NCBI GenBank assembly: GCA_025765595.1
Contig: JAIVFH010000025.1
Span: 248,001-312,000 of the forward strand
Direction: 5' to 3'
DNA length: 64,000 nt
DNA from: Obelidium mucronatum
Taxonomy: Eukaryota; Chytridiomycota; Chytridiomycetes; Chytridiales; Chytriomycetaceae
Part shown: piece by piece, positions 1 through 64,000 of the stretch
Position numbering within the stretch: the stretch's first letter is position 1
Layout of the letters: each line of letters begins with the position of its first letter
The notes under the pieces: model-generated
Databases searched by the model: none
What the model was told of the DNA's origin: nothing
Seen by the model: the letters and a program-made list of their open reading frames with translations, nothing else
Made by a program: the position numbers and the translations under genes

Positions 1-3000
1 GCTAATGGAACGTCTTGCTGCAGTCGACTCCATTATTGCCCCGTTTGGCCGAATTGAACGCGAACCCATCACTGACGTGGAACCATTCAGCGCGCCAAAG
101 CGTGTGAGTGCGACGTGTTCTCCCGATGCGAGTAAGTATCAACTCTTTTATTTAATATTTTCAAGGCGGATGTAATACTATTTCAAGGCGGATACTGATT
201 ATTTTTTGTTGGAAATAGTGGGAAACCCGGAGAAGCAATGCAAGTTGAGCATATCCTATTTGACCAACGATGGAACAGTAAGTATTTGAGAACCTCCATG
301 CCACAAAGTACTCACTCATATTCCTTTTTTTTATAGGACCACTTTGAAACATTTGCTGTTCGAATGTTGGCGAACCTTCTGACCGATGGCCCGTCTTCTC
401 CAATGTACCGGTCATTGATTGAAACCAACATTGGAACAGACTATGCTGCGTCAACAGGATATGATCGAACTGCCAAAATGACAAACTTTTCCGTTGGCTT
501 ACAAGGAATTTCAAAAGCGGATTTTCAATTGGTGGAAGAAAAAGTGAAACAAGTGTTCTTGGAAGCTGCGCAAAATGGTTTTGAATCATCGCGTGTTGAA
601 AGTGCCATTCATCAACTGGAATTGGGAATCAGACATGTATGTTGTTGGGAAAAAATTTTCTTTGCTGTTTTTTTTTTGTCCTTTTAAACATATACACCCT
701 TTTTTTTTTCTTTCTCATTTTTGCAATGTAGCGCCGCGGAAACTTTGGAATGGGATTGTCTCAATCAGTTGTTCAAACTTGGATTCACGGCGGAGATCCA
801 ACCGACGCCCTGGATGTAACAAGTTTCATCACCCGTCTTCGAACCGAGTTGAAGACCCCAGGCTTTTTCGAGAAGCGAGTTGAAAAATACTTTTTGAATA
901 ATCCTCATCAAGTGATCTTCACTATGGAACCATCTGCAGACTATTCGGCAGCAGTCGAAAATGAAGAGCAAGAACGCCTTCGCAAAAAAGTAGCTGCTTT
1001 GACGAACGTAGAAAAAGAAGAGATTGAACGAGACGGTGTCAAGCTGATGGAAATTCAAGAAACCAAAGAAGGTTTGGAAAGAAAAGAAACAAAAATGAGG
1101 GATTCTCCCCTTCTGTTATTTTGATATCTCCTCCCCCTGTTTTTTCTTCTCGGCAGATCCTTCCTGCCTCCCGACACTAACATTGGCCGATGTCCCTGTC
1201 AAGGGTAAAACGTATCCTGTCGTGATTGAAGAAAATTCCGGATTTCCTTTGTATAGTCGCGAAACTGCAACGAATGGAATCACCTATGTCACAGTGACGA
1301 AATCATTGGAGGGAATCAATGAAGAACTGTTGAAGTTTTTACCAGTCTATTCAAGTGTGAGTCTCCACAACAAAAACACTTCGGTTTTTTGTCACCCCCC
1401 GACCACCTTCTTACCCCCTTCTTATCATCAGGCACTCACGGCTTTGGGTACCAAAGTAACTCCATCAGTGCCCGACTTAGACGACAGAATCCGCCTCACC
1501 ACGTCCGGAATCTCATCGTCACCATCGATTCAAACAGCCTCCTCCAACATCAAATCCCATACCGCATCCGTCAGTTTTGGAACATCTTTTATCGACCCGT
1601 TAAACACCCACAAGGCATTCTCGTTGCTGAGTGAAGTCATTCAAGGGACGGGCGAGTCCTTTTCTGCGGAGATGCGAGAGCGTTTGAGAACTGTTGTTGC
1701 TGGGATGGCTGCGAATGGAATGAATTCTTTGGCAGACAGTGGTCATCGATATGCGATTGGGTTGTGTGCTGCGGATTTGACGCCCGCTGCTTCGATTAAG
1801 CAGACGTTGGGGGGTTTGCAATCGGTTGTGTTCTTGAATAAGTTGCATGAAATGGGAGATGTTGGTGTGGAAGAAGCTTTCCAAAAGATTCAAGTTTGTG
1901 TTTCTTTCTTTTGTTTTTTTTTCCGCGGGATTGCAATCTGTCTAACTCCATGTATGTTTCTTCTTGTTAGCAAATTACTCGGTTTATTCTGGAGGGTGGG
2001 TCTGCGTCCAAAGGGATGTTGATTTCATCCAAAAATACTCTCAACGAAAACAAGGCCAATGTTTCGTCTTTGGTTTCAGAGTTGGGTTGGTTAAACAAGA
2101 AGCCTTTGAACACATCCCCGACAAAGGTAAAAACAAACACTTTCTTTCGTTTTTACTCAACTTTGTCTTAAAAAACTTTTTTTTTCTTCTTTTAAACGCA
2201 AAAAGGACTTTATTGGGATGTTTTCAAATACATTTGTTCCATTGCCATTCACTGTCAATTACACTGGACGAGCGTACTTGGGAGTTCCGTATACTCATCG
2301 GGATAGCCCAGCTTTGCAGGTACCGATTGTTTTTTATTTTGTGTTTGAAACCGCCCCATTTATTTTTTTTTTGTGGGAATTTTTTTTTCCAGATTTTAGC
2401 AGAGTTGATGACAAGCCACTTTCTTCACCGAGAAGTTCGAGAAAAGGGGGGAGCGTACGGAGGATTCAGCAATTACAACAACATTGATGGGGTGTTTAGT
2501 ATGGCTTCTTACAGAGATCCAGTTGGTGCTGGGAAGCGGACGTTGGATGCTTATAATCGTGGCGCCTTGTGGGGAGCTGAAATTACAAAGCATTTGGGCG
2601 AGCGGGTATAAAAAAAAACAGTTTTTTTTTCGAATTTTTTAAAAATTGTTTTTTTTGCCTGTCAGGAATTGAATGAAGCGAAACTATCGATTCTCTCTAG
2701 TCTCGATACACCTATTAGTGCTTCGCAGGAGGGTATGACGTTGTATGGAACGGGGTTGACTGACCAAGTTCGCCAAGCGTGCGTATTCTTGTTTTGTTTT
2801 GTTTTTGTTTTTGGAGAGGTGAATTCTAAAAAAACTTAACTTTCCTCGAGAGTAGACGGAGAGAAATGATTCTTGAAGCTTCGTTGGAAAAGGTACAGGA
2901 AGCGGCGCAGCAGTATATTGCATCGCAGCCGTTTTCTCAGGCAGTGCTGGGACCTGTGTCTGAGGGATTGGAATCTGAAGGATGGAAGCTTATTGAAATG

Positions 3001-3009
3001 CAGAAATAG
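1..3009 (+). CDS. CYM1: Mitochondrial presequence protease (PreP/Cym1, M16C), 5'-truncated
   Basis: This zinc metallopeptidase of the mitochondrial matrix degrades cleaved presequences and other short peptides. The window holds 746 C-terminal residues in 11 exons: 2-131, 219-277, 337-636, 732-1071, 1157-1356, 1432-1893, 1971-2126, 2206-2319, 2393-2605, 2666-2778, 2856-3009. Family blocks seen are MLANLLTDGPSSPMYRSLIE, TNFSVGLQGI, the LVSELGWLNKKPL region, and REKGGAYGG near the C-terminus, where the M16 arginine/tyrosine substrate-binding pair lies. Fungal Cym1 is about 1000 residues, so roughly 250 residues including the HxxEH zinc site lie before base 1. All eleven exons join in frame. An AATAAA follows the stop by about 50 nt. 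The family call is confident; the matrix location is known for the family and not visible here. Confidence 0.93.
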
Positions 3010-3166
3010 CTTGAACAAAAAAAAAAATGTGTGGTATAATATTAAATCTTGGGAAAAATAAAGATGCTACAGTAATGATAATGATGATGATGATGATTGA
3101 TTCTTTTTTTTTTCAATTTTGTTGCAGGGTGCGAACCAGGGTTCGAGAACAAAAAAAAAAAAAAAC

Positions 3167-4005
3167 ATGTTGTTGGAAACACTTTTTTTGCTTTTGACGG
3201 TTGCCGTGTCATTCGTTTACTCGCAAAAGACGTATACCATTGATATTGGAGGAGGGGGAAGCGGACGGGATGTATCTTCTAAATCCATCAATGCAGTAGT
3301 GGGAGATACCATTCAGTGGCGGAATGTTGGAAGTAAGCGCATTATGTTTGTTGCGATGACTCTACCCTACCCTACAACAAACAAACAAATACATGTGTAG
3401 TTTCAATCAAACAGATCCATCAGCAAGGGTCTCTTGGGTCATGTCAACCAATGAATGGAGCACTCTTTGGAACATCATCCCTGTTTCCAGGATCTAGCTT
3501 CTCTTACACGTTTGATAAACCAACTGTTGCCCTGTTTTATATTGATGTAAAGTGTTGTTGTTTGTTGTTGTTTTTTTTGGCTCATGTGTGTGTTTTTTTT
3601 TTTCATGCTTTGCTTATACTTGATTGTATTCTTTTTTAGTCACCATTGAAGGATTGTGCGAATGGATCAGAAGGGACTATAACCGTACTTGTTGCAACGC
3701 CAGTTCAGTCTATATCATCTCCGTCAGCTGCGGCATCATCGAAAGCAACTGGAACTGGAACGAGTATTCCCCAAACAACGGCATCAACAACAACAGCAAG
3801 TGGCAATGTAAACAACAACAACAACAACAATAACATCAACAATAACAACAACGTCAACAACAACAACAACAACAACAATATTGTGAATGGGTTTCCAGCT
3901 GGCAGTCCCGTTCCAAAAGCCAACTTGAGTGGTTCGCAGTCGCTGAGAGGTTCAGCAGCTGGGCTCGTGTGTGCAGCTGTTGCTTTGCTGTTGATTCTGA
4001 TGTAA
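3167..4005 (+). CDS. Secreted GPI-anchored cupredoxin-like protein
   Basis: Three exons (3167-3332, 3401-3546, 3640-4005) give 225 residues. There is an N-terminal signal peptide (MLLETLFLLLTVAVSFVYSQ), then a plastocyanin-like fold of the fungal extracellular cupredoxin type: VGDTIQWRNVG, a central GSCQPMNGALF segment and an FSYTFDKPTVALFYID strand. Next comes a Ser/Thr linker, an Asn tract encoded by AAC repeats (about 3808-3880), and a C-terminal hydrophobic tail after small residues (GLVCAAVALLLILM), which fits a GPI signal. Whether copper is bound is uncertain; I see a Cys but cannot confirm a complete His/Cys/Met ligand set. The start is the ATG after a 14-A run, because it gives the signal peptide. 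Likely on the cell wall or surface. Confidence 0.8.
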
Positions 4006-4111
4006 AACAGGATATTTTTTTAAGCGCAATAAATATTATTAATAAAATCAAGGAAATCGAGGAAGCACCCATGAGTAAGGATTTCTTTAGCAAAAACAGA
4101 GAAGAGATTTG

Positions 4112-6022
4112 ATGAAACCCGCAGCTCCACCACCACCAACAGACACCGACACGCCGGCGGCCACCCGCAAGCGCGCGTTCGACGCCCACCACGTGGACGC
4201 GGAGGCGTACGCCGAGGCGAAGCGGCGCGGCACGGCGCGCGGCGGCAGCGAAGGCGAAGGCGATGAAGGCGAAGTCGAAGTCGAAGCCGCCGAAGAAGCC
4301 AAAGCCACAGCCGCCGTCAGCGACGCCGAGCGGCTCGCGGCCGAGGCGCTCAACCAGCTCGGCTTCCTGGGCCGCGTGTCGGCAATCCCGCTGATCCACT
4401 CGGGCCTGTCGACCTTCTCGTCCGCCTACGCCGCGACAAAGAACGCCTCGCTGGTCGTGCGCTTCTCCGCAGAGACCGTCGAGAGCAGCACTAAGGCCGT
4501 GCTCAGCTCGCTCGAGCCAGCCCTGGCGCCGCTCGACCGCTTTGCGTGCACCCAGCTGGACAAGGTTTGGCGGCTTCGAAGCGTGCGGGCCCGACTAACG
4601 AAACTAAACAACCACAGCTCGAACGCAACTTTCCCGGCGTCATCGGGCCCCCAACGACACCTACGCCTGCCCCCGCCCCCCTGACTGTCATCAACATGGA
4701 TCCAATGGACGACAGTCTGTCCGACACATCGCATCCAACAACCGCCTCCTGCAGCTTTGCTGCGTCGACCGACGGCCGCCCGCCATCCCATCGAGAAGGC
4801 TCTATCCGCAGTGACGCGGGATCAAACGGCGGTTTCTATGATGCCCACCAGCACGAGTTTAGCGATCCTATCCATTCAAAAGAAAAGTCTACCATTCAAC
4901 AGCTGCCGCAGCTGCAGCAGCAGGAGGACTTTGCAATTCCTTTTCAAAGACATCGTTCCAGCAGTATTTCTTCAACAATATCCAGTTCGAGCTCAACCAG
5001 TTCTGTTTCAACTGTCGGTTATGAATCTGTCGTATCATCAGCTCCACCAAATAACTTTCAAAATCATGCTCAAGAAATGAATGTCGATGGAGGCAATAGC
5101 AGCGACTTATCAACTGCCCCTATAATTACCCGGAAACCTCGTGGCATGTGGACAACCGTTGTTCAAGGTGTGCAGGGTGTTCAGTCAAATATTGGAGCAA
5201 TGGTTATCAGTGAAGATGCCGTCAAGGCATTGAAATGGTGCCTCAAAGTACTCCAAGAAGCTGCCCGAAACATTGAACACCAAGTCGACATTCTTCGACA
5301 CTACATGGCATCGTACCTGCAAAACCTCAGAACTCCAATCGAATCATCGTCATCATCATCGTCATCAGCCAATGCGAATCCTGCTGCAACTTTGTCCTCA
5401 TTCTCGTCATCCTCGTCTTCCCACAACCCTACACCGCCACCCGATTCTACTTCAGCTAGAGATTTAAACACTGCAGTCTCTTCAGTAACCAAAGAGGTTA
5501 TAACAACATTAAAGTTTGTCGTTGAAATGTTGGTGAAACATGCCAGTTCAAGGCTCCCACCACCCGCGAGGCGGAGAGTACGTGACTTTATACTACGTCT
5601 GCCGAGCCGTTGGGCATCTCTTGCAAATGAACTGAATACACCGCAGAATGGCGTTGTTGCTGCTCCTGCTGCTAGTTCACCGCCGATAACAGCGGCAATA
5701 ACAACGAGCACAACAATAACAACAACAACAATCCCGTCGACAGAAACAGCAACAATAGCTCAACAGCAGCAACAACAGCAACAACAGAGTGGTGAGACTC
5801 CAGAATTCCCAACAGAAGCACAACGTGTGTTGACGCTTGCAGCTGAATCCAGTGCCATGCTAAAGAATGTGATTAATGTCTTTTCTCAAACTGTTGTGGG
5901 CGCCGAAGTCGTTTTGGGGAAGACTGTTTATGAAGGGGATGCAGTGATTGACCCGTTACCAGCAAATTTGCAAGGATTACGGATCAATAACAACAATCAG
6001 AATGGTAGTAGTAATGGACATC

Positions 6023-6077
<55 letters not shown>

Positions 6078-6111
6078 TGCTGGTGTAGAAATGGATCTGG
6101 ATTTAGATTGA
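4112..6111 (+). CDS. Opi1-type transcriptional regulator
   Basis: Two exons (4112-4564, 4618-6111) give 648 residues. The first exon ends in the Opi1 domain: LNQLGFLGRVSAIPLIHSGL, then VVRFSAETVESSTKAVLSSL and the FACTQLDK end of the first block. A second Opi1-like block is ALKWCLKVLQEAARNIEHQV, and a third is around VKHASSRLPPPARRRVRDFI. In yeast, Opi1 represses INO1 and other phospholipid genes and is held at the ER by phosphatidic acid and Scs2. I see no clear leucine zipper, so the DNA-contact or co-repressor mode may differ. The N-terminal 150 codons are very GC-rich, unlike exon 2. Exon 2 has Ser, Thr and Gln runs, including an 18-fold CAA tract near 6023-6076 just before the stop. The family call is strong; the regulon is inferred. 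Confidence 0.82.
4130..4560 (+). other. GC-rich coding block (Opi1 exon 1)
   Basis: From the reading, third codon positions here are almost all G or C, with runs such as GCG and GAG codons. Exon 2 of the same gene uses many A/T-ending codons. The shift is abrupt and sits inside one reading frame. Similar blocks occur near 10730-11160, 19190-19570, 36250-36850, 48060-48480, 56880-57290 and 60960-61200. Confidence 0.8.
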
Positions 6112-6193
6112 GCAATGGTTATGCCACTTTTTTATGTGTGTGTGTTTTTTTTTTTGTTTGTTTTTTGCTGTGTTGTATTTGAGAATATTTGCT

Positions 6194-6679
6194 GTGCGTC
6201 TTGTGTCTTTTTGCATATATGAGGGTCACTTTTAAAAAATAAAATTGGAAAAGGTATTTAAAAGTTTTTCAAACGTAAGATCACTTTTTTTCTTTTTGGC
6301 TTATCGTCCCTTAAAAAAAAAACGTTGAAAGAAGGAAAGAACAAACACAAATGCACACAATTTTTGGAATAACACACACACAGACACACACACACACACA
6401 AAACACACACACACACAAACACATATCTTCCTTCCCCCCTCTCTTTGAAAATACTATTTCTTTTCAATGCTCAGAACTTGATAAATCATAACCTGTGGGG
6501 GGAACGAGTCGAATCGAAAATAATAAGCATATTTGAAGAGTTCAAAGAATAAAAAAAGGGGGGAAGTCCTCACCTCCTTTTTCTTTCCCTTAAACTGCCG
6601 GTATCCCACTGGTTCCACCCTTACCCACGGCTTGACGCGTTCATATGTGAATTCAGAGATCAAAACTTGATCATTGGTA
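6194..6679. repeat. Tandem duplication, unit 1 (spare 3' end of the cyclase gene)
   Basis: Nearly identical to 6680-7163 in direct orientation and immediately adjacent. The differences I see are an A-run of 10 versus 8 and three substitutions in exon copies. The unit carries a second copy of the cyclase terminal exon (copy at 6454-6492, minus strand), the preceding intron, and most of exon 6, cut off at the junction. It also holds a CA/GT microsatellite (about 6371-6420). All three substitutions inside exon copies are synonymous (Ser AGC/AGT, Phe TTT/TTC, Val GTC/GTG). Very recent event. Confidence 0.93.
6454..6679 (-). pseudogene. Duplicated 3' exons of the FHA-GAF cyclase
   Basis: A minus-strand copy of the end of exon 6 plus the terminal exon, ending in the same VLSIEKK and stop. 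It has no intact exon 6 start and no recognised upstream gene of its own, so it could only be used as an alternative 3' end for the neighbouring cyclase transcript. It may be unused. It is still fully codable, so it may simply be too young to have decayed. Confidence 0.75.
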
Positions 6680-7163
6680 GTGCGTCTTGTGTCTTTTTGC
6701 ATATATGAGGGTCACTTTTAAAAAATAAAATTGGAAAAGGTATTTAAAAGTTTTTCAAACGTAAGATCACTTTTTTTCTTTTTGGCTTATCGTCCCTTAA
6801 AAAAAACGTTGAAAGAAGGAAAGAACAAACACAAATGCACACAATTTTTGGAATAACACACACACAGACACACACACACACACAAAACACACACACACAC
6901 AAACACATATCTTCCTTCCCCCCTCTCTTTGAAAATACTATTTCTTTTCAATACTCAGAACTTGATAAATCATAACCTGTGGGGGGAACGAGTCGAATCG
7001 AAAATAATAAGCATATTTGAAGAGTTCAAAGAATAAAAAAAGGGGGGAAGTCCTCACCTCCTTTTTCTTTCCCTTGAACTGCCGGTATCCCACTGGTTCC
7101 ACCCTTACCCACGGCTTCACGCGTTCATATGTGAATTCAGAGATCAAAACTTGATCATTGGTA
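6680..7163. repeat. Tandem duplication, unit 2 (in the intact cyclase gene)
   Basis: This is the copy continuous with the rest of the cyclase gene. It contains the terminal exon 6938-6976 and exon 6 up to base 7163. The junction with unit 1 lies at a GTAG/GTGC boundary, with little or no microhomology visible. Confidence 0.93.
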
Positions 7164-9564
7164 GCCATATCACAAATTCGTGACGATGTGTTGACAGTGT
7201 CTCCGATACAAGTGTATTCAAGCCGTTGAGCGCTACCAATAAAACCAGCCAGCAGGTTACCTTTTTTTTTTCGTTGTTGTTGTTTTGAGTGTTTGTTCAA
7301 ATTACAAATGTTTAAGAAGAAGAAAAAAAGTACTAAAAATAAAAATTTGTTTTTACCAGTATTCACACCAACTCCAATTTTGATTGGAATTTTGCCTTGT
7401 CGAATGCGACCTTCATTCATATCTCGGATTGTTTCCACGTATTCCAATGCGGTTGCTACACTGCGGTATTCAGCGTCGGTTTCTTCATCCAAGGTTCCAA
7501 AGACAGCCATCAATGCATCTCCAATGTATTTGTCTACTACTCCTTCGTATTTGAAGACAACTCGAACCAGCTATTAAAAAGAAAAGGAACATGAACATTG
7601 GTTATAACACACACAACAAGGGGGGGGGGATACAACTCACCCTCTCAAAGTAATCATTCAAAATATTAACAACCTCCGCCGGCCCAATACTCTCACTCAA
7701 ATTCGTGAACCCACGAATATCCACAAACACAATCGTACCCACCATTTCCCTCCCACTCCGTTGAATCATGTTCCCACCACGCTCCGCCATCTTGTCGACT
7801 ACATGGGGTGGCAGGAACCGCGATAATTGTTCTGTAATGCGCGCCTTGGTTTCCACTTCTCGCATCAGAATCATGTTTTCAATCGCCATGGCGGTTTGGT
7901 TGGATATCGCCTTGACGAGGGATAAGTCTTTTTTGGAGAAGGAGGAGTTGAGCTTGTCGCGGGAATCGAGGTGGAGGATTCCGTGAACCTTGTTTTTTTA
8001 AGGGGTTGTTTAAAAAGAGGGGGGGGGGGGGGGGCTTAAACGATGAACAAAGAACAATAAAAAAAATATAAAACCTGCGCATGAGCAATCAACGGAACAC
8101 AAATAACAGATCGAATTTGCCCATATCTCACACTCGCCGCCATCCCCAACATGGGATCCTCCGTCGCATCTCTCGAAATCACCGAAACTTTTGTATCAAA
8201 AACCCTTCGCAAGATTGTACTACTCAACAAAATCTCTTTCCCCTCCGTCGCACTTCCCTCCCGTAGCTTGACATAGTGCGTGACAAGATTACCCGTTGTT
8301 TCATCAACCAACAAGACAACACCCCGGTCCACTGGCAAAATCTCAAACATCAAGTCCAACGACTTTGCCAATAACGGTGTTATATCGTTTGTCAAGGAAA
8401 TCTTGGACAACTCATACGCAAGTCTCAGTTTCTCGTAGTCTTCCTTTAATGTGGCGGTATCCTTGACTTCACTCAGTGGAATGAAATCAATATCTTCGTC
8501 TTCAATTTCAGCACTGATTGTCACTGTTTCTTCGTATTTCGATTCACTTGGTAGAATCGTTACAAGTTTCACGTTTTCTTCCGCTTCTTTGGTCAGGTAC
8601 ACGGATTGGTGCCGGCTCGCCCGGTTCATGCTCGTGGACGTGTTGTAATGGTGGTGGTGGTTCGTATCGTTCCAGGAGTTGAGCGCTGGTGAGGGTTCGC
8701 CTAACGGGTGTTCATCCACAAATGTGAGGACAATGATTCCAATTGATACTTTATCGCCATCGTGGAGTCTGTGTAGTGTGTCTGGGATAACGTTGATATT
8801 GTTGACGCGGACTCCGTTGGAGGAGTTCTTGTCTTTGAGGTAGAAGGCGGTTTTCTCGCTGAGATTTTTTTTTTTTGTTATTTGTTATTTTGTTGTTGTT
8901 TTTGGGAGGGAGGGAAGGGGGAGACAAGGGGGGAGAAAAAAAAAATAATTGAAACAATGCCAATTACCCTTCAGTGACAACGCGCTTCACAATAGCATGA
9001 TACTTTGAGATCTTGGGATCGTTTAATACAATGTGATTGTTGTTGTTCCTTCCAATAGATGTTTCATCACGGATGAGTGGGAAGTGGTTTTTTCCACCAA
9101 ACGAGGTGTAATTGAAGAACTGTGCGGGCTGCATAACTCCCTTGGACTCTCCCGATCGGGTAACCGATGATCTAAGCACGAGATACGTATTTCTTTTTTT
9201 AATGAAAACAAGACGGGGTCAAAGGCACAGTTTCCTTTTTCACAAACCTTCTGGGTGTCATATGAAGAACAATCCTCGATTGATGCTTGTTTGCAACAGA
9301 GTTTGGAGCTGGAGACTGCGACGCAGCTGCTGTGAACTGTGATTCCACTTCGCTAAAGGCACCGTTCGAAGAGGAAGTCGATGGCCTTCGGTTGTAGTTC
9401 AAGTTGCTGTTGTTGTTGTTGTTCTGGTTGTTATTGTTATTGAAGCCATCCCGATGGCCCTGGCTGCCAGAGTGAAGCCTCGTGTTGCTGCTTGAAGAGG
9501 AATCAAAGTTTCGCGATGACCCGCGAGCGTTGACTGCATCAGTAGACGGTCGACGGTGATCCAT
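6938..9564 (-). CDS. FHA-GAF-class III adenylate/guanylate cyclase
   Basis: Seven exons: 9564-9248, 9171-8968, 8858-8075, 7988-7641, 7570-7357, 7260-7058, 6976-6938; 702 residues. Order: a Ser/Asn-rich N-terminus, an FHA domain (about 125-235; SIGRNN, SKYH, KNSSNGV), a GAF domain (about 320-500; VDRGVVLLVDETTG and a VHGILHLDS strand), then a class III cyclase catalytic domain (about 525-690; FVDIRGFTNLSE, DKYIGDALMAVFG, EYTCIGDTVN). The two metal-binding Asp are present. The Lys/Thr pair (DKYIGD, EYTCIGD) is the one seen in bacterial-type adenylate cyclases, so cAMP is the likely product. There is no membrane segment. FHA would read phosphothreonine and GAF a small molecule or redox state. 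It is unlike the LRR-containing Cyr1 of yeasts. The 3' end is duplicated just downstream. Confidence 0.9.
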
Positions 9565-9689
9565 TTCTGAACTATATGAAAATAAAGATTGCGAAAATTT
9601 CTCCACCCCCATTGTTGTTATTATTGTAACGAATATCATTTTACTCTTGCACGAAACAAACAAAAAAAAAACAAGACACAAAACAAGGT

Positions 9690-11339
9690 TCATCCGCAGC
9701 ACCCGCCTCCCCCTCGTCCTCCACTGACAGGATCGTCCAAACTCATTGCAGATACTTTGGATGAACAACATCCACCGCCTGAGGAAATGGCGTCAATCAC
9801 AGCCTCCGTTCCACAACTGCATCCACAACCACAACCTCCACCAACGTACTCTTCTTCGTCGGAATCTTGTTCTTCATCACCATACTCATCGTTATCTCCA
9901 TTACCCCCCGCGCCACCATCGTTGCTGCCAACATCACTCGCCTCGCTGCTTGTGGCTGTTCTCTGCTTCAGCCCCAACAAGGCATTGACCATCAAGACAT
10001 CATCTTCTCGCCTCGAAATAATTGGAGAGGTCGCGTTTGGCATGGTGGCACCTCCCTTGCTTCCACAACATGATTTCTTCACAGTCACTCCTTGCTGCAT
10101 TGGTTGATGAATTGATGATGGTGGTGATGGAGCGATCGGCGGTTGAGGATGTGGTTGCAACATGGATAATGGCAGAATCGGTCGATATCCCATTGCAGTC
10201 TGCTGTTGAATAGACGCTAGGATGTTTTCATTTGTTTGAACAAAGTAGGGATCTCCTGTTGCCGTTCCTGTTCCTTTGAGTGGAAGCGGGTTGGGAAGGG
10301 TATAAACCGGCATTTGAGTAGCGGTTGGTTGAGGTGGCGTCCTTGCGGATGCCGAGAGGTTGAGATTTGTTGCTTTCGATTTCGGTTCCTTCTTTTTCTT
10401 CATCATTAAGCTCAAATCGCCACAAATACATGGGTTTCCAAAGGCGCATGAGCACGGGTTATCTGCAGTTTCGTTACAAATGGAATAAAAAAACTAAAAT
10501 TTATCATAGTAAGGGGGGGTTTACCAAGGATGAGTGCGGTTTGGTCAGGGACTGAAACATCCATTGAATCAAAGAGAATATCGACAGTTACGGGAGGCAC
10601 CGCAGTGGGTGATGCCCCAGAGGAGCTTGACGACGATACCCCTTCGCCAGACGGGGGAGGGGATGATTTTACTGACGAAATAGATGGCGACGTTGATCCG
10701 CCTCCTGCAGCAGCAGCGGCGGCGGCGGCCGTGGTAGATTTCGCGGCGGCCTTGCTGCCTTGCACGACCGAGACGGACGAGCTTCTGTGAGTCTCGAGGA
10801 TCCGCGCCAGCGCCGCATGGTCTGTCGACGTGAAGACCAGCGTGACTGTGTGGGTCTTGCTGCCCTCGGAGTGCACGAAGCGAGCTATTTTTGCCCGTTC
10901 TGAGTTGAGTTTCGGCCAATCACAAAGACACAAACCTTCGATGTTGCGCTTCGTCGCAGCCAGCGCCTGCAGGCCGCACATGCACTTGTGGTGCGAGTGG
11001 CCTGCGCGCGCGCCCGGCTTCTTCGCGCTTCCAGGCGGCGGCGGCGGCGGCGACCCGTCCTCGGCGTTTGCCGCCGCCGTTGCCGACGCCGACGCCGCCG
11101 CCGACGCCGAGCGCCGCGTGCGGCAGTGGGCGCACTGCGAAACGGGGCTGCGCTTGCTTAGCGACGCCCAAACAACCCAGGCAACAGAAACACTCTCACC
11201 GGCCCTTGCCCTTGACTTCCACGAGCCGCCGCATCCAGTGTCCACACGAGTTGCTGCGGTGGCCCTTGAGGCAGGGTTCGCAGGTGAAGCTGGTGCTGCT
11301 GATGCCAGGAAGCGGTACTGGCGTGTTCCAAATCAGCAT
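9690..11339 (-). CDS. Copper-fist transcription factor (Mac1/Cuf1-like)
   Basis: Three exons (11339-11200, 11147-10525, 10462-9690) give 511 residues. The N-terminus is a copper-fist DNA-binding domain: ligands C20, C23, C32 and H34 (CEPCLKGHRSNSCGH), then GRPVSQC, which is formed exactly by choosing the CAG acceptor at 11148, and a KCMC pair after an Ala/Pro insert. A copper-sensing-type cluster, CSCAFGNPCIC, begins near residue 258. More Cys motifs lie at the C-terminus (SCCGSK, CGCGCSCG, GGGCCSS, a final GCCG). In fungi, such factors switch on copper uptake when copper is low or metallothionein when it is high; which applies here cannot be told. Exon 2 starts with a very GC-rich block. The start ATG is two codons before the conserved Trp. 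It lies 51 nt downstream of the stop of the next minus-strand gene. Confidence 0.88.
10730..11160 (-). other. GC-rich coding block (copper-fist exon 2)
   Basis: A run of GCC/GAC/GCG codons encoding an Ala-rich insert between the zinc ligands and the KCMC pair. Both sides of the same gene are AT-leaning. The insert is not typical of copper fists, where KCxC follows more closely. Confidence 0.75.
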
Positions 11340-11390
11340 CTTCAATCTCGATCTAAATTCAGATTTCCAACAAAAAGTACGTAATATTCA

Positions 11391-12599
11391 CTAGAGCTTG
11401 TCCCACATCATCCACGGCCCCTTCTCGCCATCCCTCACTCGCCGAAACCCAAGCGCTTCGTAGAACGATTCCACCCCAGTCAGGCACCAAACACCAATGC
11501 TCTTCACACCCGCCATTCCTTGCATTTCTTGTATCACCCGTTGGGAAAAGGGGGGTTGCTGTTTTTGATACAAGTAATTCGTTGCAAGCTTTTCAATCCG
11601 CAGCGTTGAAGGAGATTGAATTGGATGCATGTACTAATCAAAAAGTTGCAATCAAGCAAAAAGACTGCGGTTATCGCCCATACACCAAAAAAGAAGAAAG
11701 AAAAAAGTCTCTTTTCATACCTCGACAAACGTAACTAGATCGGAACCACGTAATTTCGAGTATTCTTTTGCCAACAGGTACTCTTTTGCATCCCTTGTCC
11801 AAACCGACAAGACATGAAACTCGATTCCATGTGCATCCGATTTTCCTAATCGAACAAGAGGTCTTTGTGGTATTGGCGGGGGGCTGTTGTTATTGGTGGT
11901 GTTGTTGGTGTTGGTGTTGCCATTGTTGTTTCCACCTGGAATTGTGGATTGGTATAATGATGTGCATAGCGACAAAAGTGGTGCATCTGTAGAAGGATTC
12001 AAGTCTTTGAAAATTACTCTTGTGGTGTTTGTTATTGGTGGAGTTGTTTGTAGTACATTGCGCATCTTTGGCGGTTGATTATGCAGCAGCGGTTCTTGCT
12101 GCTGCCGTTGGTGCTGATGCATTCGCTGATGATCATCATGCGGATGGGGACTATTGATTGGCTGATTCACGGATTGAATTCGAGAACCGTCATGATGAAT
12201 TGATTCCAGCTCCTCGACATTAGATAAGGTCGAAGAAGAAATTGCTGGTTCCTGTTTAGGCAACAGAAACGAAGGAATCCAGCTTTTAGCATACGCGTAG
12301 AGTCCTTGTGTAGGAATCAACCAATCCACAGTTTTCCTCCAACTTTCCCCAAAAGAAGTCCTCAAAAGACCCAAAATCAATGCAAACAGTGCCAGCAGAG
12401 CGATTACTGGGCTTGCAACAACAAACAAGGCTGGTGATATGGCGACTGATAGCGGGACAGTGAGCAGCAAGAGCCCCACGGCGCAGGCAACTAAAACCAA
12501 GGGCGCAATGCGTTGTACAATTCCAATCAAGAGACGTAAAGAGTATGCTGCGACTAGGCTTCTGGATGTTGATGGTCCTGCTTGGACACTGGTCTGCAT
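11391..12599 (-). CDS. Membrane protein with a GNAT-like C-terminus
   Basis: Two exons (12599-11721, 11633-11391) give 373 residues. Residues about 20-82 hold two or three hydrophobic segments (LLIGIVQRIAPLVLVACAVG onwards). A long low-complexity linker with His/Gln and Asn runs follows. The C-terminal 130 residues include LSVWTRDAKEYLLAKEYSKL and end with GVESFYEALGFRRV, the classic last strand and helix of GNAT acetyltransferases. I see only part of the acetyl-CoA loop, so activity is uncertain. The topology would leave the GNAT end in the cytosol or nucleoplasm. Its start codon is only 32 nt from that of the divergent thioredoxin gene. Confidence 0.6.
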
Positions 12600-12631
12600 T
12601 TTATTTCACAATGAATAGTTTTATTGAAAAA
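12600..12631. promoter_or_regulatory. 32-nt bidirectional start-codon gap
   Basis: The minus-strand membrane-GNAT gene starts at 12599 and the preferred thioredoxin start is 12632. An upstream in-frame ATG at 12611 would leave only 11 nt. The two 5' UTRs must therefore overlap each other's coding sequence or promoter, or one gene must start elsewhere. Confidence 0.6.
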
Positions 12632-13579
12632 ATGGTTAGAGAAGTGAAGGACATTGAAGACTTCCGCAAGACGATCAACGGGGACAAGATTGTTATTGGT
12701 AAACGCAATCTATTGCTGCTAGTATTTTTACCTCAGATCTAACCTCTTATTACAGTTGGTGAGAACTAACAGTGAGATATCATGCTTTTTTTTCCTGACA
12801 TATTTTTTACTTTCTTTCAACCCACTTCTCTTGGATCAGACTGGTTCGCAACATGGTAAATTGTTCCTATTATTTTAATTCTTATTATTTACATTGCCTC
12901 TAATCCATTGGGATGGAAAGGTGTGGTCCATGCAAGGCCATCAGCCCAGCGTTTGCGAAAATGGAAGCAGAGTTCCCCAATGTCGAATTCGTTCAGGTAC
13001 ATAAAAAAAACGGATGGATCGGAGGGAGCAAACTTGTTTTGTTGTGTGATTGAGGAATTGCGCAATCTCTGATTACGAATTATCTTGAAACACACACTCT
13101 CTCTCTGTTTCTCTCTCTCTCTCTCTACTTGACTTGAAATCAAATAGTATCTAATTTGTATCTTATTATTCTTTATTTTTTTTTATTTTGTTTTATTTTT
13201 TTTTTTTTTTGTCCAGGTGGATGTCGACCAAATTCCCGAAGCGGCCGAAGAATCCGAAATCAGTTCAATGCCCACATTCCACGTGTACAAGCACGGTAAA
13301 AAAGTGGATGAAATGGTTGGCGCGGTTCCAGCCAAACTGAAGGCAATGGTGGAAAAGTACAAGGACGTTATTCTTGCTCCAGCCACCACTGTTGCTCCTG
13401 TAGTTGCTGCTGCTGCTCCTCCTGCAGCAGCTCCTGTTGTAGCTGCGGCGAATGGTGCTAGTGATACCGAGAGGATTATTGCTCTTGAAAAGGAAGTTAG
13501 GGAGTTGAAGGAGAGATTAAGTGCTTTGGAAACTCTAGTTCAGGGTGAAGTGGCAGGGAAAAAGAGAAAGCTGGAATAA
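12632..13579 (+). CDS. Thioredoxin with coiled-coil tail
   Basis: Exons 12632-12698, 12756-12758, 12840-12855, 12921-12996 and 13217-13579 give 174 residues. The N-terminal 105 residues are a thioredoxin: KIVIVDWFATWCGPC with the WCGPC redox site split across exons, then VDVDQIPEAAEE and the cis-Pro SMPTFHVYK. An Ala/Pro linker then leads to a coiled coil (ERIIALEKEVRELKERLSAL) and a basic GKKRKLE end that could act as a nuclear signal. I start at 12632 (MVREVKD) because it aligns with the paralogue's MVTTVKT; the ATG at 12611 adds seven residues. The second exon is only TTG, needed for the full-length KIVIVD strand. A tandem paralogue follows 186 nt downstream. Confidence 0.9.
12756..12758 (+). 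other. 3-nt microexon TTG (thioredoxin 1)
   Basis: Flanked by acceptor TACAG and donor GTGAGA. With it, G+TT gives Val and G+AC gives Asp. Without it the strand before the active site loses one residue but stays in frame. The same TTG with AG and GT borders is at 13909-13911 in the paralogue. Confidence 0.8.
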
Positions 13580-13765
13580 ACAACCCCAAAAAAAAAAAAA
13601 GCGAGGAGACAAAAAACGCGATTTCCTTCTCGCATCTTCTACTTTCTTTGCTCTATGACGAATAAATGATTCGAAATCTGGTGTTCTGAATTTGACTATT
13701 TATTGATTTGGAATTATTGCTTCCGACCTTTTTTTTTAGTTTGTAAAAAAAAAAACATCCGAAAC

Positions 13766-14453
13766 ATGGTCACCACAGTTAAAACTTACGACGAGTACAA
13801 CACATACATCAGCGGAGACAAGATCGTTGTTGGTAAGAGTCGAAAAGATGTTTTGGGTTTTTCGAAACCAAGTGGCAAGGGGCTAATCGTCTTTGTTTGT
13901 TCTTATAGTTGGTCGGTTGCGTCATTTTGGTTTACTCTTTTTTAAGACACGTTTCTAATTACAACTCGGTTCATTTCCATCATTCTACCTTCTTTCATCT
14001 CTTTTAATCGCTCGGCTTCAGACTGGTTCGCCACATGGTAAACAGCAAAGGGGTGGTTCTTTTGGGGGGGTTTGATTTCAAACGCTTGTATACTAAAACC
14101 CATCATCAACAAAAAAAAAAAGGTGTGGACCTTGCAAGGCCATCAGCCCCATCTTTGCCCAATTCTCTGATGAATTCAAGAACCTTGTCTTTTTGAAGGT
14201 GGATGTGGATGAAGTCCCTGAAGCCGCTGAAAGCGCTGGAATCCGTGCCATGCCAACATTCCAGTTTTACCAAAATGGTAAAAAGATTGACGAAGTCGTT
14301 GGCGCTAACCAAACCAAGTTGAAGCAAGCAATTGAGAAGGTGAGCCTTGTTTTTTTTTTTTTTTTTCTTTCTGTGTGTTGTGTTTATTGGCATATTTATT
14401 TAACATGTTCGGCAAAATTAACAAAAAAAAAACAGCACAACTATAATCAATGA
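13766..14453 (+). CDS. TRX: Thioredoxin
   Basis: Exons 13766-13832, 13909-13911, 14022-14037, 14123-14339 and 14436-14453 give 106 residues, the usual thioredoxin length. The active site WCGPC and cis-Pro AMPTFQFYQ are present. It reduces protein disulfides using thioredoxin reductase. The last exon encodes only HNYNQ and the stop. Intron positions match those of the upstream paralogue through exon 3, including the TTG microexon, so the pair arose by tandem duplication of an already split gene. No targeting signal, so probably cytosolic. Confidence 0.93.
13909..13911 (+). other. 3-nt microexon TTG (thioredoxin 2)
   Basis: Acceptor TATAG, then TTG, then donor GTCGGT. It restores KIVVVDWF, matching the length of canonical thioredoxins (for example KLVVVDF in yeast). 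Confidence 0.8.
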
Positions 14454-14699
14454 AGAGCTGGGTGTGTTTATGATGGGAATTTTAATTGATTTTTTTTTTC
14501 TTTGGTTATAAAAAAAAATTTAAACAATGAAGTTCTTTTTGCAACTGTTTGTTTCCTTTTGCTTTTTTAAAATCTCTTCCTCTTCCCAAAATGTTTTATT
14601 TAATACGTTACAAGCGGTGGGTTCACTTCTTGGGTTATTTCTCTTCTACTTTCTTTTTTTTTTTTTTGCAAATTTTATTTTTGGAAACGTCAAAACAAA

Positions 14700-16467
14700 A
14701 TGGGACTTGCAGGCCGTAAAGAGAAGCAACGAATCAGCGTCGATCCGCAAAACAGGCAATGGGCTGATGGTTTTGTACATCTTTTCGTTTTGTTTTTTTT
14801 TTCGGACGGGCCGGATCCTCAGAGTTCTCACCTTCTTTATAAAGACAAGAACAAGGTTGGATACAAGATGATGCAAGCAATGGGATGGTCTGGGAAAGGA
14901 CTAGGAAAGAATGAAGATGGAATGGCTGAACATGTCAAAGTATCATTGAAATCAAACAACTTGGGTAAGTAATGATCTTTTTCCACTTTTGCCCATACAA
15001 ACCAAAAAAAAAAAAAAAAAAAAAAAAAAAAACAACAACAACAACTTAATATAATCCCAATATTCCTCAAGGTATCGGAGCAGACAAGAAATCAATCGAT
15101 AACTGGATGGACAATACGTTTGCATTCTCATCCCTCCTTGAGAATCTCAATAAGGATAACAACGAGGCGGATGAAGCTGGAACGACTACCACCACCACTA
15201 CCACCACAATCATCAAGAAGAAGAAAAAATCCAAAAAGTCGTCGAAAAAGGGTAGCAAGAAATCTGAGGAAGAATCCAGCAGCAGCAGCTCTGAGTCTGA
15301 AGAAGAAGTCGTGACTACCAAAACTGTCGAAACGGGATCTTTGAGAAGCAGTACGACTCAGCGTCTGGCGTAAGCATTAATTTTTTTTTTGTTATCTTCA
15401 AATTTACTTTTTTTAAGGCTGATTTCTCATTCCTTGTTGTAATACAAAAAAAAAAAAACAGTCATCGAAGGAAATTCCACATGAACAAAAACGTTGCCTC
15501 CTTCAGTTCCGACGCCCTCAACAAAATCTTGGGTGTCAAGTCAACCATAACCGAAACGATTCAAGAAATCGAGTCGTCATCCGACGAGAAACAAGATGTT
15601 ATCCTCACTGAATCCCAGAAAGCCCTTGAGAAACTGCAAAAAGACGCAACCGTCAACACTCGCACATCAACTGTCGACTTGACCAATTATTTTGCATCGA
15701 AAATGAATCCGGCCTTGTTGGGTGCGGGGAGGTCTCTATTGGGAAGCGGTCCATCAACAGCAACATCTGGAAATCAGATTCATGAAAATGAAGGAGAAGA
15801 TGATGGTGATGATGATGATGAGAGACCCAGTTTCGGTGGTCTTGGATTGGGACAGTCTTCAACCAGCTCGGCCAGTAAATCTTCGGCGTTTGGTAGTGGC
15901 GGCCTCGGGTTTGGATTCGGTCGGTTGGGTGGATTGGGGATGAGTGCTTTTGTAAAGTCTTCTGGCGAAAAGAGTGCTACCGAGCAGATTGCAGAGGAAG
16001 TACAAGAGCAACAGCAACAAAAGGAAAAAAAGAAGAAGGACAAGAAAAAGAAGAAAGCTTCTGATGACAAGGAGGAGGAGGAAGCCGATGTCGTGGTTGT
16101 CGATGAGAAGAAGAAACACAAGAGGGAAAAGAAAAAGAAGCACGACAAAAAGGAGAGCAAGCACTCAGACGGCAGCGATGCTGAAGCAAATACTGTTGAG
16201 GTAGAGAAGAAGGAGAAGAAGTCAAAAAAGATACGGACGCAAGAACGGGAGGAAGAGGACCAGAATGAAGCTGAGGTCAAGAAACAGAAGGACAAGAAAC
16301 GGAAATCACGTGATGGGGATGCAGGTAGTGATGATGAGAAGGCGTTAAAGAAAAAGAAGAAGGCAGTCGTGGAAGTGGTGGAAGTCGAAGCAGAACCGGC
16401 AGCACCACCAAAAGCAAAAAAGAACAAAGTCAAGAGAGACAAGTGGGGGAACAAAATCAAAGAATGA
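14700..16467 (+). CDS. PXR1: G-patch ribosome-biogenesis protein (PXR1/PinX1)
   Basis: Exons 14700-14774, 14823-14964, 15072-15369 and 15462-16467 give 506 residues. The N-terminus MGLAGRKEKQRISVDPQ and the G-patch (YKMMQAMGWSGKGLGKNEDG) match yeast Pxr1/Gno1 and human PINX1. These activate the Prp43 helicase in rRNA and snoRNA processing, and PINX1 also inhibits telomerase. The middle has a TTTTTTTT run and KKKKKSKK; the C-terminal third is a Lys/Glu-rich charged tail ending KVKRDKWGNKIKE, typical of nucleolar proteins. The first intron (14775-14822) is short and in frame if retained, so its boundary is the least certain point. The second intron holds a 29-nt A run. It is followed at once by Spb4, another ribosome-biogenesis gene. 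Confidence 0.9.
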
Positions 16468-16528
16468 ATTGCTATTTGATCAATCTTTCTTTTGTGGAAT
16501 TTCTTTCTTTTTTTTTTGTGAAATTTTG

Positions 16529-18317
16529 ATGGACAACATTGCTTCAGCTGGTTCCTGGGATAACATACAACTGTCACCTCGGATGTAAGCATACAGACGG
16601 ACTCATTATGGGCTTCTTTTGTAATACTCTGTATAGGAGAGATGCCGTGGCTCTGGCGGGGTTCTCTGACATGACGCCAGTCCAGGCATCCACGATCCCG
16701 CTGTTCCTGGCTTACAAAGACGTTGTAGTTGAAGTACGTTTCATCTTTTTGAATTGTGATCGCAGATTCAAACTTTGAATCAATCTAACCGGGCAACTTG
16801 AATTAGGCTGTCACTGGGTCAGGAAAAACGCTGGCTTTCGTGATTCCAATTCTGGAAATGCTACTCCGAAGAGAGGAACAGTGGCAAAAGAACGAAATTG
16901 GAGCCGTTATTATTAGCCCAACGAGAGAACTTGCCAAACAGATTTCCGATGTTGTCTCTACTTTCCTCAAGTTTCTCACTGATGGACTACCGGATTCCGC
17001 TGGGGACGAAGAAACTACCACTACGCAATACAATCATCGTTTAGTGCATCAGATGTTCATTGGAGGAACAAGCGTTAACCAGGACATTCAGGCATTTAAA
17101 TCAAAGGGTGGGAATATCCTTATTGGAACGCCTGGACGACTGGAAGATCTTTTGACAACACGAAGCATTCTTTTTAATACAAAGAATTTACAAGTTCTTG
17201 TCCTTGACGAAGCCGATCGGTTACTTGAATTTGAAAGTTCAGTCAATGCGATTCTCCTGAGACTTCCAAAACAACGTCGAACAGGGCTTTTCAGTGCCAC
17301 CATGAGTGAAGCGCTAGATGGAATCGTTCGTGCAGGTCTCAGAAATCCAGTGAAGGTTGCTGTGAAGGTGGAAACAGTCAGAGCCCACAACGCTGCTGCT
17401 TCCTCGGGAGATCACCAGTTGACTCCCAGTACCTTGTCTATTGGTTATACACTTGTGGAGCCGCATCAGAAGCTGGAGCAGTTGTTGGCGCATGTGAAGG
17501 AACATCCAAATGCAAAAACGATTGTGTACTTTGCTACTTGCGCCATTGTTGACTATTTGTACACTGCCTTGACGTTTGATCGCGCTGATGAAAGTGACGG
17601 AGTGAGCAGCAGTGGCAAGAAAAAGAAGGGAAAGGGAAGAACTCCAAAGAAGCTACCAGGATTTAACGAGTACCTGGATGGAATTCAAGTTTTTTCATTG
17701 CACGGCAAGATGAATCCAAAAAGAAGAGAAGGTCTGTCCTCATGAGTCGATTGATGTGTCCAACGACTAATTTTTTTTTTGTATCAACAGCTGTGTATGA
17801 AAAGTTTACATCTTGTTCAGACCCTTGTATTCTCCTCACTACGGATGTATCTTCCCGAGGACTCGATATCCCCGACGTTGATTGGGTAATACAATTCGAT
17901 CCTCCTCAAGACCCAAAGTCCTTCAGCCATCGCTGCGGTCGTACAGCCCGAGCAGGGCGAGTTGGAAGTGCCGTCGTTTATCTCACAGCTCCCGAAGAAA
18001 CCTACGTCGAGTTTCTCCAAATTCGAAAGATCCCAATGTCTCCATTCCCAGCACTCCCATTCCCTCAACCAGCCGAGCCACTCTTGACAACGCTTCGCGC
18101 ACAAAACAAAAGCGACAAAGACATTTTCGACAAGAGTATCAAGGCTTTTACGTCCTATATTCGATCGTATACAGAACATCAAGCCAGTTCCATCTTTCGA
18201 ATCCGAAGTGTCAACTTTGCTTCTTTGGCTCAAAGTTTTGGAATTTTGCGGATGCCGAAAGTTCCTGAATTAAAAACTGTTAAAGTTGTTGGTTTTGTAG
18301 AGGAGAAAGTGAATGTG

Positions 18318-18360
<43 letters not shown>

Positions 18361-18816
18361 TCGCACGCCGTTGGTTTTTAACCACAACCACACAAAACAA
18401 AGCCTGCAACGATTCCATTCAAGAATCCACAGCGTGAAAAACAGCGGCTTGATAATTTGGCGAAAGCTGCTGCTGCGACTGAAGAAGAAGCGGCAAAAGC
18501 AGCTGCAAAGAAAAAGAAGTTGCACGCCAAGGAAACAGTTCCTTGGTCGCAGAAGGTGGCTGCCAAAGAGCGGCGCGACGAAAGACGCGTGAAAAAGATC
18601 CGCAAGAAGGAAGCAATTGGACGAGTGAAGGCAGAGGAAGAAGCAAAGAAGGCGGATGCTGAGACAAGCAGCACCGTTCCTGGACTCAAACGAAAGGAAC
18701 GCGATGATGATGGTGATGATGCTGATGGAAATGATGCAGACGATTGGAAAGAGTTTAAGAGGGAGGCTAAGGAGAAAAAGGCCAAGAAAGGAGGAGTGTT
18801 CAGCAATGACGAATAG
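16529..18816 (+). CDS. SPB4: DEAD-box RNA helicase Spb4/DDX55
   Basis: Exons 16529-16584, 16637-16733, 16807-17731, 17791-18314 and 18403-18816 give 671 residues. All helicase motifs are readable: Q motif [19 protein letters not shown], Ia PTRELAKQ, Ib [50 protein letters not shown]. The C-terminal RNA-binding extension contains [18 protein letters not shown] and ends in a Lys/Asp-rich tail, as in Spb4. It acts in nucleolar 60S assembly. The last intron contains a run of 37 T. There is a Gly/Ser/Lys insert in the second RecA domain (about 17600-17640). Only 30 nt separate its stop from the next start. Confidence 0.95.
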
Positions 18817-18846
18817 AGCCTGTATTGAATTTTACGCCGTCAACGA

Positions 18847-20157
18847 ATGCGATCCAGATTCGATCCAATATTGAGAGTCCGAGCATTCTCAGCATTGAGT
18901 GGAATTACCAGGAATGGTCTGCTTCAAAATGCCAGAGGTACTCCCGTGCGGGGGTGTTCATGGATCACTGGCAGCAGGTTGCACTCAGCCACCAGAGCTC
19001 CACTGGCTGCGACCTTACAAGCAACCAAACGACAACTACCCTGCTACGGCATACTCGCGCGCTCATCGCGAATGCTCACATCTTCTGCAGAGAGCGAGGT
19101 GTGTGTTTCTGTCTAGAGTGCTGTAAATTAACACGCTTCGAAGGCCTTCACCGAGACGGCCGTGTCCTTCCCGTCGGCGGATGGATTTGTCATCCACGGA
19201 ACGTTCACGGCGCCGGGCGCAGGCGGCGGCACCAGCACGCCGCTTGTTGTGATTGTGCAGGGGTCGGGCACGCTGGACCGCGACGGAAACGCGGCGCCAA
19301 TCAGGCTCGACATGTACTCGCGGCTGGCGCACTTTCTGGCGTCGATCGGCGTCGCGTCCGTGCGCTACGACAAGCGCGGCACCCACGCGTCGGCGGCGCC
19401 GCCGGGCGGACGCGCGGACGCGTTTCTGGCCGCGGGCATCGACGATCTGGCCGCGGACGCCGCGGCGGCGGTGAGCTTCGGCGCCGCGCGCGCCGGCGTC
19501 GACCGCGCGCGGGTCTTCGTCGCCGGCCACTCCGAAGGCGCCATTCTGATGGGCCGCATCTGCAAAACTGTGGCGAGAAACTACCCCGCCCTGCCGCCGC
19601 TGAAGGGCGTCATGATCGTGTGCGGATTCGGCGAAACTCTGAAAATGGCCGTCGACCACCAATTCGAACAAATCGTCACAAGCATTGACCGCCACGGCTC
19701 TTTCTTCCAGCGCAAGTTCGTCAAGCCACTGCTTTCACTGTGCGGACTCGACTCGTCAGCGTTCCTGACCAACTTTGTGTTGGACGAGAAGAACAAGGAC
19801 AAGGATGTTACAACTTTCTGGTTTAGACCGTTTCCATTGCGTTGGTTTCGCGAGCATTATCAACTAGACTTGGTTGAAGAAGGAAAAGAGATTCGTTGCC
19901 CTGCTCTCGTAATTGGTGGAGGGAAGGACTTTCAACTCGATGCCAAGTACTGTACGAGGGAAATGACGGACGCGTTGTTGGTGAATTCGCCTCGTGTTGA
20001 AATTGCAGTCATTCCAAAAATGACGCATATTCTTCGAGATACTGATGCTGGAGATGTCAGCATTTGGGAAGCGCAGGAACAGTACAAGGTACAAGGACGA
20101 GAGCCCTTGTCCCAGGAATTAATGGAAGTGATGAAACGTTTTGTGTTACATCCTTGA
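18847..20157 (+). CDS. Mitochondrial alpha/beta hydrolase (S33-like)
   Basis: Exons 18847-19098 and 19144-20157 give 421 residues. Exon 1 encodes 84 residues rich in Arg, Ser and Ala with few acidic residues, starting MRSRFDPILRVRAFSALSGI, a likely mitochondrial presequence. Exon 2 is an alpha/beta hydrolase: oxyanion region VIVQGSGTLDRDG, strand VASVRYDKRGTH, nucleophile elbow VAGHSEGA (Ser about 214), and probable acid and base near GGGKDFQLD and KMTHILRD. It resembles bacterial S33-type hydrolases more than typical fungal lipases. The substrate is unknown. The part around the active site is very GC-rich, unlike the rest. Confidence 0.8.
19190..19570 (+). other. GC-rich coding block (alpha/beta hydrolase)
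   Basis: A continuous GC-rich coding stretch with GCG/GAC/CGC codons that ends abruptly near the AAAACTGTGGCG after the nucleophile elbow, where A/T-ending codons return. Confidence 0.75.
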
Positions 20158-20287
20158 GAAAAGAAACAGTGTTTGAATTTTAACCAAACTCAAATGTCAT
20201 CTCCATGAAAACACCCGGCAGAGTTTTGCTATTTGGGATTTTCGGTGTGATTTCCATACCCCACACACAAACCACAGTCGCAAAACC

Positions 20288-21102
20288 ATGCCGGGATCAG
20301 AGAATATCAAGGCAACGATACAAATTGAAGGCGATGTTCTTGATGTAGAGGATGATGTCGAAGACGGCGAAGAGGAAGATCAGGATATGACTTGGTCGGA
20401 GTGGGCTCAGATTATCTTCTATTCCCTTGCTCCAATCGTAACAATTTGTGTGGCGTCATCTCTGCTATTCATCTTTGTGGACGAATCAAAACAAACTATA
20501 CTGGCAAGCCAGAATACAGCTGGGCATCTGACGCTTGGAGGAGGCGGATCGAATCTGGCAGCAACCACTGTATGGCGGTGGATGGCTCTGTTTAAAGGAT
20601 CCGTCAAGCAAAACGAATACTCTGTTGATCTCAACTATCAGTCTATTGGAAACAAGAAAGGATTAATGAATCTTTTCTCCGAGCAAACTCTGTTTGCTCT
20701 ATCAGAAGGAATACCCCTAATTTCCACGTTCGCGAACAATAACACGAGCAACAATACTCTGCACCATGGAACAATAATACTTCCAGTTATAGCCGGGGCT
20801 CTTTCTATCGTCTATAACATCCCTGGAATAACTGCCAAGGATCCGCCTTTGGTATTTGATGGGGTTACCTTGGGAGCAATATTCAGCGGCGAGATCATAT
20901 GGTGGAACGATACGCGAATTCAATCTATAAATCCTGCATTGGAGTTGCCCCACGAGTTAATATCACCCATTGTAACGAATGATCCAACGGATATTTTCCC
21001 AACCTACCTGTCGCCCTATAACGCAAAAATCAACGCGTCCAATGGATTTACTTGGCCAAATAATTTTATCCGAGGAAATACAGCTTTTGAGTTGATGTAG
21101 TA

Positions 21103-21139
<37 letters not shown>

Positions 21140-22922
21140 TGGGTTGATTGCTGACATCAAACGAAAATTAAAAGCATCTCCGGAATCGTCTTTAATTCGA
21201 TTGCCTACACTCCAATCGAAGCTGTTTTGCAAAGCGGAAATGCTGGCCGTAGTCCCACCCTCGCTGGTATCATCAACAAGAGAGGCGAAGTTGTTTTCCC
21301 AGCCGTTGAAACCGTCAATGCCGCAATGAGAAGCTCCTTCAATCCAGATGTCTCTGAATATATGTCTATAACGGATTCAAACGCAACAGGGGCCTATCCG
21401 CTGTCATTTCTTTCTTTTGCCTTGATTCGTCAAAGCTATTATCCAAACACACATGGAGATGAAATGGATTGTTTACGCGTGAAACTTTTGGTGGAGATGT
21501 TGTATTTTTCATTGGTTAACTCCACAGCGATACAAAGTATGATTGAGAGTGGTTGGAATCCTACATCAAACGAAATGGTGCGCAATACGTTAAGTCGGCT
21601 GTCCACAGTGACTTGTAACGGTCAAAATATAATGAACCAACTCGAACACGACTTCCAAAAGAACTTGTTTTATACCCACGGTAAAGAAATGTTGACCTTT
21701 GGAAGCCCGACTTGTTTTTTTCCCGATTTTTTGTCAACAAATACTAATGCGCAATGCCTTCAGTTGACTACGAGTGGGAAACCTCCGTTTCATTTTGGGC
21801 CAACTTGGGTTCTATATCAGTAACTCGTCTGGGAACTGCCGCATATCTTACATTCTACAGTCTCCTGATCTTGTCGAATGCGATTCCCTTTGCCATGAAT
21901 ATGCGAAGTCTTGACAGCGACGACAGAAAGAGTCATTCTGATAAGAACCACCTTGTGAAAGTAAAATGGACATTACAAAATTGGCTGGGAGTTGTGACCC
22001 AATGTTTCACCTGCTTTCAAATTGTTTATCTCAGCTTGAATCGCTCGAATGTGATTCAAGAGAATATCTATGTAGAAGTCGTTTCATACATTGGTCTGAT
22101 ATTTGATTGGTTCTGGTATTACATTGTGGTCAATGTCCTAGTTCTTGTATGGATTGTTTGCATGTATTACACAACGTTTCTGTATGGATTCTTGGAGTTT
22201 TATTTCCCTGAAAAGTTGAATCGCTTGACAAAGCTTCACATGTTCTTGGCGGATTTTATGCCAAACTTTGCTTTGATATTCTATAATCCAAGTGTGGAAC
22301 TTCTCGCAAAAGTGTTTGATTGTCGCATGTCGCCCCACACTTTTGAGTACAAAAACAGCTATGACATCAAATGCTGGCAAGGAGTCCATTGGATTATGAT
22401 TGTTTTCAGCATATCTCTCAGTTGCGCATTCACAAACTGCGTTGTGAGATACTGCAAGATTTTAAAGATGCTTCGAAAGGACTTTAGTTTCAAGGATAAG
22501 GACTGGAGCATTTATTTGGAATCCATTTCGAAAACTGTGATTATCATTCTATACTTTAATACGTCCAACAAGTATTTCTTGCCTTGCAATGTTGTCATGA
22601 TGGCGTGTCTGTGCTGTTGTTCCTTGTTTGGACAGCCAAACTATGTATTGTGGTTTGATCGCATTAGAGGCTTTCTGTACGCATACTGTGGAGGCGTTTG
22701 TTTTATTCTTTTTATTTTTGAATTTGTTGTTCAAGAGGAAGAGTTTGCAAGACGGAGTGACATTAGCAAAATTCTATCGCCTGTTATTTTGGGGACAACT
22801 CTTGTGGCTTGCTTTGCTGTCTACAGTTATTCAATGATGCAATTTAAGGCTGGGTTGTCGGATTCTGATAGACGGAAACAGGATGCTGAGCTTAAAAAGT
22901 TTTTTGCCGCATTTGGGTTGGG

Positions 22923-22976
<54 letters not shown>

Positions 22977-24831
22977 GTTTCCACTCTGTTTTGACTGACA
23001 CACACTAACACAAATTATAGAGATGAAATTGAAAGTGCATCGAACCTAGACCTGGCAGACATTCCAGAAGAAGAACCATTGAAAAACGGTCAAGGCAAAA
23101 AATCGCCAGTAATCGTCTCCTCTCAAGTTGTAATAAGCAGACATCGAAGTGTGAATATAGACCATGATACAGCAGGATCGAGGCCCATATCAGGAAATCA
23201 AATGGGATCTTCTTTGATGGTTCGAAATGATTCAAAGCGAAAGTCTGGTCATTTACTTCCAGAGCCATATATTCCTGGAAGTCATAATGATTTGGACCAG
23301 GATTTTGATGCGCTTATGGCACTTCATGAACCGATTAATTTTGGACCTCCTACTTTAATCACTGAGTTTTCGGCGGTATGTAGGGAGAGAGTTTGGAGCC
23401 GTTTTTCTTTTTCGTTGGATGCTAATGAAATGCTTAGGCACAATGGCAAAAATTGGATCAATTTGTAAGCAAAGCGTTTGAGCTTGGTTTGCTTGATTCG
23501 CATGAAATGGAGGCCATCAAGGTGGCCATTACCCACGAAGGTAAATTTGTGACTTTTTTTTTTTGGTCAAGGGAGGGGACACTGTTCGCTGATGCATTTC
23601 GTCAGATCCAATTATTCCAATTCTCTTTGGAAGATACAATAAGAATCTCCAAAAACTTACTGAAGTCCTCAAAGCAAAAGTGTGGCAAGTATTGATTGCT
23701 CAAAACGTGCACCGTCAAAAATCAGAAAAATCTTCGAAAGCGCTCAGTACTGCAAGAGTCAGTGTTCTTTCTCAGAGAAGTGCAGGTGGAAGGGATTCGG
23801 AAACACGAAGGGAGTCCCAATCAATTCGTACTAGACGACGATCAAACCAATCGACTAGATCTCGACCATTGACAGGAACTGACTTCCAAGGATTCAACGT
23901 TAATACATTCCAAGATGATTTAATCAGTATGGAAATCCGAGAAGAGAATGTCCCATCGGTTTCGCCGTCTAGACGCGGGTCAAAGGCAATTGAAACGAAA
24001 ACTCCAGCATCTAAATCCCGACCAATCTCGCAGCTTAGTCATTTGAAAGATTCGAGGCCTCCTTCTCACTTACCTGAAACAAAGAATGTCGACGATTCCG
24101 CTCACGCTGGATCCATTAGGACGTCGATAAACACGCGGTCTCGACCCATGTCAACAGCCTTTGAGAAAGCTGTGGAAGTTGAGCTAGAATCAGCACCACA
24201 AAGTCGGGCTGGCAGTCGTCCAACAAGTGCCATATTCCCAAGTCACACAATCCGAATCGAGCCTCCAACACCAAGGGATAGTTTTGCGCTACAAGCCCAT
24301 CAAAGACCAGTTTTAAATTCTAATTTGTTGAATACCTCAACAAGTTCCAGTGTTGGAATGATAAGAATTGTCGAAGAGGATATCAAACCTCAACCAATGA
24401 TAACTTTCACTCCTGGAACTCCAAGAACTCCCAAGATCTCACGAATTTCATCCCAAAACGTACACAAATCCGAAAGCTCGGTTTGCACCACAACTCAGGC
24501 TGAACCTATGAATGAAAAGCCAGGTGCTGGAATGTTACGTGCCTCATCTTTGAAGGAAGAGGATAGAAACACTCCATGTCTCTCGAATACTGCCACGTCT
24601 GAAATTGTTGCTCCTTTGGTAGTTTCCAAAACACCTCCAAGCTCACCCTTGACTCAATCCGTGCCCCCACCGCCAAAGCAACAAGCCGCCCACCATCTCA
24701 CGATTGATGTGGCATCTACTGCTACAACAAGCAACATTCGACCGCCCACGTCCCCTGTTTCTCCAAAGCCTCAGTTTAATAGGGCTTCCAAGGTGTCGCC
24801 AAATCTTGATCGTAAAAAATCTTTTCAATAA
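20288..24831 (+). CDS. PstS-like binding domain fused to a multi-pass membrane domain (receptor-like)
   Basis: Exons 20288-21099, 21175-21773, 21821-22916, 23021-23375, 23438-23540 and 23606-24831 give 1396 residues. An acidic cytosolic N-terminus (1-40) is followed by a membrane helix (about 42-64). A type II periplasmic-binding-protein region of the PstS kind (about 75-470) shows IPGITAKDPPLVFDGVTLGA, IFSGEIIWWND and the later SIAYTPIEAV strand. Seven to nine membrane helices follow (about 472-830), with a CWQGVHW motif before one. The long Ser/Arg/Pro-rich tail (about 835-1396) has repeated SRP motifs and many possible phosphosites. Family knowledge suggests phosphate or another oxyanion as ligand; I cannot verify the ligand residues. 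A receptor is more likely than a transporter because of the tail. The junction 21773/21821 was chosen because it alone restores the frame with a GT..AG pair; the donor at 22917 (GTTGGG) is weak. Confidence 0.78.
22928..22975 (+). repeat. Poly-T tract of 48 nt in an intron
   Basis: Lies between the weak donor and the TATAG acceptor of the fourth exon of the receptor-like gene. Other long runs: T at 18323-18359 and 21105-21137; A at 15004-15032, 39892-39953 (62 nt), about 58830-58870; T at 63612-63654. Confidence 0.95.
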
Positions 24832-24921
24832 AGACTATATTATTACATATTATATATGCACTTTCTTTTATTTTTTTGCAATTAAACTTTCTTTTTTGTA
24901 AAACATAACAAAACTTTACAA

Positions 24922-25590
24922 TTAACGCCTATTCTTTCTTGGTTTTAAACCTTCTTCCTTATCTCTCACATCCATCTTTCTGAACAACTCCGTTGCGCGT
25001 GTGTCGTAATATTCCTGAAACTCTTCCCTCGATAGTTCAAGAAGCATGGGAACGACAAACTCCTCCTCCTCTGCCAAATGGAGCCTCAAAAAAGAATCAT
25101 AGTCTGCCATAGCTGATTCTAATAGAGTACCCGCTGCGATGAGAGAGTCAGATCCATATTGTTGGGGACTGTTTTCAAAGTTCAGGTAACGGTGGAATGC
25201 GGCCAAAACCAAGTCTCTTTTCTCATGCATCTCTTGGTGCTCTTGCTTTAAGTACCTTGTGTCCACATCCCATCTTCGACAAAGAAACGGATACAACTTT
25301 GATTCTTCGTAAGCTTCATGTGAACCCATGGAAGTGTGCCAACTTCTAAAGTGGGAAAGAAGGGATCGTGGAGAATCCCCGCTCTGCGTCTTGAAAGAAT
25401 CGTGATCCAGTGAGCGAATCCCTTCCAAGATGTCGGCTGATGCTTTGCGAAAGCGCTTGTGTCCTTGTATTAATAAGATGTTGTTGGTGTAGTTTTTATG
25501 GGAGGCCCACAGTTCTCTTGGAATCTGCAAGTGTTTTGGAAGAGCTGCAATCAATGCACGGTGTGTCTCTGTGGTTTGTACTTTGGACAT
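24922..25590 (-). CDS. Hemerythrin-like (HHE) protein
   Basis: Single exon, 222 residues. An HHE cation-binding four-helix protein: His/Glu ligand candidates occur in SWHTSMGSHEAYEESKLYPF, KQEHQEMHEKRD and LHLAEEEEFVVPMLLEL, spaced as in the di-iron hemerythrin family. Fungal members are tied to nitrosative or oxidative stress and iron, but the role here is unknown. No signal peptide, so probably cytosolic. It is one of very few intronless genes in the window. Its 3' end faces the receptor-like gene, with 90 nt between stops. Confidence 0.88.
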   Translation of the reverse strand: MSKVQTTETHRALIAALPKHLQIPRELWASHKNYTNNILLIQGHKRFRKASADILEGIRSLDHDSFKTQSGDSPRSLLSHFRSWHTSMGSHEAYEESKLYPFLCRRWDVDTRYLKQEHQEMHEKRDLVLAAFHRYLNFENSPQQYGSDSLIAAGTLLESAMADYDSFLRLHLAEEEEFVVPMLLELSREEFQEYYDTRATELFRKMDVRDKEEGLKPRKNRR

Positions 25591-25797
25591 TCTTTTTTAG
25601 AGTAGTATCAATTTGCGGTTCTTTCCGTTTTCTCAGGAGGCGATTTCAAATTGATGTCAAATTGATTGGTTATTGATCGCTAAAGACCCCTCCCAGATTA
25701 TTTGTTCTCGTGATAAAGTATTTCGAAACATTATTGGAGTTTCGATGCATTTGTATGGGGAATATTTCGAAAGCAGCTCAAAGCAAACATCTTTCAG

Positions 25798-27289
25798 ATG
25801 AAACGTCACAGTGACTTTGACCACCCAACTTCAAAGGTTGCGAACATCCAACAAGCAGCTCTCAAAACAATTACAGTGTCTCCAATCGCTCGGCTCCAAC
25901 GAAAAGCAGCAGCTTTTAGACAGCCCAAAGAAGTTGCCTGCTTCTCGTACACTCCATCAAGAGAACTTTGTGTGAATGACTTGAGCGCACTTAAATACTA
26001 CCATCCTATGAAGCTAGACGGGTCATCGAACGACTTGTCTTCTGGCTTTGGTGATAGGTACTTGTCTTTGACTGTATAAAGTGAACCAAAACATGAGTAT
26101 GAAGTGAACCAAAACAAACACACGAACGTCCAGGTATATTGCCCGGGAAAGCGCGATAGAAAACCTGGATTCGATGCTGGAAGCGCTAAAAATTGAGCCA
26201 GAAACCGAGAGTGATCCAGCTGGAAGCTTATTAACTTCTGGAGACCGAGGCGATGGAAGACCGCGATTCTGCACATGTAAGGGGGGAGGGAGCGTTGAGC
26301 TGCTTGAAAGTTATTGACGCCACCTCAAAAAAAAAAAAGGGCGAGGAATCATAACAAAAATCATGTGCGCTCCCTACACTACAGACACGTGGGAACTTCG
26401 CGCAACTCTGCACAAGGGAACGCTTTATATTATGGAAGACCCACACACCTCTCGCCCGACATCGTCATTCAACGAAAGTGCTCGTGGAAAAATGATGACA
26501 TATTGGGGATACCGATTCGAAGGACTATCTACCATTGACCATGATCCACGTTATCTGGATCCAGAGGATCTAATTCAACAAGAACAAGAGAGAGTTCAAT
26601 ATGGGGTTGTGGATACACATGTTCAGTTTTGCAGCATTGTGAAAACAAGAGTTGGCGCGCATGATGTCTTTATGGGTGCCGAAGTCGACTGCTTAATGCC
26701 CCCAACTGATGATGCTTCCAAGAATCATAATCAAACTTCTTTACCTTCGCCTCTGTCTTCAGATGTTCGGCAATCTTTATATGCTGAACTCAAAACCAAC
26801 CGAGTCCTCTCAAATCACAACCACACCGCGTCTTTCCACAAGAATAAGCTTCTTAAAACATATTTCCAGTGCTTTTTGGCCGGAATTCCGAAGGTTGTTG
26901 TGGGATTCCGTGATGATCATGGATATGTGGAGAGTTTGAAAGTGTTCAAGACGTTGGAGATTCCACGAATGGTGAGGGAGACAGCCGCTGCAAAAGGAGA
27001 GACATCATGGGATCCTGTAGTTTGTATTAATTGGGCAGACGAAGTGTTGTCTGTACTTTGGAAGACTTTGAGTAAGGCTAACGCCGAGTTGGTGAAAGGG
27101 CAGAATGGGAACACCGACCCTGTAAATACAAACGATGTCGTGTATAGAATCAAAATGAAATGCAATGGGGATAGTCGGGATAAGGGTAGAAATGATGGCC
27201 GGGCACAGCTGCCACTTGTAAATGAAGGAGGTGCAATAGAGATATTTCCTGGCATTGTTGATCCATCTATCGCATTTGTTCCTACATGA
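25798..27289 (+). CDS. RAI1: RNA 5'-end decapping/quality-control enzyme Rai1/DXO
   Basis: Exons 25798-26057, 26134-26276 and 26340-27289 give 450 residues. Family motifs: TWRGIITKIM at the exon 2/3 join, GKMMTYWGYRFEGL, MGAEVDC and AELKTNR (metal-binding Glu residues), and GIPKVVVGFRDDHGY followed by WDPVVCINWADE. Rai1/DXO removes incomplete or NAD caps and supports the Rat1/Xrn2 exonuclease in the nucleus. The N-terminus SPIARLQRKAAAFRQPKEVA is the usual start of the fold. The acceptor after the A12 run at 26339 was chosen because it gives TWRG. Confidence 0.93.
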
Positions 27290-27395
27290 AGGATAAAGTG
27301 TTAAGAGAAAAAATTGACCTTAAAAATGACTTTAATAATAATGGACATGAGAAAAACAAAAGACGAAACGAGACTAAGCAGGCAAAATCCGAATC

Positions 27396-30154
27396 TCACG
27401 ACCGCAAGGCAATGCACGAAATATGGGCAATCCCTCTTCCTTCCCCAACCAACACATACATACAGCTATCCTTGACGTCCAGAATTCTCGCCCCTCCTTC
27501 AACAGGAATTGACTGCACAAGGTCTCCATTCAAATCATGGAAAACATCAATAGCATGTCGACTGACTGCCAAAATATATGGCGAAAAGTGGGCAAACTGA
27601 GTTGGGAGTAAGTTTCTCCAATAAAACCCAACTGAGCCAACAGCGAGTTTTCCATTTTTGGTAATTGCGAATCCTTGGTCTTGGAAACACAGCAGAAATT
27701 GAGAGTCGTTCAATCGGAAAAGACCAAGGGGATTCAAGTCTTCGCGGTTTCGAATGAATTTCAGGTTTTGATCAGTGCTATCCAATAGCGGGGAATTTCC
27801 ATCCGCGCCTGTTGAGAATTGACCTTGCGTTAAAAAAAGAGCCAGTAGCATGAGGATAAAAAATCAACGAACCAATCAGTTTCATGTGAACCATTTCAAA
27901 ACCACGACAAGTTCCAATCACAACTCGAACTTTCAGAAAATCAATACAGGTGACTGGTGTAGGGATGAAAATATCCTTGTAGACGTGCATTTCGTGGGAT
28001 TGAGAAGTTGAAAAAAAGGACTTCTTCACTTTCGATGCAGGATCGAGCAGCTTCATTTGCCATCTGAGCCCGGTATCACCGACAGCACAAATTAGAACCT
28101 TATCGTCACACACACCAATCTTGAAGAATGACACATGCGACGCAATCTTGTGTCGATTCCCCGCCTGACTTCTGTTATTCGACAGCACAGCTTTCAAAGA
28201 GTATGAGAATAACACACCCTCTATTTGTAGACTATGCCGTTAGCGACCTTGCAATACACAGGTGGAAGTCGCGACAGATGTACCTGCAGTCAAAACTAGC
28301 AACAAATCAAACTTTTCCAGAACATCAACTTGTGTTATCCTTTCACCAACAGACATTATGGGGCTATCAATCAAAGAGTACTTCGTTCCAAGTCCCCCAC
28401 GGCTTCCCGAAGAAAGACCCAGATAAGCAGCTGTTTGAGTCGCAACCATCAACCGCTCTTTCCCCTCGGAATCAGTGAATACAGTCGCATCTACAAAACG
28501 ACCCACACGATTAGACGCCTCCATGACAATAGTATTTGTGAATGGCGTTTTGGAGTTGCGAACATGTTGATGCCCTTCAATCTTCTTCTTCCATTGCTCC
28601 CGCAGAGTTTCAACTTCAACAGTGAAATGGTGGGGGGGTGCTTGAATTGCGACAAGCATCACGGAATCTTGGATGTAAAAAGTCTTCTTGGTGTCTGAAG
28701 AAGCTGTAGAAGTACCAGTGGTCGTTCGTGCAATCAAATGTGCAACTGTTCCAGTAGATGAGCTGGATTCTACAGTGTTGGTTCTTCCCATCACGGAGTT
28801 TGGAAATTGGACAGTTACATTGTCCACATGCATAGGCTGTGACACATGTGTTAGTAAATGAAAAAAGGAGAGGCGAGACCGACTTATACCTGCTTGTATA
28901 CTTTGTACAAGTATTTTTTTGAAGATGGAGTGGGACTCACGGGCTCATCGTCTTCGGCATCCTTTTCGGTCAACTTCAAGAACATTGCAAGAAAGTTGTC
29001 AAAGAGAATCAAATCGACTGAATGCGTACGACCACTTGGTTTTACATATGTTAAAGTTGTTTGGTAAATGAGCTCACGCGATGGATGCAACAAGTTGAGA
29101 AGTTTCAGCTATTTGAGTTTTGATTGTCAAAAACAAAAACATTCCATATTGTCTTCAACTTACACTTTCTCCAGGTGCGGTAGACCTTTCCAAATATTGC
29201 AAACGTCTTTGATTTTGAGTAACTTTGGCAGCATCATTCATTCTCGTGGCAATGAGGCTGATTTCGGCAATAGCCTTCTTGATGTCTACAAAGTCCACCA
29301 TGTACTCATCTGTTCTTTCCAAAACCTTTTCCAAATTGGATTTGTAGTCTGAGAATCGTCGAATGATGTATGTCAAGTCTCCAATGGGTTCTTGTGCCTT
29401 TTTCGAGGAACTCATCTGAAGCTAAGGGTTTTAAGGGGATGTGGGTTAGGAAAGGAATAGTGCAATCATGAAAGGAAACAGGGGACTCACTGAAATAAAG
29501 TTGGCAAACTTTGGATTCCTTCTCTTTTCGGCCATATAAGCATCTCTAGCGGCTTCGTTATTGGCGGCGTAAAACTCAAAGACCCGAAAACCTTCCGAAT
29601 GTTGGAGAAACGTAGATCCAATGAGCAGGTCTTGCTGCACTGCTTCAGTAAGCTCCTCAGCATTACTTTGCTCCCCATTGTCGCCCGTGTGTGTCACAAC
29701 AAATGTGTTTTGCTGGTCTTGGAGAGATGAAAGCAGCTGGCGGGAGACTGTAATCAAGTCTGTAAGAGGACCAAAGACATTGAATATAAAGTCCCAACGA
29801 GTAGACGAGTCGATGATATCGAGAGTAACCAGGGGCTCGTAGTAGTTCTTTGGTGTTGAGTGGGTTGTTAGATTTCAGTGCTTTCATTATCGTCTCTTCG
29901 CCCCACTGGCTCACCTCATAGAGGGCATTCAAAGAAGCAACAAAGTTTGTTTGGTTTCCAATAACTTCATCAATGTGGAACATTCGCTTCTGTGCCTTGC
30001 TGCCCATTGGAAGGACATCAATTAGTGACTTCCAGTCTGAATTCGAGGCTTCTTCAGGTCGGACAGGAGCATTCAAGCTGAGATCAGAGAGCAGTTCGAG
30101 ACTGGTGTTTCTAGCTGGGATCTCAACCGAGCTTTGGTGGTGAGAAGCCATCAT
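27396..30154 (-). CDS. Rho guanine nucleotide exchange factor, DH-PH-CNH
   Basis: Exons 30154-29915, 29847-29491, 29415-29164, 29108-28890, 28836-28284, 28220-27873 and 27823-27396 give 798 residues. A DH domain (about 55-280) has FHIDEVIGNQTNFVASLNAL and IYQTTLTYV near its end. A PH domain follows (LILFDNFLAMFLKLTEKD, then YLYKVYKQPMHVDNVTVQ across a splice). A citron-homology domain (about 470-780) has LLLVLTAEGVLFSYSLKAVL, GTCRGFEMV and FQDQGFAITKNGKL. This is the Rom2-type architecture that activates Rho1 for cell-wall and polarity signalling, but without an N-terminal DEP domain. The acceptor at 28221 was chosen because the alternative gives a stop. Its 3' end faces Rai1 (106 nt apart). 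Confidence 0.9.
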
Positions 30155-30465
30155 TGATTTTGATTGAACAAATTTCAGAAAGTCGGAAAGGTGATGACTT
30201 TTCTATTATGTCGAACCTCGGCTGCACGCTCCACTGAACATCACAACGCTGCTCATTTCCTTTTTATTCACTCTGACTTCATGACTTGCTGTTTGATCAC
30301 GCACGCAACACTCAACTCCCTTTCTCTCTTATATCTGTGCTTAAAATTACCATTCTTAAAAGCAACTTGCCCATCCACATTTTATACAGTCCTGAAATTG
30401 TAGTAGACGGTGGACATCTTGGGATTTACGCAATAACAAAAAAACAAAAAAACAAAAATAACAAA
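30155..30465. other. Divergent intergenic region, Rho-GEF / eIF3j
   Basis: 311 nt between two start codons on opposite strands. It holds T- and A-rich stretches, with A/C-rich sequence just before the eIF3j start. I see no gene or clear site. Confidence 0.6.
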
Positions 30466-31614
30466 ATGAGGTCAGTGCAACACTTGTTCTTGCGGCCCAG
30501 TCCTAAATATCCACCAGCGACGACGATTGGGACAATGACGAAGACTTGGATATTCCAAAGGTTGTGATTCCACCGGTAGTTGCCGCTGGTGCTGGACAGT
30601 GGGACGATGAAGATGCCGAAGATAATGCTGATGTCCAGGTATGAACGCTGTTTTCTCTACCTTGCCTTGCATTGTCTTGCTTTGCCTTCCTTTGAGAACG
30701 GCATACCAGTGTTCATGACGGGGTGGCGGTGGTTGTGTTGTTGAGTCCTGATGAGATCTCCACAGGACGACTGGGATGCCTCTGATGACGAAGCCGCCTC
30801 GCCCAAGCCAGCCTCTGCAACTTCCTCTACTGCTGCCGCTGCTGGAAAATCTGTAGTAGCTCCGCCAAAAAAGAAGAAAGGCTTGAAGGAGGCAATTGCT
30901 GCCAGAAAAGCCGAAGAAGAACGAAAACTGCAAGCTGCTCTCGAAGAGCAGAAGGTACCTTTCTTTTTTCTTTCTTGCAATGGTCTGGTATATTCACTCA
31001 ACCGTTCACTTAATTATTAGCGAAAGGAAGAAGAGGAAGCAAACAACACTGAAACTGCTGAAGAAAGAAGGAAACGTGAGGAAATCAACATGAGAGAAGC
31101 CGATTTACAAAACGCCCGTGATTTATTTGGAGTGACCCTTGACAAGACACCAGGTGTGAAAGTTGTCAAAAAAAATTGTTTTTTTCTCACTCTGTTTTTC
31201 TTTTCCTCAGCCGTACAAGCATCCTTTATCGACACCATGAAACCCAAGAACAGAGAAGAATTTGAAGCGTATGAAAAGAAGCTGGTTGAGAAAATTTCAA
31301 AACATGAGGTAATTTACTCTCCACAATTTTTTTTGTGAGGTCTCACCTTTTGTCAAAAACAGAAAGCGGCAGCTTACGCCCAATTTGTCGAGAACTTGGC
31401 CCGTGATCTCTGTGTATCTCTTGGTGTTGATGACATCAAACGAGTTTCATCTGCTCTCAACGTTCTTGCCAACGAAAAGCAAAAAGCGTCCAAACCGTCT
31501 GCCAACAAAAAGGGTGCAAAAGGAAAGCCTGTTCCTGTTGTTGCAAAGGCAAGTGCGGGAGTGGATATGACCAACTACGATGATGTGGATGACGACTTTG
31601 ATGATTTCATGTAA
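30466..31614 (+). CDS. HCR1: Translation initiation factor eIF3 subunit J (Hcr1)
   Basis: Exons 30466-30470, 30518-30638, 30766-30954, 31021-31153, 31211-31308 and 31363-31614 give 265 residues. It starts MSDDDWDNDEDLDIPKVV and carries a KKKKGLKEAIAARKAEEERK helix, the NARDLFGV segment, and ends with YDDVDDDFDDFM, all typical of eIF3j. It binds the decoding site of 40S and helps initiation, recycling and 20S pre-rRNA processing. The first coding exon is only five bases (ATG AG); the reading upstream of 30518 in that frame hits a stop, so the split is required. Confidence 0.92.
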
Positions 31615-31778
31615 TGAGAAAAAAGAGAGTGATTAACGGTGCTGCTTATAATTTCTTTCTTTCTTTCTATCGTTATTTCTTTTGTTTCTTTCTTGATGCT
31701 GTATCAACTGGATGTGTTGAATAAATGAGATGATGAACAGTGACGCATTTTGCACTTTTTCTTTTCAATTCTACAAAA

Positions 31779-32471
31779 ATGATTGTTGGACTTAGAACCG
31801 TGGCTGTCGCAAGACCACTCCTTGCCCGTGCTGGCTCCTCTGCTGTTGGTCCATGGGGTAAGTTGCTTTGGAAAGGTGGATGTAGGAAGAGACTGTGGAT
31901 GGGCAGGGTGGGAGATTGGTTTGGAGATTCACTCGGGCGATTGATCCAGATGCATCCCCAAGATTCTAACGCCCTGTTTATTTCTTTGGTCTATAGGTCC
32001 AATGAACTTTGCGTAAGGATCTGTTTGGAACTATTGGCTGAATTGACTATCGAACCTCTAAAAACTTGGATTCATTTTTATCATTTTTATCCATGTTTAA
32101 TCTCCTCATCAATAACCATCATGTTTGAACTGCGGAATCTGTGTAGTGGCTCCAACTGGGTCGGCAAGGGGGTGAGTCATTTTTTGCAAAATTGCACAAT
32201 CCGTTAATAATCTATACAGGCTCTTCCATTCGGATTCAGAAACCGTACCGTCTGGTACATTGGATTCGTTACCACGACTGCTCTTATCTTTTCTATTCCC
32301 TTCATCAGTTTGGTGTTTTTGTTATGTGGAAGCTTGGTATTTGATTCACTTAAACAAACCCCCCTTTATTTAGACCTTGAAATTGCTGTCCACTCTGCTC
32401 GCCCAGCTCAAAGAAAGGCCCAAGCCGCGCTTATCGAGCAAATGCGAGAAGAGACTTCCATGAAGTTGTAA
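31779..32471 (+). CDS. Cytochrome c oxidase small subunit, VIIc/VIII-like
   Basis: Exons 31779-31857, 31997-32012, 32147-32171, 32220-32307 and 32374-32471 give 101 residues. A presequence MIVGLRTVAVARPLLARAGS is followed by GPMNFAGSNWVGKG, then LPFGFRNRTVWYIGFVTTTA and an IPFI end, the pattern of the COX7c/Cox8 family (LPF, one membrane helix, PF). The C-terminal extension of about 30 residues is charged. Two tiny exons (16 and 25 nt) lie in the linker. Intron 4 (66 nt) has no stop in frame, so retention would add 22 mostly hydrophobic residues. The family call rests on short motifs. Confidence 0.68.
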
Positions 32472-32609
32472 AGATGGACTCGCCTTCAACTTTTCCTCCC
32501 AAGAAACTGAAATAAAACTTCATGTTTGTTGATACATCACCGTGATCACGTCAAAAACTGCCCATACTTAAATTGAAGTAATTCCTCATGTTAATGATAA
32601 TTTTTTACT

Positions 32610-32918
32610 TCAAGGGCCAACACCCTTTTCAACTTTCTTTGCATTCGTCACTTCAACATACCCCATTTCGAATTCGCTATCGAAATCTCCAGCACCGTTT
32701 ACACTCTTATTCTTTCCTTCCCTTTCTTCTTGATTATTATTCATCCACCGGTCTCGTTCCCATCGCGGTTTTCGATTCTCGGGCGACTTTTCAAAATCGG
32801 AATCAGATGCGCCAATTCCATGACTGTTGCGTTTCAAAATGGATGTCGGTTCAATCACGCGATTTGGAATCGGCTCTGGTGGTAAGTTCTTGAAACAGAG
32901 ACCATAGAGAAGAGGTCT

Positions 32919-32955
<37 letters not shown>

Positions 32956-33658
32956 GGAATAATGGTGTTGATTGAAAATAAAAACCCTCTCTTCTTGTAT
33001 ACTTACATATCTGTGGGAAATGCGCGATCATCGACATGTAGATCGGAAGCAACGTCAGTTCGAGTTCGAGGAAGAAGTGGTTTTTTGATGTTTGCTTCTT
33101 TTGTAGTGAGACAGATTCTCAGTATTTCGTGGTTGTTGTTGTTATTATTATTATTTTTTTGCCTCTCACCTGCATTTAGAACAGATATTGTATTCTGTTT
33201 TTTGTTTTATGTTAAAGTCAAGAACAGGTTTGTTGGTGGGTATTTGCTGTCACATACCTTGAATCCATGAAAGTCAAGATATTCCAAGATCAATTCATTT
33301 AACACATTCGTTTCGAACGCGTGAGCGGGCATTTCAACCTTTTGTTGTTGTTGTTGTTTTACAGGTGTGCGTTATTTCTCTGGACCCGCTCAATTCTCTC
33401 TCACATCTTCATGAAGACTCTTGAATATTTCCGCCCTGAGTTTTGCTTTGATTGTTCCGAGAACTCCTCGTGATTCAAGGTTCTGTGCCAGGGCTGTTGT
33501 GTATTTTTTTTTTGTAGTGCATGTTGAAACAGGGAAGATTCGAGCGTCCATGATGGAATACATTGAGGTGAATTAGCTTAAGATTACTACAGATGGGACG
33601 AAGGGCATTATATTGATTTTACGGAACCTTGTTTGAGGTCATCAAATGTGGCTGCCAT
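32610..33658 (-). CDS. Centriolar/basal-body protein CEP20 (FOR20/FOPNL)-like
   Basis: Exons 33658-33628, 33493-33405, 33338-33258, 33194-33170, 33097-33007 and 32916-32610 give 207 residues. It begins MAATFDDLKQALAQNLESRG, then VLGTIKAKLRAEIFKSLHED, a LisH segment NVLNELILEYLDFHGFKNTI and IPLLYGL, matching CEP20 blocks in order. CEP20 assembles cilia and basal bodies, which fits a zoospore-forming fungus. After IPLLYGL it has about 95 extra residues of low complexity not found in CEP20. The gene was found by reading the minus strand; no single frame reveals it. The last acceptor follows a C35 tract. Splice joins all keep frame. Confidence 0.85.
32919..32953 (-). repeat. Poly-G/poly-C tract of 35 nt serving as an intron 3' end
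   Basis: Read on the minus strand this is a C35 run directly before the AG used by the last CEP20-like exon. Using this AG is the only choice that restores the IPLLYGL motif. Confidence 0.88.
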
Positions 33659-33798
33659 TCTGTTTTTTTTTTTTTTATATCTTTGTTTTTAATAAAAAAC
33701 ATATAATTGATTATTGCATAAAATTTCAAAGAATTTAAACAGACTGCACCTAATCAATAATAACAACGATATATTTTTTTTTCCTTTACTTTTAAATT

Positions 33799-35462
33799 CT
33801 ACTTTGTGGGCTTTCCCTCCGCAACCCAAGTCAAAATCCCCACAACCGCACCCCCACCCACAACCCACCACGGCTGAATCTTGAAAGTATCCATCGCCAC
33901 AAACGCAAGCACCATCACCCCAGTCCACCCCGTATACTCCCCCAAATTGGTCACCCCACTCCCCGGAAGCGCAATCGCCTTCATCCACAGGATATACACT
34001 GCCGCAATCAAAAGCCCCACAGCAGCACTATTCAATCCTTTAAACACCTTTTTCAAGACCGATAAATCGCGGTATTTCGACCAAATCGGTAAAATGGCGG
34101 ATTGAATCAAGAGGCCTGGCAAAAACACTGCAATCCACGCGAGGAAGGCGCCGACAAACATTGTCCCGCCGTTCATACGGTACGCTAGGGCGCCACAGAA
34201 GGCTGCAAAGTTGTAATTGGGACCCGGCATGATGTTTATGATTGCGAAACCCATGAGGAATTCGGTGCTGGAGAGCCAAGGGTCGGGGATGCTGACAATG
34301 TAAGAGTAGAGGAGGGGGATCACGACGGGGCCGCCCCCGAAAATGATGGCGCCGACAAAGTAGAAGGTTGAGAAGATGTTGATTGGTTGGTTGATGTTTT
34401 GGGTGCGGAGGATGGCGGAGAGGATGATGAGGATTACTGTGATGGCGAGGAGAATCAAGGCAGTGCGGATACCGTAGGAGACGAAGGTGTGTTGTTTGTC
34501 ATTGGTATCGTTGGGAGTGAGGTTGGTTTCGTCTTTGATGGTGTTGTTGATTGGTGGATCCGTATTTTCTGGAGTTGGTGATGAGGAAGAGGTTTCTGGA
34601 GCAGCAGCATCTGTTTGTAACGATGAGGTGGTGGTGGTGGCGGTGGTGACCGGAATTGCAGTAGAATCTGACGTGATAAACTCGAGCGGAGTCTCCTCAG
34701 TAATTGTATTCTTCTTTCCGCCCTTGTAGTACTTTTTGGTCCAAGTTGGTAACTCTGCCTCAATAAACGTTGTCAACCCACTAACAGCCATCAATAGAGG
34801 AATCAACCACGGCACCGAAGTAAAGTTTATCACAAGCACGATGGCTACAGCTGCAATAGAAATACAGGTGCTATCGTGCAACAGCTTGTAAGAAAGTTGC
34901 TTTGCTGCAATGGCGATCAAAGCAATCGCAACTGCAGCCAGACTGCGTTCAATATAGAGAACATAGAATGGAAGCGCATTTCCGGATGAGGTTCCAAGTA
35001 AGCTGATGGCGTACGCCAAACTTCCCATAACAAGGGCTCCGGGAAGACAGTAGCTGAAGAAGGCAAAGATGCCTGCGGGAACGCCTCCGCGGAGTAATGC
35101 AATAGTGAATCCAAGTTGAACAGATGGTGGCCTGGAGTGAGAGGAGTGGTTAGTTGTGAAACTGAAAATAGAAACAGATTGGTCCCTACCCTGGTAGTGC
35201 ATTGCAGATGGCAAACAGCTCGGTAAAGGCTTGGTCAGAAATCCATGCCTTCTTGGTTACAAAAGTGTCCAGGAGAATAGCGATACTGGCCTGCCGACAA
35301 GAGGAAATATGAATGAGGAATCATTGTGGAAAAACTTGAACACACCTGCGGACCACCAAATGTATAGAAACCAAGTGGAAAGAAGGTAAGGAAAACTTCC
35401 TTCAAGCGTTCCGACAATGGTCGCATGGGTTGCTTGTTTGTTTGTTTTTTTCGTGTTGACAT
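33799..35462 (-). CDS. Chromate transporter (CHR family, two-domain)
   Basis: Exons 35462-35346, 35290-35190 and 35131-33799 give 516 residues. Two CHR halves in tandem: the first has FYTFGGPQ and ALPGPPSVQLGF, the second IIFGGGPVVIPLL and MPGPNYNFAAFCGALAY. About ten hydrophobic segments are visible. A Ser/Thr/Asn-rich loop of about 110 residues joins the halves. CHR proteins move chromate, and probably sulfate-like anions, across the plasma membrane; export gives chromate tolerance in bacteria and some fungi. The natural substrate here is unknown. The family has a patchy presence in fungi and is common in bacteria, but normal introns argue against a very recent transfer. Confidence 0.93.
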
Positions 35463-36006
35463 AATTTTGGCATGTTTCGCTTGTACTATCCTTGATTACG
35501 CCATACCTCCGTGCTGTCGCACGTGCAACTTCAAACGAAAATATAAAAAATCCATATCAATTTAAGAAATGCTACATGAGAGACAGATATCAGATCTCAT
35601 TTGTCAGCATCCGTTTTAACTTGCCACTATTTGGTTTATTCTGCTTTGGTATCAGAAAGGCGGTATCAAAAACACAGAAATATACCGCCTATATGGCGGC
35701 AGGGACCAAAACTAATAAAAAATAACAATAAAATGGCAGCAGGTATACCGCCTACGGCTGTGGCTCGGCGGTGGCTCAGCAATGTGGTGCCGTCTACCCT
35801 ACCATAGGATTTCGCTTGTGGCGATAAATAAGCGGCAATTTCACATACGGTCAACATTCATTATAATTAATTTCAATAGCAACAAGGAATGAAATGGGAC
35901 GCGTCGCATCATATTTGTTGTCTGTCCTTCATCAGAGAATACATTTTGTGAAACAAAAAGCATCAACCAAAACAAACTGAAACCACAAAAGAATCATCCA
36001 CCAATA
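35463..36006. other. Divergent intergenic region with CGCC palindromes
   Basis: 544 nt between the chromate transporter and the QT-array protein. It contains copies of the CCGCC/GGCGG motif near 35658-35664, 35683-35700 (taccgcctatatggcggc) and 35746-35772. No ORF of interest. An ACGCGT near 35899 could be a cell-cycle box, but this is a single 6-mer. Confidence 0.6.
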
Positions 36007-39000
36007 ATGGCGTCAACGACGCTGAAGGAACTCCAGCGCATGATAACGAATTTAAAGCAGCAGCAGCGACAGGCGTGTTCATCAAGCGAAGTTTGCGACA
36101 GTGTATATGACGGGGGCAGTGAAGGGTCAAGCAGTGGGTCGCCCACCACAACCGACATGGACGACGACGCCAACCTCCCCGTGTCTTTGCTGATGGATTT
36201 GGTGCGCAGCGTGTTTCGCCACTTTGACAGCTCGCTTGCCGGCGCCACAGACGACACCAACACAACCACCAACACGCACTCGGACACAACCACCAAGAAG
36301 ACGCATCTGCGCAACAGCATCCGCCAGGTGGAGCAGTTCCAGCGCGCAAACCCGGGTCTCGTGCTGAGTGCCCAGGAGGTGCTTGACGTGCTGGAGAAGG
36401 TGGTGGCGGCAAGCGTGGTGCGCTCGCTCCTGAGCCAGAATACTTGCGCGGACGCGGACGAAAAGGAAAAGGAAAAGAAAAAAGAAAACGAAAAGGAAGA
36501 CGCAAAAAGCGAACACGAAAAGGAAAAAGAAAACCGGTGTCGCTCGCCGCCGCCGCGCCGCTTGACGCCGTCGCACGTTTCGTTCCGCTCGCCGATTGCG
36601 GCGCTGCCGCTGGCGCTGCTTGGCGGCGGCGGCGCGGAGACGGCGGTGGAGATGGACGACGACGACGCCGACGCCGACGTGTTCTTCACGCCCGCGTCGA
36701 CGCCGTCGGCGAAGCACGCGCCGTTCAGACAGCGGAAGCACGCCGTCGTGTCGCCGTCGCCCGCTTCCGCTTCGACCCGCAAGTCCGCGATTCCTCGACG
36801 CGTGCTGTCCGCGTCCACCACACAGCCCGTTCTTCAGCACCCGTCGTCAGCATCCACTCCCGCCTCGCATAAACCCTCTCAGCTGTCCAAGTCTATTTCG
36901 GCCGCATCTCCTTCATCTCCGTCTCCATCGCCATTCGCCTTTCCTTCATCAACAACAACTGCAACAACTGACACGACTGCTTCTTCAGAAACTGAGAATT
37001 ACTTTTCTTCAAACCCGCTATTTTCTTCTTCTTCTTCTTCCTCTTCCTCATCTTCCGACAGTTGTCGTGAGAGTTCTACCAGTGATTTACCAACTGGTGC
37101 TGGTTCCGATAATGACACTGTTCGTAATGGTTTTCCTGGTATTGATGCTGAAGGTCCTCCCTTCTCTTTATCCTCTTGCGCTGCCGATGACGATGTTGCC
37201 TTTTCTCTTGAAGGAAATGGGTCTTTGGATAAGGATGGCAAGCTGTTGAGATTTCCTGTTGAAGAGGTGTTTGTTTGTTTGTTTTATTGATATCCGCCGT
37301 AGGCGATGGGAATCTTCTTTTTCTTCTTTCTTCTTTCTTTTTCACCGCCCCTATGTGCTGCTTCTAACAGAAAACATAGAAACAGGAACTTCAATCCACA
37401 ATCTCAAGCCTCCAAAAGCGTCTCCAAGAAGCGAAAAAGGGATATGAGCAGAGTGCCACTTCTCACGAACACAGAATCATACTGCTTCAAGAAGAAGTGG
37501 AGAGATTGAAAAAGAGTGTTGGTGGTGGACGTAGCGCGCGAGGTTCTATTTCTGGTGGTAGCATTAGCAGTTTGTATGGGTTTGGATTGCATGGTAGGAG
37601 AAGAGAGGGGATAGAAGAGCTGGAATATGTGAGTTATCGTATGGACCGCCGAAGGCGGTGATTTCTGTTTCCTTTTTCTGTATTCTACCGCCGAAGGCGG
37701 TGATTTCTTTTTCCTTTTTCTGTATTCTACCGCCGAAGGCGATGATTTGTTTTTCCTTTTTCTGTATTCTACCGCCGAAGGCGGTGATTTCTTTTTCCTT
37801 TTTCTGTAAACTACCGCCGAAGGCGATGATTTGTTTTTCCTTTTTCTGTATTCTACCGCCGAAGGCGGTGATTTCTTTTTCCTTTTTCTGTAAACTACCG
37901 CCGAAGGCGATGATTTGTTTTTCCTTTTTCTGTATTCTACCGCCGAAGGCGGTGATTTCTTTTTCCTTTTTCTGTAAACTACCGCCGAAGGCGGTGATTT
38001 CTTTTTCCTTTTTCTGCATACTACCGTCTTTGACGGTGAATTCTTTTTCTTAATTTCTTTTCCTTTTGCCTGCATACTACCGTGAATCTCTTTTTCCTTT
38101 CTATGCTGCAATTACATACTTTCAAACTCATTCTTTACACCCTTCAACAGCTGGAAGAAGAAAACGCGAAACTTGCAAAAGAATTGTCAGACTCTCGTGG
38201 ACTAAACACAAAGCTCAAGGCGCAATTGGATCGACGGAATGAAGCCAATGGCAAACTTCGGGAAGAACTTGATCAAACTCTTATTGTTTGCGGAGGTCTA
38301 GAGTATCGAATTGATGTATTTGAAAAAGAAATGAAGAAGGTGGCTATCGTTGATTTTGGTTATGCTTGTACTGACTGACATTTTGTAGAAAACGGATGAA
38401 TCATCTGCTCTTGCTTCTATCGTCACTAGACTCCAAGCTGATGTCAATACGTCTGTTCAGGTTATCGAATCGCTTACTGAAGAAAATAGGGACTTGGTGG
38501 CTGCAAAAGAAAGTTTGGATGCCAATTTGAAAGAAATTATGGAACTGATGCATGTTGAGCAAGAAGATGACGAAAAACGGGAAGAAAATGAAGACCATGA
38601 TGATTTTAGTTTCTCGAGTGCAAAACATGATCGATCGAGAGTGAGTTTCTACTTTTTCTCTATGCTTTTCACAATTTCAATTTCATTTAAATTATTTTTA
38701 CTTTGCACTCAAAAATCAAACCAGTCTCTTCACTATGAACTCTCCAACAGCATTCTCCACGAAACCCATTTAGAAGAAACCCCATCCTTTCTCCAAACCC
38801 TCTCCAAATGCGCCACCACCCGCCCAAACAGCACCCAAACAGACAGCCCATCCAACACAACCACATCAACACAATCCATCCCACTTTTCGAATTCCGTAA
38901 ATCCCAAGGAACCTGCACCCTCACAATCGAAACGACCAGTACAGCAGTCCAAAGTGTTGCCAAAACGCGTGACGCAGCCTGTCTCTACAGTCCAACTTTC

Positions 39001-39890
39001 GCAAGCGTCCACATTGGGGTCCAGACAGTACGACACGAGGTTGTAGAGGCGTCCTGTCAATCCATGGACCCACCTTCGTATACTAGCGTTGACGTGCAAA
39101 CAGTGGGAGTCGGGAAGCGGGAGACGAGTGTTGAAACGGATGTAGTGTTGAGTGTTGATTTGTCAGTGCAGACCGAGACACGAGGGTTAGTAGACACTGG
39201 CGCCGTGGATTTATTTGTAGGTGTTGAACGTGTAGGGAGGCAAGAAATTGATGTTCAGACGGAGGGACCAGGCGTTTGCATGAGTGATGAGACTGTTGAT
39301 TTGTTTGTTGGAGTTGAGAGAGTAGAACGGGTATCTGGGGGAATGCAGACGGAAGCAGGTGTTGGATCTGCTGGTGCTGCTGTGCAAACGGAAGCGCCTG
39401 TGAATGTGAGTGAAGCGTTTGGGGTGTGTATGGTTGAGAGTCAAGTTGAGACGATGGTTTCTGGGAACGATGTGGCGGCGATGGTGGAGGCGGTGAAGAG
39501 GGTGAAGGAGTTGGAAAGTGTTATTGAGAAGATGGAGGGGGATTTGGAAGGGGTTTGGAGTGTGGAGGTGGAAGGGTGGGTTTCGTGTTGTGTAAGTTTT
39601 TTTTTTTTTTATAGTTATTATTATAATTTTGGGAAGTTGGTATGTACTGACTGACTGCTTTACTTTGTTTTCAAATATAGGAACTCTTGAAAAGTGAGGT
39701 GAAGGAACTTCAGATGGCCATCTTGGAGAACCGTAGAAAACTCAACTTGAGGAAACACTATGATGAGGAAGTTGAGAGATGGATTGATGAGTTGAAGAAT
39801 CAAGTTTTGAATGTGGAGGAAGTTATTGGTCCTGCGAGAGAAGGTGAGGAAGTTTAATTTTGAATGCTGAAGATGTCTTTTTTTAATTTC

Positions 39891-39954
<64 letters not shown>

Positions 39955-40777
39955 AAACACAGCTTTGGAGAACAGACAAACTCTTGATGATACTTTGGTT
40001 CATCGGGTTCAAGCCTTGTTGGAATTAAAGGGAGAATATGAGGAATCGATAAGGAGGTTGGAGGATGCTCGCTTGGCTGACCATGAGGTATACTACTTTG
40101 AAGAAATGGGAGGGATGGATGATTAATCGCAAAAAACACCACGGCCAACAGAAACATCACCAACAAATGTTTGATATGTCTTTAGTTACTTTGAACTCCC
40201 AAGTCATTAACGGTTTGGTTCTTTTTTTTTGTTGGTTCTTTTCCTTGGCTGACTTGTTGTGGTGATAGATCCCATTCCTGCTGAAGAATGGTCAGACGAG
40301 GAAGAAGAACATCAACAGGATGTTCGCGAAAAATCCGCCGCACGACACGCGAAAGCCCGAAATGCACGAAAAAGCAACACCACCACACAACAACAGAAAC
40401 TACCAATGAGCACATTATTCAATGGGGAAAAAATAGCTGCTTACGTGATTCTCCCTCTCCTTGCAATGTCATATCTGTCTTTGTCTATTACGTCAACAAG
40501 GGGCAATCTTGATGGCGTAATAGCAACCTCAAGCGACGCATATCTTCTTCAGCAACGAGGAGCAGCACCTGGCCGCCCGTCTAGTTCCATGACACCGTTG
40601 TTCAACAGTGGAGGAATCAGTGGTGAGGCAGGGCCTGGACTTGTGGAGCGGGTAGATCAAGCAATGGTTGTTGTTGAGGGAGCTGTTCGTCGTGTGGTGG
40701 GATGGGGCTCATCAAGTCAGGTATCAGATGAATTCGGACAAAGAGAGGCGTCGTCGCAAAGACCGCGAATCATGTAG
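36007..40777 (+). CDS. Coiled-coil protein with a QT-motif array and C-terminal membrane helix
   Basis: Exons 36007-37266, 37386-37628, 38151-38339, 38389-38640, 38725-39591, 39681-39843, 39963-40087, 40152-40212 and 40269-40777 give 1222 residues. I do not recognise a family. Residues 1-420 are low complexity with charged and Ser/Pro runs. About 421-690 and 905-1030 are coiled coil (for example LEEENAKLAKELSDSRG, ELLKSEVKELQMAILENRRK). Between them, about residues 684-860, seven QT motifs occur: STQTD, GVQTV, DVQTV,  SVQTE, DVQTE, GMQTE, AVQTE. A hydrophobic helix (about 1108-1127, IAAYVILPLLAMSYLSLSI) is followed by about 95 residues. QT motifs resemble dynein light chain LC8 binding sites, so a dimeric organelle-linked scaffold is possible. 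Exon 8 (61 nt) is inferred because only it restores the frame into the last exon. Confidence 0.65.
36250..36850 (+). other. GC-rich coding block (QT-array protein exon 1)
   Basis: A long stretch of G/C-ending codons with GCG, GAC, GTG and CTG, broken by an AAG/GAA-rich patch at about 36470-36530. It gives way to A/T-ending Ser/Thr codons after about 36880. Confidence 0.7.
37644..38036. repeat. 42-nt hairpin minisatellite in an intron
   Basis: Nine clear 42-nt units plus one or two decayed ones, each starting with the palindrome accgccgaaggcggt followed by a T/C-rich spacer. Two unit types alternate in units 3-8 (GGCGAT with TTTGTTT and TATTCT, versus GGCGGT with TTTCTTT and TAAACT), giving an 84-nt higher-order repeat. 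Because 42 is divisible by 3, both strands carry long spurious ORFs. It fills a 522-nt intron, the longest here. Confidence 0.95.
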
Positions 40778-40986
40778 ATTTTTTTTTTATTGTTGTCCCC
40801 TCGTACAATCGCTGGCACTGTTTTTATCTTTTGACCTTTGCGTTTTATTTTATACGAAAATAAATTTGTCTGGTTTGCGAATTACTGTGGGAGATTGGCG
40901 CGGTTTTGTACTGGAGTGGACAAACGTTCAATAATGGAAAAAAGAATAAAAGTACACGGTATTTTTTTTTGTAGTAAAAACGCAAA

Positions 40987-42415
40987 ATGTCTCTCTTCAT
41001 TGGTCGTCTTCCAAGCGAACTCAAGGTATTTTGGATGGATAACTGCTTTCCAATCTCACATTTAACCTCGCTGCTTTTGATTAGGTTCGCGACTTGGAGG
41101 ATATCTTTCAGAAGTTTGGGCGAATTAGCCGGTATGTCTAAGCTGCTGGACTAGACCCACTGACTGACTGACCACCATCACAAATCTGCCACTGTTTTAT
41201 GTCAAAAGACTTGATATCAAGCGTGGAGCTTCGGTAGCTACTACTTCTGTCCCCCTTTTTCTGTTGTTGTTGCTAAGCAATCTCACATCTCTTTTAAACA
41301 ACAGTTCAACTTTGCTTTTGTTGAGTTTGAGGACAAGCGGGATGCTGAAGATGCTCTTCGTGAGACGGATGGCAAGGAGGTAAAGCACGGGGAGGGGTGG
41401 CAGTGGTGTTGTTCCTACGGCGGGACTGACTTTCTTTGCTGTACCACCACCATCAACCAAAAAAAAAAAAAAATGTAGCTGCCTGAGTTTGGAACTCGTC
41501 TTGTCGTAGAACTTGCCAAGGGCGGTTCCAGACGTGAAGGAAACTCCAACGAATGCTTTAAGGTGGAGATGACAAAGATATTTTATCTTATTCTAACCTT
41601 TCTTTTTTTTATGAATTCAAGTGTGGCCGCGAAGGGCACTGGGCTCGTGATTGTCGTGAAGGCGGAGGCGGTGGTCGTCGGTTAGTATCTGCTTTGCTTG
41701 CATTTGGACCTTTCCTAAACCCGCCATTTTTTTTCGCTCTCGGTAGTGGCGGTTCTCCACGTCGCAGGTATGAATGTATCCCTAGCATGGCCTTCAAAAA
41801 GCCATTTTTTCCCTCTAAAATACCAAAAAGACTTATTTTATGGCTCTGACCCCCGAAGCCTGTCGTCTTGATTACATCCCCTCTCCCATCGCTTTTTTTC
41901 ATTCCCCTTGTATGCTGCTTGTGCTGTTCCGGTGGCTTTGCAGATGCTGCTTTTATGCGAGATCCGTGCTGATTCAGAAGCATTGCCCTCTGGTCTAAAA
42001 AAGAAGCCCGAAAGCTGCAAGTCCCTTCTCATTTGATCTTGCCCGCTCGTCCACCTCTTCTTCATTATTCTCTCATGTTTTGTCTCTGTAGTCTGGCAAC
42101 GAGTGATTGCTGATTCAGGGGCCTGCTTGATTTCATATTCCTTTTTCTTTTGCAAGCCGACAATCCAATGCTGATGACTGTTCTTTTCTTTCACGTCTTT
42201 ACTCTCAACAAAGACGTTCTAGATCTCGCTCCAGATCTCCTCCACGTCGTAGATACGACAGTCGATCTCCTCCTCCACGCAGAAGATATGATGATGACCG
42301 AAGACGTGATGACTCGCCACCACCACGTAGACGCGATGACTCTCCACCACGTAGACGGGATGATTCCCCACCACCACGCAGACGTGATGATTCGCGTTCA
42401 CCAAGACGTGATTAA
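40987..42415 (+). CDS. SR splicing factor: RRM, CCHC zinc knuckle, RS tail (SRSF7-like)
   Basis: Exons 40987-41025, 41085-41131, 41209-41233, 41305-41379, 41479-41562, 41622-41680, 41747-41767 and 42214-42415 give 183 residues. The RRM has RNP2 LFIGRL and RNP1 FNFAFVEFED; the zinc knuckle is CFKCGREGHWARDC; the tail is RS/RD-rich with repeats of PPPRRRDDS. The domain order is that of SRSF7/9G8 and plant RSZ proteins, which act in exon recognition and mRNA export. The 446-nt intron before the last exon is far longer than the others in the gene, a position where SR genes often carry regulated or poison exons. Confidence 0.92.
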
Positions 42416-42595
42416 AGTAAGATGTGGAGGGGGGGTTTGTACGGATGAAATTGTACGGGGTGATGTTATGCCGCCTGTGTGAGTTTTTTTTTTAAGTTGT
42501 TGTTTTGGGTTTTGTTGTGGAGGTGAATTATGTGTCCTATTTTTGTGGAGTTCATAATAAAAGAGGGACTTTATAATCGAAGATTTCAAATTGTG

Positions 42596-44238
42596 ATGGA
42601 AAGTGATTCTGACCCCGACTGGATCGATGTCGATGAGCATCAAGGGACGCAACGAGGCGACGACGAGACTGAATCGAGCCGCGAATCTGAATCTGACGAG
42701 GAAGAGTATTGGGATGCAGAAGCAGATGATGATGATGGTGATGATGACGTAGGTGGAGAACAAGCGGCAGCACTTGAGCCCAACAGTCGCTCCACGTTCC
42801 CAAAAGCAGCTTTATTCAACCATTTCCGCTCGAGAGACTCTGCAATTGTCTTTTCTCCCTTTGCAAAACAGCTCCTTCTTTCAAAGTTTCTGCCATCAGC
42901 AAAATTGCTTTCTTTACCCCACCACTTGCTGTGGAAGGAATACACTGCAAAACCATACTGTGCCCAATTCAGCGACGATGGTTCGCTCTTCTACAGTGCA
43001 ACTCAGGACTTTCAGCTGCATCTTTACAATGCCCACAACAACTTCTCCAAGATTGCTACAATTAATGCGTGTCCTGGTCGCTGGACTATTACCGACTGCG
43101 ATATGAGCAAAGATTCACGCTCTCTTTTGTACAGCTCGATCCACCGCACTATATTCTTTGTAAATCTGGCTCCTCTTGTGAACAACGAATATGTAACAGA
43201 GGATGACGATTATTCCTCGCATATTCCCCTTTCGATGGGAGAGAACTGTGGTATTTGGTCTATTCGGTTGAGTGATGATGGCAAGGAAGTCGTTGCTGGG
43301 GCGTCTGAAGGTCTGATTTTTGTATACGACGTGGAATACAAGCGCGTTCTTCATCGGTGAGGGAACTTACGTTTCTTTTCCTTGCCTCTACCCTTACCAG
43401 CTCTTATTCATACTCACTGATTAATCGTTACAGTGTTGATGGCCACCAAGATGATGTCAATGCAGTAACGTTTGCAGATCAGTCCTCCAACCTCCTTCTC
43501 AGTGGTTCAGACGACGGTCTTTTGAAAGTCTGGGATAGACGTAGCTCTCTTCAATCCAACACGCCTGCCGGAATTCTCCCAGGCCATACCGAGGGAATCA
43601 CTTTCATCACCACAAAGGGACGTGATGGACGCACAGCCGTTTCCAACGCCAAAGATCAAACAATGAAACTTTGGGATCTCCGTAAACTGGTGTCTGCTTC
43701 GGGTGAAAAAGCGCGTGCCCTTTCGCGTGTTGATTATAGCACTGGATTCGATTATCGTTGGCAGCCGTACCCCAAAAACCATGCGAGGACGAATCCTCAT
43801 GATGTCAGTGTGGGTACTTTTAAAGGGCATTCCGTGTTGAGAACTTTGATTCGATGTCATTATTCGCCGGCGTCTACTGGGCATCGGTATTTGTATACAG
43901 GTAGTGCAGATGGGAGTGTGTACATTTATGATCCAGTGTTGAATCCGTCGGGTGGAGAGCCTATTCGTGTTCTTAATAGTTCTCCACTGAGAAGCAATGA
44001 AGGTGCAATGACTGCTGAGGAAGAGGAAGCGGTTTTGGAACGTTTTGCTCCTGACGATAGAGAAATGACGGCTGCAGAGCGGAGCTATCTCTTGAGACTG
44101 TTGAGACAAAGGCAGCGACAAATATCTGGAAGAGAAGTTTGTGTACGTGATGTTGCTTGGAATCCAGATGGTCCACAAATTATTGCAAGTGTTTGGAGGA
44201 ATGAGGAAGGTGGATTGGAATCTTTTGAATATCAGTGA
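42596..44238 (+). CDS. WD40 protein DCAF11 (LEC14B)-like
   Basis: Exons 42596-43356 and 43434-44238 give 521 residues. An acidic N-terminus (SDPDWIDVDEH) leads into WD repeats with LLWKEYTAKPYCAQFSDDG, VDGHQDDVNAVTFADQSSNL, GSDDGLLKVWDRR and VRDVAWNPDGPQIIASVW. This order matches DCAF11, a substrate receptor of CUL4-DDB1 ubiquitin ligases. A WDxR-type motif is present as KVWDRR and KLWDLR. Partner binding is inferred. A 45-residue acidic/Arg insert precedes the last repeat, as in the family. Confidence 0.9.
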
Positions 44239-44383
44239 GCAATACATAAAGGAGTTCTTAAAACAATTTCTATTCTACCAATCAAGCCTATTTGGGAATA
44301 TCCAAAACGAAATAATATAAAGGCAGGGGATTTTTTCTTTTGACTTAATGCAGTTGAACAACGAAGAGGGGAATGAAGAATCC

Positions 44384-47371
44384 TTACGGTGTTACGCGGA
44401 ATACTTTCGCGGTTTTGTCGCTGCAACCCATCACAACAAAGTTCCCACACGATGAAACTTCTGTACATATAATAGAAACTGGATCATCCTTTCCATCAGC
44501 TTTAGCCAAAACTGTACACATGGAAACAGCTGCTCCACTTGCCCCATTGCCACTGGCGGTCAAGTTTCCCTCCTTGAACACGCACATTTTTCCATTCATA
44601 CCCGCAACAGTAAACCACAAGCCACTACGACTATAGCGGGCACATCCCCACGGTGCAGGTTTCCCATCAACATCACCGACATCGAGATACACACTCCCAT
44701 CATCAACCCCATTCCCTAACCTCCCAACATCTCTCGTCAAATATCGTTGCGCAACACCATCCTCCAAACCAACCGTAAGAATTGGAATCAATGGATTCAA
44801 GTCAAACCCATGAACCCCACTTCTAAACCCAAACCGTTCCAAACACTGTCCACTGGAAACATCCCATAACCGAACACTCCCATCACAGCTCCCCGAGTAC
44901 AGTTTTTTCCCATCGCGACTCAAGGAGGTGCACGTGACGGCGCCAGTGTGGCCTGAGAAGGTGAGTTTGTGTGTGAGGCTGTCCATGTCCCAGAGATGGA
45001 TCTTGTTGTCGCTGCCTCCGACGAGACAGGTTTGGCCGTCGTGGGATAGCGTGATTGAGTATGTGTCGTGGCCGTTGGTGGGTAGTTTTGCTGTTACATG
45101 GGGTTGGGTCTGTTTTTTTTTGGGGGGGTTTTTTTTTTAATATTTGTTTTATGATAATTTTATGAAAAATAAAACGCGACTTACAGTATTGATATTACAG
45201 ATTGATACGTCTTGGCCTTCTCCTCCTGCTACCAGAGTTTTCCCGTCGGATGATATTTTGATTGTTCGTATGTAACTGCTTTCATTGTGGTTATACTGAA
45301 TGTGTTTTTTTAAATGGGTTGTTAAGAGAAGAAGAAGAAGAAGAGAAAAAAAAGGAAGACTTTTACGTTTAGTTCAATTGTTCCCACTTGAGGTGCTTCT
45401 GGTAATGAAGTACTGATATCCCAAATTTTGATCGTTCCCTAAAAGAGACACAAGTTAAAAATTGCCAGACTTTTCTTTCTTCAATAACAGCAAGAACAAC
45501 AACAAAAAAAAAAAAAGTTTGGATTCTTTACCCCACATGCTGTAAACAGGTACTTGAAAGGCCTGCTTAACGCCATCGCACAGACTACATTCTTGTTTAC
45601 GACTTTTGAATATTGTGTGTACCCTGTTGGCGCGTTCACTTGCATTATCGCAGGCAAGCTTTTGCGTGTGATTGATGGTAGTTGATTGTTGTCATGTGTT
45701 GGTGGTGGTGGTGGTGGGAGAACAGACATGGATACTATTGTGGAGCAGCCCATTGTGGATCCAGGAATATGCATTGGTGGGAATTTTTGATGATTTCTTG
45801 GATGCGCGTTTTGTTGTTGTTGGTGTTGTTGCTGTTGTTGTTGTTCTGGTGGAACAGATCTGGTGTTCAATATTGGGCTTTCTCCAACAGTAGGTACGGT
45901 GACTTGGGGGAAAGCAGTATCGGCTTGTTCGGGCGTGGCGGACTTCCATCTGATTTGTAAACATTTTTTTTTTTTTTTCGTCAACAAACACCACACAAAT
46001 TGATGGATGAAATGGGGGAGGATATAACCTGTATTCCAATTCTGGACTTTCAACGGAACCAACACTGTCTCCTGCAGCACTATTTGTACTGTCTCCTCGC
46101 ATTCTTTTGTCTCCAAGAACAGACATTGGACTTCCACTTCGTTTTCCAAATGGATTCACTGAACAATCTAGATGCTCAAACGACTGCTGTCGTGACGAAA
46201 ACTGATGTGGATGCTGCATATTCAGTGCTGAAGAAGCACCCGACATTGTTCGTACCGGCGCAGAAGCAGCCGCAACCAACGGTGGTGGGCCACCACTTGA
46301 AAGCGCAACCTCTGATCGAGAAAACCTCTCAATCGCCTCCAAATCCATCTTCACACCCACACGAACGTTTTGTGGAACAATGCCTACAAGCTGCCTCAAA
46401 ATTCCTAGATATTTGGCTCCAATTTCTTGGTGTTTCCCACACTCTTGGACCAACGCGCGGCTTATTTCGAGGAACTGGTTTCGTTCCTTGACGGCTGCGA
46501 GGATGAGGGCATCGCATTGTGTGAAGGCGCGGCGATGGGCTTCAGAGAGGTCTGTTTGTGGCTTCAAGTTTGCTTCGGCGAGGATGTTGGAAGTCCATGA
46601 GACTGTGGGACCAAGAGTTGGGTGGGTATAAGTCTGAGGGGGTGGGATTTGAGTTGCGTTCAAGTGTAGCTGTGTTGTGATGGCTGTCATATTGAGAGTG
46701 GCTGTTGTGGCGGATTGTACTGCAGGAGGTGCCTGTTGCCATTTCAAATGGATGGGTTTGTGAGTTTGCGTGGTTTCTTGCTGATAAATTTCTTGGGGCT
46801 GTTGTTGAAGTGGCGGGAGTGTGTGGTTCTGATAGTTGCTGTAGTTTTGAGGAATTTGGGTTTGGGAAGGGGGAGTCTGGCTCGGCTGAGGCTGTGGAAC
46901 AGGTGTATTTGATTCAGGAGCCAGATAAAGGTTGCTTAAAGAGTTGGCTTTATGGCGCAGTGGGGGTGGCGGCTGCATAATAGATGGGGCGGCTTGTGGG
47001 TGGAGTTGAACTTGGTTGGGATGTGGCCGAATTGCCTGAAATCCCCCATCTTTTCTCTGGCCGACTGGTTGCATCAACGCTTCCAGACGGTGGACGGCAG
47101 ATGTAATCCTTGGGTCTCCGCCATCGGCCGGTGCCCGTGTTCTTATCTGTTCACACTCGACATCAGGCAAAGTCCTCCGTCCTCTCGTGTAATCATCCCT
47201 AACCATCACAGATGGCTCGGCAGTGGCTGCTGCATCGGCTATCATGTTCAAGTTTGACAGTGGGCTGTTGATCAAATTATCAAAACGCGGAGACGCGTTG
47301 AGGACGACAGCGGCATGAGCAGCTGCACTTGATTTCTTTACAATCGCCGCTTTGGTTTCGTCGCTGATCAT
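44384..47371 (-). CDS. Groucho/TLE-like WD40 co-repressor
   Basis: Exons 47371-46029, 45949-45532, 45438-45367, 45295-45185 and 45109-44384 give 889 residues. The C-terminal 330 residues form a seven-bladed WD domain with Groucho-like text: VVNKNVVCAMALSRPFKYLF, SSYIRTIKISSDGKTLVAGG, GHDTYSITLSHDGQTCLVGG, FSGHTGAVTCTSLSRDGKKL. The N-terminal part is Pro/Gln/His-rich with a central helical stretch (about 270-330, RRAFTQCDALILAAVKERNQ onward) that could act as the oligomer domain. Groucho proteins are recruited by DNA-binding repressors; the yeast counterpart Tup1 differs in sequence. Its 3' end faces the DCAF11-like gene. Confidence 0.78.
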
Positions 47372-48056
47372 GCTTGGAGAGTTGTGAAAATATTTTGTTT
47401 GTTGTTGTGGCAGTATTTTGACAGCAATCTACAAAGATCTCGTCTGTCGAATGAAAAGTGTATTTTTAGCCATGATCTAGGGACATCGTACTTTATGAAT
47501 CAATACCTTGTCTTCTTTGTGCTTATATTCAGATGTCGAACGGCGGGTAGGTAGGTGACAAACCCTGAATAAGAGACCTTGTGGCTTGACAGGATGTGTA
47601 TGAACTTGATTTGTCAGTGATGTGGAAGAGACTGGTATGGTCCGTGAAGAAAGGTCCAAGTCTCTCGTGTACTCTTTCAAGTTTTTGAAGAGTGCTGAGG
47701 TTGAATTTCGTTGACTGGAGAGCGAGAACTGGCCAGACGTCAAAAAAATTGTCGGTCGGAATATGAAAAAATCCTTGCCCTTTTAAAATTACCTGCAAGG
47801 AAAGATTTCCTAGCGATAAAAACAAAGAAGCTCCCGTTTTGGAGTTTTGATCGTATTTAGTGTTGGTTATTGTTTGAAGTCACCGGCCTTTTGGGGGGGT
47901 CCGTCAAGTTTGACAGCTGAGAGTTAAGAAATTTTGAAGAATTGAGATCATAGAGACATGTATGAGTTTCGTGTGGACCAGCAGCGTAGAAGACGCATTT
48001 GAGGATAGAATTTGTCCAATTCAGTGTTTTATTATTCATTCATCACTATCAATAAA
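47372..48056. other. Divergent intergenic region, Groucho-like / VPS15
   Basis: 685 nt. Several short overlapping ORFs on the minus strand (47477-48039) show no recognisable domain and no consistent splice joins. I treat it as promoter and 5' UTR for both neighbours. A short unrecognised gene cannot be excluded. Confidence 0.5.
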
Positions 48057-51000
48057 ATGGGCAACCAGCAGTCGCAGCTCGCGCAGCTGTCGTCGGCGAC
48101 GGCGTACTCGTCGTCGAACGCGGCGGCGGTGTTTGTCGCCGACCTGGGCGAGCACGGGATTTCGTACGAGAAGAGGTTTGGCGCAGTGTGACTCGGCGGT
48201 GCTTGTGCGGCGCTGACCTAAACAAAACAACACAACGCAGCCTCGGCGCGTCGCGCTTCCTCAAAACAATAAAGTGCCGCCACGCCGCCGACGGCGCCGC
48301 GCTGCTCACGAAGGCTTTTCTGAAGCCGCTGGTCGCCGCCGCCTCCGACGACGCCGCGCTGCGCCAGCCGCTGTCGCTCAAACTGACGCTGCGCGCGATC
48401 CAGGCCGAGTCGGACATCCTGGTCCACATCCCAAATGCCTTTCCCTACTTGAAGGTCGTCGAAACTGCACGCGCGGGATACATGATTCGCCAGTTTCTAT
48501 ACAGCAACCTGTACGATCGCATCAGGTACTCCTTCAGTGTCGGATTCCTCGGTCCATGGGGATAGGGGATATATCTCTGATCCACAAACCCGTTGTTTCA
48601 ATTCAGCACCCGCCCGTTTCTCACTACCGGAGAAAAGATTTGGATAGCCTTTCAGATTCTGGTCGGAGTGTCCCAAGCTCATGCAAATAATGTAATATCA
48701 TCTGATAAACTGCAACGCGTTGGTGCTTAATTCAATTTGGCAGATATTCCATGGTGATATAAAAACTGAGAACATTCTGGTCACAAGCTGGAATTGGGCT
48801 TATCTTTCGGACTTCTCAGCATATAAACCTGTATATTTGCCCGAGGTAGAACACCTCAAAAAAGTATCATCAACGCGCTTGAATTGAAAAAAAAAACCCC
48901 CAGGACAATCCCGCAGATTTCAACTTTTTCTTTGACTCAAGCTCTCGAAGAAGCTGTTATTTGGCACCGGAGCGATTTTTGGCTCCAGGCGAAACCTTGT
49001 TTCATGCAAAGCGTGCAGAATTGACACTCGAAATGGATATCTTTTCTGTTGGGTTAGGAGATGGTTCTTGTTCCCGCTTGTTTGCTCAAGAATGTGAACA
49101 ATAGATGTACCATTGCCGAAATGTTTCTTGAAGGGACTCCGTTGTTTACACTTTCTCAACTTCTGCGATACAGAAGGGGGGAATTTGATCCAACTGTTAC
49201 TTTGGACAAGATTGAAAATACCCATGTCAAGGTTCTGCTTTTTTTTGAAGGAGACCCACATTCTAACAATCATCCGGCTCTTTCTTTCAGATAATGCTCA
49301 AGTCCATGATATCTATTGATCCAAAGGCGCGAAAGTCCGCAGACACATATCTCAATGAATTGTTAGTGGATAATAAGTCCGTCACACATTGTTTTTGACA
49401 TTCCCAAAAACACACAGCCGCGACTTGATTTTTCCTTCTTATTGCCACACGTTTCTGCATTCTTTTATCCACAGTCTCTCACTAGTTCGCTCCGCTCCAG
49501 GTGAAGGAGCAATTCCAGTGAACGCAGTTCCTCTTGGAACAGATGCCAAAGTTGGACGGATTTACAACGAATTTTGGAAAATTGCTGAAGCGACTGGGAT
49601 TCCTAATGTACATAGTGCTCGTTTTCATGAGATAGCAAAGGGCAAGAAACTCAAACGTAGGTGTCCCAACATGTTCATGTTTGTATGAATCAACTTTTGC
49701 CACCTTTTTAGGCTCTCCGCTTTCCGGGGTTGGCCGAACAGTGAGTTGTAAATTTTTTATTGACCGGCAGTCGTCTTTAAGAATAAGAACAAACGCAACG
49801 CCCAATAGCACGCAATTCCGTTGAAGCTTAATATACCAAACTATACAACCAATTCAGAGGATATTGAAATTGTAGAATCCTGTCGTTAAGTATCGACCGC
49901 TGCTACATTTTTTTTTCCTCCATGCCTGACTCGACTCTTTTTTCTTGTAGATGATGTTTGTTTGATTCTTACAACTGTTCTTTGCACCGCAATTCGCAAC
50001 ACGCATTATCCGTCATCTCGTCTTATGGCTTTGGAACTGTTGCTTGTTCTTGGTATTCAATTGACAGACGAAGATCGCCTTGATCGTGTTGTACCGTACC
50101 TTATTCAGTTGCTCCAGGATGAGAATGCGGCTGTTAAGGCGGAAGCCATTAAAGTATTGACTCAACTGGTCAGTTACTTTCCTCCAACTCTCAGTTGAGC
50201 TATTTAAAACTTGCATCTAAAAGGCTTTCTTGTAGTTGTCAATGGTCGAGAGCATAACGACGGCTGATGTGAATATTTTCCAAGAATACATTTTGCCCGT
50301 GTTGAAAACCTTGGCATCTTGTCCCGATGCGCTCGTGAGAGTCACTTATGCGGCTTGTATAGCAAATATAGGTTAGATATTGTTTTGAGTATGGTTGTGA
50401 GTGCAGTCACTGAGTATCCTTGTAGCCGAAACTGCCATGAGATTCCTGGAGATATCTCAGTTATTTCAGCAAAACTTTATCGATAACGAAGGGGATGGAA
50501 ATGTACATCAAGTTGAGTGTTTTCTATTTTACTTATTTTTATTTTTTATTTTTGGATTTCTGGAAAGTCGGTTCTTAAAAGTCCAGTTGACAGCTTTCAT
50601 ACGACGTTGCCCTTTATGAGCTTCGAGAGGCTATTCAAGAAGATGTCGTAATTTTTCTCAGTGATGCTGATGTAAATGTGAAACGTGCATTGCTTGGAGA
50701 CATGCCGCGGCTTTGTATCTTCTTTGGTCGGCAACGCGCGAATGACGTTCTACTAGGGCATATGATCACTTATTTAAATGATCGCGATTGGAGGCTAAGA
50801 AGGTGAACGGATTTTGGAAAATATCGGACTACAAAATTTTTTTTAACGGGAATTCTTTTTTTTATATTATTTTTCGGGTGGTTGAATGCAGTTCTTTCTT
50901 TGAAAGCATCGTGGGTGTAGGCACATTTGTTGGAAGCCGAAGCTTAGAAGACTATATTCTTCCGTTGATGGTGCAGTCTCTAACAGACTCGGAAGAGTTT

Positions 51001-54000
51001 GTCGTGGAAAAAGTGTTGAGCAGTCTGACTTCTCTTGCTGAACTGGGATTATTCCAAAAACCGAAATTGAAAGAACTGGCGGGGACTATTTTGCCGCTCT
51101 TGTGTCATCCAAGTCCTTGGATTCGTAACAGTTGAGTAGTAAATTCCATGACAAAAAAAAACACACACACACCGTAAACCAATGCCAAAAAAAACAAACA
51201 AATCAAAATGAGAATAGGTGCGATTTCATTTATTTCTAATTGTGCGAAAACTCTTCCATTGATTGATGTGAGGTGCATTCTGTATCCTCTTTTGAAGCCG
51301 TTTTTGAAGAATGGTATTGGTGAAATCACCGATGTGAATCTCTTGTATGCGTTGAAAACTCCCGTAAGTAGCGAGAGAAAGAGATAGAAACACAGAAATG
51401 ACGGGTTTTTCTTAAACATTATTCGATATTCTTAGTTAAGCCGGATTCTTTATGACCAAGCTCTGCTTTTGGCGTCCAAGACCCCTGTGGTGCCTTACAA
51501 AAAAGATCAAATTCAGGATTTATTGGATCTATCAGGAGAGAGGGATTTTGGAAATGGAAGGTGTGTGTGTGTCACAAAGTGTTGGTGAAACCTCCTGTTG
51601 TTATTTTTTTAAAAGAGAGAGCATTCTTAGTACGGAGCTGATTCTACGCCTCAGGGAGTTTGGTATGACCGACGATGACAAGGAAAAGCTTTTCGCTCTC
51701 AAATACTATATTTCAAAGTCGACTCAGAGAAGAATTGGTGCGGCAGCTGGCAATTCTGATTCAGATGAGCGAATTATGAGGGTATTGCAAAAAAACGTGT
51801 CGGGGATTTCTTCTTCCGCTAACCTGATGATGTTTAGAAAATGCCAATAGCTCCCCACACAGTGTTTTTGACGCCCCCAAAGTACATGAGCTCTGGATTT
51901 TCGGTGGTTGATGTAGCATCATCATCTAAACACTCTCGCCAATCTTCTGAAGCGCTGACAATACGTAGTACAAAGTCACCAGAACCAGGCACTTCCAGGG
52001 AGTGGACTCCATCATCCACCTATCAAATTCCCGCTGCGCGACATATTCGCCATAACTCTACTGCAAGTTCTGACGGGGGTTCCGTTGTTTCGGGAAGCCT
52101 TCCACCCCGATCGGCAACACCATCTTCCCTGAAACAAAGAAATTCCGGAATGAGACTCGCTGGACCTTCTCCTCGACCTACATCGTCGGTCGCAGCGGCG
52201 GAATCTAGTAGCAGGAGTTCTATTGTTGCGTTTGTTCCGAATTACACTGAAACTGAGGTGGATCGGTATTCAAGTGTTTCCGGGGATCTCGATGGTGGTA
52301 GTGTGGGGAAAGGGAAAGGTCGTATTGCTCCGAGTGTTGGGTATGCTCCAAGTAGTGCGGTGCATCGGGGTGCTGCTTCTGCGTCTGGTAGTTTGCGGAA
52401 AGTCGCTAGTGCTGTCAGTGTGGCTGGCGGCGGCGGTGGTGGTGGCGGTGGTGGTGGTGGCAGTGGTGAAAGCAATGGTAGTGGGATGGGATTGAATACT
52501 GTGAGTGTGATATCATCTGGAAGTGAGTTTATATCCTTTTTTTTTTCTTTTTTGGTTATTTAATTTCTTTTTTAATTAGTTGATGGTCGCGATGATTACG
52601 TGAAGGCTTTGATTGATGCAAAACGGATTGAGTTGTTTCCACCTCCGATATATGGTAAAGATTTTTCATCTGTTTATGAGTATTATGGAAGGTTTTTTTT
52701 TTTTTTGACTTGAGTTCATTCAGAACTTGGTGCAAGAGTCCAAACACCAGTCTTCAAAAGCCGGCGTCCTACTGGAGCAGTTGGGAATGGATTGGATCTC
52801 AAGACATGGAGACCGAAAGGTTTGTGCTGACTCTTGTGGGATTTTTTTTTAAAAAAACTTTTTTTTTCTTCTGTTTTCTGGGTGCAGGAATTCTGGCAGC
52901 ACATTTGACAGAACACCGTGCTTCAGTGAATAAGATTTGTGTGGCTCCGGATCACAGCTTTTTTGCGTCTGCTTCTGATGATGGTACAAATTAAGTTTCT
53001 GTTATATATAAAAAAAAAAAAGAACGGTGGGTCTAAATTTTATGGGTTTAATTTCAGGTACCATCAAAATCTGGGATTGCAAACGGCTGGAGCAAAATGT
53101 GACAAATAGGGCGCGATTGACGTATTCACAGCAAGGTATTTGTTCAGGCGTAGTAGTTTGGAAATTGTGAAGTGTAACCGTTTCAACTTTTGAACGACAA
53201 TAGGCGGGAAGATTAAGGATATCACTTTTTTACAAAACTATCATACAATTGCATCGGCATCGGACAATGGAACCATCCATCTGGCTCACGTGGAGTATAT
53301 GAGTGTGAGTGGGATCAGCAAGAGTTCTCCTGGAAAATACTCTGGTATCAATGTTGTCAAACACGCCTCTGTAAATGATGGTGATCGGGCTGCTGTGCTG
53401 GATCATTTTGATTCGGGTGAGTGTTTTTTTTTGTTGTTGTCGTTTGAATGTGAGATGCTAACTCTGGGTCATAGATCAATCGTCATTACTTGTCTATGCA
53501 ACAATGCAAGGAAAACTTTGCGGCCTAGATCTTCGCTCCATGAAGCCTGCATGGACTTTTGAAAGCCCACCCCATTTGGGGGTAATAACTTCGTTTGTGT
53601 CGGATCCACGAAATTCATGGATTTTAACGGGAACACATCGTGGTGTCTTTGTCCTGTGGGATATTCGCTTTGGTGTGCGTGTCAAGTCATGGGCTCATCC
53701 GTCTGGAATGCCGATTTGTAGCCTTGTTCGAAGCAGATTGAGCAACTCGCCCGTGAATAGACGCCCAACCACAACGTCGCAATCTTCGCCATTATCAAAT
53801 TCACATAGTTATTCGTCAAAATCGGTGCTGGCATCTGTGGGCGGGACAACAAGTGAATTGGGTCTTTGGGATATTGAGGCGGGAGAGTGTCAAGAAGTGT
53901 GGTGTGCATTTGGAAGTGGCGGTACTATACAGCGTCAACAGCAGCATCAACAAAATGCGGTGTCTGCTTTACAGTCAGGCTCGAATGCAGATGATGTGTC

Positions 54001-54626
54001 CAAGGAAATGAACCGCATTTACGGAAAGGGGCTTAAAGCTGTTGTACCGTCACCGGGATCTCAATTCTTGGCGTCCATCAGCGAAAAAGTTGCGATTGAT
54101 TCACCTCAAACAGAATCCAGTCTTTCATCCATTTTCTCGCCAGCAGATTCGCCGTATATTCTGACTGCTGGAACGGATCGGAAGATTCGGTATTGGGATC
54201 TAGGGACCGTTGGAAATTCTTATATTGTATCTGGGTTAGAACCATATGATTCCAAGCCGCGTTACAGGTTTTGTCCGTGTTTTTTTTGTTCTGTTTTGAT
54301 TGTATGAAGCAACTCACATGCAACAAAAAAAAAATAGCTCCCACCCATACAAGGATTTAAACTTCAACATTGAATATACACCTCCACCACCTGCGACATC
54401 TACTACCCCTGCGCGACCATCTTTTCATTCAAATGCTTCTGGATCATTCCAGAACCAGCAGCAGGTTGGCGGAGGAATCAGCGAGCTGCTTGAAACTCCT
54501 CCTCAAATGGCAAGTCCGAGTATCATTAACCATTTGGATGCCATTAATGATATGGCCGTGACTCAAATTCCTTATCCTATGATCATTTCGGGAAGCAGAG
54601 ATGGTGTCATCAAAGTGTTTAGTTGA
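48057..54626 (+). CDS. VPS15: VPS15/PIK3R4 regulatory kinase of class III PI3K
   Basis: About 25 exons: 48057-48175, 48241-48525, 48607-48691, 48744-48845, 48904-49052, 49105-49231, 49291-49361, 49418-49656, 49712-49740, 49951-50168, 50236-50371, 50426-50511, 50594-50802, 50892-51130, 51218-51363, 51436-51560, 51622-51781, 51838-52522, 52580-52654, 52724-52819, 52888-52983, 53058-53135, 53204-53416, 53475-54267, 54338-54626. It starts MGNQQSQ (N-myristoylation), followed by a pseudokinase-like domain ([25 protein letters not shown] in place of DFG), HEAT repeats ([26 protein letters not shown]-like [10 protein letters not shown]), a Ser/Gly-rich linker and WD repeats ending DGVIKVFS. It anchors Vps34 for endosome and autophagy PI3P. 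The 49741-49950 stretch is unresolved: either a donor inside GTGAGTTGTA or one or two small exons. Exon 1 is GC-rich. Confidence 0.92.
48060..48480 (+). other. GC-rich coding block (VPS15 N-terminus)
   Basis: Covers exons 1 and 2. The first intron inside the block is also G/C-leaning. Exons further downstream use mostly A/T-ending codons. Confidence 0.7.
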
Positions 54627-54776
54627 GTGAAAAATAAAATCAAACAAAAAGCAAGACTCTGTAGCACAAGAATACACGATGGGCGAAAGTGGAGACGTCA
54701 GAACTTTGACCTTGTTATTTTTTTTTTTTGTTTGTTTGCAACGTGGTTGGAAAAAAAAACGCGGTGGAAAATGGTG

Positions 54777-54789
54777 GAAATTTCGAGAA
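54777..54789 (+). promoter_or_regulatory. Heat shock element upstream of the Hsp20 gene
   Basis: gaaattttcgagaa-type site: GAA, two bases, TTC, two bases, GAA, a perfect three-unit HSE, about 100 nt before the start codon and about 24 nt before a TATAAAAA. This is the binding pattern of trimeric Hsf1. Confidence 0.85.
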
Positions 54790-54812
54790 TCCTGATGACT
54801 CATCAAAAGAAG

Positions 54813-54820
54813 TATAAAAA
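54813..54820 (+). promoter_or_regulatory. TATA box of the Hsp20 gene
   Basis: TATAAAAA 70 nt before the start codon and just downstream of the HSE; typical of a stress-inducible promoter. Such a clean TATA is rare in the other intergenic regions here. Confidence 0.75.
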
Positions 54821-54889
54821 GGGAGGCGTTGTTTCCTCTACACACATTCAAAATCAAAACAAAAAACAAAAACAAAAACAAAAACACGC

Positions 54890-55611
54890 ATGAAAATGTT
54901 GAATTCTGTACGTCGCAATGCAGCAACCAATGCAATGTCCAAACGTTCCATGTTTGGTCTCTCAAGAGCTGCTCAACTTAACCCGGTGGCGCGTTCTGTG
55001 GCCAATGACCCCTTCTTTGAGCCTTTTGCCGCCATGGAAAGACGCATGAATAACTTATTCGGAGATTTCGGTTCTGTTCGTCCTTCCCTTCTTTCGAATT
55101 CTCCTGTTTCCTCGGGGGGATGGACGTCTCTGATCAACACGCCAAGAATGGATGTCAAGGAGACGGATAAGGCGTATATTGTTAGTGCAGATTTGCCAGG
55201 CATTCAGAAGGTAAAAAAATATACTTGGAATTTCATTTTTAACTTGAATGATAAACATATCGGGAAACAAAAACAACAGGAGCAAGTGTCTGTATCTGTG
55301 AAGGACACTGTCTTGACTATTTCTGGAGAATACAAGACCAGTTCTGAGGAAAAGAATGAAGTGGTGAGTGTTTGTTTTAATTTTTACTTAATTTTTTGAC
55401 ACTTTTATGCATAAATTTTAAACCTTTTCTTTTCATACAGCACCATATTATTGAACGCGCCAGTGGATCATTCTCTCGTTCCATTGCACTTCCTTCAGAT
55501 GCATCGCCTGATGAAATCAAGGCTTCGATGGTTGATGGAGTTTTGAAGCTTGAAATTTCAAAGAAGGAAGTGAAACCTGAGGAAGGAATCAAAAAGATTT
55601 CAATTGAGTGA
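54890..55611 (+). CDS. Small heat-shock protein (Hsp20/alpha-crystallin), probably mitochondrial
   Basis: Exons 54890-55210, 55280-55363 and 55441-55611 give 191 residues. The alpha-crystallin domain is clear: RMDVKETDKAYIVSADLPGI, VSVSVKDTVLTISGEYK, SFSRSIALPSDASPDEIKAS, DGVLKLEISKKE. The N-terminal 40 residues are basic and lack acidic residues (MKMLNSVRRNAATNAMSKRS), so mitochondrial import is likely; starting at the second ATG (54896) would change little. It holds unfolding proteins in a refoldable state. The promoter carries a perfect HSE and a TATA box. Confidence 0.93.
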
Positions 55612-55743
55612 CGAGGTCAAAGACCCCCCAAAAATGCATGATGTTCTTATATTTGTTATTAATGAGTCAAATAAAATATGTAAAAAAGAAACCGATATAG
55701 TTTTGCTGTTTTGGGTGGAGCCTTGTGTGGCTGGTTGAACATC

Positions 55744-55830
55744 GCCGTTTAAGTGTTTTTTTGATTAAATCGCTTTTTTCGTTCTTGATTTCACTTGCCG
55801 TTTAAGTGTCTTTTTTTTGATTAAATCGCT
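55744..55830 (+). repeat. Two-copy 31/34-nt direct repeat
   Basis: Copies at 55744-55774 and 55797-55830, each gccgtttaagtg, a T run, then gattaaatcgct. Lies between the Hsp20 gene and the TAP-family peptidase gene, 57 nt before its start. Function unknown; the spacing of 53 nt could suit a regulator binding twice. Confidence 0.8.
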
Positions 55831-55886
55831 ACAGTATTTATCTCGGCTCAAAAATCCCATTTAATGGTTAAAAAACCAACAAACCA

Positions 55887-57797
55887 ATGAAGCTTTCTGT
55901 GTTGATATCTCTTTCAAGCGCTGTTCTTGCTGCTGCTGCAGACTCTTCTGCATTCAAATGGAGTTCATGTCCTGGCAAGGATGAAGTCAACTGGAAGTGC
56001 GGAGCCCTTCCTGTTCCATTGGACTACAGCAACGTAAGTGGTGATCCATCCAGTGCGCCTCTTCTCTCTCTTTCGCTCTCTGTTTATTCACTTCAACTTT
56101 TTGCAACTTTTGGGGAAAACAGAGCACATCCAGAAAGATTGAGATTGCGGCGGCAGTGTACAAGGCGCAAGTTCTCCCCTCTCTTGGAACAATTGTCTTC
56201 AATTATGGTGGGCCTGGTGCACCTGGAAAGATGATCCACTTGTCCTCAGCAGAATACTTGTCCTACGTGACTGGTGGCCGCTACGATATTCTTGGGTTTG
56301 ATCCTCGTGGAGCTGGTGAATCAGCTCCAATCGTTTGCTTCAAGAGTGCGCTCCACCATGCTTACTACAATGCGCAATCCGCACTCTTGACTTCACCTTT
56401 TATTGGGGGATCAACCACCAGTTTGGAGGCGTATGCTGCGACAAAAGAATCATTGGCACATGGTTGTGGTTAGTACTACCAACAAGCAATAGTTCATTTA
56501 TTTATTGCAATGCGTGTTGTATACACTGAACATGGAATGAACAGGGGACTATTCCAAAGATATCTTGCCATTTCTCGGAACCATGAATACTGCCCGCGAC
56601 ATGGACGAGATTCGGAAAGCGCTTGGTGAAGATGTCTTGAATTACTACGGATTCTCTTACGGCACAAGTTTGGGGGTCGTGTATGCCAACATGTTCCCTT
56701 CGAAGCTTGGACGTGCTGTTATTGACGGAGTGATGAACGTTGAAGCGTATGTTCCTTTTCGCTCTGGACCTTTCAACAGCATTCGTTCTAATATCTATCC
56801 CATCATCCCTGCTGCAGATACATGACTGGACCGCTGTTCAACATGCAAGACGATACTTCCGACCTTGACGAACTGGTCGACGCGTTTGGCCGCGAATGCG
56901 ACAAGGCCGGACCCGCAGCCTGCCCGCTCGCACGGGCCGGCGAGAAGACGGCGAGGCGCGTGCGCCAGTTCCTGCGCACGCTGGAGAGCGCGCCGCAGTC
57001 TGTGAAGGGCGGCGCAGTGCCCGGGGTGCTCGGCGCGCCGGCCGCCGCCAAGGCGCTGTACCTCGCGCTGGCGTCGCCGGCGGCGCTGTGGCCGAGCTTT
57101 GCGGCGGCGCTGGCGGCGGCGATGGGCGGCAGTCCGCAGGCGCTGTTTGCGCAGGGCTTGGCGCAGACAAATCTGGACGCGTGTCCCGCCGCGGACGAGT
57201 CGGGCTTCGAGGCCTTCTACGCGGTCGCGTGTCTCGACTCGACGGGGAACGACGCCGACTTCAAGACATGGAAGGCCGCTGCCAAGAAAGTCGACAAGGT
57301 CAGCTTCATTGCCCAGAACATGTTTTGGCAGTACCTGCCATGCAAGTACTGGCAAGCAAAGACAGAGCGATTCAAGGGCCCTTGGAACCAAAAGCTGAAG
57401 AACAAGGTAAACTATCTGATTTAAAATATATATAAAAATATATTCCTAACCTGCGTGCCGTGCCACCACATCATTCCAGCTCTTGATCATTGGTAACACG
57501 TTGGACCCAATCACTCCTCTCCGTCATGCCAAGGAAGTTGAGCGTATCATGGGCGGAAACGGAGTTGTTCTTCAACACGAAGGCTACGGCCACATGTCGA
57601 TCGCCCAGCCAAGCTCATGCACCACTGGTCACATTCAACAATTCTTTACCAACGGCACATACCCAGAAAAGGGCACCAAGTGCAAAAGTGATGGTATTCC
57701 TCCTTTTCCAGGCGCAAGCCCATTGAAGACGGCTGCAGGAGAAAAAAGCGGCGCCGAGTTGCTTCAATCCCTGATTATTAAGTACAACGTTTTTTAA
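55887..57797 (+). CDS. Secreted TAP-family serine peptidase/hydrolase (S33)
   Basis: Exons 55887-56033, 56123-56468, 56545-56746, 56818-57406 and 57480-57797 give 533 residues. A signal peptide (MKLSVLISLSSAVLAAAA) is followed by CGALPVPLDY, oxyanion strand IVFNYGGPGAPGK, FDPRGAGESAP, nucleophile GFSYGTSLG (Ser about 203), and in the TAP-like C-terminal part the acid in IGNTLDPITPLRHA (Asp about 437) and the base in GYGHMS (His about 466). This is the tripeptidyl aminopeptidase/proline peptidase group, often used for external peptide breakdown. The cap region (56880-57290) is very GC-rich with Ala-rich residues, between AT-leaning ends. Confidence 0.9.
56880..57290 (+). other. GC-rich coding block (TAP-family cap region)
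   Basis: GCG/CTG/GCC codons dominate within exon 4, starting and ending abruptly within the same exon. The encoded protein is Ala-rich, where relatives have a cap domain. Confidence 0.8.
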
Positions 57798-57963
57798 AAA
57801 TGAGGTTGAAAAAACAAGGCTTCCTTGCTTCTCCGTTTTTTTTTCTGCTTCTTTCTTTGTCTCTTTTTTTCTGATGGTAATGCAATTTCTTGGTGATTTC
57901 TATTTGGGAATAAAATGTTATTCGGTGTTTGATTTATTCGTTTTGAGAATATCTCACTGCCTT

Positions 57964-58822
57964 TTATTTAATGTTAGTTACTTCTCTGGAAGTTGTTATA
58001 TCGTCCAACGCATCCTCAAAGTCTTGATTTTCCAGTATTACGTTTTGAAAGGGTTGCTCGTCCTTTTTGTTTTTAAAAAAAAGGCGCCGTAAGTATCGAA
58101 TAAGATGAAGAAATAGCAAAATAATAAAGACTCACCATCGTAATGCCTGCATATTCCTGCCCTCTTTTTCGAGTCAATCCCACCAACTTTGCTTTTCGAA
58201 AGAGCTCCGCAATCCCAGCCCCACTAAACCCCTTCACTCTTGCCGCCCAATGACTCCAATCAATCAACGACGAACACCTTCCTCCTCCTCCGTCTACTTC
58301 CATTTTTTTGGCAAGCACTTGAAAAATAGATATTCGTTGCGCCAAATTCGGAGAACGGACTGCAATCAAACGATCAATTCGCCCTACATTTTTTTTTTTT
58401 GTCGAAAAAAAATTTTTTTAAATAAAAAAATTAAGAAGACTTGAAAAAAAAAAAATGTTAATCTTTTTTTTTTCTTTTCTTTGAAACAAACCTGGTCTCA
58501 AAAGAGTTGTATCCATCAACTGCGGATAATTTGTCGCCGCAAGAACAACAACTCTTGTCGTCGAGTTTGATTCTCCCGCCGCCGCCGCACCACCACCACC
58601 ACCACTAGCATCCTGTTTCCCTGAATACGACAATGCATCCATCTCTTGTACAAGCTGTGCCAAAATCTTTTGTGAAAAGTCACCAGAGTTTTCGCGGGAC
58701 GTGAATATGGATTCAATCTCATCCAGGAATATTATGCATGGACTTGTTGCTTTGGCTTGAGCAAATAAAGATGTGATTTGCTTTTCTGATTCTCCAATCT
58801 GTTGGTCGTGTGTGTGGGTGTG

Positions 58823-58871
<49 letters not shown>

Positions 58872-61254
58872 CAAAAAAAAACAACGTACATGTCCCTTTA
58901 TAATAGCAGAAACAGATATCGAGATGAAATTGGCCTTGGTTTCTGTTGCAATCGCCTTTGCCAGAAGAGTTTTACCAGTTCCTGGCTGAATGACGAGATT
59001 GAAAAAATGTTTAACCAAAGAACACAATGGATAGAGAAGAACACAAGAGATAAGAGAAAGAGATAACATACTGGTCCATATCTAACAAAGGAGGGAAAAA
59101 AAGAGGGGGGCATTTCAGAAATCGTCATAAAAGCACAAAAAAAAAAAAAGTCTTGAAACCACTCACAACAAAACACCCTTGGACGGCTGAATACCAAATC
59201 TCTCCAACGCGTCTGCTTTCCCATGAAACCAGAAAAGACTCTCCATCAAAAGCTCCTTGACTCCTTCGAGTCCTCCAATATCCCCAAATTCAATTCTACC
59301 CCGTTCTTGAATCTCAACGCCATGGGTTCCCGTTTTGCGAATGTGTGATTTTACTTTGGTGATTCCATCTTGGATGTCGTTGGATGAGATGATTCTTGGT
59401 TGGCTTGTTGCTGTTGATATTGCTGTTGTTTCTGCTGTCCTCGTTGTCATTTCAGCGTCTGTTCTTATGGTAGCTGAACAGTTGGCATAGTTCCAGACGG
59501 CTGCGAGGTCAGCCAATGTGAAGCCAGAACAGTCGCGCGCAAACGCCGCAACTTGATCTGCTGTCAAGTCTGGACTACATTCGGTAGTGGGGTTTCCGGA
59601 GGATTGCGATAATAGCGTTTTGAGAATATTGGCACGTGATTCGGTAGTGGGTTGAGAAATTGTCATTTGTTCCTGTATCATTTTCGGTAAGAGGTCCAAA
59701 AAAGTAGAAGAAATTACAATAATAATAATAATAATAATAATAGCAAACCGGGAAACAACCGGATAGAGACTGCATATTTACACGCTCAGGATAAGCCGTA
59801 ACTCCAATTAATAGAACTTGTAGTTTCCCCACCGCAGCTAGTTGCTTGATTGTGTTTATTGCCTGATATAGAAGCAAGTAGATTTCGCTCATAGTTTCCG
59901 AAGAATGTGATGGAAGAGATTTTGGAAATAAAAGCTCAAGTTTATCTAAAACAACTATAAAAAAAACGGGGGTGAGTGTTGGTTATTCTAGTTGCCTCCT
60001 GGAAATTATTTTACGAAAGGGTGTACGAAACTGATACTCTGTTGAGATGAAAGCGCGCGATCAATAATGCTTGTTAGCTCTTTGACTTGGTATCGAGAGG
60101 GTACAGTGAGGAGCCTGGTCATGCTGATCAAATGCGGTGTGACTCCATGTCCAATACAGAGGCTATTTATGAGAGATGATTTCCCTGAAAAAAGTGTGTG
60201 AGAGAAAGAATGAAGGTGAGGTTTGGATGTATAAAAACAGGTATGAAGGGTGATGATTTACCTGATCCTGTCGGCCCTAGAATCAAGGCACCGTAAAAGG
60301 CATCAATACATCCCAATTTGAACAAGAGAAACAAATCATTCAATCTAAAAAAAATGTTGAACAATAAACTTTAATGTCTACTGGCGAAGGTGGAATGGGA
60401 ATACATATAAATGTTTTTAAAAAAGGAAGAAAGGTTTACCGCCTGCGGCGGTATGGTTCCGAAATGTCATCAAGAAATTCAATCGATCCGCCTTCAGCAT
60501 ATCCGCCTTCAGCGGCGTAAACAAATAAAAACTGAGGAAATCCACCGCCTGCGGCGATAGGGAACCGCCTACGGCGGTATGAACAAATACCGAAAGCCAG
60601 TGGATCCAAAAACATTATAATGAAAAAGAGATTTTTCACGGTCAGGCTCAATAGAAACGGACGAAAGACTTGGGATCAAAATAACTGTCTCATCAACTAC
60701 AAGCCCGAATTCGCAGGCAGAGGAATCCGACGACAGTTCAAGATTGACAATATCAGCATTGACAGCGACACCATCCAACGTAACGAGAGAAATAGAATTC
60801 ACTGAATCAACGACGCTTCTTGCATCCAGAACGACATTCAGGAGTTGGTGCTTGATCCAGTCTTTGGGGAAAGTGTCCAGGAACAAGGGGCCCACGCTGT
60901 ACGCCAGCTCCAGCTTCCTGACCCGCGGAATAGAGTTTCGCGAAACAATGTCAGCGGCGATTGGTGCCTTGTCTTGCAGCGCTGCAAACAGTTCCGGCGG
61001 AAGAACCAGCGTTGCGGGCGCAGCGCCGCCGCCCAGCTTCGCGATTTCGGCGTCGGCGACAAGATCGACGGCCAGCGGGGCGCGCGCCGGGCCGTGCAGC
61101 GCCACGTGCACGGTGCCCTGCGCGCCGACGTGTGCGGCGGCCGCCTTGGCGCTGCGGCGGCGAGTCAGCGCGGCGGGCATTAGTCAGCAGCATTCGCTTA
61201 CCGCAGCGGGTGCACGTGCGGCGAGGACGCCAGCCCAGAAAACGTGAGCGGCAT
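57964..61254 (-). CDS. Type II AAA+ ATPase, AFG2B/SPATA5L1-like
   Basis: Exons 61254-61202, 61151-60591, 60344-60262, 60184-60038, 59954-59782, 59672-59167, 59081-59072, 58985-58890, 58798-58492, 58383-58136 and 58062-57964 give 760 residues. An N-terminal domain is followed by D1 with Walker A LGPTGSGKSS but a Walker B of IVLDKLELL, in which Lys takes the place of the catalytic Glu. D2 is intact: FGDIGGLEGVK, LLYGPPGTGKT, IIFLDEIES, AATNYPQLMDTTLLRPGRID. This D2 text is nearest to AFG2B (60S maturation); PEX1/PEX6 are alternatives I consider less likely. The Walker A lead LYGP is carried by a 10-nt exon. The first exon was set by the in-frame GTAAGC..CAG join at 61201/61152. The start is 48 nt from the divergent FAD synthase start. 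Confidence 0.8.
59072..59081 (-). other. 10-nt microexon encoding part of Walker A
   Basis: Minus-strand ATATGGACCA between TTAG and GTATGT. With TT from the upstream exon it makes Leu-Tyr-Gly-Pro, and the next exon begins CCA GGA ACT. Skipping it changes the frame and removes the P-loop. Confidence 0.9.
60440..60582. repeat. Cluster of CGCC palindromes in an intron
   Basis: Copies such as taccgcctgcggcggtat (about 60438-60455), tccgccttcagcggcgta, accgcctgcggcgatag and accgcctacggcggtat (about 60565-60581) lie within a 246-nt intron of the AAA gene. Same motif class as the 37644-38036 array. Confidence 0.85.
60960..61200 (-). other. GC-rich coding block (AAA gene N-terminus)
   Basis: Exon 2 start and the first intron of the AAA gene are GC-rich; codons turn A/T-ending toward the exon 2 end. 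Confidence 0.7.
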
Positions 61255-61302
61255 TTTGTTGGCAAAAAGAAATAAATACTGTGCGGGAAATACAGGAACA
61301 CC
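61255..61302. promoter_or_regulatory. 48-nt bidirectional start-codon gap
   Basis: Lies between the start codons of the AAA ATPase (minus, 61254) and FAD synthase (plus, 61303). No TATA box is visible. A shared core promoter, or 5' UTRs reaching into the opposite gene, is required. Confidence 0.65.
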
Positions 61303-62507
61303 ATGGCTCTTGCGCGCGACGCCACACACATTGCACACGCCGGGAGAGTAATCAGCGAAGCTGTGTCCCGCTTCGGGTTGGTTTGCTGCTTCGTGTTGGA
61401 GACTCGAAGATTTGGACAAAACTGAACCCAAAAACACACACATACATACATACACACACACCCTCTCTCTATCTCTCTCTCTCTCTGCTTCAGCATATCT
61501 GGCCTAGGAATGAGCTTCAACGGCGGAAAAGACTGCACAGTCATGCTCCATATTCTTGCCTTGGTCCTGAACCAACACCAGCAAGGAGAGTCTGACAGTT
61601 CAAAGCTCACTGCTTCATCATTACCGAAATCAATCTACAAGATGCCTTCGCTTTATGTAACTGCAACGGATCCCTTTCCGGAAGTCGATGCATTCGTTGA
61701 TCATATGGCAGACTTGTAAGTGATGGAAACCCTGCATTAGTAATTGCGCCATTTTTGACCCTCCTTCTCTTCTCTTTCAGATACAATCTTGAAGTATACA
61801 AAACAAGTGCATCCATGAAGGATGGTCTCGAAGACTTTTTGGGAAGGTATCCGAATGTGAAGGCTGTTTTGGTTGGGACAAGGAGAACAGATCCGTATTC
61901 CAGTTGAGTATTCAGATTTCGCTGTATTTCTGGACGCATACCGCACCAGCCACCGCAGGATGATTTTTCTCTTTTTTCTTTTATCCATTCCGCCGAAGGC
62001 GTTTGGCTGTTACTGGATCCATCGAGGGCAGATGCATACTTCGATACGTACTGCCGTAGCCGGACCAATTTCTTTTTCCGGGTTTTCTCTCTTTGTTCCA
62101 TTCCACCTTTTGATTCTATCAGTTTTTCACGACACACTCATCAACAAGAACACTATAGATCACTTGAAAGAATTTGATCCGACAGATAACGGTTGGCCAG
62201 ACTGTGTTCGCGTACATCCTATCCTCGATTGGTCATACACTGAGATTTGGGACTTTTTGAAGGACTATAAAGTGGAATACTGCTCCTTATATGATAAAGG
62301 GTAAGCCTTTCTTTTTCACCACCGTAAGCATTGTCGTTTAAACATTCCTTTGTGTTATTGCTTTTCATATCCAGATATACTTCATTGGGTGGAATTCACA
62401 ACACATTACCAAATCCCGCACTCAAGAACAAAGACGGAGGCTATCATCCAGCATATTTATTAACTGACGGTCAGCGGGAACGCGATGGTCGTCTTGTCAA
62501 ACATTAA
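61303..62507 (+). CDS. FAD1: FAD synthase (FMN adenylyltransferase)
   Basis: Exons 61303-61376, 61494-61715, 61781-61902, 62159-62300 and 62375-62507 give 230 residues. Motifs of the PAPS-reductase-like FAD synthases: [77 protein letters not shown] and QRERDGR. It makes FAD from FMN and ATP. As in yeast Fad1, it lacks the extra N-terminal molybdopterin-binding-like domain of human FLAD1. The third intron (61903-62158, 256 nt) is long and holds a ccgccgaaggcg element near 61991. Confidence 0.94.
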
Positions 62508-62527
62508 AGGAAAAAATTACTCTCCAC

Positions 62528-63610
62528 TCAATTCTCCAATCTTCGCTTTCCCTCCAAATACAGCATGCAGTCATTATACGACCTTGGCATAACACGATAA
62601 TCAATACTACCCAATTTGGCCCGATCCTCCTCCGCAACCACAAAAGTGAACCAAAACTCATTACTCAACAATCGACCTTCACTGGCAGGATCAACTATAT
62701 GCGCAACAACTTTAATCACCATTTCTTGGCCTCGTGTGTAGACCACTTGACTGTGTAAATCAAGGATCGCACCAATCTCCACAGGCTTCCGGAAGGAAAT
62801 ATCATCCAGTGCTTTGAATTGGAGTGCTTTTTTGCAAAACGTCATTCCAGTGACAATACTGAGTTCATATGCTCGACGCATTAGGAATCCACCAAAGATT
62901 TTATTGTGCAGGTTGCGGTCTATAGTTGATGTGGTAAAACGTGTCAGCTTCATTTGCCAAAGAAGAAAAGCGAAAAATCAAAGAGACCTTGTGGAAACGT
63001 CAAGTTGATCTGCTGAAGGTTTGTATCCTTCATCCAAACGACATTCGATGGCTTCTTCTCCGTCACGGGAGGTGGGGCGCTGGTTTCTGTCATTTCGTGG
63101 CGCGTTGTTCTGTACGCGCTGTATTCCTTGTACAAATCATGAACCAGTGTCATTTCTTCAACGCTGGGTGGGCGTAATGAGAGGGATGTCTGGGTCTCGA
63201 CTTGTTTCCGAGCCTTGTGTTCTGCTCCTTGTCGGAATAGTGAGCGTTCCTGATCGGTTTCGAGATTGAGTTGATGGACAGAAGCAGCTTTTCCGGTTTC
63301 GGAGTCGCGGGCAACTTGTGATCATCTCGTTTTAGTGTTCGTTTTTCTCCATGTTTGATTTTTGTTTTTACCCATGATAAACTTTGCAGAAAGGATCAAA
63401 TCGCCAGACAGCATTTCAGCAGGAAGCTTTGACCGTCTGTAAGTGGACGCGTCGACTTGATCTGGTGTAACGCCACTATCTGGCAACACTGTCTCCATCT
63501 GAACAGTCACTTCCATTGACGACTTTCCAACGTACGTGACGTAGGCAAACACGGAGATATCGCGGTCTAGCGGGATTTCACTCAACATTTCCATTCGATC
63601 GACGCTTGCT

Positions 63611-63659
<49 letters not shown>

Positions 63660-64000
63660 AGTGTTTTTTCAGTGTTTTTTTTTTTCAATCTCCTCAAATC
63701 CAAACAAACCCGTAACAATCGTCAACGGCCGTTCAGACCCAGCACAATGCATATACGCAGCAGTGGCCGCAAGGCAATCCAAATCCTCCAAAACCATCCC
63801 CACTCGAATCCGGTTGTGTGAATTGATATATTCCTCCTTCAACCCAGGATCACTTCTGAACGGCAAAAAGGCCTGCACAAACGAATCCTTCATTCTTTTC
63901 TCGCCAGAAATAATAGTAGAACCCGCAGCAGCAGCAGTAGAAGCAGAGGAGAGAGAGCCTGTAATTTTTGCATTGGTGGATCTCAACTGGTTCAGCCGGG
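62528..64000 (-). CDS. Acyl-CoA thioesterase, ACOT9-like double hotdog, 5'-truncated
   Basis: Exons 64000-63710 (partial), 63608-63372, 63314-62988 and 62919-62528 give about 415 residues of the C-terminal part. First hotdog: NRIRVGMVLEDLDCLAATAA, ASVDRMEML, ISVFAYVTYVGKSSMEVTVQ. Second hotdog: DRNLHNKIFGGFLMRRAYEL and KALDDISFRKPVEIGAILDL. ACOT9 hydrolyses acyl-CoA in mitochondria; the targeting region is beyond the window. The first acceptor was set at CAACAG to read TASVDRM. An intron holds T43 (plus strand). The 3' end is only 20 nt from the FAD synthase stop, so the two transcripts must overlap at their 3' ends. Confidence 0.9.

Follow-up and report, generated by a model that had tools for sequence, protein, structure and literature searches.

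The gene on the + strand at positions 20288..24831 of the window (the whole stretch of DNA analysed here, 64 kb in length) codes for a protein in which a PstS-type binding domain continues into a multi-pass membrane domain in which no class C similarity was detected. On balance, this protein is likely to be a cell-surface sensor that would pass the closure of its binding clamp to a long tail. The features of the gene, hereafter the window gene, are as follows:

20288..24831, + strand: whole coding gene, six exons, 1384 residues; ATG at 20288, stop ending at 24831
20288..21099, + strand: exon 1, residues 1-271; acidic head, anchor and first part of the PstS domain
20408..20485, + strand: hydrophobic anchor, approximately residues 41-66
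20513..21680, + strand: PstS-type ectodomain, approximately residues 76-439, containing intron 1
21100..21174, + strand: intron 1
21175..21680, + strand: exon 2; second part of the PstS domain
21681..21763, + strand: intron 2
21764..22916, + strand: exon 3; membrane domain
21835-22836, + strand: hydrophobic segments S1-S9, within residues 464-797, inside exon 3
22917..23020, + strand: intron 3
23021..23375, + strand: exon 4; proximal tail
23367..23691, + strand: family-conserved tail segment, approximately residues 940-1005 (DPIIPILF onward), containing introns 4 and 5
23376..23437, + strand: intron 4
23438..23540, + strand: exon 5
23541..23605, + strand: intron 5
23606..24831, + strand: exon 6; most of the S/T/P/R-rich distal tail with SRP and R..S sites, and the stop

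All five introns are of the GT..AG type and 62-104 bases long, the splice sites being based on the reading frame, the GT..AG ends and the agreement with the paralogue L025. The frame and the introns hold, confirming the succession of binding domain, multi-pass part and tail that a preliminary description had observed here. The protein consists, in order, of the acidic head, the anchor, the ectodomain, the membrane part and a tail of 554 residues (831-1384); the anchor precedes the PstS domain in the paralogues, too. The tail, originally described as about 560 residues rich in SRP-type sites, contains six SRP motifs versus 0.46 expected and 15 R..S motifs versus 5.44 expected, neither number being reached in any of 5000 shuffles. 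The R..S sites suit basophilic kinases. It should be mentioned that long T tracts are present within introns 1 and 3 (~21105-21137 and ~22930-22975). The neighbours in the 64-kb window are the end of an SPB4-like helicase (17742-18434), an alpha/beta hydrolase (19162-20154), a hemerythrin-domain protein (24925-25590) and a RAI1-like nuclease (26363-27286), none of these four being linked to the receptor gene.

Concerning the ectodomain, it runs uninterrupted over residues 76-439, not split by membrane segments, and matches PstS from the PDB with an E-value of 6.8e-16 and the TIGR00975 model with an E-value of 2e-30, the latter at 106 bits against a cut-off of 205. With PF12849, the window protein scored 19.4 bits, under the cut-off of 27. 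The predicted structure of the ectodomain exhibits a PstS-type, type II fold; the model was built with 35 PstS sequences picked as relatives from the 80 prokaryotic rows (the best 80 of 554), so that it does not count as evidence separate from the sequence, and 25 of its residues were read from an intron. No match to PF01094 (ANF_receptor), i.e. the type I clamp, was found in the window protein, the PstS type II fold being present instead. The sequence matches and the structural model, the fold prediction having been proposed as a check beforehand, agree with the PstS-like type II binding domain of the preliminary description, and judging from both of them, the ectodomain has a type II binding fold of the PstS type and is kin to PstS.

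In the genome of 48.3 Mb (694 contigs), PF12849 has 17 exon matches, all 17 located in loci of two receptor-like gene types. The first type covers nine genes—the window gene, L025, L027, L028a, L028b, L029, L031, L032 and L033—leaving out the near-identical L026, L030, L034 and L035 as well as the contig-end fragment L036. The second type, combining the PstS domain with 7tm_3, covers five genes—L037, L038, L039, L040 and L045—with L041-L044 left out of the count. The L038 gene contains both PF12849 and 7tm_3 in one frame of 666 residues (43.9 and 60.2 bits, both over the Pfam cut-off). When the membrane pieces were used as queries in the same genome, no copy was found beyond the loci of these two types, and the conserved tail segment (~940-1005) was likewise found, in the same genome, only there. 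In the tree of 54 rows, which took every second (i.e. 40) of the 80 prokaryotic sequences (the best 80 of 554), each of the two ectodomain groups forms one clade (100/100), and the window protein is placed together with L025 (99/90); a single origin of both groups could not be rejected (p-AU 0.314), long branches limiting the tree.

Between the window gene and L025, the identity is 64% in the membrane part and 41% in the ectodomain, with dN values of 0.27 and 0.63, respectively, the synonymous sites being saturated, hence no dN/dS is given. The better conservation of the membrane part is as expected of a fixed transducer under a changing sensor. In three near-identical pairs, synonymous changes exceed the replacement ones (pS/pN of 0.015/0.004, 0.055/0.006 and 0.104/0.003). 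Pairs with about 93-99% identity over kilobases are L025/L026, L027/L030, L031/L034 and L032/L035, and further L037/L041, L038/L042, L039/L043 and L040/L044; the members of a pair are located on different contigs or at a great distance from each other, as would result from the separate assembly of two haplotypes. It is also worth mentioning that L046 (C28, ~277400-279200), a further class C-like gene, is found upstream of two window-type genes at a distance of a few kb.

With regard to the possible ligand, the PstS from E. coli (1pbp, 2abh) is soluble, works with an ABC importer and contacts phosphate through eight residues, listed as T10, F11, S38, D56, R135, S139, G140 and T141 (PMC10846223), whereas the membrane-fused window protein has N, L, N, E, T, gap, gap and P in the corresponding positions, keeping none of the eight. 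Among the 80 prokaryotic PstS sequences (the best 80 of 554, chosen by other motifs and not by the phosphate site), S38, D56, R135 and G140 are present in all 80, S139 and T141 in 78, and F11 in 72, while position 10 is occupied by T in 47 and by S in 30. The nearest paralogue, L025, keeps T10, S38, D56 and S139, with L in position 135 and S in positions 140 and 141; L027 keeps S38, D56, R135, G140 and T141; and S38, D56, R135, S139 and G140 are kept, with S in position 141, in L028a, L028b, L029, L031, L032 and L033, the cells for T10 and F11 of L031-L033 being unreliable due to an exon border falling there. All five PstS + 7tm_3 genes keep F11, D56, R135, S139 and G140, position 38 being S in four and T in one. 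Given this graded retention of the site, phosphate sensing seems reasonable for six of the nine window-type genes and for all five PstS + 7tm_3 genes, and doubtful for the window gene, for which it had been suggested at the outset as one possibility beside another nutrient; since none of the contact residues is kept, the window protein probably senses something other than phosphate. The permease family PF00528 (PstC/PstA type) has no match in the genome, whereas the same profile matches all 14 control genomes; this leaves the genome without the permease that a bacterial-type PstS importer would need.

As far as the membrane part is concerned, the window protein gave no Pfam match over the cut-off, hence no transporter, channel or 7tm_3 (PF00003) family, and among the ten paralogue frames, only PF12849 was found over the cut-off, in two of the ten. 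A row for DUF3742 (window protein), as well as those for Rnf-Nqr, ERMP1-TM, RR_TM4-6 and others (membrane frames of the paralogues), were all under their cut-offs; the former was taken as chance, as were the latter, unrepeated between frames. A profile of the ten membrane pieces matched no PDB chain at E-values up to 10. The fungal TRP family PF06011 had no match in the genome, but its control matched nowhere either, which makes this result uninformative. For a membrane domain that belongs to none of the GPCR families, a channel or a carrier function is conceivable.

Hydropathy indicated eight stretches hydrophobic in all nine genes and one more (S4) in five of the nine, the threshold being loose and passed also by 15 of 67 ectodomain stretches. 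The most basic loops are those after S1 and after S5, with about 7 K+R each, followed by the start of the tail with 6.1. With the ectodomain taken as outside, S1, S2, S3 and S5 as crossing, and the loop counts drawn from an enumeration by charge, an inside position of both basic loops and the tail start would require that S4 crosses, too, and that S6 and S7 behave alike, both crossing or both not. This constraint leads to a predicted layout with the N-terminal anchor and nine further segments, or seven and a re-entrant hairpin, the tail being inside; the hydrophobic stretches S6 and S7 adjoin, separated by hardly any loop. The charge-only enumeration itself ranks the five-crossing models highest (the best seven-crossing one consisting of S1-S3 and S6-S9) and, favouring fewer crossings by construction, it was used only to see which loops may face the interior. 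Folding the membrane exon from its single sequence gave a pLDDT of 41, and the model was not used.

It is rather unlikely, albeit worth considering, that the window protein represents a carrier, i.e. a binding protein that carries its own permease and serves solute uptake, with no receptor role. The bacterial PstS proteins serve uptake, and a domain of about nine segments, as predicted here, is a common carrier size; on the other hand, neither a Pfam transporter family—a match to which had been named as refuting the receptor proposal—nor the PF00528 permease nor any PDB chain was matched, and the 554-residue tail with its enriched R..S and SRP sites, together with the family-specific tail segment, suits signalling better.

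A strongly diverged class C GPCR, with the 7tm_3 seven-helix domain changed past recognition and still working through G-proteins, is unlikely as well. Such an origin would be in agreement with the five genes of the same genome that pair the PstS ectodomain with a recognisable 7tm_3, with the shared origin of the two ectodomain groups not being rejected, and with the abundance of G-alpha genes. It should be pointed out, however, that a class C profile built from 21 PF00003 hits of the same genome matches all five PstS + 7tm_3 genes and none of the nine window-type genes, and that the profile-profile comparison of the window family with class C resulted in only 0.2% (E 0.26), similar to 0.3% with the reversed class C, the window-family profile comprising 12 rows (Neff 2.4) with the near-identical L030, L034 and L035 among them. 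The membrane part of the PstS + 7tm_3 genes, by contrast, reached 98.8% (E 4.2e-17, Neff 1.8), and even a single sequence of that type 97.4%, while two halves of the window family compared with each other gave 100%; the membrane part of L038 matches mGluR5 in the PDB with an E-value of 1.8e-4. Nor do the segments add up to a simple seven. The HMM searches with PstS and GPCR profiles, which had been recommended, thus revealed the kinship to PstS and no class C match, so that a class C membership is not retained for the window protein; on the data in hand, its membrane part appears to be without detectable class C similarity, a remote kinship being possible.

Still less probable seems to be the reading as a ligand-gated ion channel whose pore would be formed by S6-S7 as a re-entrant hairpin, in remote analogy to the ionotropic glutamate receptors. 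The latter receptors carry a type II clamp, as found here, and S6 and S7 adjoin almost loop-free, one charge-consistent topology leaving both of them non-crossing; the clamp of the window protein is, however, not split by membrane segments, and no Pfam channel family was found over the cut-off.

With the spliced window protein as a query, L025 and L026, which were counted as one gene because they are 99.1% identical over 7.8 kb, each give one single-frame match over residues 26-976, and their frame stays open for 883 residues, through the anchor, the ectodomain and the membrane part, up to the FFAAF stretch near residue 823. An artefact in which the frame had joined two adjacent genes is hardly credible: the five introns of the window gene were placed by inference, but the L025 frame continues across both parts, which, moreover, keep their order and strand at the other family loci. 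The binding and membrane domains are accordingly joined on one polypeptide, as originally described.

The preferred reading is thus that of a sensor, for which it was also counted that the true 7tm_3 receptors of the same genome bear PstS ectodomains. A ligand would close the PstS-like clamp, predicted to be held by the membrane at both ends; the closure would shift the anchor against S1; and the membrane domain would relay the shift to the long, predicted cytosolic tail, which may be regulated by phosphorylation at the R..S sites. The copies keeping the phosphate site may sense phosphate or a similar oxyanion, and the window copy may have switched its ligand or act as a non-binding partner in a heteromer. 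In animals, GABA-B2 is such a non-binding heteromer partner. A bolder reading, which we hold only tentatively, is that of a new eukaryotic sensor superfamily, in which a PstS clamp tethered at both ends would drive a nine-pass transducer unrelated to GPCRs, in parallel to the PstS + 7tm_3 receptors of the same fungus, the clamp having left phosphate and the transducer having remained fixed.

With regard to the known systems, the animal class C GPCRs (mGluR, GABA-B) share with the window protein the plan of an outside clamp, a membrane transducer and a tail, but they possess a type I clamp and a 7tm_3 bundle, whereas the window protein has a type II clamp, no detectable 7tm_3, an extra N-terminal anchor and probably more than seven hydrophobic segments. 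A receptor from Spizellomyces punctatus, SPPG_06488, listed in 2012 as PBP_like_2 + 7tm_3 (PMC3251606), is a zoosporic-fungus receptor of the multi-pass kind that likewise bears a type II domain (PF12849); compared by its description, it belongs among the Glutamate-family (7tm_3) receptors, in contrast to the window gene without detectable 7tm_3. About half of the class C receptors of gut fungi were described in 2016 as having type II domains (PMC5168858), the extracellular type II domain on a membrane receptor being the common feature; according to that description, theirs are sugar-binding-like domains with a class C part, whereas the window gene combines a PstS-type domain with an unclassified part. 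The idea of a design parallel to class C stands as to the type II clamp on a membrane part, but it is not new for fungi (PMC3251606, PMC5168858). The five PstS + 7tm_3 genes resemble the window gene in having the PstS-type ectodomain ahead of a multi-pass domain, and differ from it in the recognisable 7tm_3 and the core of the phosphate site being kept. L037 and L038 (the latter on C471, at ~345-380 of the open frame) contain, in addition, a Cys-rich, EGF-like stretch that separates the PstS domain from 7tm_3 and may correspond to the Cys-rich linker of the animal receptors.

In the open-licence literature, no account was found of a PstS-type domain attached to a membrane part other than class C, and the accessible parts of PMC12842992 and PMC13308352, where fungal GPCRs are classed by Pfam domain, do not mention a PstS-membrane design. 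The new elements are a membrane family that fits no known class, the occurrence of both designs within a single genome and the graded erosion of the phosphate site. Receptors with a bacterial binding protein mounted on a transducer in the membrane are usually treated as a single subject, that of the class C GPCRs; here, one genome has the same PstS clamp on two engines that show no detectable likeness to one another, class C and the unclassified one. This opens three questions to testing: whether the clamp serves as a portable input module, what function the unclassified transducer has and by which means zoosporic fungi might perceive external phosphate or related ions. The series of nine genes, in which the phosphate site ranges from mostly retained to fully lost, represents a natural experiment in ligand switching.

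As for the host, the genome contains six matches to radial spoke and 57 to chitin synthase, a family matching also four of the 14 bacterial and archaeal controls; on the basis of both, the host is likely to be a flagellated fungus, in line with the zoosporic fungus proposed previously. Of the original interpretation, the PstS type II fold, the single polypeptide and the flagellated fungus are supported; phosphate as the ligand of this gene is not, nor is a class C membership. There are 147 exon matches to G-alpha, which is far above the usual in fungi, and at least 150 scored matches to class C (PF00003), i.e. a very large class C receptor set; receptor signalling is therefore a major theme in this genome. 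Two G-alpha genes in opposite orientation are found on C25 (314215-315630 and 316368-317756), just beyond the end of the 64-kb window and approximately 41 kb from the window gene.
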